Source: Centroberyx gerrardi
Lineage: Eukaryota; Chordata; Actinopteri; Beryciformes; Berycidae
Reading direction: 5' to 3'
NCBI RefSeq assembly: GCF_048128805.1
Contig: NC_136010.1
Span: forward strand, 23,530,480 to 23,594,479
DNA: 64,000 nt
Part shown: piece by piece, positions 1-64,000 of the stretch
How the letters are laid out: each line of letters opens with the position of its first letter
Position numbering within the stretch: the stretch's first letter is position 1
The notes under the pieces: model-generated
Told to the model about the DNA's origin: nothing
The model's database searches: none
What the model saw: only the letters and a program-made list of their open reading frames with translations
Position numbers and translations under genes: made by a program

Positions 1-886
1 GTTCTAACAGGAGACTTTGCCCTTTCCAGCCTAGATGTGTCTTTCATACTAACGCCATACGGAAACTTCAGTAAGCGACAGTTATGAATCACACCTACTG
101 TACAGTCACAAAGCAGGTTATCAAGCCTGATGAACCACTGAATGTAGATGAAATATCATGCAGAGTAATGGACAAGAGTGGAGAAAGATGGCAAAAAAGT
201 ACATCACTAGGAATTGTATTATAGAGCTGCATTACTAACTAAAGCATCTGCAAAGTTGGTGTGCAGTATGTTCCTTCCCCACAATGCCTGAGGATAGTTC
301 TACGAGACCTTCACTTTTCAAATCTACTATGGAGCTTATGAAATGATGAGTATCACATTTTGGATAGAAACTCGATTCTTCACATCATCTCAAATCGTAG
401 ATGTACAGGTCGAGGATGCAATCAGAGAGCACAACAACATTTTTTTGTGGGGGGGGACAAGAAAGCAGAAATCTCGATTACAGAAGAATGGGAGTATTGC
501 ATCCAAAAAGATGATATTCTTAATGAACAAGTACAGTCTGTCCAGTCCCACGGTGCATTCATACCAATCGCATATAGTTCTTTCTTAATACAGAAAGAGG
601 ACTGTGGGAGTTGTGTGGAAATTTGCAGATAAGATGTGGTGAAGATTCATTTTACATCTTCACAATAATACTACTTTAGCTTCCTATTATTAAGTAGCTA
701 CTGCTCAATTAAGAACAGACATGGTGAGTGCTGTAAACTGTGATGAGGTTTGACAGCACCCAGGTACAGAGGAGTGTAGCGTCTCAATCCTGACTGACTG
801 ACCTGGATTTACCTCGATGCCCAAATAAACAACAACAGCTGCAAAATCTCATAGCTGACAGCTGTAAGGAGAGGCACTGGGCCCAC
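1..886 (-). other. ARFGEF2 intron 4 (part)
   Basis: No exon-like stretch was recognised here on either strand. Two short ORFs near 343-632 are unconserved-looking and are judged to be chance. Confidence 0.7.
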
Positions 887-1033
887 CTTGATGATCTGTA
901 GCTGGACTCCCTCGTCGGTCTGCGGGCCCTGGAAGCAGTTACAGATGGTTTCCACCAGCCGGTCGATCAGCCTCTTACCGGGGGCTCCGCTGTCCGGGGC
1001 GTTGCCCGTGATGTGGCCGTACGCTATCAGCTT
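887..1033 (-). CDS. arfgef2: ARFGEF2 coding exon 4
   Basis: A 49-codon exon reading [20 protein letters not shown] and then [20 protein letters not shown] to IIK. The donor is AAG|GTGGGC. The next exon of the family (ALLTAV...) is not in bases 1-886, so it lies off the left edge. Confidence 0.93.
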
Positions 1034-4000
1034 CTAACATGGAGAGACATGGCACAGGTTAGAGTAGCAGAGAGCGTGTGTGTGTATGTCTTTGTGTATG
1101 TTACTCAGGGTTTGTTTTGGTGTGTGTGTTACTCAAGGTTCATTTTTTGTGGCTTGTGTGTGTGTATTACTCAGGGTTCGTTTCGGTGCATGTGCGTTTG
1201 TTTTGCTAAAAGTTTGTGTCTATGTGTGCGAGAGAGAGACTCGGGGTTCATTTTGGCGTGCGTGTGTGTGTGTGCTCCTCCAGCATTCATTGCAAGTCTC
1301 GCCCTAATTTGCCTTCCTGAATGAATGAATGAACGAGTGTGTGTGTGTCTGTGGAATGTCGAAGCCGTTGTCCTAGGCAGGAGTACGGACGTGTGTAACA
1401 GGTGCAGCAGGATTTCAAACCCTCCACCCTCAGGTTGATAATACAATATACAAATACTTCCTACCACTGAGGAGAGAAAGTGAAAGAGAGGGACAGAGAG
1501 TGAATTTAAGTGCATGCACGTGTTGGATACTGCAGGAGCCGGCGTGGGTTTGTGGTGGATGACACCGCAGTGAATATTAACCTGCAGACAGTCCAGGGAG
1601 GTGCTAACTATCCGGGGGGACTTTGATTGACAGGCCAGCTCGAAGGGCAGCACATATTTGTCAGCCTCGATGTAGTTGGCTCTGGGTGGGACCACTGTAC
1701 CATCTCTGCAGGGAGGAGAGAGAGGCAAACACTGTAAACTGGAAAAGCCCTAATGAGGACAGCTATGAAAACATTCTTTTGTTAATATATAAAACCACTG
1801 AAAGTGCCTGAAGACATTTCAATTCATGACAAAACTCAACGCTAAACAACATTGTGATAATAAATCGTGGACTGTGTAAGATGTTTTACTGTGTGTGTTT
1901 GCAAAATAGACCTATTCTATTGTATAACACTTTATAGGGCATTAAAGTCACAATGAAAAGACATTTTGAGAGCATCTTGCTTCCTTAATGTGATATATTT
2001 CCTGATGAAACAGGATTTTAGAGCAGGACATAACGCGGGGAGGGATCATTCAGAAGTGTAAACCAATGGGATGTCAGTTAGGAAGAGAAGGCAGTTTTAT
2101 TTGATGGGAAGGGCAGAGGGGCGGGATTGTTCAAAACTCTGTGATGGTTTTATTGGTTGGAATTTTTATGTCGCCTCCTGGCACACAATGTAGTCACTGC
2201 TAAGGATTTTCCATTTTCCAGGAAGTAAAAGTAATGAGATTTGAAATACAAGCATGCATTGTCAAACAGGTGTATGGTATGATAGCTTGAATGAGCTAAA
2301 AAAGGTGAAAAGGTCATTTTTAATTTCAGTGTGACTTTAGAGCTTTACATCTAAACCTTATAAATGTATAATGAAATATGTTAAGATAATGGCTTGCCTG
2401 CTGCAGCAAACACATTACCTGAAAGTGAATGGCTGTTCTGAGTGCTGCTGATACTCCGAAGCGGCAGTTATAAAAGCCGTAAATCACCTCAGTCAAATCG
2501 TAGTAAGCAGCTAGTATTTACTGCAGCCAGAAAGACTACTTTGGGGCAAACCTTACCTCCAGTGCCGGCCTCACTGAACAACACAAGAGCAAGAGCTTGT
2601 ATCTACCGCTATGCATTCATTCAGGGAAAGATGGATTTGCAAAGAGTTTTGACAAGCATACTTACTTTTGTTTCTCAAGCTCGGCTTTGATTTCATCTAT
2701 GAAGGGAGACACAGGAGATCAACCGTTAGTGAAGTCTGAACTTTTACCCTTACAGCTCACAGCAGTGTCTAATCTGAAACAAACTGACTCTGGATCTGGG
2801 GGTTACGGGTCCAACTACAAACCTGACTACAGTAAATCCAGTTATTCCCTTATAAGCTTTGATGTTTCCTTGCATTTCACTTGGCTGACTGAAGTTTCTA
2901 TTGAAAGGTATCCCAAAGAATATTGAATGGGCTATAACCTAGACTACATTAACCTAGCTGTTATTGCTGATTAAGACTAAATCCAATTGAACGGGTTCCT
3001 CCAGTCGTTAAGTCTTCCTCTTGCTCCCCTCTCCCCCATAGACTATTCCCATCTGTTCTCTGCAGTGCCATCTAAGATATTCCACCTCTCAATCGATTTC
3101 CATCTGTTCATTTTTTTTTTATCCCACATTGTTCTGTCCAAAGCTGTAGATACACATCACTACTCAGCTATGCTGTTAAAAGAAAAGAGGCCAAAACACA
3201 CACACACCCCTGGACGTCGTGGCCTTGGCTACACATTGAGTGATGGTGCGCATTAAGCCAGATGTGACCAACCAGTGCTCAAACTGATCTGATTCACTCA
3301 GTGTGGTAGCAAAACCTATTGAGCTTAACTCTTACAAACTCCCTGTATCGACAGGCTACATAAAGGAAATAGCCTTGTGCAATATTCACTTAAAATGTCA
3401 CAATCACTGTTACAATGCTGTTACATGTTTAATAACTATCAAGAGTGTATGATCCCTCATTTCATAGAATAAAAATGTGACATATTTTCTTTCCAAAGTA
3501 GAAAAAAGGCACGCACATCTCAACTAAAGTGAAGGTGCCGGACAAATAACAGGTAGGCTACATGGAATGACAAAGAGTCCGAACACTGCAATACTCCCTT
3601 TTGCAGTGTGCGACATCTTTTCTTTTCTCCATGATAGGTAGCCAATGTTGGACCTAAATATAGATGGGTATTAATAATAGTCAAGGTCTATTAGTCAGCT
3701 GCCTGGCTAAGCTCTCAAGGTTCCACTAAAAAACAGCCAATAACAATAAAAGCTCTCTCTCCACTGCAATCTACTCCAATCATGGAGGCATTACATGAAA
3801 AACAGCCTGCAATCCACAGCAAAACAACTTGGTCATTTGATCAGTGGAATGAGTTTGGTCGGTGTGTGGTGTTAGGAAAGGGGAGCTGCTGATGTAGTGT
3901 ACTCACTTTACACAAACACTAGATGGGCAATACGACAATGAGCTGCTTTAGCTACAAGCAGCCTATTTCATTACTGATATATAGTCCATAGTTCCTTCAA

Positions 4001-5557
4001 CTATGGGGCCGGACCCAAAATGGATCTGAGTGCAACTTCTGTGAGGTCCACACATGGCGTCAATGTGTTTTTATGAGCCAAGGCAAGGGGCTACTTTGTT
4101 CTACATTTATTTGGGTGTGGAAGAGTTTAAAATCCTTGACATACAGGCAACCCAAACTGTAATCAACAGTTATATTCCTATATCTGCATGCAGCAGGGAA
4201 CAAGCACAAATTCGCCTACATTTACAACGTGTTGAGTTAAACACTGTCTGGGAAGAGGAGTGTTGTCTACTACCTTACTGGTGTCATGAATAATGAGAGA
4301 GAGTGTCACCGGCAGACAGGGAGAGAGAGCAGACAAAGCGGCTCAAAGCACACACCAACCTGCTTGCCAATTTCTGAATGACCTGTATTAGTTTACAATC
4401 AACTTTATTAGGTAAGGGTTATGATGATGTGTTCTGTCTTCGCAGCATGGCTAGAGAGTCACAACATAAACCACCATACATGTACCATAATAATGAACAT
4501 GTGGAGCAACCAAAGCCAGCTTGTTTGCCTATTTGTAAATGACCTGAGAGAAAGACTGTGCAAAACCATCCACCAACAGCCACTATCCGAACAGGTACTT
4601 CAGGTAGCAAGAATGTTAAACTACAATGGGAGACACAGGGAGCAAGCGGCTGGAAGGATCTGTACCACTATTTGAGTTTCAAAGCAGTGTTAACGCCTTT
4701 ATCTCTGCCATCAAGCGACTGTGCATCTCATTGTTCAGCTGTCACATATACTCCCATTCACAGCAACAACATGGGTAACGTGTTACACAAATGGGCAGGG
4801 CAGTCTAAGCCCAATATAAACAACAAAAATACACTGAACTGAATTGGTGTGTGTAACACTATCCGGTACTGTGTTGAATGGAAAAGCATGGACGTCAGAG
4901 TATCCTGGAGTTAGATTGCCTGCTTGTCTGACTGGATAGCAGGGCAGGACTGGGCTCTCTGGCTAGGTGACAGTGCTACGTACAACACAGTGATTGGTCT
5001 GTTTAGCTAGCTAACCTAACTAGCCCCAACTAGCTAACGCTGGCTACCCATTAGCTTGCTCACTTTACAAAGCTGACAGTGATGATGTCGGTGTGAATTC
5101 AGGACGTTAGCATAGCAGAAACAACATTAAGACGTGTCGGCAAGAGTTGAAGTGATGCTAACACAGAATTACCTGTAAACGTCAACGGTGGCTAGTTAGC
5201 TAGCTAATGTTAGCCAGCTTTGACAGCTGAGGGGATGAGGAAGGCCATTCAGATGCTAATGCTAACGCTAATTGGGTAGCTCGCCTCTTTCTCACTAAGC
5301 CAGACAGGACCAAAACGTTTCAGTCAAACACTAAATAAATCCACTATCCAGAGTATGAACAAAAGCCACTTACCAAGTGCCACCTGACAGGCTTTACGCA
5401 GCTGGTTGTGCTGGCTCCGCTTCACCTCCTTATCCGAGAGGATTTTTTCCAGCGCCCTGGACAGAAACATGCTCTTGGTTTTAGTGTTTTCTGTCTTCAA
5501 CTGCGACTGCCGTTGTAGCTGCGATGGCCGATGTTGTTGCTGTTGTTGTTGTTGCAT
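887..5557 (-). CDS. arfgef2: ARFGEF2 (BIG2), 5' four coding exons, partial gene
   Basis: Brefeldin A-inhibited guanine-nucleotide exchange factor. The family activates ARF1/ARF3 GTPases at the trans-Golgi and recycling endosomes through a Sec7 domain, which lies in exons beyond the left edge. The coding join is 5374-5557, 2666-2696, 1582-1705, 887-1033, continuing off-window. All four junctions keep frame and use GT-AG. The protein reads through [54 protein letters not shown] and [18 protein letters not shown], which is the N-terminal dimerisation (DCB) region. The [10 protein letters not shown] variant and the short linker between exons 2 and 3 fit ARFGEF2 better than ARFGEF1. The start is the only in-frame ATG; a TAG lies further upstream in frame. 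The first ~22 residues, with seven glutamines, extend beyond the short human start. Confidence 0.93.
1582..1705 (-). CDS. arfgef2: ARFGEF2 coding exon 3
   Basis: Codes [20 protein letters not shown] and then [20 protein letters not shown]. The acceptor is CTGCAG; the donor is CAG|GTTAAT, a weaker form than its neighbours. Confidence 0.93.
2666..2696 (-). CDS. arfgef2: ARFGEF2 coding exon 2 (31-bp microexon)
   Basis: Codes [11 protein letters not shown] across its two junctions. Flanks are an ATAG acceptor and a GTAAGT donor. It is required to keep frame between exons 1 and 3. Confidence 0.9.
2697..5373 (-). other. ARFGEF2 intron 1
   Basis: A 2.7-kb intron without recognised genes. Its end nearest exon 1 (about 5000-5290) is rich in GCTAGC, GCTAAC and ACGTTAG words; see the findings. 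Introns 2 (1706-2665) and 3 (1034-1581) hold only GT-rich sequence (about 1070-1350) and unremarkable DNA. Confidence 0.75.
5374..5557 (-). CDS. arfgef2: ARFGEF2 coding exon 1
   Basis: Begins [20 protein letters not shown] and enters the conserved [19 protein letters not shown] block. It ends at a GTAAGT donor in phase 1. The glutamine run is coded mostly by CAA and CAG. Confidence 0.92.
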
Positions 5558-5760
5558 CTCTCGGTCGTGTAACTGCCACTCTTTCAGGCCGTCATCTTCG
5601 GCCTGGCCCTGCGAATATGCAGGTGACAAGAAAAGCTAACGAAACCCAGGCTATCTGTGTCAGTCCTGTAGCCACCGAGTTTGTTGGGAGCTGCTACCTC
5701 AGCACAGCGCCGCCATGTTGGCTACACGTCACGTCACGTGATTCTCAGCTGTCTGGGTTT
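5558..5760 (-). promoter_or_regulatory. Probable ARFGEF2 core promoter
   Basis: CpG-containing sequence just upstream of the coding start. It holds a YY1-type motif GCCGCCATGTTG at 5709-5720 and an overlapping E-box/CRE run, CACGTCACGTCACGTG, at 5725-5740. No TATA box was seen. The transcription start cannot be placed from sequence alone. Confidence 0.5.
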
Positions 5761-6022
5761 TGACGTTCGATACAACGCGCCCTGAGGAGTCAGAAGCCTC
5801 CCAAAGGGGATCAATAGTCACATAGTTCCTTTATAAAAACGTATGAACTGTTTGAAGCGGACAGTCTGATGTATATTCTGGTCAAATATACCATAGAAGG
5901 CCTCTGGACTTTCCAACCGAGGTAAAAAGATGACTAGGTGCAAGCTGTGCAACAGCACGCCGGTTACGCCGCGAAAAGAAATCAAGCGCTCCCATTGACA
6001 CGAAACGCTGTTCCCAAAATGT

Positions 6023-6037
6023 CCACCAGATGGCACT
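6023..6037 (+). promoter_or_regulatory. CTCF-like motif between PARD6B and ARFGEF2
   Basis: CCACCAGATGGCACT is close to the CTCF consensus. It sits between the presumed 3' end of PARD6B and the ARFGEF2 promoter. Confidence 0.45.
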
Positions 6038-6188
6038 GAAACACCACAATCAAATTGAATGAGCCAAGTCTATGTATTCAATGCTGCCCATTCGTTTTTT
6101 AATAGCATGTAATACTAACTCAACTGCAAACCGCATTAATGATTACTAAACAATGACAGACCATACAGTGAGGATTGCTACATATTAG

Positions 6189-6194
6189 TTTATT
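6189..6194 (-). terminator. Candidate poly(A) signal of PARD6B
   Basis: AATAAA on the minus strand, with a second copy at 6236-6241, in AT-rich sequence. If used, the PARD6B 3'UTR would be about 3.7 kb. An ATTAAA at 8353-8358 is a nearer alternative. Confidence 0.35.
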
Positions 6195-6961
6195 TTATCC
6201 AGCTCCTCGAATCAACAATTACACGTGTGCATCTATTTATTCATACATCTCAGGTTTCATCTTAAAACATCTTCATTAAATGTGATAAAAATGTACATCA
6301 TATATAGCGTCGATAAGAAAATACTGACAATCTTCAGTACAAATCTATACCTTAAAGGATTTATCTGGCAAGCAAAAATCATTGCTCGATCATTTAAAAA
6401 AAAAAAAAAAAAAATCTGACTCAAAGCAACAAAATGTCGTAGCCTGTTGAGAGGATCCGCTAATACATAAGTGTGTCTCTCCAAGAAAAAAAAAAATAAT
6501 TCACAGTATGGAAAAAAATAATTGTATCATGTCTTGATGAGTCCCACAGATACCCCTGTTGTTCAGCCAGAAAATAATCTACTCAAATCATCTCTAATGG
6601 GCAATAACATCTACCATGAGATTTATGACAAAAAAAACAATCAAGAATAAACAAAATGGATCAGTTATAAAAATAAAGTCATAAAATGTGTACAAAGGAA
6701 GTAAATACGCTGACGCATGATTAGAGAATAAATAACAATGTTGCTGTGGTTACAATCCCAGTGTCCTGTAGTACAGTTAGAGATACAGAAAATAAATTAA
6801 CATTGATTTCTAAAAGTCTTCCATTCACAATGCCATTCGTCACCGTGTTAAATGTTGGGAATGAGGGAGGAGGACAGAATCCCACTCAGCACCCTGTGTA
6901 CCATAACAGGCTGAAAGTAGAGTACCGCATATAGCTTGGATTACAATGGTGGACGCACATA

Positions 6962-6962
<1 letters not shown>

Positions 6963-6994
<32 letters not shown>

Positions 6995-7123
6995 GGTCAT
7001 AGTGGAATTGGATTGAAGTTGCTTCTTGTCATGAATATTTACTGTTTGATGTCAGATATTTGAACAATAACACTGCAGTAAAACTACAAATGAAGGTTAG
7101 CGCAAAGGTGGTCCATATGTATG

Positions 7124-7181
<58 letters not shown>
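6963..7181. repeat. Two (GT)n microsatellites
   Basis: Uninterrupted (TG)n at about 6963-6993 and about 7127-7181. The antisense poly-threonine-histidine ORF here is an artefact of the repeat. Confidence 0.9.
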
Positions 7182-7182
<1 letters not shown>

Positions 7183-7575
7183 AGTGGGATTCTGGACAGG
7201 TAAAGCCTCAGGTGAAGCCGGTAAAGATCACTATAAATGTGAGTGTGTGTGTAGAGTGGTACAATAAGTGAGTGAATGTCAGTACTACCACTCTGTTGGT
7301 GCTCCTCAGCAGAAGGGCAAATGCTAAAATCAATAGGAGACATAATACAGACCATCTGCTGTCAGCCCAGGGAGGCAGTTAGTGCAGTGTGTAAGGGTAA
7401 TGGCCATATATTTCCAATAAATGTTATGGATCGGCTTCATTGACCAGGAATTAAAACTGCGCCGGATTGATTTCTTTCTGTGGAGAACATTCATGGGATG
7501 TGAACAAGCAGCAGTGATCTCCCAACAGAAATGAATGGGAGTCCTAAGCCCTAAAATCCAGAAAAAAATAAATAA

Positions 7576-7914
7576 AGCTGCACTAGGCGTCTTCGCATGT
7601 TGGTGGCTCCAAATGGTGCGTTTGAAAAATGTGAACTTCACTACCCAGAATTCACGTAACGTGACGTCAGTAAAGTGAACACAGCACGCTCATGGCCAGT
7701 CTGTGATCACTTTATACCAAAGGATACCAAAGATCTAACGTTGGTGAGTCCAGCTGTCTCTGGACGGAGACTACAGAATTTCATTTGGGTAAATAGGGCA
7801 AATCTATGGTGTCTCAATTAGTGAGGATGGGATGCTCTTCTCTGTTGCAGCCCCATCTTGTGATTTAGGCTAAGACAGGTGTATTTTTACATAAAAACAT
7901 TACCTAGCGCAGCT
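7576..7914. mobile_element. Small inverted-repeat element (MITE), TTAA type
   Basis: The ends match as inverted repeats: AGCTGCACTAGG at the left and AGCTGCGCTAGG at the right when reversed. The right flank is TTAA and the left flank is ATAA, suggesting a decayed TTAA duplication as for piggyBac- or Kolobok-type elements. There is no transposase ORF. It carries ACTACCCAGAATTCAC followed by a CGTGACGTCA CRE-like word. Confidence 0.65.
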
Positions 7915-9352
7915 TTAAAGAAAAACCACACCCATGAATCTTTAGTGACTTTTCAGCCAAGAACTAAGCCTCATCTGTGTATGTGAAGGTTTTTATGTAA
8001 TTTGGTTTTGATGCAGTGTGGGAAGGAGGACCTTTAAAAAAACAAGAAAAAAGCAACAGCTCAGCTATGAGTGAAATACCACACACACATTCTGAGCCAA
8101 GTCATACATAAGGTAGACTTGCCTCGCCTTTATCAAATATAGAAACTGAATCAGTTATGTACCCAGTGTACCTGCGTATGTGTTTCAACATGACTCATTC
8201 TAGCCAGCTAATTCATCTCTTGACTAATTTGGCCCTCTTGTCACTGTAGTACCATTCATTTCCTTCTTTTTCTTTTTCCTTCTTTTCAGTCGTCGCGTCC
8301 TCTAAACGTCACAGTCCAACTATTAATGTGCAATCTAGGCTCAAAGTCGATATTTAATATCCACTTTCAATACCGCTGTTGTGTTACATTCTTTTGTAGT
8401 GTCTTATTAATTGAATTCGGGGCAGGAGGGGCGAGTAAGGACACAGCGGGATGAAAAGGAAATGGTGCGGAAATACTGGAGAGGACACTTTTCATATGCG
8501 AACGTCCCAGGACACATCCAAGTGAACTCACTGGGCTGGATAGAAAAATAACAAAGAGAGAGATGAATACACAGCGCTGAGATGAGATATTGAGTCATGG
8601 TCCGGAGGGGATGAGGGTAGAAAAAAAATAGAAAATAAAATCACATTTACAATCACATTCTGTCACCTTTGTACATGCAGCAGGAGAAATAGCCCTTGTC
8701 GTGGAAAAGAGACGGAGCGCGGAGGGAAAAATGAGACGTGAAATAGATTTTAAAATGTTCCACTTCCAGGCAAGGAGAGCAACTTCCTGGATCAGTGGCT
8801 GGCGACATCCCATTGGTCAGATGGAAGTAGGTCACATGGTCACTTGTGAGGTACACTTCTTCTCAATAAAAAATAAAAAATTCAACTGAAAACAAACAAA
8901 CCAAACAAAAAGAAAAAGTCCAGTTGCTCCCATCAGTTGCTCCAAGAACGACTAAAATCATTTATCTTTCATGATCAATCAAGCAATCATCAACATTGTA
9001 AGTAAGGAGAGAAACACAGCGAGGAACAGCGGTTAAAAGCATCCGAGCTGAAAGCGAAGGACCCAGAATTGTTTCTATATCGTTTCTCCTCGAATAAAAA
9101 CTACAGTATTATTGCAGATCTCAGCACTTGGTCGATTACTGTGGTACCGCGTACATATGGAAAGTATGGCGACTGTTCACCAATCGCATGCTGTGGTCAC
9201 CTGGGGGAGGGGGGGGGGGGATCATCATCGTCTGGTGCAGGGTGACAAGGCAAAAACAACCACAGATTGTCAAAAGAAAACAGAAGAGCTTGAGACAAAA
9301 GCCTCCCAGGATGTGCACTCGATTACTCTTTCACAGGATTTCTACTCTCGTC

Positions 9353-9367
9353 GCCGCCCTCTAGTGG
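9353..9367 (-). promoter_or_regulatory. CTCF-like motif
   Basis: Reads CCACTAGAGGGCGGC on the minus strand, a good match to the CTCF core. It lies about 0.5 kb beyond the PARD6B stop codon. Confidence 0.45.
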
Positions 9368-9835
9368 AAGATCAGAGGAACAACAGTCTCCGGATTAAAA
9401 AACAAGTGCTTCTAGTGGTTTTGATACTAGAGGAGGAGGGGGGGGGGGGCTTTACCAAATGACACTTCCTTCCTCCAACATGTGACTCGTATTGTGTCCA
9501 TCAGCCACACATCAGAGTTGGAGCGCCGTGTCGCTGCTATGGCACGCATGCATGGTCATTGGCGTGTAGTGGAGGGGGGTTGGGGGGAGGGGGTTAGGTG
9601 TAAATGATAGCATGTAGAGCCATTTGGGTATCGGTGTAGTGTTGAGATTAAATATGTACACCACTTTGTGCTTTTTAGGTACAGTCATTGTATAATATGA
9701 CGTGTGCTTGTTGAAACTGGATGCGTCTAATTTTGCTGGTCCATGTCTGCCCAAGTCTCCAGTGTGATGGGTGTAAGTGTGTGTGTGTTTGGGAGTATTT
9801 AAGTGTGAGTGTATGCCTATCTCCGGTTTCCAGTG

Positions 9836-9838
<3 letters not shown>

Positions 9839-9876
<38 letters not shown>
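9839..9876. repeat. (TG)n run just after the PARD6B stop codon
   Basis: On the coding (minus) strand this is a (CA)n run starting about 10 nt after the stop codon, so it is probably in the mRNA. Confidence 0.85.
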
Positions 9877-9877
<1 letters not shown>

Positions 9878-9886
9878 ATGCCCAGT

Positions 9887-10845
9887 CTACAGAGTAATAA
9901 CAGTCCCGTCCTCCTCCAGACTCCGCCTCTCCATCGCCCTGTCCGGCGACGGCGTAGTTGACGTAGCGACGGCGTTGCCGAGCGACCCGCTGCTGGCGCT
10001 GGCCGGCAGGGTCCCGTTGGCGTTGACGGAGAAGGTGGAGGTGGAGCAGGCGGCGGCGGTGCGGAGGTTGAGGTGCGGCTCGTAGCGCGGCAGCGAGGGC
10101 ATGCTGTAGCTGGCGGAGGCGGAGGCGGCGGCGCGGGGGATGGGCTCCGCCTCGCCGCCCGCCTCGATCACCAGGTCCTCGTCGTCCTCGTCGCTCTCCA
10201 GCTCCTCCGGGTGGAAGTTCTGGATGATGTGCGACGGCGTGGAGGCTGCGGCGCCGACCCCGCCGGGCGAGGAGTAGCCGTAGTAGCTAGCTCCGCTGTC
10301 CGACGAGCGTCCTGAGCTACCGGACGCCGCCCCGCCACCGCCGCCTCCTCCTCCGCTGCGAACGACGTTGTTCCGCTGGTTGGCAGGCTTGACGGTGACG
10401 ATGAGGTTGTGGCTGTTGGCGATCATCATGTCCGTCACCTGGTCCAGAGACTTGCCGGCCACCTCGATGCCGTTCACCTCCAGCACCTCGTCGTTGACCG
10501 CCAGCAGACCGGTGCTCTCCGCCAGGCCGCCAGGCACCATCCGGGAGATGAAGATGCCCGGGACTTTCTCCAGGCCCTGCGGCGTGACCCGGACGCTGGA
10601 GCCGTCGCGGATGTAGAAGCCCAGCGGCTTCTCCTGGCCGTGCTTGTAGAGGCGGACGCGCCGGTGCGTCTCCGGCAGGATGTCCACGTCGATGATGGAG
10701 GAGACGGGGCGGAAGTCCCGCGGGAGGCTGATGATGACCGGGGGTTTCTTCCGGTTGGCGTCGGGCCGCAGGAGAACCGCCGACAGCACCGTGTTCTTCT
10801 TCCTGGTCAGCGAGTCGGTGCCGAACGCCGAGTAGTCGGCTTCCT
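9887..10845 (-). CDS. pard6b: PARD6B coding exon 3 (semi-CRIB, PDZ, C-terminus)
   Basis: Starts with [13 protein letters not shown] after a CTACGTGCAG acceptor and contains the whole PDZ. A run of nine glycines follows NNVVRS. The stop codon is at 9887-9889. GC content is far higher than in the flanking introns. Confidence 0.96.
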
Positions 10846-13800
10846 CTGCACGTAGAAAGAGAGATAGAGGAAGTAGCAAGAAAGAAGAAGTAGAGAAGGG
10901 GAAGAGAGGAGAAAGAAATGGCACGGAGACAAAGAGGGGAGAGGGAGGCAGAAAGAAGGGAAGTGAGAGACAAAGAGGACATACATTATCAAACGCTGGT
11001 TAATTTCCCCTAAGCATCACGCTGTGCTCATTAAACATAAAGTCGTTTTTCAGGCTGACACTCAGCATGTTGCATCATGTAGTTTTTGAGGCCGATGAAT
11101 AATGATATGCAATGGAGCAACTGTGAGCCTGAGGCATCGCTGCAGGATGTCTACACTGAACACACAAAAGACGCTGATTCCCAGAACCCCCCTCAGGTTA
11201 TATTGTTGCAAAATGCCACGCCGGCCGTGCGTTCAGACCCACATCTACTCCTTCATCAGCAGTCTCTTTGACATGCTGCCTCCCACAGATTAGCCTACAT
11301 ATGCTCCATATAGCCTGGCTGGTACATCTGGTGAGCAGGGTTGCTGCATTATAGATTTGATGAGCATATGGTTGGTGTCAAAGAACGTGCTTGTGAATCC
11401 TCGGTGCTCTTTAGCTTCATCAGCCCGGGATTCAAATTCGAGAAATATGTTCTCGCTCTGGGTCTTGATGGAATGAAAACATTACTAGACAACATTACTA
11501 GAAAACTCTATACTGAAGAGAGAGGAAAGGTGAGAGACAGAGGGGGGCTGGCATGCAACAAAGGTCCGAGGACGTTGTGGTTACATGGTATTCGCCTTTG
11601 CCAAATGAATCACCAGGACGCCTCGAAATACCGATCTTGGCTGTCATACACATTTCAAGGAGGAAGTGTGTAGAACAGCGAGCTACTATAGACTTTAACT
11701 CGATATGGCTGTCCTGAGCTCCAGATCAAGGGCTGGCCAGGTGAGAGAGGGAAAAGCTGGACCTTGGCTCTCTAATAGTTAACCAACATATACAAGCAGC
11801 TAAACATTAACGTCAGCGTGACTTTGATTCTCGCATCCCCAAGCCATCGCCAGCTCATTATTTTTTTTTATTTTACAACTTTACTGATCACGTTTAAAGC
11901 ATGCCTAGGGTCAACTGCCTTTTAGTTCCCTATGAGGCAGAGCGCAGCCGGAGATGTTCACACCTCCTGACTTTCCTGCAGTCCAGACTTAAGACTAAAG
12001 CGGATCGAGCTTTGCCACCAGGTCCCAAGACTGTGGCGCGCCCAGAAACAAAAAAACACATTTTTATAGACTTGCTTTTATGTAGTGCGTTTGCCCACTT
12101 TTTTAATCTTCAGCTGTTTCTGGGATTTTTATTTTTAACTCTTTTGACTTTTAGCTCTTTTTCATGCATCTCACTATCCCTTGTTTTCATGCCTTTTTGT
12201 AAAGCACTTTGTAAACTCTGCTTTTAGATGAAAGTGCTCTATAAATAAAGTTATGACAGTCTCACACTGCAAACTTCTCTCTCTCTTCCTCTCATCCTCT
12301 GAGTGCGTGCGCGCGCGTGTGTGTAATCTGGGAAAATATCCTCTCAGGTGGTTGATAAGGATTCCAGCTCTCAGGTTCTGACAGGTACGCACCCCCCTCC
12401 CCCCCTCCATCCCTTCATCCCCAAAACCAAAACAAAGGATCAATTGTCCCGAGAAAGAGCGGCAGTCTCGCGTTTCAGTTCCCATGAGACGCAAGTCCAG
12501 TGCGTACATACTTACATCCTTGCCAGCCGTGACCTATAGGCCGACTCCACACGACAACAAAACATAGAAGCAGTACGTTATGTTATGCTAGCCTTGGTGT
12601 TTCATTTGACCAGATGTCTGCTTTCGACATTTCCACTGGTCCTGGCATTCACACACCAATCAAACCAGCCCAGTTTCCATTCCCACTGTTCTTTCTACAT
12701 GTCTTACTCTTGCCATGCACATAAACACTCATACTAATCCGAAGCCAAAAAAAAGGAGTATTACGCAAAAGTGTACACAGGTGGATGTTTCAAAGGACGT
12801 GCACACACAAGTCTACGTCGCTGGCACGAGGCTCGTTCCGACTGTGCAGTCATGCATAGCAGCGGGCGACGCTCCACATCTCATTTCACTCTTTCTAGCC
12901 TTCTTTTCATTTAAACCATCCCTCCATCCCCGGCATATGAAAGGGCAGACCTGACAATAGAGTTATAGTTCGGGGGAGAGAATAGGACGGTCCCTTAGGG
13001 CCACTCACTCACACACACACACACACACACACATACACACACATACATACGGCAAACACATGCTGTTCCAGTAGCAAGCCGTAGACAAACACGCACACTT
13101 ATGAATTTAATGCATAGGCCTACCTAACCACAATGCACTCACACAGCAGCACATGTGAGCCATTACACATATGCATCAACATATGCAAGCCATCCATTAG
13201 GTTTATCTCTGGCTAGTGATAATGCCTGTGCCAAATGAAGAGGAGCACTGAGAAACACAATACCCTGAAAACCAATCGCTGCATTATAGCTCATTAGAGC
13301 ACAGAAGCAAGGCTTTCGGTCTAATTAGCTACAAAGGCCTGTAGGCTAGCCACAATACAAACACACACACACACACACAGTTCCACTTCTGTTTACATGC
13401 CACTGTTGTTCCTCTGCTTCCTCTTCTTGGATGCTTTAAAGACACACATAGTGGAAACATACCTTTCTTTTGCTCTTGACAGATAGTAGCTATATGGAGA
13501 CACAAAGACACACTAAAATAGAGAGAAGTGCACACACACTCAAAGTGTGTGACCTCTGTCAAACTGCAGTTTGGCAGTCCCTAAGCGCCAACACTGGTGT
13601 ATTGATTAAACCAGTGGGATAGTCAATACTGGCTAGCCTAGTAGTGAACACACTGAGTGCTTGTGGTCCATTAAGAGTCAATGGCCGACAACCCACTACC
13701 AGGCCATGAAATCATGTTAAAATTAAGTCAAATTAACCTCACCCTTTAGGTCAAATTGGTACTTTTCACTGGTTACATCTGACAAAGTGATCTAAGCACA

Positions 13801-16800
13801 CCAGCAGGTAAGTATAATAATTTAAGCCAATAATTTAACCTAGGTTATAGTCTAATGGTGGCAGCCTATAAACCCCAAAGCATCCATCCCTGAATACAGT
13901 ATAGCCTTAAGGTCATCCATTCCTTTATTTAGTCTGCTGTGATGCTATTCAAGGGAAGATCCCTCGTTGTGTGTGTCTGTGTGGGTTTGCATGTGCGCAG
14001 CATATAACTTGGCTTTTATTCCCTTATTGCTGTGTAAATACATGACACATGGCTGAAGAATGCTGCGGACAGAGAGAGCGCATATGTATGCTGTTGGTTC
14101 GGCTAATGATTAATTGAAACAATCGGAGGTCAACTGTGTGGGAACTGGAAGGAAAAATGCAGTTGTATAATGCCAAGATTTGAGTGAATATTCATTACAA
14201 GGCCTTGTATAAACCAGTGAATTATGGGCCAGTTTACAGATTAATCCAAGCCTGCAATTTTGAATGGAGAACTTCTAGCAGTGTACTCTTCTACCAGGGT
14301 TTTCCTACTATTTCTTAGGAAAAGGATTTATGCATTTCTTCCACCATACACCATACAAATCAAGAATAAAAACATCATCTGCAGCTGTACACTTGCTACG
14401 GCCCTGTACAGGTTGGGTATTCAAACTATGCAGTGGCTGCTTTGATTTCCCACACTTTGAATGGAGTCAGTGAGGAGAGAAGGGGAAACACAGGCCGAGA
14501 GGAGAGAGGGAAATGAAGCAGTGGAGGGGAAAATGACAACCCAACACACAACCTCACAAGTGAGGACACACCGAGGCAGGCTTGGTCATTCTCTCTCTGT
14601 AGTATGTAATGCACACACACACACACACACACACGCAAACAGGGTAAGCGATTAATGCATCTCCATCCCCACAGGGTTGCATCGAAGGCAAGGGCTCTCC
14701 TCTCCGCCTCACTCCACTCTAAGACAACTCTGCCCAAGGAGAGGGAGCCACTTGTGCCAACTGACATGTACAAGGACAATGCATCCTCTCTCTCAGTACT
14801 CTATTCTTTATGCACTCTGGATGCACCATCCTCCAAATTTAGATTTGGCCTTTAAATGAGCCAGTCTTAAAGGATCAGAGACTATGTGGAATGTGCAGGC
14901 AGATAAAGCAAGCCATGGATGGTGACACCATTATCTCTGAAAATGACACTGACTAATTACTTCCCTCTACCCAAAGAATATTCTTAATTATGTATGCTTT
15001 TACCGGCAGAAAATTCTTTTGTAATTCTTCTTCTCTACAAACTGAACTGAACATTCCTGTGACTTGGTTAGGCAGTATTAAAGTAACTAACGATACAGAA
15101 TGTGTGTATCCTAAGGAAGAGGAGGGTGCATCGTAGATGAGGTTCAGGCTCCACTGGTAACATAATGATCCCTGACGACGACGACAACGATGACACCAAC
15201 AATCCATTACTTCCTGGTACTTGTCCCGGGCACAGTGTCAGCGAAATCTGATACCACGGCCAGGTGACACAACACCATCAGGAAGGAGGTGTATGTCATT
15301 TGTAAGCACTACCACCACCACTGCTACTACTACTGCTACTGTTACTACTACTGCTACTACATTTATATTTAGGGCATTTAGCAGATGCTAAATGCTTACT
15401 CAGAGCGACTTACAATGAATGCAACAGTAGGATAAGCTTCAATTCATTGGTCACCAAAATTACAAGCAACCATAAATAAGGAGTGCAAAGGTCAGGGCCT
15501 TGTTGCCCCTACAGTATTGCTGTCACCACAGAACGGTCACGTAAGAACAAAGTGTGAGGAAAGGAAATAGAATTACAGGGTTTTTTTTAAGAAGGCAAGT
15601 AGAGTCAGTAGAGAGAATCATGTAGTGCTACTACTACTGTTGCTGCTGCTGCTGCTACTCCTACTAAGACCACGAACATTACTGCTACTACTACTAATAC
15701 TATGAATTCTGCTACTACTATTACTGCTATTACTACTACTACTAATATGACTACTACTACCACCACAGCTCTACTACTACTGCTATTAATTCTGCTACTA
15801 GTACTATTACTACTACTACTACTAATACGCCTACTATTAAAGGCCTACTTCACTACTGTGAATATGATGATTTATTAAAACTAGGTCACCCATGTAGTAG
15901 AAATGTGCAATTATTTTTGAAATTGGAGCCCTATGACCAGAGAAAACTGAGAAAACGGCTGTAGATTCCCCATATCGCTCTTAAAGGGGAATCCTACAAC
16001 AACCAGAATGCATTGCGCGCGTCACTGACTCTGACGGTGTGTTCACGGCCAATGTAGCACCAAAGACAAAGTTAGCAGAGACAAAGTAGCATTATATCTC
16101 TTCTTTACTGAGGCTTATTTTCATTTACAAAACGTTTTTCCTCATCGAGTCTGGATAAATCGCACCCGTTTTCAAAGGATCATAAAACAAACCAGCGCGC
16201 TGGAGTCAGTGGATCAACTTACCGAGTGCTGAACGGTGCCGCTGGATGTAGCCGCAAGTTACAGGGAAAGTTAACACAGTCGCTGTTCGCTGTTGTTCTG
16301 TATTCAGAGTTGGCAAAGTCCGATATAATATTCTGTCAGAAAACAAAGTCAGGTTCACCAAAGCACCGTGAAGTTTGTTGCAGCGCGGAGTTTTCTGTCT
16401 GTCCCCCTGACGATCATCACCAGGCGTTCACAGGTGTTCAGCCTCCCCCGGCTGTCTCAGGCGCGTCTCTCTCGGCTGACGCTGTTACAGCTCCCGTGGT
16501 TGCCCTCTCCTCCACACTCTGTTTTGTCTGATTCTACAGCACTATATTCGGCCTCATAAGTTGTAATAGTGGCGCCACATCTCTGCTCCGATATTATATT
16601 GTAAAGCTAGTTGTTTTTTTGTGTTAGATTCAGCTCTTCTGGATGAATCACGGAGAAACTTAGCAGCTTAGCTTAGCTTAGCTGCGGCTGAAACGTCGCT
16701 CCGGTCCGGTGGTCGCTTCCTCTTCCAGACTCTGTTGTGTCTGATTCAACAGCGCGATATTCAGCCTCGTATCATGAAACTAGTTTTCTTCCAAATTTTA

Positions 16801-17554
16801 AAGTATTTAGTAGTATGATATTTTAGTGTCTGCTTTTCCCTATCACTAGCGTAGCATGGGATGGGAGTGTTTTGGGAGACCCACATTTTACCGTCCTTGA
16901 AGGCACCACTACAGAAAATGCGGAAACATAGTTTGTAGTCTAAGGCCGATCTCCAAAGTCCGCCGGATGATGCGTTTTGCGTCACCCGGCGGACTTTTGC
17001 CGGCAAATAAGCGGGGAGCTCTGGGTGCAGGCAACATGGAGGGAAGTTAAACATTGTTCATTTGCATATACTACCCATATTGTAATGATACAATGCTGGT
17101 TGAAAATCGGCGAAGTTGCCCTTTAATGCTAATACTACTACTACCACCACAGCTATACTTCTACTGCTACTACTATTACTAGAACTGCCATGATTACAAT
17201 TACTGACTGAGTGTTACCAACAAGTCCAAAGGAGATGGAAATATTCAGCCACACAGAATTAGTGATAGCCTAATATAATATACAAAGGAACCAGTACTAC
17301 TCTTGCTGCTGAATAAGTGGGACTCAAGCTAAATGAAACCAGCCTACAGTATCCAAACACAACATAGGTCTCAGTAAGAAAAAGTAACGCAATAAAGAAA
17401 CCCAAACACCATGAAGAAAAAGACGAGAGGTTGAAGGTTGTGGTGTTCTGGAAACAGTCAGGTTTGTTGACGACAAGCCTGGATATTCACCACACAGTCG
17501 GTGCCATGGTGTTCCAGACACAGAACGATAGAGGAGGGAGGGAGGGAGGGGGCG

Positions 17555-17594
<40 letters not shown>

Positions 17595-20500
17595 TGTCCG
17601 TGTGAACTCACATGTGTGAATGAGAAAGACCAGGGGTGGTGTATAGGAGGGAAAGACATGGGAGAGGAGAAACAGAAAGAGAAACAGGAGAGGGGAGAAG
17701 AACAGATAGGAAAAGAAAGACGGGAAATATAGGCAGGAGAGAGAAAGACAGAAAGAGAGACAGAGATCATGACTGGGGATAGGGGAGTCAAGGAGAGGAG
17801 AAGAAAGGAGAAGAGAGGAGGGGGTGAACAAAAAGAAACATTCAAAGGAGTAAATTCCCGGAGGGTTACTATTCCTGGTGTGGCGAGCATACCTCCCTTG
17901 CACAGCCTAGATAAAAAGTGCCTTAATGCTGCTGATAAGAGAAGGAGAGAGAAGTGGAGGGAGGGAGGGAAGGAGGAAGGTGGAGAATGAAGGTTAAATG
18001 GAGTGTGTGTGAGAGGAAGGGAAGGAATAGGGACAGTGTGAAAGAGAGAACCAGACTACAGCGTGCTAAGATAAGGTCTTTGGGGAGGCGAGATGCTGCA
18101 CTGTGGAGACCTGCAGAGGTTTGAGGCAAGCTGGAGCAAAGACAAAGCCTTGATGTAATGGAGATGACAATCTGAGGAATTACTTATTAAATCCATAATT
18201 CAAGAAGACTCCGGTCATGAACATTAGACTGGCTTCTAGTCATCCTAATATCATCTTGTTCATGAATTCTCTATTACCCTCATCAATCCTGCTTTATTAC
18301 CCTGTCTTGACAAGAGCCATTCCTCAAATAATAGACTACACTATACTGTAGGAAAAAAAACTTTAATGTAGCCTTATAGTTTACATTGCTTACTTTTGGG
18401 CTTCATACAGAATACATGAATTTTGTGTGCCAGATTACACGCATGCACAATATTTGTGTGTGTGAGTGTTTGCATCTTGTCACTGCAGTATGAAGCAATT
18501 CCATCAATTTCTTTTCTGCTGACATAGCCACCTCTCTCCTTCCTGCAATGCCTCCTCGCCCTCCCGTTTTCCTCCCCTGTGCCCTTCACTGTCTCTCCCT
18601 CCTTCACTCTGGACCGTCTCTCAGTCTGCTCCTGCCTTTGGGCACTTCTCCACCTCTGTCTGTCCCTCTTGGTCTTGCAGTCTCTCCTCTCTGCCTTTGT
18701 TTTCCTTCTGTAGTCTTTCCCTCTAGCTCTCTTCTACAGGTTTGGCCGGGATGTTCCCTCTGTCTGTGTTGCTCTGATCTCTTAAGCTACTGCTGCTACT
18801 ACAGGGACATCCAGTGTACTGATAGGATGGCCTGGGGCTGGGCAGGAGGCTGGTCCTTTGAGGCCGGTGTTAGGACACTGGATGTAGCAGTGTGTGTTTC
18901 TGGAACTAAGGGCTTGTCTAGGCTTGGGAACAAGGCCAAAGGCATGTCTGGGCCTGGGCACCAGGTTGTGACTGGATGACTGGGACTGGGACTGGGAGGG
19001 GGAGCGAGACTGGGGTTAGGCATGGAGCTGGTGAGGGGCTGAGACATGCGGCTGAGAGTGAGCACGAGGCAAGAGGGCTGGGCTGGTGATGGGGGGGCTA
19101 TGGCTGGTGCTAGAACTCGGCCTGGGCCTAAGTGTGCTGACTCCAGCAGGAGAAGGACGAGGAGGTGGACTTGGGGGAGGCTGGAGAGGTGGAAGTGGGG
19201 GAGGTCAGAGAGGAAGAAAGGAGGGAGGAGCAGTTGCGTGGGTTGGTGAGCCTCAGGTCTAGCCGCACAACCCTGTCACTCATGCGTCTGAATAAAGATT
19301 TTACTGTGGAGGGAGCAGCAGGCGGACTCTGAGCTTCTGTCTCTGTCCTGCCCTCAGCATCTGGCTCTGGAAGACAACACAGCCAACCTGCAGTCAGATC
19401 CAGATCTCAGACTCAGACAACCTTCATATTACCAAGATTATCTTTTAGTCTGCTGCATTGTAGCTGAAGGTTTTTTCTAACGTTATGAATATTTGAGAAA
19501 ATGTATTCTAAGGTCTATTCAGGATAAATGAGTACAGATAGTCCCACGTAAATTTAAAAGGCCAGGGTAAATATCATATGATTAAGCCTAGAGTTTTTCA
19601 GAACCTTTGTCAAAGTATCCTGATCTTAAAGCAATTTGCTTGACAGAAAAAACTCAAAATTTGTAGTGTACAGTCATTCAAAGACTTAAATTCATAATGG
19701 ACATAATGGACTTACCACAACATGATACATTTTAGAGACCTTTAAACTCACTCTTTAAATTCATTTTGTGTATTTTGTGTTAATTACAGTAGTAGAGACC
19801 CCAGAATAGAGATAGAGAGAGTGTCAAGAGGAATCAAACCAAGTACAAACAGCGACAGTAGTCAGGCAACAGCGTTTGGGAGCTGCATGTCAGAGCCTGC
19901 TGACTATGGTGCGCTGCTAGCCAGGGTAAATATGCTGGAATGGCATACTGAAAGAAATCCACAGATAAGCATATCAGTTATCATGCTTCATATCAAGATC
20001 GCCGCAACGCCAAGCCCAGAGGATGGAAAGATCTTCTTTTTTTTTTTTTTTTTTTAAATCAGCAAGAAAGAAATCGGTCTAGTTCCATGCCATCCCTTTA
20101 ACTATGGATCAGGACCTAGAATTGGCCATCAGCGTGTTTTCTGCTGGGTCTACACATGACATGGGTGGTGATAAGGAACACAAAAAACTATCAACAACCT
20201 CTGATTCAGCCCATCATACGTTCTCTCACTTGGTCCCCACCTGACACATTCTCTGAACACTCCCTCTCATTCCTCGCTGCCTTGGTCCAAAGTACAGCTC
20301 CACCACCTTTTCCCTCCCTCCTCTTTCTTGTTTTCCCTGACTCTTTCCATTGATCAAGAGTCCACTTTCTCCCTCTCTTTCTCAGTTTTCCCACTGCCTC
20401 ACCCTCCCCTTCACCTCTCCCTCTCTCTCCCTCCGTCTGTATTGGTCCAAAGTGCCATTTCTCCCTCCGTCTTTCTCTTCTACTCCCTCATTTGTTTCCC

Positions 20501-21154
20501 TGCTTTTTCAGCTCTTTTTCTTCCAGTTTCCTTCCCTCCCTCCGTCCTCCGTCCTCCGTCCTCCGTCTCTCTCCCCTCTCATCTCTCCCAGCCAACTCTG
20601 AGCTGAATTTGAATTTTGACAGACTCTATAACGGAGGGTCTGGACTCCTGCCTCCTCCCTCCCGTTCAGCTGGGTCTCCCTCTCTCCCCATTTCCATCCG
20701 TGCCTCCCTCCCTCCATCTTCTCACAGCCGGCCCCCGCGAGTCCAGCCAGGTTTCAGAGGGTAGATGAAGGCTTTGGGCTTGCCAGGCTGTGCCTTCTCC
20801 TTTCTTTATGTCTTTGAAATGTTCTCCCGTTCCCCGCTTCTCTCCCTGCGTATCTCTGTCTCCCTCACTCTCTCGCTTGTTCTCCCCCTCTTTCTCCCCC
20901 TTGTTGATCCAGCCAGGCTCTCTAGTGGAGGGTCCAGTCTGGCCTGCTGTCCTGTCTAATCTAGCCAGCAGAGGTGATCAGAGGCTGGCCACATTCCACC
21001 CAACTAGCCCCCTCCCCTCCCCTCCTCCATCTCTCCCTCTCTCTCTCTCTTTCTTTCTCTCTTCCTCCTCCAGCTCCCGCCCTCCCCGGCTAGGGCCTCA
21101 CTCTGCATTCCTCCCTCACTAATACCTCTCTCTCTCTCTCTCTGACTACATTTT

Positions 21155-21192
<38 letters not shown>

Positions 21193-24100
21193 CACACTTA
21201 CACTACTCCCTCTTTCTCCACATCTCTCATTACACGCCTTGCCTAAACAATGCCTTATACATTCCTCCGTCTCTAATACTATTTACCCTCTTTTTTTCCC
21301 CTCCCCCTTTCATCCCTCCATCTCTCTTATTAAACCTAGGATATGTACCTCCTCCATGCATTCCTCTATCTTCCATCTATGAATCCTACCGCCGTTCAGT
21401 CACTCATTACGTAGAGTATCTCGGGGTTCATATGCTCCGAAAAATTAATTCATACTACCTGGAAAAGTGAAAAAGGGGCATGTTTTGAAATTTGAGATTA
21501 TAAGCAGGGGGGGCTGTTTTCAATTATTTTCGCAGATCACGCTCCTACACTTCTCTCCTGTGCTCCTTTGGGAAAAATGTCACTCACTTTACCCACGACC
21601 GCTTTGTCTCTCTCTCTTTCATCCCATCTCTCCCCACCATTCAAATCCCTCCTTTGTTCCATGTTGTGGCGTCCTCACTCACTGTGACTTTTTGTGCTTT
21701 GTCTCTCTTTCATCCAATCTCACTCTCCAGCACACCTTCCTTATTTCATCCATCTCTCTGTGACTATCACACAAAGACATCATGGCACATTCTCACACTC
21801 ACACTCTCTCTCCATCTCTCTGACTATGTATATCTCTCTCTCTCTTTCATTACTTCACAGCCTCAGTACATTGCTCAGTCTCCTCCATCACCCTCAGCCC
21901 CACTGCTGTTATCCTGCTCTGCTGCTTGCTCTACAGGGCGGCTAGACTTTGTCTGTGCTGTACTTTCACACTGTACACTGTTCTATTCTCTGACTGGATG
22001 ACTCATGCACTGGTTACTAATTACTCAGGCAGTCCCTGCTGGGATACACACACACATACATACACAAATACACACATTCCTCTCCCTCTCCCTACCTTCC
22101 CTCTGCCTCTCTTGTGAAGAGTTATGAGCCATTCAGGACTGAAACTGTGACCGACGTCACCAGTCCAGCCAAACACACCCACACCCTGGGAGATTGCCTG
22201 AAAAGCTGCTACCACCAGATGGATGGAGACCTGGGAACCACATGTGTGTGTGTGTGTATATATACATGGAATGTTCTGGATGACTGATATAGACAAACAT
22301 GAAGTCACTCACACCCAGGGAAATCTCATCTGACAACCATGTTTACAGCCAATCAGACAAACATAAACCTGGGTGTGTCCCACCCATTCCCCGCTGCCAG
22401 TTTGTTTAAGAGTGAAACCAACTGATAGGCAGAGAAACAATATTCTTCCACAGGACTACATGAAGCATGAGGTTTTTTTTGTTTTTTTTTTAAATGGGAG
22501 TGCAAAGATCTGCAAGAGCAACAACTGCCAAAAACCTACTGATACAACATTATGATGATGGGCCACAACACAATTCTATTCCAAGTTTTTGTAATCCAAT
22601 ACAATGCTGTGTGATCAACTAAGCACTGTGATCCAACTCTACAATGTATTAGGATATATTATTTCTTCTCAGAAAACTGAAATAATATCCCTAAGGGCAA
22701 CACAATGTCAAAATCAGATATTAATCAATTACTACATAAAATTCAAGGCCTTTAACACTTTCGGGCTGTCTTTCAATGACCATTTTTTGTTTGGTTTTCA
22801 TTTTCAACAACATAATGTGGAAGAATATCTATGTTACATCAAACTACAAGTGACAATTTCACTGACAGTTAGCGAGAGGCCAGATGTGAAACAGCCACGT
22901 CTTGACCCTGTTGGCAAAAGCTGCTCTTTCGCTATTTTGTTTTTTATGCTTGGTTTGATTTCTATGTGTTTGATTTTGTTGCATCATTTTGTTTTGTGAC
23001 TGATTGTTGATTAGTTAGATCTAGGTTGAGACATGCTTTTGTGATGAAGGGCTATATAAATAAATTTGGCTTGACTTAACTTTGTTAGCATCTAAATGGG
23101 GAGACAGCAGTCATTGATATGAGCCCGATGATGGAGGATTGTTATTTTAAAAATGAAAAACACTGACATTACTCAGCTGACAGTTTCCCTTCTTCAGCTG
23201 ACTGGTGACCACAACATTCCCAAGTTACACTGAGCTTAGCAAAAACAGACTGGATTTGTGTAATGAGAACCTTTCAGAGGGACGGACCAGGAAACAGCCT
23301 TCTGTTAACGACTCATCTATCAGCGAATCATAATGTGCTAGCTGGCCTCTCAGTAAGGACACTTCCCTGATTATGATGATGACTCAGTCAAAACAAGAGT
23401 CTAAAACTCTCTGTGCTGTGCTGTGCTGTTCTTGTATTGACTGATGAAGCAGACCCAATACTTCCAGAAACACAGTGAAATGATCAGCTTTTAGAGATTT
23501 CTGTGGCCACCAATATAGGCCAGCTTCTTTTTGCATTTGCAGAAGGAATTATTTGTATTGAGTGTTCACAAAAGCCAGTTGCAATGCATCAGAATACAAG
23601 ACTCTAAATGACAACTGAGTTCAGCTGTAGACCAGACAGTTTGTGTTGTATTCAAGTCTCCCAGCATGCTTTGCAGCTCCCATCAGCCCTAAAGAACCTC
23701 CAGAGCCGTTAATCCACCTATGAACGGGCCTCTTCAGCGCTGCCATGGTAACAAGTAAACAGCAGCCACCTCACTGCTGGCTCAACAGTCATCCACACAT
23801 TGTTCAAGAGAGCGGGGTCACCCTGCGTGTTTTTGTATGCGTGTGTGTTTAAGAAATAAAAAAAGACTGTGTGAAACTATGACATAGGCTGAGTCCGGTA
23901 GTCCCTCTTTGACACACATCCACACACACAAGCACATACAAACAAGCCCACAGACACACACACACACACGAACACTCACCCCATTTTCAGCATTGAACAA
24001 TACTACATTATTGGCTAGGCAGTGATGTAGCATTGATGCAGAAACAACAACAATGTGGGCATTATTCAACAACCAGACCACAACAATGCAACAACGGACG

Positions 24101-25386
24101 GACACTCATGGCCCAGCATCCATGAGTCCTCCTTTCATGAATCCTCTATCCACCCATCTATCCATCTGCACGCTACTGAATGGCTAAAACCCACAGAGCA
24201 AGTAGTCTAGGCTATATGTAGCCTAGATTCAGTCTTCCAGACAAATAAATGCACAGTGCCAAAAATAACCTCATGTGATGTGCCAGGACTGAACTGTGCC
24301 GAGACTGGAGACGCTTTCCTTTCTACACAAACAGACACACAAATCATGTCAAGTGAAACTGTCAGTCAGCGAGTTGTTTATAACTACTGAAAACTGAGTG
24401 TTGTTTTTATTAATTGTAAACACATTTCCCCAGAATCAGTATAATAAGACTAAGTAAGAACAAACATTGGCCGAGGCTGCTGCCGAGGCTGCTGCCCTGT
24501 CTGAACTCCTGCTATGCTCTTATGTAATAATGACCGCTCACATCCAACCATTGAGCACCTAAGACATTTACACAATCACTCAGTCACAGTCTAAAGGGAC
24601 ACGGCAGTCTAAAAGGAGGCAAGAGTAGCCAGTTCGAGACTGAAACTCCAGACCAACCAGAAAAATTATGGTGGGAGAAATGAACAGAAGATACACTGTG
24701 GTACCCTTGAAAGAAGGACTTAACCCCAAACAGCTTTTTTTTAGTGGAGTTACTCTGCGGTCAACAGTGGAGGACTCCTGTAATACAGGTGTGATTGCGT
24801 GTGACCCTCCGTCTCCACTGTGCTGTTGCTGTAAACATGAACATGTTCTTTGTTAACTTGCCTGGTTAAACAAGGGTTTATAAAAAAAAGAGAGGGCCTG
24901 GCCTGGAGTCATTTGCCTTAATGCCACCACAAAGACAAACAAGGCCATCAAGGGCTTACTCATTATTCATATGCCTCAATTTCTCCAAAACGTCACTGTC
25001 ATTCTCTGTCTTTTTCACATCATGTTGCTAAGAGAGAACATTTGTAAGCTGAAAGATACAGTACTTTCTAGATAAACAAATAGTGCACTGCATCCTGTGT
25101 TAAAAACATTTTGATTTGGCCCTTGGCCTGACAAACCTCACTTGGCACTGTTGTGGAAAAGTGGAGCTATTAACTCAGCCATCTATAGATAATAACAGTG
25201 TGTCTGCAGATAGATAATAAATGGTCTATAAGCTGCCAATTTGCTACATCCGCATACTGCAGGGCTTTTTAAGCTGGGACCAACTGGTCCCACTGCTGAG
25301 CAGTTTGGTAAGCGGGGGTGGGCAGATCAGGAGGGCAATTAGGGACTGAGGGCAATGGGGTCTGCAGGGGGTTGTGGCTGCTTTCT

Positions 25387-25432
<46 letters not shown>

Positions 25433-27806
25433 TGTTTTCTGTGTGTACAAGGCAATGTGTGTGCAAGTACCTGATTGTCTCAGTATGTGCAATGCCTGCC
25501 TGCATCAGTGTGTGTGTGTGTGTGTGTGTGAGCAGCAGTGAGCCCAGCGTGGGGCTAGTGTCTGGAGCGTGTAATTGAAACACGGTCCCACGCGGCGCTA
25601 CACAGTGACCCCACTAATCTCCTCCTGACAAAGTGGCTTAGCTTCTATAGGGTCATATGGCACAGCTAGACAGCTTAAACACAACAGAGCGCACCGCCTG
25701 GCCCATAGACCCTGTGTCCTCCCTGCATTCAACAGGTTGGACTCAGCACCTCATTAGCTAGAATGATGCTGGAACTCCAAAACAAGAATGAAGTCAAGAT
25801 TCAGGACCAAGAGTCTAACAGCTTCCCAAATGAAAATAATGCAATAGAAAAAGGTTTATGCACATCCCAAAACACGAGTAAACAACAACTAGCATACTAC
25901 ACTGTCAGCAGCAACAACTCCTACTACAACTAATTCTTCCCTCCCCCAGCCCCTCAAAACATTACAAAAATTGCCTGTGATGCTGCAACGGCAGGGCAAT
26001 AATTATAACAGAGGCAGTGAGGAAGCAAGAAAATAGTATTGTGTACACACACTGTAAGTGTAACTGTGCAAACATGCAAGTGTTGACAGCCCTCCCCTCA
26101 TTTTCTAAGACTGTCTGTCAATCGCACAGTAAACACACACTCCCATGATGGGCCAGCTGTGCCTGCCACTGCTGTCAAAAAAAAATAGACACCCTAATTG
26201 AACCAGTACCCCCTGGGCAGTTGATAAATGGTGATCAGAGAGTAAAACAATCACTATGGTAGTTACCCAACTGTACATAACAAGGAGCATTCTGCTCACT
26301 GTTTTGCTGCTCCCAAAATGTCAGACCCGACAAAGATCATGTTTGGCTGAAACGTTATATTGTCACCAGTCTATTTTATGAAACATAAGTTGGGAGCAAT
26401 CATTCCTTCCTTTTTACACCGACTTTTTGGTTTTGTCCAGCTCTTGTGAGGAGGTTTTAGATGTGTGTAAAACCTCTCCTTTCTTTGTAACACAACTCTG
26501 CCCCTCTGCAAGGTCTTTGACCTTCAGTCACTCAGGTCAGAAGCAGGACGCCAAAGGAACTTAGTTAGCCTAGAACGCAGGGTTGTTTGAGTAGTTTGTT
26601 TGCAACGACAGCTCAATGTGGACAAAACACATGGGTGATATGTAGCCAAACAAATTCACAAGGCAAAGTGATGCTGTGGGTTTAGGTCTTTCATAACTAC
26701 TTTCTTAGGCTTGTTGTCCATCTAGGAAGAATATACAACATAAAGGTTAATAACAACATAGCTTTCCTGTACAGCAGCCTATCCTATATTTCTATGCTGT
26801 CTCCAGACCCCCACAACAACAGAGAACAAGTACAGATTCTGTATAGTCCCACGGCACCTAAACAGAAATGGAGGTGATGACGCAACCGGAAAGAAGGGGA
26901 AGGCAGCCACCATTTAAGGAGACTCCCCATTAACAAATAGTGCTAAAATTCACATTTTCAGTCTCTTCTCCAACCATCATAACCTTTTCTTGTATCCTGA
27001 CAATAACAAATTTTCACTGAATTGAAACAAGACTCTTAGACTCTGTGCGGTTCCAGTGAAACCCCACCAATGTGGAAAACACCTATTGTTTGTATTTGCA
27101 TGAAAAGGTAACTTTGACTTATCAAACAAGTAGGAGCTAGGTCTCTTTGTTCAAATATGTTACTTCCTCTGTGCTTACCTTTCCTCTGCAGGAAGAGCCT
27201 GAGCAGTGGGCTGGCAGTGGAGATGGCCTTGTGATAGTTGTCATCGTTGTTGATGGGTAGCAGGTCGCCGTGCACATCGGCGTAGCCCACCAGCAGCTCC
27301 ACGTTGGGGATGCGATGCACATGCTGCAGGAGGCCGTAGAACTCATCGAAACGACCGGGCTTCGACCGGTCCAGGGAGAACCGACGGAACTCCGCCCCAA
27401 ACTGGGAGGGGACACACACACAGACACATGTAAATACAATCATACAAACACACACAAACAAAATCATATACACACACACACACACACACAGGCATGAGAG
27501 AGATGAACACAGCTTGGTACAAGTAGCTAGATACACAGAAAAAGACAGAAAAAGAAAAAATATAGAGCCACAGACATTGTGAGACAGTTAAGATGCAGTA
27601 AATAGCCTATGTTCACAATGTGTGCTCACGATATGAAGGAACACCTCTTTAACAGGTCTGAGATTTGTGGTTGTGATAGGCATAGACTGTAGTGGTAGCC
27701 TAAATAATTTCAAAACCACTGTGAAGAAGAGGCTGCCATCCATGTGGACTAGCTGACACAGCATATGTGATGAATTATAAATGTAGACTGTGTGCTGTAT
27801 GCGTGT

Positions 27807-27837
<31 letters not shown>

Positions 27838-29240
27838 GGGGGGGTATCTGTGTGTCTGTGTACTTGTGGATGCAGTATGTTCTAGACTAAACAGCATGGT
27901 CTAATCAAGCCTCACAGAATGTTTGGTATGCAGTTGTGGGCATGTGTATGTTGTGTCTTCATCACACACACACACACCCCCTCAAATACGCATTGCTGGC
28001 TTATGAATACTGCAATAGTCAATGTGGTCTGTGCGTGTGGTCTGACAACTGCTGAATCAATTGCTGCAGATGCCTAATCTTAATGAGGCAGGCAACTGTG
28101 GGGCTGACACTGAGAGCAATGTCACTTTGGTGTTGATGAGAAGTACCAAGTGTTGTGGTTACTGTTGCCCAGCACTGAAGAGATGATCTACAATTCATTG
28201 CCAAACTAGAAGCTCATCACCTCAAACATTAGTGCAAAGCAGAATTACTATTGGCTGAGAAGCCAATGGGGTCACAGGCCTGTTTTTGGCACGTCCCCAA
28301 ATGACAAGAGGATAAAACATGGTTAGATGACCCTGGGTTACTCAACTTGAGTCCAGGCTGAAACAAGTTTACGATTACTCGGTGTATAAGCATAAATGAT
28401 GATTTTTAACACCAACTGAAGAGGCAAGTGACACCAACAGGGATGTCATCTTTGCTGTCATCAAGTGCGGTTCTAAAAAAGAAAGATCCACTAGCTTCAC
28501 TGGTAAATTGCATTTAAACAGCAGCAAAATGTGCCCCGAAGCTTAGACAATCCCATTTCTCAGCATGTCTATGTAATCATGCCACGGGCAAGAGGCGGGC
28601 AGTCTGTCGCGGGAGGAGCCACGATAATGAGCCTGTCATGGGCCTTGTGACACCTGTACATGCATAGGAGAACAACATGCCAAGCAGCTATCAACACATC
28701 AAGACCGGCAAATTTCCATAGCCATCCACCAAGTTATGTAAACTTGCCATGGGGCTAAGCTGAAACTGAAAACTAGTCAAACTTTGAGTCAACACAAGCA
28801 GAAGGGCAGCCGCGAAGGAGGTTGTGACAGGTGTTACTGGCTTAACGTTACTGACAATTATCTACCTTCAAAGTTATTATCAAACTATAAGATCAACTCA
28901 AATCAAGACATGGCATGGCATATTTCACCTTTTAAAATATGTCCAGCTATCGGCTAGCTAGCCACAGTAAAACAGGTAGGTTTAACGTTTTGTTAGCTAA
29001 CTAAGCTCCAGCTTGTACGGACGCAGTACGTTAATTTGTGCGACATCATAACTTGCTACCAAGCCACTTAGCAGGCTAATTTAGCCCGAGCAAGTACCAA
29101 AGGGAGAGTTTAGACAACAAAACAGAAAACAGTGAGTAACAGGACAGGTAAACGGACAAAAAAAATCCCTCAGGCACCTTGCTCTTCACCTCCACGGCAC
29201 TCAGAGAACGGTTGCTCGGCACTCGGTGGTTTTTGTTCAT
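9887..29240 (-). CDS. pard6b: PARD6B, partitioning-defective 6 homolog beta
   Basis: Scaffold of the Par polarity complex; the family binds atypical PKC through PB1, CDC42-GTP through the semi-CRIB/PDZ, and PAR3 and other ligands through PDZ, at tight junctions and the apical cortex. The join is 29178-29240, 27179-27401, 9887-10845, giving 414 residues, somewhat longer than the mammalian protein. PB1 spans about residues 20-95 with the acidic [15 protein letters not shown] motif. The semi-CRIB is about 133-150 ([15 protein letters not shown]). PDZ is about 154-250 with carboxylate loop PLGF. The C-terminus is EEDGTVITL. The start is the first ATG; a TAG lies 9 nt upstream in frame. The C-terminal linker is expanded by glycine, serine and alanine. 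The beta paralogue is chosen from the neighbouring ADNP and DPM1 and the C-terminal motif. Confidence 0.93.
12186..12250 (+). repeat. LINE-type 3' tail fragment
   Basis: Contains GTAAAGCACTTTGTAAAC and later GCTCTATAAATAAAGTTA, the ending common to many teleost L2-like elements. Only the tail is recognised. Confidence 0.5.
15311..15838. repeat. TAC trinucleotide tracts split by a dispersed repeat
   Basis: Imperfect (TAC/TGC)n at about 15311-15358 and about 15627-15838. Between them, about 15358-15630, lies a teleost dispersed repeat with the words GGGCATTTAGCAGATGC and GAGCGACTTACAATGAAT. It seems to have inserted into an existing trinucleotide tract. Confidence 0.65.
15841..17122. mobile_element. 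TTAA-flanked non-autonomous DNA transposon
   Basis: A 1282-bp segment bounded by TTAA at 15837-15840 and 17123-17126. The ends are imperfect inverted repeats: AGGCCTACTTC at the left and AGGGCAACTTC at the right when reversed. There is no transposase ORF. Inside are promoter-like words, including CCAGAATGCATTGCGCGCG near 16000. The element sits within the TAC trinucleotide tract. Confidence 0.65.
19128..19373 (-). other. Unexplained open reading stretch with splice acceptor
   Basis: After a TTGTCTTCCAG acceptor the frame stays open for about 80 codons to a TAG. It includes [20 protein letters not shown] and a Ser/Thr/Pro-rich tail. I do not recognise it. It could be an alternative terminal exon, a pseudo-exon, or chance; the plus strand is also open here. 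Confidence 0.25.
20240..21900. repeat. Pyrimidine-rich low-complexity block
   Basis: Long CT-rich DNA with (CT)n runs, for example around 21160-21190. It is broken by islands such as GGCTAGGGCCTCACTCTGC near 21090, which resemble islands in the 32-36 kb block. Apparent ORFs are compositional artefacts. Confidence 0.6.
22900..23085 (+). repeat. LINE-type 3' tail fragment
   Basis: T-rich stretch ending in GGGCTATATAAATAAATTTG, matching the style of teleost LINE 3' tails. Confidence 0.45.
25390..25431. repeat. (TG)n microsatellite
   Basis: About 21 uninterrupted TG units, with a second shorter tract near 25510-25530. Confidence 0.9.
27179..27401 (-). CDS. pard6b: PARD6B coding exon 2 (PB1 domain)
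   Basis: Reads [20 protein letters not shown], then [20 protein letters not shown], and ends LLRLFLQRK. The acceptor is CTCCCAG and the donor is GTAAGC in phase 1. Confidence 0.95.
27402..29177 (-). other. PARD6B intron 1
   Basis: Holds a (GT)n/poly-G tract at about 27802-27844. Next to exon 1, at about 28838-29075, it holds a cluster of GCTAGC, GCTAAC and AACGTT words. No recognised gene. Confidence 0.75.
27821..27844 (+). repeat. Uninterrupted run of 24 G after (GT)n
   Basis: A (GT)n tract runs straight into 24 consecutive G. The length may be affected by sequencing or assembly. Confidence 0.8.
29178..29240 (-). CDS. pard6b: PARD6B coding exon 1
   Basis: Codes [20 protein letters not shown] plus K, which joins [10 protein letters not shown] of exon 2 in phase 0. 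The donor reads AAG|GTGCCT, a poor match to GTRAGT but the only one that restores the conserved KSKFGAEF junction. Confidence 0.88.
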
Positions 29241-29760
29241 GTTTCGCTAGCAGCGGGACCGCCGCCACAGCACACACACTCGCCCTGCTGCTGCCGCTGA
29301 GTGTATCCCAACAATGTAGGTATCCACAGTTATTATTCCAGTTATACAGGCTGTCCCACGGTATGTCGACGTCCCACAGTTTGCGTTGTCCCCCCTGGTC
29401 CCTCCAAGAATGCGACAACGCCTGCCAACCAGCCTAGTTAGTCTGTAAACTTATCTCCTCTCATACTTGCCACTGCCAGTACAGCTACCACTACTGTGCG
29501 TATACCGCCTCTCTCTCCTCCTCGGTCAGCTTCTGCCTATGTCTCTCTCCCCCTCTCTCTCTCCCCCTCTGTGCCTTGGCTTGAGTGCTGGCGACGCGAG
29601 GCTTCAAAATTGCACACGAGACTTCAAAATAAGAGACTATCTCGGTCTCTCTCGACACTTCAGAATAAGAGCTCCCTCTCCCCACCACCACCACCACCAG
29701 AAAATGAATGTACTATTCAAAATAGCGAGTGAAATAATAGTGAAATTTAAATAATCCTCA
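29241..29760 (-). promoter_or_regulatory. Probable PARD6B promoter / 5'UTR region
   Basis: Sequence upstream of the start codon, with CpGs clustered near 29240-29300 and CT-rich DNA at 29510-29580. No TATA box or initiator could be assigned. Confidence 0.35.
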
Positions 29761-29767
29761 TATCTCT

Positions 29768-29836
29768 GGGGACCCTGAAGAACCTCGTCAAGGTCCCCTG
29801 GAGGTCCTGGGACCCCACTTTGGGAACTATCGCCCT
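29768..29836. mobile_element. hAT-type end fragment
   Basis: Contains GGACCCCACTTTGGGAACTA, which reversed resembles the TTCCCAAA ends of Charlie-like hAT elements. It is related to the copy at 30754-30940. Confidence 0.45.
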
Positions 29837-30753
29837 GAAGGAGTACTTGGAACTATTTACAATAACCTACTAGCCTGTGAATGAGAAAAATCAGACAGAA
29901 AAAATATTATTATATTTAATGTACAACACAGAAAACGATATTTTTGGCCAGCAAACCAACACAAGTCGTCCCACTAGTGTCAGAATAATGTAAACCTCAA
30001 TATTCATTATCATAATTAGGATATCAATAATTATGATAAGATCGTTATGAGGGCTTATGTCACATTTGTTATAATTAGCTCTTGCACATTATCCTAATAG
30101 CCTACAAAATGCTAAAACTGCTACAATAAATCCAGTTTGGCATTTATGACATATCATTAGTGGTTCCATTTGCATATTGTTTACACATGATGTAGGGTAT
30201 AAATATTTTAAATAAGTTGTTATGATGTCAAATGAGTACATCACATTTATGTTGGTAGTAAAGAGGTAGTGTCAGCTGAATGCACAGTGTTTCTTGTTGT
30301 ATAGTGACACCTTCTGGCCAATAGCCATACACTGCTGCTGGCTACCTGCCCAGTGTATAAGCTTTATGCACTTCAGATATACAGTCTATATTAAGACAGA
30401 AATTATTGGCTACCATTATAGGCAGTGATGCAATGGAACATAAAAAGGTTTGTAAATTATAACAGTCAGTGATCACCATAAGGCATGACAATCGCCAACA
30501 TAAATAATATCAGTTATATTGTCAGAAAATTATTAATTTATGTTCATTTTTCCTTAAAAGAAAAAATAAATATCATCATAACTTAGATCAGTGTTATACC
30601 TTTTAGTGTGATATGCATTTAAGTCATAAAGAATTATGCCAGCCAAAAAAGGTGGGCAAAGACTGTTTCTATAAATAAATAGGTGGATAAACTTGGTTTT
30701 CCCTTCACTACAACCCTGATTGTAGGCTGTTATTATAAGCTATTATTATTGGG
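29837..30753. other. AT-rich intergenic DNA
   Basis: No gene, conserved motif or clear repeat was recognised. Confidence 0.6.
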
Positions 30754-30940
30754 CAGGGGTTCCCAAACTTTTTCATGTCAAGGACCCCTAAAAAGATATA
30801 CATTATGATAACATTTTGTGCTTTGTTATTTGATATAATTTGGTGCAAATTTATATAACTAACTACTCATTTTGCCGGGGACCCACTGAATCCCCTCAAG
30901 GACCCTTGGTGGTCCCTGGACCACAGTTTGGGCACCACCG
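30754..30940. mobile_element. Short hAT MITE
   Basis: Starts CAGGGGTTCCCAAACT and ends in the approximate inverse CAGTTTGGGCACCACCG. The interior repeats AAGGACCC words. No 8-bp target duplication was found. Confidence 0.6.
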
Positions 30941-31944
30941 GTATGTATAATGTATAAATGAAAGCAAAATTTGCTTATACATTGTGCTTGTACATATTGA
31001 TTTCTTCTTATTAGACAGTATAAAGTGGGGAGTGTAAGGAATGATGGGAGGGGAAAAAGAAAGGAGGGTAACAAGCAGCAGAAGTAATGAGTCAGATGTG
31101 AACGCACAGTGTCATGAGTGCCTGCATGGTCTGTTCTGATTGAGCCACCAGGGATCACTTCTACCCTGCTGGCCTATTGAACTCTCCCACCTGATACTTC
31201 TCTGCCTTGTCAGGAAGATTCTCACCCTTATGAAAAAGGACCACAGTAACCATATAATACATTTTGGAAGGATTTTACAAAAACTATAAGTCCCTAAAGG
31301 AAGATGATGGTGGTACCATAGAGATAAAAATACCATAAAGTACAATAAGGTCGCTGTAACTCTATTGAGTACCACCACCGAAAATTATAGGATTATTATA
31401 GTGACCTTTGTTTTATTACTCAGAGAGAGTAGATTAACATTTCCCTTTAAAGAAAAAGGAGGAAGAGGAAGCATGCTGGCTGGGGTCATATGATTCTCAG
31501 AAGTCAGACAGAGCCGGACACACAGACATCAATAAGACATGTGGCCCGATGTGGGAATGGAAATGTTGCTGTCTCATTGGCACTTTTCAGTGTATGCATG
31601 TGCTAGTGAGAACACAATTCTCAATAATATGTAGTTGAACCTGGGCCAGTGGAGTGGGAACAACTCATGAGTCCCTCTCTATCCCTGTGCAAGTGAAATG
31701 AAAGTATAGTGAAGGAGAATTTAATCACTGGCATACAGTCAGTGGCAAAAATCTTTCTGCTGAATACTCATTACATTTCTGTTGGTAAAAAGATACATTT
31801 GAAGCCAAACTGTTGGCTATTGATTCTGTCAATATGTTTTCTTATATTAAAAGAAAACTGGCACAGAAGTGGGTTTTGATAGAGGGCATGAGCAACAACT
31901 GCAATAGTAAGAGGTAAATCTATACATTTTAAATATATATATTT

Positions 31945-32158
31945 GGAGCAGCAGGGTCACATAGTGCGATGACAGGTTCAAGCCCCATGTCGGCAAGCAT
32001 CTGTCCTGCTGAAGTGTCCCTGAGCAAGACACTGAATCCATATCAGCTCCATGGGTGCCCCTCTGTAGCTGAACCTGACCTTTGACCTCCCTGTGGAGGG
32101 GGGCAAGAAAAAAGAAAATTTCTCTACAGGGATCAATAAAGTATCACACTATTATTGT
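31945..32158 (+). mobile_element. tRNA-derived SINE
   Basis: Has a B-box-like GGTTCAAGCCC and the common teleost SINE core CCTGAGCAAGACACTGAA. It ends in the LINE-like tail GGGATCAATAAAGTATC. Confidence 0.65.
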
Positions 32159-32772
32159 ACTTTTTCTGTTAAAATGTATCCTACATATTAACAACTGAGA
32201 ACCAAAAATGTACCTTAAACTGCAAAGGGAGCAAGTGTTGGTCCCTTAGGTATTGCTGGTTATCTAGCCTAGAAATAGAAAATGATTTTAATGTATTCTA
32301 ATGGCACTATTACTGATAATGTCAGAGAGCCCTGAAGGTGACAATACTTTTGCTGGCTGGTTCCTGGGACAGAAAGACAGCTGTTTGTGGCTCCACAAAA
32401 GAAAAAAACAGACTGAGAAACACTGTACCAAGGTACAATTTTCTCTAAGCATACAAACACACACACACAGACGCCACTCTCCAGACACCCCACGACAAAT
32501 GTGTCCCCTCCCCCACGGCCCCCGTCCTCGCTCCCCTCCTTTTTGGCCTCCCCCCTCGCCTGCTGTGTACACAGCATTGTAGATAAAGTCTGCCTGACCT
32601 CCCACCAGTCTCCCTCCCTCCCCTGCCTCTCACCCCCACTCCACCCCCCCTCCGCAATATGATGACTGGAGCCTCTCTCCAACTACAGGGGGCGCCAGTA
32701 GCTACTCCACTGCCGCCATGCAAAGCTTCTCTCTGCTCCTCACTCCCCCCCCCCCCATCCCCCCCCCACCCC

Positions 32773-32806
<34 letters not shown>

Positions 32807-33794
32807 TCCTCATTCTCGGCCTCTCCCCCTCCCTCCACCTTCAGTACACACAGTACTGCAGATGAGGCCCTCCACAATCCACTAGGCCTCTCTCTCTCTC
32901 TCTCTCTCTTTCTTCCTTTCGCTTGTTCTCTCTCTCTCCACTTATGATGATGTCACCAACTCAGTTTCTGGGGCCCTATTCATGCAACATCCTGGAAAAT
33001 CTGATTCACATTTTGACTGGTAAATTGGAAGCCATTATTTGTAATGTGTCTTGGCATTCTTGGCTCTCATTTCGTAAAGGTGAAACCCTTATACCCCCAG
33101 TTGCCCATTGCCCATATCTGTATATCTATTGCTCATATAACATAACATACATCAGGAACAATCAGTGACGTTATAAGAAGAGTAGGTACTCCGGTCCCAT
33201 ATATAGAGATGTAACCATTGTAGAGATCCCACTTTTTATTGGATGCTTGCTGAGCTGCTGCTGCACTCTTCCTCCATCCTCAAATTGTTTAAAAAAAAAA
33301 AAAAAAGTTATACTCTCTTTACAGCTGCTATAAGTTACAAAGAATATTCTGGTAACTAGTTGGTTGAAAGACAGTTTTCTTACAGTATACTAACATTCAA
33401 GAAAGAATTGTATGCATGAATGGGAATTACCACTGCAGATATCGTATGTCCTTTATTGAGACAGTTTGAAGACTGAGAGTGGTCTAGAATAGGGGAGACA
33501 CAGGAATTACAGTTCCTGAGGTTTTCCATCTTAAGCAAATAAGGGTAAACATCGTCAACGCACTTCGAATTGGTTTCACTCTTGGAAAATGGCTGAGATG
33601 ATCAAGATTGGCATTCCTACTCCTATGGGATTTACCCAATATGGGACTTGGCTTATTATCTTGAAGCAGGCTTTCCATGACTCAATTGGGTTTCGTCTCT
33701 CTCTATGGAAGGACTAACTGCTAGTGCGAGTAGCTACTCCACAATTACTGTTCCTCTCCTTGTTGCCCCAGTCCAGCTCTGCTTGTGGTCCTGC

Positions 33795-33862
33795 AGCTCA
33801 CTGAGTTGAGCATGGCACTAAGACTTTCTGGGTTGGGGGTTCAATTCCCACTTGGGCCACAC
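33795..33862 (+). repeat. tRNA-like SINE head
   Basis: Shows an A-box-like TGAGTTGAGCATGG and a B box GGTTCAATTCC at tRNA-like spacing. It is not a functional tRNA, since no cloverleaf closes. Confidence 0.5.
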
Positions 33863-34460
33863 CAGCTGAAACTGTATGTGCTGATGATAGTGTAAGGTAA
33901 TGTGAGGTTACTTGTCACCTCCTCGTCTCCTCTTCCTCCCCCTTCCTCTCTTTGTGTCTCATCCTTCCCCTCTTTTTCCTCTCGTCCTTCTTTTGGTGTC
34001 TCCCGCTACCCTTCCATTTCCTCTTTCGTCCTCACTGGACTTTGTCTCTTCCCCATCATGGCGGACGTCTCCCCTCTCTGCCTCACTTACAATTGGCCAT
34101 GGCCATGGGTCTCTCCCTCTATCTCTCTCCGTCTCTCTCTCTTTCTCTCTCTCTCTCTCTCCCCCTCTCTCTCTCTTCATCTCAGTTTTCTGTGCCTACT
34201 GAATGATTCAATTTTACCCTATTCTCTCCATGAATCATTTGCACTGTGTGTGTGTGTGTGTGTGTGTGTGTGGTCCACTTGCAGCAATGACAGGAGTATC
34301 TTTTCAGCTGCAGGAGGCGCTAGTAGTGGCCTAGGTCCGCCACCATCTGTCTCCCTCTCTCTCTCTCTCTCGCTCTCTGTCTCTCTTTCTTGCTCCATTC
34401 CCCCGGCCCTCCTCCCCCCTCCGCTGTGTCTAATGCCTTCCTCTCCTTTCCCTCCCTCAA

Positions 34461-34488
34461 CCCCCCCCCCCCCCCCCCCCCCCCCCCC
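34461..34488 (+). repeat. Run of 28 C
   Basis: Uninterrupted poly-C inside the module array. It can form G-quadruplex or i-motif structures and is prone to assembly error. Confidence 0.8.
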
Positions 34489-35083
34489 ACTACATCACCC
34501 AGCACTGCGGACGAGGCCTCTCGCCTCCCCCGCAGTCTGCAAGGCCTTTCTTTAGCCCACCCCCCCACTACCTCCTCTCCTTCCCTCCCTCCCTCTCCCT
34601 CTCTGCTGCTCTCTCTCTCTCCTTCCTCTCCACTGTTTCCTGACATTTTATTCCCCCCCATCTACCCCCCCCCCTCTCTCTCTCTCTCTGTACTGATGTT
34701 GTTATTGTCCCAGTTTTGTGGGGACCCTGATCTATATGACCTCTAGCTACATGCAATATTCAGAGGATGTGAAGTACATGATGAAATCTTGTACCGCAAC
34801 AGCACAGTTCCCCAAACTCCCCCCTCCACCACCCCCACTCACCCCACCCCCCCTCCCAATCTGGAGACTGTTATTATTTCTCATTACCCTGCACCGAGAC
34901 GGAAATCTCACATCTGACTCCTGCCAGTCTCCTACAGGGGGCGCCGTCTGCGACTCCACCGCCGCCATTAGGCTACATTACAAGCTGCTCACGGCCTCCC
35001 CCCCCCCCCCCACCCCCCCCCCTCCTCTCCTCTCTCTCTTATCTGTCTCTCTGTTTCTTCTCAGCTCACCCCCCTCCTCCTCT

Positions 35084-35125
<42 letters not shown>

Positions 35126-35132
35126 TCTTCCT

Positions 35133-35163
<31 letters not shown>

Positions 35164-35984
35164 AGCTCCCCCTCTCTTCATCTCCCTCGCCTCACCCTCC
35201 TCCTCCTCCTCCTCCTCCTCTCCGTCCCCCTTCCTCCCCTCCTCTCCAAAGCATTGCAGATGAGGCTTTCCTTCCTCCACCTTCCTCCTCTCTCCGTCGG
35301 CTATTATAGGCCTTGCCTCACTCTCCCTCCTCCTCCTCCCCCTTTTCTTCTCCCTCCCTCCCTCTGTCTCTCCTCTCTCTCTGCAGCTGGCGTTGGCATT
35401 GTCTTTGGTTTAGTTGGAAGCCCTGATCATCATGCGATCGCCACAAGATCACAGTTCAGGTGGATGCGGGTGGCGGGCCAGGTGGGAGAAAATGCTAAAT
35501 TGACCTGTGGCCGCTTCAGCCAATTAGTCTCTCTCCCATTAAGCTGTTTTGTCTCGGTTGCCCGTACTTCTTTGTGTCTGACAGCAGGGAAAGCACAGAG
35601 GCAAGAGGGTCTCTCTCCCTCTGACTACAGGGGGCGCCAGTCGCTACCCCACCGCCGCCATTGCGTAGCTCCTCTCCTCCACTCCTCACCCCCCCCCTCC
35701 TCTCCTGTCTTCCTCTCTCTCCCCCTCCTCCTTCTCCTCTCCCCGTCTCTCTCTCTCACTCTGTCTCCTTCCCTTTGCCCTCCCTTCCCCCAACAGCCCT
35801 CCTCCTATCCCCGCCTCTCTCTCACTATCTCCCTCTCTCCTCCCCTCCCCTCCCCTCCGCTCCTTCTGTCCCTACCACTTCCTCTCCTCTCTCTCTTTCT
35901 CTCCAGTCCCTCTCTCACTCTGTCTCCCTCTCTTCCCCTTCCCCCTCCCCCTCTCCCTTCCTCTCCTCTTTCTTTCTCATGCTG

Positions 35985-36016
<32 letters not shown>

Positions 36017-36158
36017 CCTCTCTTCCCCTCCCCTTCCTCGGCTCTGCTCCTCCTCTCCCTACCCCTTCCTCTCCTCCCTTTCGCTCCCGTCTCTCTCTCT
36101 TTCTCTGACTCCCTTTTCCCACTCCTCCCCTCCCCCCAGCTCCCCACCCCTTCCCCTC

Positions 36159-36192
<34 letters not shown>

Positions 36193-36402
36193 CCCTCCCC
36201 TCCCCCCTTTGAAAGGCTGTTAAGCGCTCCTTCTGCACACAGCACTGCAGATGAGGCCTCCGCCTCCCCCACAGTCTGCCAGGCCTCTCCTCCAGCCTCC
36301 CCCACCACTCCTTCCCTCCCTCCATCCTACCCTTCCTCCCTTCCTCGCTCGCTTGCTCGCTCCTTACAACAGCATAGCAACACTGAGTAGCCAGCCAGGG
36401 AG

Positions 36403-36403
<1 letters not shown>

Positions 36404-36452
<49 letters not shown>
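36404..36452. repeat. (CT)n microsatellite
   Basis: About 24 CT units at the right end of the pyrimidine-rich block. Confidence 0.85.
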
Positions 36453-36456
<4 letters not shown>

Positions 36457-36599
36457 TCTCTCTCCCTCTCCCTCTCACACAGGGGCAGTTTCCCTCCATT
36501 TTAGATTCTTCCTTCCAGGGCAGCAACGGAAGGGGACAGGAATTACATATATGTGTGTAAAAATATATATATGGAACATATATGTCTGATGTCATTCAA

Positions 36600-38290
36600 T
36601 TTACCTGGGTTGGTAGGTACAGTGCAACTCAATAGAGGCAACTCAGTGAGATCTGTGAGATCTGATTGATCCCTATTCTGGGAGAGTGCCTGTCATCCAT
36701 TGGTGCGTCTCAGAGAAGGGTTAATAATGTAGCATTCTATTTCTAACCTAGGCTTTTCCTCACCAACCATCTAATCGTCGGCAACAAGCTGACATGGTAT
36801 GACAACACTATTGGCTCCATTCGGCACAGCTGTATAACCAGGCCGGAGAAGCACATATTGTAGCTCTCTCACAAACATATCATGTATTCTGTTTCATGTT
36901 CTCACAAAGCCCCTCAAATCCTCCCATTGTGCACCTGGGGAGGGGGAGCTCAGATAAGCTTTACTTAAAATGTATAGGTTGTCACAGGTTACAGCAACTA
37001 ACTGGCCATGTAGACTGCAGAGCAGTGTATAGATCAGGCCATACAAAGATATGTTGAGTATAGCTATGTTAAATACCAGTGTAACTACCATTGAAACTGA
37101 CATTCTGCATGGTTGGTGTTACTCCAATATGCCCACTTCCTCCTCCACTGCTACACCAGAGATGTAATGCAGTTCTGACCTTGAGGGGCTACATTGTTCG
37201 GCAACATAATTTTGGTTACCAAGCAATAACGGACTTTCCTGGAACAATTTTGGCCTTTCCAAGACACAGTTCCTTCTTTACCCGACTCACCTTGATAATA
37301 TCTTCACTGTGAGTGAAGAAGGTGCATTTTAGTTCTTTTTTGTACAAAATCTTATTGAATTCCATAGTCAAGAGGTAGCACATCCTTCATGTAGTGATGG
37401 AAAGAGGATAATTTGCTTTTTCATTGAAACCTCAGGAACTGGAATTAAATCCCATCCTTAAGTGATATGGGTATTCCATACTGCACCCAAGATTTCTGAA
37501 GCAGGGTAAAATCTCATTAAGATGTACTGAAGCGACTTGGCATAAGAAGCTGTGTGCTGACAAGTTCACTCTGATGACAAGGTCTGCCCAAGTCAGGCCT
37601 GATTGGTAACCAACGTAACCAAACGTAACCAAAGTTACTAACCCCAACTATTCCTTAAATCGGTTTAATTAGAGGGTACATTTTACTACCTTACACAACA
37701 AATAACAGAACCATCAAACTTTTCTCTGACACCCTCTACAAACTACTGTAACTCACAGAGATCTAAATACAATGTGAAAAATGTACAAAAATGCAGAAAA
37801 TCAAACAAGACGCAAAATTTTTGTGGCACTATACATATCAAACCCATTCATTCATTGCAGCATCACTTTTAGCCCTTAATCATTCCTGGCAGTTGATATC
37901 ATGGCTGCTGGCCAGGCTATGGTGTCTGCTTTGAGAAGTTCAACCCAGAACTAAAAACAATAATTTCTATAGCTAAAGATGGAACTGCACAACCCTTATT
38001 AAAGGGTGGGCATCATCAATTCCTAAACTTTAGACAGAGATCTGGAGCAGACTTACAAGACATACTCTACAGGAATAAATACAAAAAAAAAAGAAAAAAA
38101 AAAGATCCAATTCTGATTGCTGCTGTACATTAAGAAGAAGTGAGATTTATTTTTGTGGGCATTCCTTTTGTTCCGTATTTGCAGTCATTCTAAGAAAATG
38201 CTATAGAGTCCTCATGACAAGTTGACATTATTGACTTTGATCATAAAAAGAGGCATGACCATGAATTCTGTGAGAAGCACAATACAGCAC
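36600..38290. other. Intergenic DNA downstream of ADNP
   Basis: No gene or clear repeat was recognised on either strand. Confidence 0.6.
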
Positions 38291-38296
38291 TTTATT
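38291..38296 (-). terminator. Candidate ADNP poly(A) signal
   Basis: AATAAA on the minus strand, about 1.15 kb past the stop codon. The intervening sequence is AT-rich without exons, as expected of a 3'UTR. Confidence 0.5.
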
Positions 38297-39439
38297 GTTC
38301 ATAAATGCTTAAGTGAAAAATGAAACATAACGAAACAAATACACACAATTTGAGGATCACAAATTAAACACACTGGTCTTTTTTGGAAAAAAAATGCTTT
38401 CGGTTTTGTAGGCATGAGTAATGTGTTTACTGTCCAGTCTTGTGGGGCAAAGTAAGATCAAGTTAAAATGTGAGAAGAGACAAAGCAAGTACAGTCTAGG
38501 CTACTGAGCACAGGGCTGCAAAAATTCACTGAAATGCTCCTTTACACTAACAAAGATCGAGAGAATGAGAACATCATGGTGAGCCATTGTTCTTTCAGTA
38601 GAACCAAAATCATTAACTGCAAATTTGGGAAAAAAAATAAAAAATAAAATCAAGTTAACAGCAAAGAACAAAAGCAATCAATTCTGTTATTTCATTTGCA
38701 TTTATATATAGATATATTATTTAGCCAAAAAAACTATGTTTTTGTTAAAAAATAAACTTAAACATACAAGAAAATACCAGCCACCAAAGCGACACCTATC
38801 GTTTAGCAAACCAATGTAGAACATATGAGGCTACCTTGCACACAGGTAATAGCAAATATTTTAAGGGTACATATACGGCAACTTCTGTCCAAACATGTCT
38901 AAAAGACTGTACAAATATACACTACCTATCCCAGTATAACTACATGAAAAATGATGGATTTTAAGATTATCTGGTCAGCTTAAAAGCTAATAACTCACAA
39001 CAACCCAATGTTTTAAGCCACAAATATAAGTTCAGTGGCTAACTCAACATTAATAAGTACTCATCTCAATGTAGTAAAGTATATAGAAGGCAAAAAACAT
39101 GTTTTCTATCGTTTGGTGTAACTTCACTGTTGTCTTTGTACCTCCCCTCCCACTTGGGGAAGAAAAATTAAAACTTTGTTCACAAATCTTTACATCATTC
39201 CTAGCTGCTTGTTGTGTCCTGCCAAATAGCTTTAAATTGGCCTTTAAATGTCACTGGATGGCTTGTTTTGAGTGAAAGGGCAGAGTTCTCTCCTTATCAC
39301 TCTCCCCTTCACAGATGCCCATCTCAATGCGACTGGGCAGTGTCCTTCAGTTCAGGTGAGGCAGAGTTGTTGGCATGGATCAAATCCCAAGTCTCTCTCT
39401 GTGACTGTGTGGTTTTATTTGTTAGCATCAGTCAAGCGG
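38297..39439 (-). other. ADNP 3'UTR
   Basis: AT-rich sequence between the ADNP stop and the candidate poly(A) signal. Its extent is inferred. Confidence 0.5.
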
Positions 39440-42400
39440 TCAAACCTGCTGTTTGCCAAGTTGGGCCCTGTCTCTCCCACTTCGTGCAGATGATGGTACA
39501 AATTTGGGAATAATGATGGGTAGACTGTCTCTCCCTTTAGCAGCCTGTCTTCCCGGGCCCTGTGTGGGCCCAAAGCCATTCTCTACATGTGCGCTATCTT
39601 CCTCATCATCCTCATCGTCGTCATCCTCATCATCATCGTCGTCGTCATCATCATCATCATCGTCGTCGTCATCGTCGTCTGAAACGTCATCTACATCTGA
39701 AATAACCTTGGCCTCCATCCCTGCCTCCACTCCCTCCTTAGCTCCAGTAAGCCGTTGGTTACCATGGAGATGCACCTCTCCCCCTCCTTCCCTCTCATCC
39801 TCCTCCTGCTCTTCCTCATCACTGTCAGAGTCAATGGCAATGGGCTCAGAAAGGTCTAGAGGCATTTTCTGTAGTAAGGTGCGGTTGATTGTCTTGGTTT
39901 GGTCTCTGCTGGCACCGTTGGGTTTGCTGACAGATGGTGTTGCTTTAATACCTGCCCCACTCCCAGCCAGCTTTCCCTTTGGTGGTGGTGCCACACCGCC
40001 ATTAGCAGCTATCAGCTCCCTGTGTCGGCGGCGAGCCTGCTCTGACATGCCCATACGGGTCCTGGATGTCCGCCTTTTGCTATGTCTGCCCTCATACACA
40101 CCGTCCTGGGCGAACGCCAGCTCGTGACCGAGTTTGCTGACCTCGTGCATATTGAATCCGAGCAGCACGCTGGCATTCTGGGTCTCGCAGTCCTGGATGC
40201 ACTTCCTCCTCCTGTTGACAAAGTGGCTGGAGATGTCCGACTTCCATAGCCACAGACTGGCCGCCAGCTTCTCCACCTCCCGCCGCGTGGGATACGGCTC
40301 TCGGTTGAAATACTGTGTTAAAAACGCCTTCCTGGACTCGTATGACTCATCTTCGTGACCTTTGGGGTCAAGAGCCAGGATTACAGGTTCGTCAGGGTTT
40401 TCTACAAATGCAGAGGGGCCGTGGCCACCTGGCGGGTGGGCTCTTTCCCCAGGTGGTCCCGGCCTCCTTCGTTTTGGTTCACTAGAATCAGAGCCATCAA
40501 AGCCGGCCCGTTTGAGGGCGCTGCTTTGGGCCTGACTGACCCGAGAGGAGGGGGCTGGCCGGCTATCCTGTCCATTCTGGGTTTTCCCCACACCACGACA
40601 GTGCACCAAGTGCAGAGTGATGGTGGAGGCAGTCATGTTACTAGTATATACCCCCAAGCAGTGAATACACTTGTAGGTCAGTTTCTTTTCAACAGGGTGG
40701 ACAGTCTGAATCACCTGGTGCCTCTCTCTCAGGTGGTGGGCCAATGCGTCTGAGATCGGGCCCTTGAGGATGGAGAAGCAGAGAGGACACAGGGTCTTCC
40801 CCACATCCCTCTTGTAGGGCACAGCTGCCTGTGGGACACTCTTGGGTGGAGTGCTGTCAGCAGCCTCTGAAGGCATTTTAGGCGGGTGCTGAGGCACTGT
40901 TCTTTTGCCTGATGTTAGGGAGGTGGATGTGGCTGACGACACAGAGGAGGCGGTGTTGTTCTGGGCATGAAACGCCACCGATTCCTCTGGTGCGTCCCTC
41001 ATGTTGTAGGTAGTAACAATCAACTGAACATTCTTGGGGTTGCCCTGCTGCAAGGTGAGGTCAAAGGTCAGGGGAGAGTCTGTGCGCGGGCCGACTGTCT
41101 CGTCCGGGTGCGAGAGCCGCATGTGGGCCACCATCTTTTCAACGTCATTGAAGGTGGCCCGGCAGTGCGGGCAGGACAGGCCGTGGATCAGCATGTGATT
41201 TAGCAGCGTGTCACTGGGCAGATAGCGGTTGCAGTAGAGACACTTGCTGGTGAAGTTGTGAATTTTCATGATGTAGTTGGCCACAGCGGGCACCTTCTCC
41301 GCTTTGTGCTCTTTCTCAAAGTGAGAACTGTACACATTCTCTGGGAAAAGCTCATTGCAGATAGTGCAGATCTTCCACTTCTGGGTATAAGATGTTCCAA
41401 GGACCGAGGAGCCACTTTTCTTGGCTGTGACAGAGGCTACAGTAGTGGCTGCTGCCTGGACACGGGAACCCAGCGGGTTGGATTTGAGGGAGGAGGAGGC
41501 GTTGACCACAATTGGACTCCGCAGGCCACCACCAGAGATGAGCTGCTTTGCTGCATGTGACTGCTGGGGCACCGAAACCTGGGCGTTCCCTGGTAAAGTG
41601 ATCCTCACCTGCTGGCTGCCAATGGAGAATGACTGGGTGGTTCCGGGCTTTAAACCCATCGTATTCTGCTTCATCCCAGCCAGCAGACCTTGGGAGTTGA
41701 GGCCTGTCTTTGATGGGATGACTATTCGACCCAGCTGCTGTGAGGAAAGGGGCCTGGTAGTGGCCATCACCGCACCTTTGGGGCCCATCCCAATGATGGT
41801 CTTGTCCCCCTGGGTTTTGGGGGACACCATGATGACACTGGATTTGGGACGGGGGACCACCACGTTGGTATGCCCAATCATGGCGGTCACCTGGTAGCCA
41901 ATCCTCTCATGGTCCTCAATAACGTGTTGAACAAGTGCCTCATACGTCCTTGGAACAAACAGACACTTCTTGCAGTGAATCTGGTTACTATTACCATTGT
42001 TGACATTGTTCGTGTTATTACTGTCCGTACTCCCTGTGCCTCCTGCTGTGCCACCGTTTTGCGTACTTGTCTTTTCCCCTGGTTTGACCAGGTAGGGCTG
42101 GGCCACATGCTGGAAGTGTTCCCGGTAGATGTGCTTTCGCACCACATTGTACAAAGGGTCCCTGTAGGTGCACTTCTTGCAGTAGTACACCGCCTGTTCC
42201 ACGCTGTCCCCGGTCCTCTTCAACATCCCGTCCTTCATCATCACCCCTCCCGCCCCTGCCACCATCCCGCCGGGGCCCTGCCGCACAGTGTTGTTAGGCA
42301 TGTGGAAAAGTTTGATGTGCGTCTCCAGGGTTTTCTTGTTGCCATTGTAAGTGCAGTAGGGGCAGTTGAGCAGGATGCGGCTCTCGAAGTCCTCGCTGTG

Positions 42401-42487
42401 GACATTGCGGAAGTGGCTCTTGTAAGCGGAGAAGTACTTGGATGAGAACGGGCAGCCAGAGCAGCAGAAAGGCTTTGATCTGTAATC
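39440..42487 (-). CDS. adnp: ADNP large terminal coding exon
   Basis: 1015 codons plus TGA. It opens [20 protein letters not shown] after TGTGTGTCCAG. It carries all zinc fingers, the homeodomain and the acidic tail, as the terminal exon does in mammals. Confidence 0.97.
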
Positions 42488-44100
42488 CTGGACACACAGA
42501 GGTGGGAAAGATGTTAGTCTCCCCCTCAATTTCTCTTTCCTACTTCCTGAGTTATAAATTAAATGGATGGATTTTTTGTCCTTTATAGACTTTTTTGTGT
42601 TTTTTTGTTATGTGAACAAGAATAACAATTCAAAATAAATAATTCAGATATCAATGTTGAATGGACAATATGTGTGCGCGTGTGTATCAGTGTGTGTCAC
42701 GCACCTGGACTTTGGTGTGTGATGGTTCCCACATGCACACATCATCCCAGGTAGTGTGCTTTATATAGACATCAGGGGGAGTAAAGTCTTTATAGTCCTA
42801 TTGAAAAACAAGGAAAATATGGTCAATACTTTAGTAATGACAGAACAAAACAATCAATAGCATTTAATTTACAAGATTCACAAGGTAACCACTACAATCT
42901 GAGGAGGTATGAGATACATGTGTAAATGGCGCAATAACCTCTGCTTGCTTGCTTTCACTTAGCGCCACAGTCCAAGTTCTGCATCCCTCCCACTAAGCAT
43001 TCAGTTTAATTCACATTGGAACCCACAATGGTTCAAGTAACAAAAATGAAAAAAAGATATGGGACAGATCAGGGCCTGATCTGTCACGCTGGCCAAATGC
43101 TGCTTTATTTTGACAGGTAAAAAGTCAACAAGATTCTCAATTTTCAATAACCAAATGGAAGATGTTTCCCTGCTTATTAAATTTACGGAGTTCACCTAAC
43201 TGATGTTTCTAACCACCTAAAAGAAAAAGTTAAATATCCCAAATCCAAAAGATATCACTGCATGAGGCTTCTGGATAAGTTCCAAGTGCTTGATGTTCTG
43301 TCTTAAGTTTGCTGTGTGGTCTTAAGAGATTCTAAAACCCCTACTTCCATAGTCAACCCACATAATTGTTGATGTTTGTGCCTAAGCCTCTTTAAAATCC
43401 AGAGAAAACTGAATGGTGAATCATGTTAGTCTTTGGTCTCTAGTTTCAAGCTTGAGGAGCATGTTGCTCACCCATTAAGTTGGCTATAACAGAATGAGGC
43501 CATGGTGTAAATGGGGGTAATCACACATTACGTATGATATTATGGGAGTCCAGTGCAGAGGCTCTCACACACAAAATGGATGTCAAACACCTGGGAGGAT
43601 GAGGTAGGAAAAAACATCCATTCTCTACATTCATTCAGCAGTGCCAGGCACCCCACTGGTGGATCTTTACCCCCCACAGCAAGCAAAATGAAGAAGCAAT
43701 CTCAGCTCCTACTCTGGCCTTATTACTCACCCAAAAAACAATTTGTGTACAAATACCCATATGTACTAATGTTATATGTATCCATGCAAGAACCATTTTT
43801 AAACCTCAACAGGAACTGAAAATGATACTGGGAAAAGGAATTGGGGGACAATCAAAATCATACTTGGAAATGTAGAGGAAACACTGGAAAATGCATATGT
43901 TGTTTCTTATTATATTACAGAATAACCAACAAAAATGTACGGGAGAAGGTGCGGTCATCATTATCAAAGTACTTAAGTCTGGTCACGTTCACCTCTATGT
44001 GGTCTTTACAGAACTCCAGGCCGATGTCTCCCAGGACCTTCTTGACATTCTTCCTGGCTTTCCGCAGGCTGCCCAGGTTATTGACAGGGAGCTGGAACAT
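39440..44100 (-). CDS. adnp: ADNP, activity-dependent neuroprotector homeobox protein
   Basis: Nuclear zinc-finger homeodomain protein; in mammals it recruits chromatin partners such as CHD4 and HP1 and is needed for neural development. The join is 43993-44100, 42705-42797, 39440-42487, giving 1082 residues, close to the human length. The start [17 protein letters not shown] is diagnostic. Nine C2H2-type fingers follow, from [20 protein letters not shown] to [13 protein letters not shown]. The NAP octapeptide position reads NAQVSVPQ at about residues 368-375. A homeodomain is at about 772-835 ([18 protein letters not shown]). An aspartate run is at about 1000-1035. The C-terminus is shorter and unlike the mammalian tail. 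ADNP2 is ruled out by the N-terminus. Teleosts often keep two ADNP copies; which one this is cannot be decided. Confidence 0.95.
39600..39690 (-). repeat. GAT/GAC repeat coding an aspartate run
   Basis: Imperfect GAY triplet repeat inside the ADNP exon, translating to 17 consecutive Asp followed by Glu/Asp. The plus-strand poly-serine ORF is its shadow. Confidence 0.9.
42705..42797 (-). CDS. adnp: ADNP second coding exon
   Basis: 31 codons, [20 protein letters not shown] to HTKVQ, in phase 0 at both ends. It is flanked by a TAG acceptor and a GTGCGT donor. Confidence 0.92.
42798..43992 (-). other. ADNP intron between coding exons 1 and 2
   Basis: 1.2 kb with no recognised gene or repeat. 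The shorter intron 42488-42704 also holds nothing notable apart from short GT runs. Confidence 0.7.
43993..44100 (-). CDS. adnp: ADNP first coding exon
   Basis: 36 codons, [20 protein letters not shown] to CKDHIE. The acceptor CTCTCCAG puts the exon border at 44109, so nine bases of 5'UTR precede the ATG. The donor is GAG|GTGAAC. Confidence 0.95.
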
Positions 44101-44109
44101 TCTGCCCAC

Positions 44110-45472
44110 CTGGAGAGCAGAGACACATACAGTGTGTCAGCAACAGGTGTGAGATTACACAACAGGTAGAATTTGGACAGGTGTCTGTCAGATGCCCCAT
44201 AAGTCAGTAAGCAAACACAGTCTGTTGAAAAGGACTGTTTACAGGACTTAATTTACCTATTTTGACACCCACTGGGAAGCCGTATTCATAAGCTACCCAT
44301 TTGTATTCTCAACATGGTGGTGCTTTGATGATGTGGCCCTTGCCCAACAGAGTCCAGGTGCCATCAGACACAGCTGGGCTCATCCAGATGTGCGCAACAG
44401 GTAAGCGGACAACACCTGTGTGTCTCATGTTAGTCATTGTCACATCTGTAGCAGGAGGCAAGTCATAGGTGCCTCTTGGTTCCTGCTTAGCTTATAAAGC
44501 CTAACAGACTCTTATTCAAAAAAGGGACATCTAGAGAAACTTAATGCCACTGACATCAGCAAAGTAATGTTTAATGGGCTAATGAGGCTAAAGTTGGCAA
44601 AAATGTATTTCCATTAAGTAAAATTGAATCACTAGAAGACATTCAAGACCCCACAATGTTGCAACTTTAGATACAAAGCTTTGGTTGAAGCCACAGAATA
44701 AAATTAAAGCATCACTTCCCTCCTTGGCCACTTTTCTACTGCATGGTCAAAGGAGGCTAGCCAGTGCCGTTTGTTATCCATGCACCTGCAGTGGATTTCA
44801 TTCAAAACATCACCTCTGTGATACTTTTTCCATTGTGCACCCCACACAACTAAGCTAAAAGCCTACCGTCTAAATAAATGCTTCAGCTTATTAACATTTT
44901 GATTTAGGCTGGCCAGGCTTCATTTGGCTCTGAAGTGGAACAGATAGGTGCCAAGACCCAATGGGTGATATGAGATTAACTGGGTCCACACAAAATGCAA
45001 CTGGACAAAACAGCCATCCTCCTATTGATTAGGTGTTATCACCAACAATCAGGTTTACCATGAGTATCAAAGCCGTAGTATACTTATTACTAGCACAATG
45101 AAGCACTGCTTCTTTAATCCACTGGACAAAGTGGCTGGCCTGATTTCTCTGTTCAAATCAAAGCTTCCTGTATTAAGGTCAAAGGTCAATGATGCATGCT
45201 GACCTAAAAGCAGCACTGTGACAACAAACCGCATGGTCCCAAACAATTCCTGTGAACACCTCAGCTATTTCCCTTCTAGAAATCACCACAAAATAGACAG
45301 TGGAATTGTGCATGGTTCCACTAACTATTGGCCTATTGAAGAGCTGGGAGACAACAGGGGAGAGGGAGAAACAGAGACAATGTCTGTCTGCCTGTCTCAC
45401 TTCCTTGCCTGCCCGCTGTCTGTCTTACATTCAGGCAAACAGACAAGGAAGGGGTGGGTGGGTGAATGTGCG

Positions 45473-45562
<90 letters not shown>

Positions 45563-47605
45563 ACACACCCTCGCCACTTCCCCTCTCTCCCTCCCCTTTC
45601 TGCTTCCTCCCATTGCTTGTAGATGGCGCTAGAGAGGAGGGCTGCCTCCATTATGTAAGCCTCCCTCTACTCTGCCTGCCCCCTTTTTCTCCCTGCCTCG
45701 CAATGCAATCACAGAATGGCGCCTCCTATTGAGTCAGCAGCAGCCTCTACAATATGTCTGCAGTGGAGGGGGAGGGGAGGGGGAGGAGAGGGGAGGGAGG
45801 GATGTTGGAAGGGAGGAAGGGGAGGGACAGAAGCAGAGAGATGAGGGAAGGGGGAGGGGAGGGTGAGTGAGTGAGAGAGAGAGGATGAGGAGAAAGGGAG
45901 GGGGAGTGAGGGAGCTGGGAGGAAAAGGAGAGAGAGGGAGGGGAGGGGAAGGGGAGCGAGTGAGGGTAGAAGGAGTGAGGAGATGAGAGGAAAGGAGAGG
46001 ACAGAGAGCGAGGGAAGTGGAGGGGGGAAGGGGAAGGGGAGGGGGAGGCAGGGAGGGCGGACAGACAGGCTTGGAGGAGAGGGAGGGTGAGGGAGAGAGG
46101 GAAGAGGGGGAGGGGAGGCAGAGAGAGAGAGAGAGAGAGAGAGCGGGAGGAAGAGAGAGAGAGAAAGGAAGAGGGTGAGAGAAGGAGGGGGGTGATGAAG
46201 GAATGGATAGGCAAGGAGGGGAGGGGGGTGGAAGGAAGGAAAGGAGAGAAAAAAGCCAAGGAGAGACTGAGTAGGAGGAAAGGTAGGGAGAGAAGGAAGG
46301 AGTGAGAGGAAAGGCAAGAGGAGACTGCTCTGTGCTGGCAGAAAACTGTTTTTCCCCCTCCACTGTGGAAAAAAGGAGAAGAAATGAAGGCCTACACACC
46401 TTTAACTACCCCAACCAAAGCTTTCCTCGTGCTCACTCACTCCTCCACAATAACCTATGCACTTGTGACCCTGTGATCAATACTGTTTACAGTTATCCTT
46501 CAAGGTGTAGTCATCAATATTTGTTGAGGGGAAAGGCTACTGGTGACATCAAAAACATTCACTTTGACTCCAGATACCAGAAAAGTTTGGGATGCTCAAA
46601 ATGAGCTGCCTGTTAGGGACTGGATGCAACGCAATCAACGTGCCTTTTCACACCTGGGTTGGTTGTGTCACTGGACAGGAGCACCTGTCAGTAGCCATTA
46701 GCCATAACGAAAAGATGTGGAGGAGTGTGTGTGTGTGTGTCTCGGGGGTGGTCGTGGTTCATGATGATCTGCCACTTGCCTTGACCAGCTGACATCCAGG
46801 TTTCCGCCCCCCACCTCCCCCCGGATCAAACGTGAGGTGTGAGCGCATCACGACCCCGGTGTCACCTGCCCGCTGATGTAGTTTTTGAACTCTGATCACA
46901 TTATGATCACCTTTGCTGGTTTGATTATTTTAAGAAAACTAACGCCAATTAACCGGCGGCTATCTGAACTGTCACCTCGTGTTATAAACAATGATTATGA
47001 ATTGATCGGAGGCGTTTGTTCAATACAAAACTCTCACTGTAAGCTAATCTGGACTTTCTACATTCGCATTAGCAATTTTTTTGCAATGCAAATGTTAGCA
47101 AGATATGTCATCATAGCCTTAGCTACCGGCACAACGCTAACTGCCATACCATACAGTCCTCGTGGGTCTGAATCTGATCTTTAATCAACATCTGGCAGTA
47201 TCCGGATCAATAGCTTTGGTACGGAGCTGCTGCCACTGACAAAGAAGGGGAACACACCGTACTAGGTTAGCATGCTAAGCTTGCTAACTCGCACCAACAA
47301 CATGGGCTTATCAAGACTGGTTTTGCCGTTTCTAACCTTGGTTTTTCCACAACAAACCACAACAAAGGATAACTGCCCGAGTCCCATTTTGCCAAGACAG
47401 ATATGGAGAAACCTACAGGAGAAGTCATTCAACTTGAGATTATTTTGAACCCCTCTGACTTATAGAAATATAGCTATCATGACAGCCAAGTTTAGCTTTA
47501 GTTCATCGCCAACCATCATCGCAGCTAGCGAAAGCTAACAGCGAACTAACGTCAACGTTAGCTTGCTTTTAACGTTATGCCCAATAATATGACAGACAAG
47601 TTTAC
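44110..47605 (-). other. ADNP 5' intron
   Basis: Contains a (GA)n tract, purine-rich low-complexity DNA at about 45760-46330, and a module-A-like word at 45619-45652. A cluster of GCTAAC and ACGTTAG words lies at about 47090-47580. Other 5'UTR exons could be hidden here. Confidence 0.55.
45476..45559. repeat. (GA)n microsatellite
   Basis: About 42 GA units running into a short (AC)n. The Arg-Glu and Ser-Leu ORFs across it are artefacts. Confidence 0.92.
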
Positions 47606-47760
47606 CTGCTTTCACATCCAGTGCTCCCGTCTGAGTGAATTATGTCACCTCAGTATAACTGAGGGGCGATGTATGGACACTTTCACTTTTTCTGATTCCT
47701 CCTATATCCTTTCAAGTGACCACTAGCTTCCCGGGGGAGAGCCAGCCGCCTGGCCGTTGG
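47606..47760 (-). other. Likely ADNP non-coding first exon and promoter
   Basis: On the minus strand, GATGTGAAAGCAG|GTAAAC gives a good donor at 47606. CpG-containing sequence lies upstream. The position fits a 5'UTR exon about 3.5 kb before the coding start. The 5' border is not determined. Confidence 0.4.
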
Positions 47761-48099
47761 TCTACCCTCCAAACCCGACTCTTCCTCGCCGACACGGGGT
47801 ATCCTTCTCCCTCTGGTCGGCAAACGGGGATAGAAAACCACCAGACCTCATTAGACCATTAAAACCTCCATTCCTCCGGGTGGTGAATGTGGACAGAGGT
47901 CCTGTTGTTGAGAACTACAACCGGCGTCCCACCTCTTTCAAAAAAATGCCTAAACTCTTCTTATGATTATTTGGCTACTGATAACGCGTTGCCCATTCTC
48001 TTCTCTGACAGACAATACACCCCTAGCCTAGAAACTGCCCTATCCAAAATGGCGCAAATAAAAGGGGCGGAAGTGACATCTACTTGATTAGCATAAATA

Positions 48100-49500
48100 A
48101 TCTCATTGTGAGATCCTCGAGGGTGCCGCTCATTAAAACTCCTGATTGGTCTGTATTCCAATTTGGACAGTTAATTAAACGGCCTACCAATACTACCTAT
48201 CTCGCCCTTCTATGACTGCGGTGGGCCTAAACATCTCCAGTTTCTATGTTCGAGTCTGTGGGGTAAACAAGCCAGCGCTGTAGTTACCGAGTTTGGCCGA
48301 CAGCGGGCGTCCTCCTGGATCGGGCTTCTCCGACTTGGGCGCATGCGCGGTGTGACTACATCTGGCGCCCTCCCCCTGCAGAGGGTCGGATGTATACACT
48401 GCCTCAGCACTCACGCAGCGTCGGAGTGGTATCCATGGTTGAGCCAACGGTAGGTGGCGCTGTACTGAGCTGGATTTCCCCCATTCTGCTAAAACCGGCC
48501 GGGACTACTTTCCTGAGCAGTGCTTGGGGCAGCCCCAAGCCTGCAGGCACTGTGTCCTGTGCCCCTCTTTGGCATAGCAAGCTCAGTGGAGAGGGAAGGG
48601 TGGACAGGAGAAGAGGAGGAGGAGGGGGGTGGGTGATCATGTGACCACTGGTTTTCAATGGTTAATTGATAGTGAAAGTTCTAGATCAACTGTGGTTGAT
48701 CCTTCCTCCTCATCATCATTGTCTCTCATGAACCTCAGGTGACCCTTGGTATGACATGTTCAGTAGTGTGAGGAGAAGGCTGGGGACATAGGTCTTATTA
48801 TTTGACCGTTATTTGATCTACTGTGAATGTTTAACATCTTCCTCTAACATCATCATCATCAACAACGCTGAGGTTATCATCAATCTGGTGAACCTTGGAA
48901 TAACATCTTCAGTAGTGTGTGTGTGGGTGTGTGTGTGTGTGTGTGTGTGTATGAAAGACAGGCGTCAAGGAGAGTGGGGATATAAGAATCTCATTATTCG
49001 ACCTACTGACTGCTAAACATCTTCCTTTATCATCATCACCGCCATCATCATCAGACCCGAGGTGATCCAAGCGCTGACCTTTTATACTGAAAGCTTGTTC
49101 TTGAAGGTCAGACTGACTTTAACATTCTTTGGAGAGCATGTGTCAGTTACCTGGCTGTGTCCAGTTACCAGCATAAACAGCCACTCCTCCTCGTCACTTT
49201 ATGCTTCACCTTGTTCACTGAATATCAATGAGAAGCTGGTCAAGGAAAGAGCAGAGAAGAGGGGCTGCATATTTTATATATCGTCTACACCAGGGGTTGT
49301 TTGTTCAACCTGGGTCCCAAAGGAGGAACTTGTTCTCTCACCCTTGGACCTGGGCTGACAAAAACATGCTCTCCTATCATATGAGGACCAGCAATAGACC
49401 CATAACTAATTTAGGTTCTGGTCCATGGTGAAGCAGGCTCTAGAAAATCCATGATCAGAAGAAAACAGAGCCAACAACCGCATATGTTAGCAAACATAAA
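48100..49500. other. Intergenic DNA between ADNP and DPM1
   Basis: No gene recognised. It holds CATCATCAT-like words near 48710 and 48850, and a (GT)n run near 48918-48950. The mammalian neighbour MOCS3 is not here. Confidence 0.6.
48339..48348. promoter_or_regulatory. NRF1-type palindrome
   Basis: GCGCATGCGC, the full NRF1 consensus, in CpG-rich DNA about 0.7 kb upstream of the presumed ADNP first exon. Confidence 0.5.
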
Positions 49501-49503
49501 CTA

Positions 49504-49509
49504 TTTAAT
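49504..49509 (-). terminator. Candidate DPM1 poly(A) signal
   Basis: ATTAAA on the minus strand, about 0.4 kb past the DPM1 stop. Confidence 0.4.
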
Positions 49510-49900
49510 TTTATACAAACAATCACAGGTCTACCAGTTAAGTGTGGACTGAAACCCATCTGACAACCATGTTAGTGCTGAGTTCAGTTATCTGTCTGTA
49601 TTTGGAATGATAAGACACTATGCACTTTGCTCAAATTTCATAATGGGGGGTGATAGGAATGTAAAGCATTACCTTCAGTTTGCCCCTGATAACTATTGTT
49701 GACATGGGAAATATTTCACATATTTTATGCTAACAAAGGGCATGCCTCCCTTTCATTCACCTTCATGTCACTCCCTGACCCATAGCCAACTGCAGCTTCT
49801 TACCCATTTCAATCCTGATACAACTACTGTATTACGACAGCAACCTTTTAAGAGCGAAAGAAATATGACTGTGGGACGTCCGAATCGAATACATCATTGA

Positions 49901-54046
<4,146 letters not shown>

Positions 54047-54052
54047 TTTATT
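54047..54052 (-). terminator. Candidate poly(A) signal of the FACIT collagen
   Basis: AATAAA on the minus strand, about 0.86 kb past the collagen stop codon. A (CT)n(CA)n tract at 54083-54149 would then be in the 3'UTR. Confidence 0.45.
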
Positions 54053-54082
54053 GACAAAATTGAAAACATACAATAAAAACAT

Positions 54083-54084
54083 TC

Positions 54085-54149
<65 letters not shown>
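54083..54149. repeat. Compound (CT)n(CA)n microsatellite
   Basis: The same architecture as the tract in DPM1 intron 1. Confidence 0.9.
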
Positions 54150-54152
<3 letters not shown>

Positions 54153-54913
54153 CTGAGATACATATTGTAATGCTTGTAACCTAAACCCAAGGAAATCATA
54201 AAATGTAAACATGGATTACCAATGAGAATACATACAAAATATCATACAGGAATAACTGCATACAGTAAAATGTAATTATAATAAAAATATACAAATTATC
54301 ATACACATATACCAACCAATTCTCACAGTATAATTTATATAACGGAACAAAGATCTTTTTACACCATGGACTTTGCATTTTCAGCATCCTTGAGGCAGTT
54401 AAGGTTAGAAGAGCAAATAAAATAGGCAGGAGTGTAGCTTTGAAAATGCAAAGGTAGCTATACTACTTGGCATTGATACATGTTACAGTGCATGAATACA
54501 AAAACACAGTCAGTAACAAAAATAAACATTTTCAGTGCGAAGATGATTTATGTTTCTTAATAAGACACTGTCAGTCTATGAAAACACTATTCTATGTTAG
54601 AAAGTTTCTTACGTACTCTCAGTAATTATACATGTTTTATCGCTCAGCAGTGTTTATGTCAGAGAGGATTTGGAGCGTTCCTTCCTGTATCGTTTCCTTT
54701 TTCCACATACGGCGGAGCTTGTGAAGCCCCTAGTCAGTCACTGACAAGTTCAACACACCGGACTTCTTCGGTGGTGCTTTTTTTCTTGCTCCGGTCCCAG
54801 TCTATCCGTCAGCTCCAGTGGAACCATTGTCACTTCAAACAGAGGAGGATCATAGTGGGAGCTGCACCTGACCGTCGTCACCTCACCATCGCAGCCTGCT
54901 TACTGATACGCTC

Positions 54914-54942
54914 TCAAAGCTGGTATCCATAATAAGGGTCTT
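54914..54942 (-). CDS. FACIT collagen terminal exon
   Basis: Codes EDPYYGYQL and TGA after a TTCCCACAG acceptor in the matching phase. Confidence 0.85.
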
Positions 54943-57900
54943 CTGTGGGAAAAGAAGAAGAAACATAACAATCAAATAACAATTTTATGACCTATTTCAG
55001 TGAACACTGCCACCAGCCATACAGTAGATTCTATGTAAAACTCCTGTGAAATGTTGGAATATTATAAGTGTTTTTGCATTTTTGTGAACAGACAATATTT
55101 AATGATACAAATAATACAATTGCATATTCCTCTGTATTACTGTTGAGAATTTATTTTATATTTCATCATATATAAAATAGCATTTAGAAGCAAAGTGAAC
55201 CGACAGTAAATGCAGGGAGCCTCTGTCTGCAGCTGTTATTTTGGTCAAACACACTTGATAAAGGAAAAATGAGGGGAGAAAAAATAGGTCAGATAAAGTT
55301 CCCTTATCCCCGATTCCTGTGACATTCTATTGTTTAATAGGAGTGTAAGGCTTTTACAGCTTAACTCTTTCTTCTTGCTTCGAAGTGTTCCAGGGATCCA
55401 GTTTTCCTCTTAGAAAACTTTATGCCAATGAGATTTGGATAGACCCGGATCAGCGTACTGTAATATTCGCGGGCCTCGTGTGTGAAAGGGGTATAATTTG
55501 AACCAGCGGCCCATTCCCAGCAGCTTACCTGTTTGCTGTGGGACTCTGTGGCAGCCTCCACTGCTGTCACACACACCCGGGGGTCCGATCTCGCCTGGCT
55601 GGCCGGCAGGTCCGGAGATCCCTGGGGGTCCTGACTTACCCTCATCCCCCCTGGGACCTGGGACTCCCAGCTTGGACTCACCTGGAGGACCTGCAGAAAC
55701 ACACACACAAACACACACACATAGATACACATGCACAAACACATAATAAGCCCTATAAACACCCTACAATCTCATGATCTATGCTTCAACTTGATTACTT
55801 GTATGGCGTTTCTGCCATAGTAGCCGCTAATATTCCAGCAGTGCAATGAAACAGATGATATGAAGAGGTACCTGCAAATCCTTTGACCCCCTGGGGCCCC
55901 TGGACATTGGTCCCCGAATCACCTTTGTCCCCTAGCATACCTCTTCTTCCTGGAGAGAAGAGAAGGAAGCAAAATTAAAAGCTTATTATTGTTGTCCCTA
56001 AAAATCAGTAGCTGAGTACCTTTAGAATTAGTCAAGGCATTTTTATCAAGTGATGCGTCAAGTATTAGAAACCATGTATGTAGTCTGGATAGAGTCTGAC
56101 CCTGTTCTCCTGGATACGCAGCCTTCCCAGGTCTCCCCCTTGTGCCCAGTCGGCCCTGGCTGCCCCTGGGGCCAGGCGGGCCCTTGCCCCCCGGTATACC
56201 AGGCTCTCCTGGGGGCCCCACTGGCTCCTCAATAGGAGCCGGTTTACGACTCATCTCATTTATGAACATGTCCAGCTTCAACACCTCCTCTGAAAAACAC
56301 ACACAGCACTGGATAAAGTGTGAGTCAGAGAATGTGTATGTGTTTCTGACTGGCACAGAGTAAATGGCTGAATAAGCGAGTAAGTGTGGAAACGAGGAAC
56401 ATATACAGTTGTAGAGAGAGAGAGAAAGAGAGAGAGAGAGAGTACTTACTATGCACTAGTTGCTCACAGGCTTGTGTTACTAACTGGTAGATCATGGCCA
56501 TGGACTGGGGTTCCCCCTGTAACACATCAGTGGAGTCACATCAACCAGAGTTTAAATTAAAGCCATTCAATGTCTATTTTTTTTTTAATTTGTTGATGAT
56601 CTCACTGATGTTTCGGCACCCTACTGTAACACAGTGAATTTGACTGTAAAACTGTGACCCACCTTCTCTCCTCTTTCTCCCTTATTCCCTGGCAGACCCT
56701 GTAAGTGGAAACAGATACAAGTGCGATAAGTAAACACATGTGAAGACAAGATATGACAAATGTCGCTGTTTGTCCCTCTGGTCTTACCGTAGGTCCCACA
56801 GGCCCCAGGGGGCCCCTCTCCCCTAGAGGCCCCGGGTGTCCTGGCATTCCCTGGAAACCCTGTACACACGTGAGGATGGATGGATGGATGGATGGATGGA
56901 TGGATGGGTAGGCAAGCAGACAAGCAACATAATGGATGGATAGACAGGTGAACGAATGGACAGACATGGAAAGTCATAAAGTAAAGAAGGAGAATCATAA
57001 GCAAACATTACTATGCTTTGTTATTAACACTATCACTACTGGGAATCATGTAAAATTCCATGACTTTTCCATGCCGTTCCATAACTAAGTCAGAGCACTT
57101 CTATGACTCAAAAATGTCCTTCCTTTCTGGTTTGTTAAAGTTGCTTTTCTAAAGGGGAGATCAGTCTGGTTTCCACTACAGCTGGGCGTGCTGTGGAGAA
57201 AACCCAGCTGAAAACCCCCATCTAATGCAACGAATGTGTGAAACGAGCTGTAAAATACATTCTGGTATATTCCTGTGACGTGACCCAGTTATAAAATAAC
57301 CTGATATTCCCTGATTTCCCCAGAGAATTTATCAATTTCCCTGACTTTCCCTGTCTGGAACACACCTTTCAAAATCCCATGACCGGTGGGAGCCCTGAGA
57401 TTCATATCACATCGAACAAATGAGAGTTCAGTTAATTGGCACATATATAATGAACTTATATTTGAGAAATTTCTAATAAAATCTTTAGCTTGCAGTCTTA
57501 CCCTGGATCCAGTAAGGCCTGGTGCACCGATGTTCCCTTCAACGCCCCTAATGCCCTGCAAAATACATCGCAGAGAGATGAGGAGAGACAAGAGAAAATG
57601 AGGGAGGGGGGGGTGGGGGGGGTGGTATGAAGAATAGGTAACAGATATTGTGTTATATGGGCTGGGACCAGACAGCTCACCTTGGGGCCTGGAATCCCTA
57701 TTTCCCCTTTTGGACCGGGAGGACCAGGTAAACCCTAGAGAGAAAGAGAGAGAAAGAGAGAAATAACGAGCGTGATAAGGAGAGCGTGTCACGGGGAAGT
57801 CAAAAAGAGAGCGATAAGAGACAGAAAGATGGGCGAACAGACAGCAGTACAGTGAAGAAGATCAACAATTTCAGCTTTTTGTGTTTTCCCTGCTAATTCC

Positions 57901-60900
57901 TACGTTTAGTGACTGTATCATTTCAGTTCAGGCTCACCTGGCTTCCTGTTTTGCCGGGGTCTCCCTTTTCCCCCCTGGCGCCCGGAGGACCCTAAAAACA
58001 AGGAAAAATAGGCAAGTAGTGAACATGTAAATTTGATACCACATACTTGATCCATAAGTACTGGGTTTTCTTGTCACATACAGGTGTCTCTCCTTCACGA
58101 ATTACAAACGAACACACCACACCGAAAGGAACTGTTTGGAAAATTGACATCTAAAATGTCTGATGTTAGTTTGGAGAAAGTTACCCACCACTTTGCCCTG
58201 GACGGTCATCCCTCGAGGGCCTCTGCTGCCCAGGGGCCCCAGTCCTCCCTCAAACCCAGCCTTTCCTGGAGGACCCACCTCCCCCTGAAACACACAGAGA
58301 CAACACACTCCAGTACATCAGTAGAGGGCCAAGAGCTAACCCTAACCCTAAACCTCATTCTATCAGTGTTGTTGCAGTTCCTACTAGTCACCAATAGAGG
58401 TCGATAAAGGCTATAGATGAATTAATGCCTCTTTAAAAGGCTGAACATATATATTGACGTCTGACCTTTTGGCCTTGCTCCCCCTTGTCGCCCTTTTCAC
58501 CGCGAGGACCTGGCTTTCCCTGAGAAGAGGAGAAGAAAAGAAAAGAATCGCGTGTCAACATTTTATCGAACCGCTTCATCACACAAAGCTGATCATTCAA
58601 CAAGCCCTCTGGGGGGACTTACAACAGGGCCAGTGGGGCCGGGAGCTCCGGGGATGTCGGAGGAGCAGGTGCAGGCGTAGGCCGGTGCGGGACAGCTCTC
58701 CTCGTCTCTCTGAGGCAGACAGGGCCACAGCAGCACATGCCATGTTATAAGCACAGTAAAATCAAGGATGCCAAATCATTAGGGCGTCCCAGTTGCATTT
58801 TAGTGGGTGTTGCTGAGGAGGAAGGCAGGGTTTTCTCACAAATTAACAGACACAGTACATATAAGCACTTGGCTCATTCTACTTCATATAGCTGTTGAAA
58901 TACTGCCACAGCACACAGTACATACCAGAATGTGGAGTCAGTAAATGAACACAGTAACAGAGAAAAGGGCATCTGAACAGACTGACCAGTCCAGGCAGGT
59001 CACAGCAGGTGTCCTCTGAAGCCCAGGTGGTGTTACAGACGATCTCAAAGGACTGCAGCTGGAACTGGATATGATGGAGAGAACAGTGATATAGGTTGAC
59101 CACAGCACAGAGGACAAGATGACCACTGTTGTGTGTGTGAGAGAGAGAGTGTGAAACTGCCCCATACAGATGGGATTTGTTTTCAGGACAGTGTCTGGTA
59201 TGTAGCTGTTCGGACAAACATTTGATCTTTTTCTTGATTTAATTTTTTGGCATCCTCTAATAATATAGACGTCTTCTATTGGTGTAGGCTTACTTCATGT
59301 CTCAGCAGGGCTAGGGGCAGAAGCTGACCTGAGGATAGAGGCAAAAATGTCCTCAAGTGCCTCCATGTTGAAATGAAAAATGAAAAACCAACCCTTTCTC
59401 AGAATCACAGAATTATTTTAGGGATAGAGATAAAAGAGGCCGGAATCTTTACTGAAGCAGGTACAGTATGTGCAGGCTGTAAAAGTCACTGACAGGTAGA
59501 GCTGCAACTAACAATTATTTTCATTATTGATGAATCCGTTGATTATTTTTTTTGATTAATCGATTAATCATTTAGTCTATAAAATGACAAATGCTCATCA
59601 TAAGTTACCAGAGCCCAAAGCGATATCTTAAAATTCTGTGACCAGCAGCCAAAAAATGATATGAAATGGAGAAAAGCAGCAAATCTTTGCATTTGTTAAG
59701 CTGTAACTAGCAAATGTTTGGCATTTTTACTTGTTAAATGACTAAAATTATTATTATTATAATCGATTGATTTTCTGTCGATCGACTAATCGATTAACTA
59801 ACTAATCGTTTCAGCACTTCTGACAGGGCAGATTGGGATGCGCTTAAAATCACAGACACGAGAAACAGAATAGAATAGAATAGAACAGAACAGAAAGTAC
59901 CGGAGCAGATCCACTATTCGGTCCTCTGGTCTTCACCAGTTTTCCCAGCATCTCAAACCCGTCTGTCGGTAGGTTGCCTAGGGGGCGGGCCGGTCGCTCA
60001 CCCACATGCTCGCAGTCCACAGACAGCGACACACTCACCTGGCTGACGGACAGGTGAACCTGCCAACCACAGAACAGAGAGGATTAATCCGTTTATAGAC
60101 ACAGCCTTTCATCACTGGCGATACATGAAGAGACGAAATCCCGGATTAACCGATTATTTTGTCGTATCATGTCACAACAGGTCACAGGTTTGATCTCCCT
60201 AACAGCTGACGAGTGTCAACAGCAGGGATCAACAGTCATGTATCCTGTCAAAGTGCCTTTGAGCAAGACACTGACCCCTCCCACACATACACTACTCGTC
60301 TTTTTGTATCAGAAAAGCAGGGTGTAAAATGAAAAGCCTTTACTTAATCTGTGCGTAAAAGTCCCTCATCCTCTTCCGTATCTCTCTACCCTTTTCTCAC
60401 CTCTTTCTTTCAGTGTTTCCCACTTTGTGTAGTCTGTCAATATGTACTACCATAGAAGAAGAACCTACAGATCCCTCCATTGCCTCCACCATCCTTCTTC
60501 AACTTCTCTCTTTCACGATTCCTATCATTATCTTGTTTTGTTTCCCAGTGCTTTCTCACTAGTGACAGTTGCTGAGGACAAGACTGTGACCCAGGAGACA
60601 CATCTATTGAAGCATTTCTTTCAACTACAGGCCAAGCCTGAAAAGTAGTGGTAGGCTTGTTTCATATGGGTCCCCACATCAGTACTCATTATTGAACAAC
60701 TAACAAATTATATAATGAACCTGGGTCATAGTGTGACTCAAATTTGTGTTTCATTCCAAAATGCGATATTCAACATTTGAAGAAAAAAACTGATGTCTAC
60801 CCTTACAAAATGATTTGTGGCAAGTTATGAGTCATTTTAAGACCTCTGCTTACAAAGTAGGTATCTTTTCTGAGGACAGAATCATCTGTGTTTTTTAAAT

Positions 60901-62899
60901 ATTGACTTGTGGATTTCAGGTAGCAAAACCTTCCCAAAATGAATATATAGAAATTTGGAATTAAAAACCTAATTTGATCCAGTACAGAAGAAGCTTTGGA
61001 ACCTATGTATAATCCTAAATAAACCTATATAAACCTCTGGAGACCTAGCCCCTTCACTCTTTCACCTTTCCATCATACTCTTGATGGAAAGGAAATATTT
61101 AATATTTTGACATTTCTGTTTTATTAGACAGTATACAGTAGAGAGTGAGCGACAGGGAAGATGGGTGACAGCGCAGCGAAATACAACAAAGATTGTCAGC
61201 CTCATCGACAACATCAAAGTTTCAATTTCTACTAATTAAGAAATTGAGGGGCGAATTCACAAAGAATGGATTGCGGCCGCTAATAGCACCATGAATTGCG
61301 CATAATTTGCACCCGCTATTTGCTCCGTCTCAAGGACCGATTCACAAAAGATATTGCGCTAATGATATGCCAGCGCAAACACGCCTATAACCTGTTGCAG
61401 CTGAGCGCAATTTGCCCCTGTTTTGCGTCTGATTGCAATTTGCCCCTGTTTTGCGTCTGACTGCAATTATCAATATGGCAAAGTATAAATGTTGGCTTTG
61501 CGCCAAGAACACAATAGGCAGGACAATGGCAGAGAGAAAGAGAAAACTTAAATTTTCAGACTGCGAGCTGCAAGTCCTGACGGACGAGGTGCAGAGGCAT
61601 TCCTCAAAACTCCAGGCAAGAAATTTAACCGGGACTGCGAGAAACCATATTTGGGATTTAATATCCCACTCTGTCAGTGCTGTTGGTGTTTCCCAACGCA
61701 CACCTTCAGACTGCAAAGGAAGATGGCATGATTTGAAGCGGAGAACAAAGGAGAATGTAGGGGAGCTGCATCCTTTGTTTGTCATTGCATCTCACTGCAT
61801 CTCAAAATAAACTAGAAGGGCACTCGCGAGCGCAGACCTCCGCCAAGGCCAATCCAGTCTTCTATGATATGCAAATGTGCAAGCGCAACCAATATACGGA
61901 TCCGCTCCAAAATTTAATGGGTTCTTCCTTGGCCCATGCTACACCCTTCCACCAAGTTTCATGAAAATCGGGCCAGTAGTTTTTCCGTAATCCTGCTGAC
62001 AGACAGACAAACACACACACAAACAAACGGCACCGAAAACATAACCTCCTTGGCGGAGGTAATACTGTAAATGAGTTTGAGCGGAGCTGTCCATGGTGCT
62101 GAATCTTTAGGCCAAAATAAAGCCCACTGTGCTGACTAGTGAGATAAGTGAAAATGAAATTGAGTTGTATTGATTGTTTGGTTGTACTGATTTATTTGCT
62201 TTTGTTAGTGAAGCAATCTGTTCTATAGTAATAATAATAATAATAATGATGTCAAAATATTATTTACAGACTGTATTTACAGACAATTTTATTTTTTAGG
62301 TCACACAAAGGTGGAATTGTTGCAGAGACATTTGCAAGGTCAATTCAATTCAATTCTCAGTTAAATCAACAAGTGATAAAGTCTGGGCGTGACACCCCTT
62401 ATAAATGTGCTTCAGTTACCACCAACTCTCTGAAGACGCTAATAATTTCACTCTAACTGCGTGTGGCAATTAGCGCCGACCTTTGTGAATTGGACTGTTT
62501 TTGCAGTGAGGCTCATTTGCATAGAAAGGGGCCAATTTTGCGCCAAATGTATGCATATTACCTAATTTAAATACGTGCAAATAGCACAGGAGTACCGAGA
62601 CGCTATTTGCGTGGCAGCGCAGTTAGCGGGGCATTTCACAATTTGCGAGTGCTTTGTGAATTAGACGGTTTCTTTTTGTCTTATTTGCACAGGTTTAGCG
62701 TCAGCAAAATCCGCGCAATCCTTTTGTGAATTCGCCCCTGAAACTTCTATTTTCCTCCTAGCCTTGCTCTAAGCTGAATATTGTCTCACCTTGTGGAAAC
62801 TGCCGTAGAACAGCCTGTGGACCTGCGACTGGTCAAAGGTCAGCTCCTGCACCTCCCCTCTGTAGTCCAGACTGAAGTACACCAGATGCTTGGTAGTCG
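54914..62899 (-). CDS. FACIT collagen alpha chain (XII/XIV/XX type), C-terminal part
   Basis: Extracellular fibril-associated collagen. Sixteen in-phase exons code, in order: the end of a thrombospondin N-terminal-like (laminin-G-like) domain, ending FQLQSFEIVCNTTWASEDTC; a Cys-rich link (RDEESCPAPAYACTCS); a COL2 triple helix of Gly-X-Y; a 43-residue NC2 (QSMAMIYQLVTQACEQLV and on); a COL1 helix; and a short NC1 with GVCDSSGGC that ends EDPYYGYQL. This layout is the XII/XIV/XX subgroup rather than IX, XVI or XXI. Candidates are col20a1 (human gene also on 20q) or col14a1; I cannot choose without alignment. The fibronectin-III and von Willebrand A exons expected upstream are off the right edge. 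COL1 has Gly-X-Y imperfections (GKAAYPG, GTNVQG, GESKLG). Confidence 0.9.
55529..55690 (-). CDS. FACIT collagen exon, end of COL1 and NC1
   Basis: 54 codons, GPPGESKLGVPGPRGDEGKS to GPPGVCDSSGGCHRVPQQT. The two cysteines mark the usual COL1/NC1 border, here five residues apart. Confidence 0.92.
55872..55949 (-). CDS. FACIT collagen COL1 exon (78 bp)
   Basis: Codes GRRGMLGDKGDSGTNVQGPQ then GVKGFA. Confidence 0.92.
56101..56289 (-). CDS. FACIT collagen exon, NC2 and start of COL1
   Basis: Reads EVLKLDMFINEMSRKPAPIE, EPVGPPGEPGIPGGKGPPGP and on to YPGEQ, ending in phase 1. Confidence 0.92.
56450..56516 (-). CDS. FACIT collagen exon, end of COL2 and NC2
   Basis: Codes GEPQSMAMIYQLVTQACEQL then VH and a split codon; the heptad-like hydrophobics suggest a trimerisation segment. 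Confidence 0.9.
56663..56698 (-). CDS. FACIT collagen COL2 exon (36 bp)
   Basis: Codes GLPGNKGERGEK. Confidence 0.9.
56788..56859 (-). CDS. FACIT collagen COL2 exon (72 bp)
   Basis: Codes GFQGMPGHPGPLGERGPLGP and then VGPT. Confidence 0.92.
56871..56907. repeat. (GGAT)n microsatellite
   Basis: About eight GGAT units in a collagen intron, a few bases upstream of the 56788-56859 exon on the coding strand. Confidence 0.85.
57502..57555 (-). CDS. FACIT collagen COL2 exon (54 bp)
   Basis: Codes GIRGVEGNIGAPGLTGSR. Confidence 0.93.
57681..57734 (-). CDS. FACIT collagen COL2 exon (54 bp)
   Basis: Codes GLPGPPGPKGEIGIPGPK. Confidence 0.93.
57938..57991 (-). CDS. FACIT collagen COL2 exon (54 bp)
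   Basis: Codes GPPGARGEKGDPGKTGSQ. Confidence 0.93.
58189..58284 (-). CDS. FACIT collagen COL2 exon (96 bp)
   Basis: Codes GEVGPPGKAGFEGGLGPLGS and then RGPRGMTVQGKV, with a Gly-X-Y break near the end. Confidence 0.9.
58466..58519 (-). CDS. FACIT collagen COL2 exon (54 bp)
   Basis: Codes GKPGPRGEKGDKGEQGQK. Confidence 0.93.
58623..58709 (-). CDS. FACIT collagen exon, Cys-rich link and start of COL2
   Basis: 29 codons, RDEESCPAPAYACTCSSDIP followed by GAPGPTGPV. Confidence 0.93.
58987..59064 (-). CDS. FACIT collagen exon, end of TSP-N-like domain
   Basis: 26 codons, FQLQSFEIVCNTTWASEDTC to CDLPGL. Confidence 0.93.
59497..59819. mobile_element. hAT MITE with perfect target duplication
   Basis: 323 bp flanked by CTGACAGG at 59489-59496 and 59820-59827. 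The ends are imperfect inverted repeats: TAGAGCTGCAACTAAC and, reversed, AGAAGTGCTGAAACGATTAG. The interior is rich in ATCGATTAATC words, as in a widespread teleost family. There is no ORF. Confidence 0.85.
59901..60059 (-). CDS. FACIT collagen exon, TSP-N-like domain (b)
   Basis: 53 codons, VHLSVSQVSVSLSVDCEHVG to TRGPNSGSAP. Donor CCG|GTACTT. An in-frame CAGGTGAGT inside the exon is a possible cryptic donor. Confidence 0.92.
60180..60288 (+). mobile_element. tRNA-derived SINE fragment
   Basis: Shares the TTTGAGCAAGACACTGACCC core with the SINE at 31945-32158 and has a degenerate B box. Confidence 0.5.
61526..61810 (+). pseudogene. Truncated Myb/SANT-like DNA-binding protein of a Harbinger element
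   Basis: 94 codons beginning MAERKRKLKFSDCELQVLTD, with RTPSDCKGRWHDLKRRTKEN further on. This is a trihelix/Myb-like fold like that of Harbinger accessory proteins and NAIF1. In this family the protein binds the element's ends and helps the separate transposase enter the nucleus. The frame ends just where the nested repeat begins, so the C-terminus appears lost by insertion. An in-frame upstream ATG at 61433 would add 31 residues. Confidence 0.65.
61810..62062. repeat. Dispersed repeat nested in the Harbinger element
   Basis: Bounded by a perfect 12-bp inverted repeat, CCTCCGCCAAGG at 61837-61848 and CCTTGGCGGAGG at 62048-62059. The interior CAAGTTTCATGAAAATCGGG is a well-known teleost repeat word. 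I am not sure of its class (LINE tail or TIR element). Confidence 0.6.
62790..62899 (-). CDS. FACIT collagen exon, TSP-N-like domain (a)
   Basis: Codes TTKHLVYFSLDYRGEVQELT then FDQSQVHRLFYGSFHK. It is the most 5' exon visible; it begins with a split codon. Confidence 0.9.
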
Positions 62900-64000
62900 C
62901 TGTGGTAAGCACAAACAGAGGAAGATATTCAGATATTCACAGTGGCGTCTTGCAGAAACCAGGCGTCTGCAATGTTGCATCTTTTGTTCTTTTAAAGTAA
63001 CTGGGAGCTGACACTGACTCCACATGCACAAAATGTTTCATACCTCTGGGATCAAGCCAAAGCATTAATAATGTATTGTAAACTGTTAAAAATGTATCAA
63101 AGAGGGAAATAAGCAGCTTTTTTTTTTTAATCAATTCTTGAAAACTGTTATGCGGCACACTGTCGGTCTGCATTATAATATCTTCGGAGGATAGTGAGAA
63201 ATCCATTCCCAATTATTTAAAGGTTGAGAGAGAGAGTAGGGCAGAGAGATGGTTGAGGTTTGAGCCTAAAACAGCAGGGGCACATGAGGTTGCAGAGGTC
63301 ACTGGCAGTATTTTGAGTTCCCAAATGAATTCAACCAAACACTTATTTGGAGGCCCAAAAAATGACTGCCATTAAAGAGCTGCAGAAGGGTGCTGCACTG
63401 CAAAAAAAAGTACATCTCTCCAGGTCATTTATCTAGTGGAGTCTCTCATTTTTCTTGAAACAGGTGAAAAAATCTGCCAGTGGGGTGAGATCATTTCACT
63501 TGTTTCAAGAATTGTCCTGAATCAAGTGTCATTTTCCTGATCCCAGTGGAGTGATTCACAAGTGAAACAGTATTGGAAAAAAAAATTGAATTACCACACC
63601 CCACTTTTCACTATTTAAGAAAAAAAAATAGCCACCGCTCACCCGGCTAGAGTCTTTGCTAAGGTATTGGAGTAATATGTAAAATCCTCAGGAGAAATGC
63701 AAATTTATCTATGCAAATTTTCATTTAAGAAATTGCAAATTGAAACTACCATCTTCCCATCCTACCTGATCTTCCTCTGTGTTAACCTTTTGCAGTAAGT
63801 CATGATAAAAGGGTCAATAAAGTAGAAAGTGGATAAAAAAAGGTTTCAAGAGGTGATTTAAAAGTTGATACTGATTCTACTAGCTTAAACTTCTCAGGCA
63901 GGTTGTTCCAGAGCCCCGAGGCCCTGATGGCAAAATAGGATTTAAAGACTGAATATGAGACTAAATGACTTGTTCAGGTGCAGTTGTGTAGCTGAAAGCA
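62900..64000 (-). other. Collagen intron, right edge
   Basis: No exon recognised. A repeat-like segment starting CACTGCAAAAAAAAG at 63396 with TTCTTGAAAC and CTTGTTTCAAG words runs to about 63566. Words near 63895 (GGTTGTTCCAGAGCCCCGAG) also look repetitive. Confidence 0.45.

Follow-up and report, generated by a model that had tools for sequence, protein, structure and literature searches.

To begin with, the closest described systems are the mammalian X-linked tandem repeats DXZ4, FIRRE and ICCE, which carry paired CTCF-YY1 sites (PMC6985041). Within DXZ4, an internal promoter element with CTCF and YY1 sites is described as the only part conserved across mammals (PMC6985041), and its conservation is elsewhere reported to comprise the CTCF motif and a further 13 bp (PMC3491370). 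The R0 repeat of FIRRE binds CTCF although it has no canonical motif, and acts as an enhancer in reporters (PMC4820808), and the local repeats of Firre are defined as sequences recurring discontinuously in one locus and not elsewhere (PMC4820808). Moreover, the regions co-bound by CTCF and YY1 in primates were more conserved than singly bound ones, and a consistent spacing of the two motifs was not seen in them (PMC4056453). Regarding clustered CTCF sites, 70% of the species-specific gains in Mus point the same way as the conserved sites of their cluster (PMC6945661). The CTCF/YY1 arrays of mammals are linked to X inactivation, and PMC6985041 does not settle whether they serve any other purpose; a small array in a fish, provided that it is bound, would offer a convenient way to examine what paired repeated sites do where there is no X inactivation.

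The window, that is, the whole stretch of 64,000 nt of Centroberyx gerrardi DNA that was analysed, contained four modules A and four modules B in strict alternation, all of them on the plus strand and spread over 3.6 kb, which bears out the fourfold alternation claimed in the preliminary description. The block that holds them (32.6-36.3 kb) is located between the start of PARD6B and the 3′ end of ADNP, both genes being on the minus strand. Relative to the PARD6B start codon, it lies ~3.4-7 kb upstream, and relative to the last-exon frame of ADNP, ~3-7 kb past the end. The start codon of PARD6B lies near 29.24 kb, and its PB1 and PDZ frames were identified with Pfam on the minus strand at 27.0-27.6 kb and 9.9-11.0 kb, respectively, PAR6 beta being the top PDB match (E 1.2e-92). 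The last-exon frame of ADNP, also on the minus strand, spans 39.4-42.6 kb (Pfam ADNP_N, 1110 bits), and further ADNP-matched stretches were found near 42.7 kb and 44.0 kb.

The A modules are placed at 32685-32719 (A1), 34310-34346 (A2), 34934-34968 (A3) and 35627-35661 (A4), while the B modules occupy 32847-32889 (B1), 34496-34547 (B2), 35245-35313 (B3) and 36236-36286 (B4), with B cores starting at 32857, 34506, 35255 and 36246. The distances from A to B were 172, 196, 321 and 619 nt, and those from B to the next A were 1453, 428 and 372 nt. A1 comprises a CTCF-like core, 15 nt and the string GCCGCCAT, and this exact 15-nt spacing between the CTCF-type and the YY1-type site was found in three of the four copies; the diverged A2 reads GCAGGAGGCGCT ... 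GCCACCAT. The length of 37 nt previously given to A is reached if the common upstream CT is counted, but the pattern that accompanied it (12+15+8) amounts to 35 nt. The B copies at 34501 and 36241 had been called near-identical; the exact 17-mer GCACTGCAGATGAGGCC occurred once in the window, at 36242, and the copy at 34501 differed from it by two changes.

Order-2 Markov simulations, 300 of the block and 20 of the window, produced neither the loose A pattern nor the B core. A profile search of the window, with profiles made from these same copies, recovered the four A at E 1.1e-10 to 3.5e-7 and the four B at E 4e-14 to 8.4e-11, and gave no further convincing copy there (the best other matches being E 0.52 at 48382 for A and E 0.17 at 32569 for B). 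No convincing match was obtained in 200 kb of sampled background either (best E 3.2 for A and 2.1 for B). Across the 779 Mb of the genome, strict A matched three times, always inside the block, compared to none for the reversed-pattern control of this strict pattern. The B 18-mer, searched with up to one mismatch, gave 32 matches vs. 4 in the reversed control, and seven exact ones, of which four were those of the block. A total of 20 B loci were extracted for examination, four of them from the block, with 12 further one-mismatch matches set aside. None of the 16 examined outside loci had a second AGGCCT within 100 nt on the correct strand, and the pyrimidine share around the 16 was 0.42-0.58 vs. 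0.66-0.76 at the loci of the block. Thus, a dispersed transposon or satellite family, which had been put forward as a finding that would make a conserved boundary role unlikely, was not supported: strict A was restricted to the block and the outside B cores examined were devoid of a second box. As far as these searches reach, the array is a repeat local to this locus and not a member of a dispersed family.

The array is like DXZ4, FIRRE and ICCE in that its units repeat, with candidate CTCF and YY1 sites in pairs, and the several CTCF-like sites facing one way also recall the clusters of equally oriented CTCF sites found at TAD borders. The former lie on the mammalian X and have shown CTCF and YY1 binding, and the latter are shown by CTCF binding data, whereas the fish array is predicted from motifs; unlike the TAD-border clusters, its copies stem from duplication and its CTCF-like sites come with a partner motif. 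It also differs from DXZ4, whose units are 3 kb long and CpG-rich, in consisting of four units over 3.6 kb with low CpG content (observed/expected ratio of 0.32 in the block) and an additional module B. As with the local repeats of Firre, its unit recurs within one locus and not elsewhere, judging by the genome search with strict A and by the 16 outside B-core loci, although, unlike them, it is not known to lie in a lncRNA. Taken together, it is plausible that this is a CTCF/YY1 array of an already known kind.

The CTCF-like label was evaluated with a CTCF matrix. On this matrix, A1, A2, A3 and A4 scored 13.5, 12.7, 16.7 and 14.6 bits, respectively, all on the plus strand, which are moderate scores; however, three of the four copies lack the C of matrix position 4 (88% C, 1.27 bits), which was found in A3 only. 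It should be reminded that single scores this high are common, with 17 sites of at least 12.6 bits per 200 kb of real background (5.4 per 64 kb) and a simulated rate of 2.35 CTCF-like sites per 64 kb at 12.7 bits. Four matches of at least 12.7 bits were grouped on one strand within 3 kb, the copies being duplicates and not independent, compared to a background maximum of two CTCF-like sites per 4 kb (20 stretches on both strands). The YY1-like label was judged by the string GCCGCCAT alone, which is exact in three A copies and has one change in A2; the window contains it four times, three of them in A. Furthermore, a stronger CTCF-like site of 19.2 bits (same matrix) was located on the minus strand at 30302-30320, ~1 kb upstream of the PARD6B start codon. 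Its score was expected 0.05 times per window according to 20 simulations, and two such sites occurred in the 200 kb of background (0.64 per 64 kb). At the level of motifs, this minus-strand site and the plus-strand A sites (32.7-35.6 kb) would form a divergent CTCF arrangement.

As the preferred explanation, the array may tentatively be regarded as a locally amplified element of the CTCF/YY1 type, predicted from its motifs and possibly working as a boundary or as a promoter tether, in the manner of the DXZ4, FIRRE and ICCE repeats. Each unit would be made up of A (a CTCF-type and then a YY1-type site), a stretch of pyrimidine simple repeat and B (two AGGCC-type boxes). Module A would recruit CTCF, perhaps with YY1, and the four weak sites facing the same way, jointly with the stronger site at 30302 facing the opposite way, would form a cohesin stop, keeping the PARD6B promoter apart from ADNP or else tethering this promoter. 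Module B, in turn, would recruit an activator of the ZFX family or another zinc-finger protein, and selection would preserve the half-sites while the surrounding simple repeats and insertions turn over. The middling motif scores are compatible with CTCF binding, since FIRRE R0 is bound without a canonical motif. On the other hand, the CTCF/YY1 reading is weakened by the lack of a consistent CTCF-YY1 spacing at the primate co-bound regions. An insulator role, as initially suggested, seems a reasonable idea, which is not helped by the middling CTCF scores, the missing position-4 C and the low CpG ratio.

Another explanation, somewhat unlikely, is that the array is neutral debris, in which unequal exchange among pyrimidine tracts multiplied one A-B unit and the modules, devoid of present function, stand out since microsatellites change faster. 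Duplication is indeed evident: A1, A3 and A4 have in common a downstream AGCT-CTC stretch followed by a C-run, and the upstream ATGAC-GGAG flank of A1 recurs at A2. These common flanks imply that the units descend from one another by duplication. The preliminary description largely holds, and the array is real, duplicated and, as far as searched, local. The B2/B4 alignment extended over ~160 nt, largely of pyrimidines, while that of A2 and A3 covered low-complexity sequence only and did not recover the module. It also agrees with the neutral explanation that the A-to-B gap of each unit consists of simple repeat for nearly all of its length, with 11, 13, 28 and 39 unmasked nt. The earlier statement that everything between modules is simple repeat was therefore nearly right inside these gaps but wrong between units, where 1,443 of 2,086 nt were not simple (1,019/1,401, 212/379 and 212/306 in the successive spacers).

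These non-simple spacers are a difficulty for neutral multiplication, as they are dissimilar while the strict A copies are 84-92% identical (31-34 of 37 positions in pairwise comparisons), and three separate insertions or a copying of units free of spacers would be needed. None of the 10 comparisons among the three spacers and the two outer flanks exceeded all 100 shuffles, and the closest spacer pair (B2-A3 vs. B3-A4) was equalled by 3 of 100. A2 was identical to the other A copies at 23-26 of 37 positions. Either the units were copied without spacers and DNA entered later, or the duplication is old and the modules alone were kept. One spacer contains a tRNA-like stretch (33787-33859) that scored 24.9 bits against a gathering score of 29 (E 0.13), had one weak partial match in the background (73% over 67 nt) and is perhaps a SINE piece; at least some later insertion is therefore favoured.

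The pattern of variation within A also bears on neutrality, as the invariant stretches fall on both motif-like arms: of the 37 columns, 7 differ between the three strict copies, and all 7 lie outside the CTCF-like arm of 14 nt and the YY1-like arm of 8 nt. The probability of this was 0.0006 for these particular arms and just 0.035 for any two invariant runs that long, the latter value leaving room for neutral debris. The column entropy correlated negatively with the information of the CTCF matrix, both for the four A copies (Spearman −0.56, with 20 of 2000 permutations as low) and for the three (−0.51, 38 of 2000). When the CTCF information profile was slid along the module, 8 of 121 other placements fitted better, the best being a one-base shift and some being reversed; thus, a conserved core was found but not a CTCF-specific pattern, in agreement with the neutral explanation. 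Overall, module A shows a hint of constraint, and the CTCF/YY1 reading is to be trusted slightly less because of these better placements and the missing position-4 C.

Alternatively, the block could supply PARD6B or an unannotated lncRNA with an array of promoter or enhancer elements, each unit being an alternative start or an enhancer copy. This is a rather improbable reading, albeit an enhancer role stays a live rival, and it draws on the YY1-type strings, which read ATGGCGGC on the minus strand, that of PARD6B, and on the local repeat FIRRE R0, a reporter enhancer bound by CTCF and YY1 (PMC4820808). It also draws on module B, since ZFX and ZNF711 are reported to have AGGCCT as the core of their sites, and the ZFX motif is more enriched at CpG-island promoters than at other promoters (PMC5848610). 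Every B carries two AGGC-type boxes, and 8 of the 9 plus-strand AGGCYY motifs of the block lie in B. The end box is AGGCCT in all four copies, while the first one is AGGCCT in two and AGGCCC or AGGCTT in the others. In particular, B1 ends with AGGCCT, the two AGGCCT boxes are 28 nt apart in B2 and 27 nt apart in B4, and B3 has AGGCTT, a longer gap and then AGGCCT. AGGCCT was observed six times compared to a mean of 1.25 and a maximum of 5 in 300 simulations. Hence B resembles the ZFX/ZNF711 sites in its AGGCCT core and its two AGGC-type boxes, but it departs from them in that three of the four B lack the full 8-mer (AGGCCTAG, present in B1, where CTAGGCCT gives this 8-mer on the minus strand) and the block is not CpG-rich. 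The CpG ratio of the block is lower than that of the window (0.41) and ranges from 0.31 to 0.43 in the 500-nt bins holding modules, which differs from a CpG-island promoter context, whereas the CpG-richer bin (0.73) sits at PARD6B exon 1. Also against a promoter or enhancer array, no Rfam family reached its gathering score across the window, three sub-threshold matches being found in 29.5-39.5 kb at E up to 1.

Compared with CTCF/YY1 binding at A, it is very unlikely that A is the site of a different zinc-finger protein whose motif resembles that of CTCF, such as INSM1 or ADNP, the latter making it an autoregulatory site beside its own gene. Module A presumably resembles the motifs of both proteins, and the position-4 C of CTCF is absent in three of the four A; however, the ADNP motif fits A by eye at only 10 of 12 positions, and nothing in this analysis distinguishes INSM1 or ADNP from CTCF. 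In favour of an involvement of ADNP, this protein restricts the occupancy of CTCF in embryonic stem cells (PMC13061322). An equally slim chance is given to a more elaborate version of the CTCF/YY1 reading, a compact DXZ4-like fish array on an ordinary chromosome, amplified locally, in which CTCF/YY1 pairs of fixed spacing would be coupled to a ZFX-type element at a pard6b/adnp boundary, with ADNP competing for binding. Other identities were discarded: an RNA gene in the block (from the Rfam result and the lack of tRNAs by ARAGORN in 30-39 kb), coding exons (no common reading frame seen by eye), A as splice acceptors formed by tract and CAG (no donors seen by eye), and B as a REST site, E-box or microRNA (by-eye consideration only).

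Matches to ADNP_N were found at four loci of the genome, on the 32-Mb contig of the window (C14), on C5 and, more weakly, on C19 and C12, a number that would suit a teleost. In the 20 kb downstream of the C5 paralogue, profile searches gave no A match up to E 10, the best B match (E 0.64) was not convincing, and four PARD6B peptide motifs plus EVKSK were not found there. The absence of the array beside this paralogue, where no PARD6B synteny emerged, says little on its age. Among the literature matches listed, no paper dealt with an array between pard6b and adnp, which is no proof of absence.

Finally, some minor sequences were observed. Two of the outside B-core loci carried a single box, L036 having AGGCCT as first box only and L037 having AGGCYY at offset 33 without the first box. 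Within the block, a possible decayed B-like copy lies ahead of A1 on the plus strand (32568-32601; nhmmer E 0.17, not significant), and a possible decayed A-like copy was located at 33725-33742, also on the plus strand (nhmmer E 5.6, not significant), where a 14-nt match was seen by eye, with AGTAGCTACTCCAC in common with A1.

The two highest scores of the whole window with the CTCF matrix were found at 6020 on the forward strand (22.5 bits) and at 9352 on the reverse strand (21.0 bits), just past the last-exon frame of PARD6B. These CTCF-like sites are convergently oriented, with a spacing of 3.3 kb. A strong CTCF-like site (23.4 bits) was detected beyond the ADNP paralogue on contig C5, at position 3904 (reverse strand) of the cut-out locus L046, about 15 kb past the final ADNP_N match of this paralogue.

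Within the pyrimidine-rich block, 14 nt of the stretch 33725-33742 (+) were identical to the middle part of the first A module, while the profile search gave no significant A match there; this stretch is possibly a fifth, decayed A copy. Moreover, a tRNA-like stretch (33787-33859, +) had an Rfam match under the cut-off and parts resembling, by eye, an A-box and a B-box, and perhaps represents the head of a SINE.

A purine-rich stretch (45476-46400, +), mirroring the pyrimidine-rich block, starts with a pure purine run of 84 nt at 45476 and lies upstream of those ADNP coding stretches that were found. Finally, collagen-like Gly-X-Y frames appeared at 55919-57861 on the reverse strand, as seen in ORF translations only.
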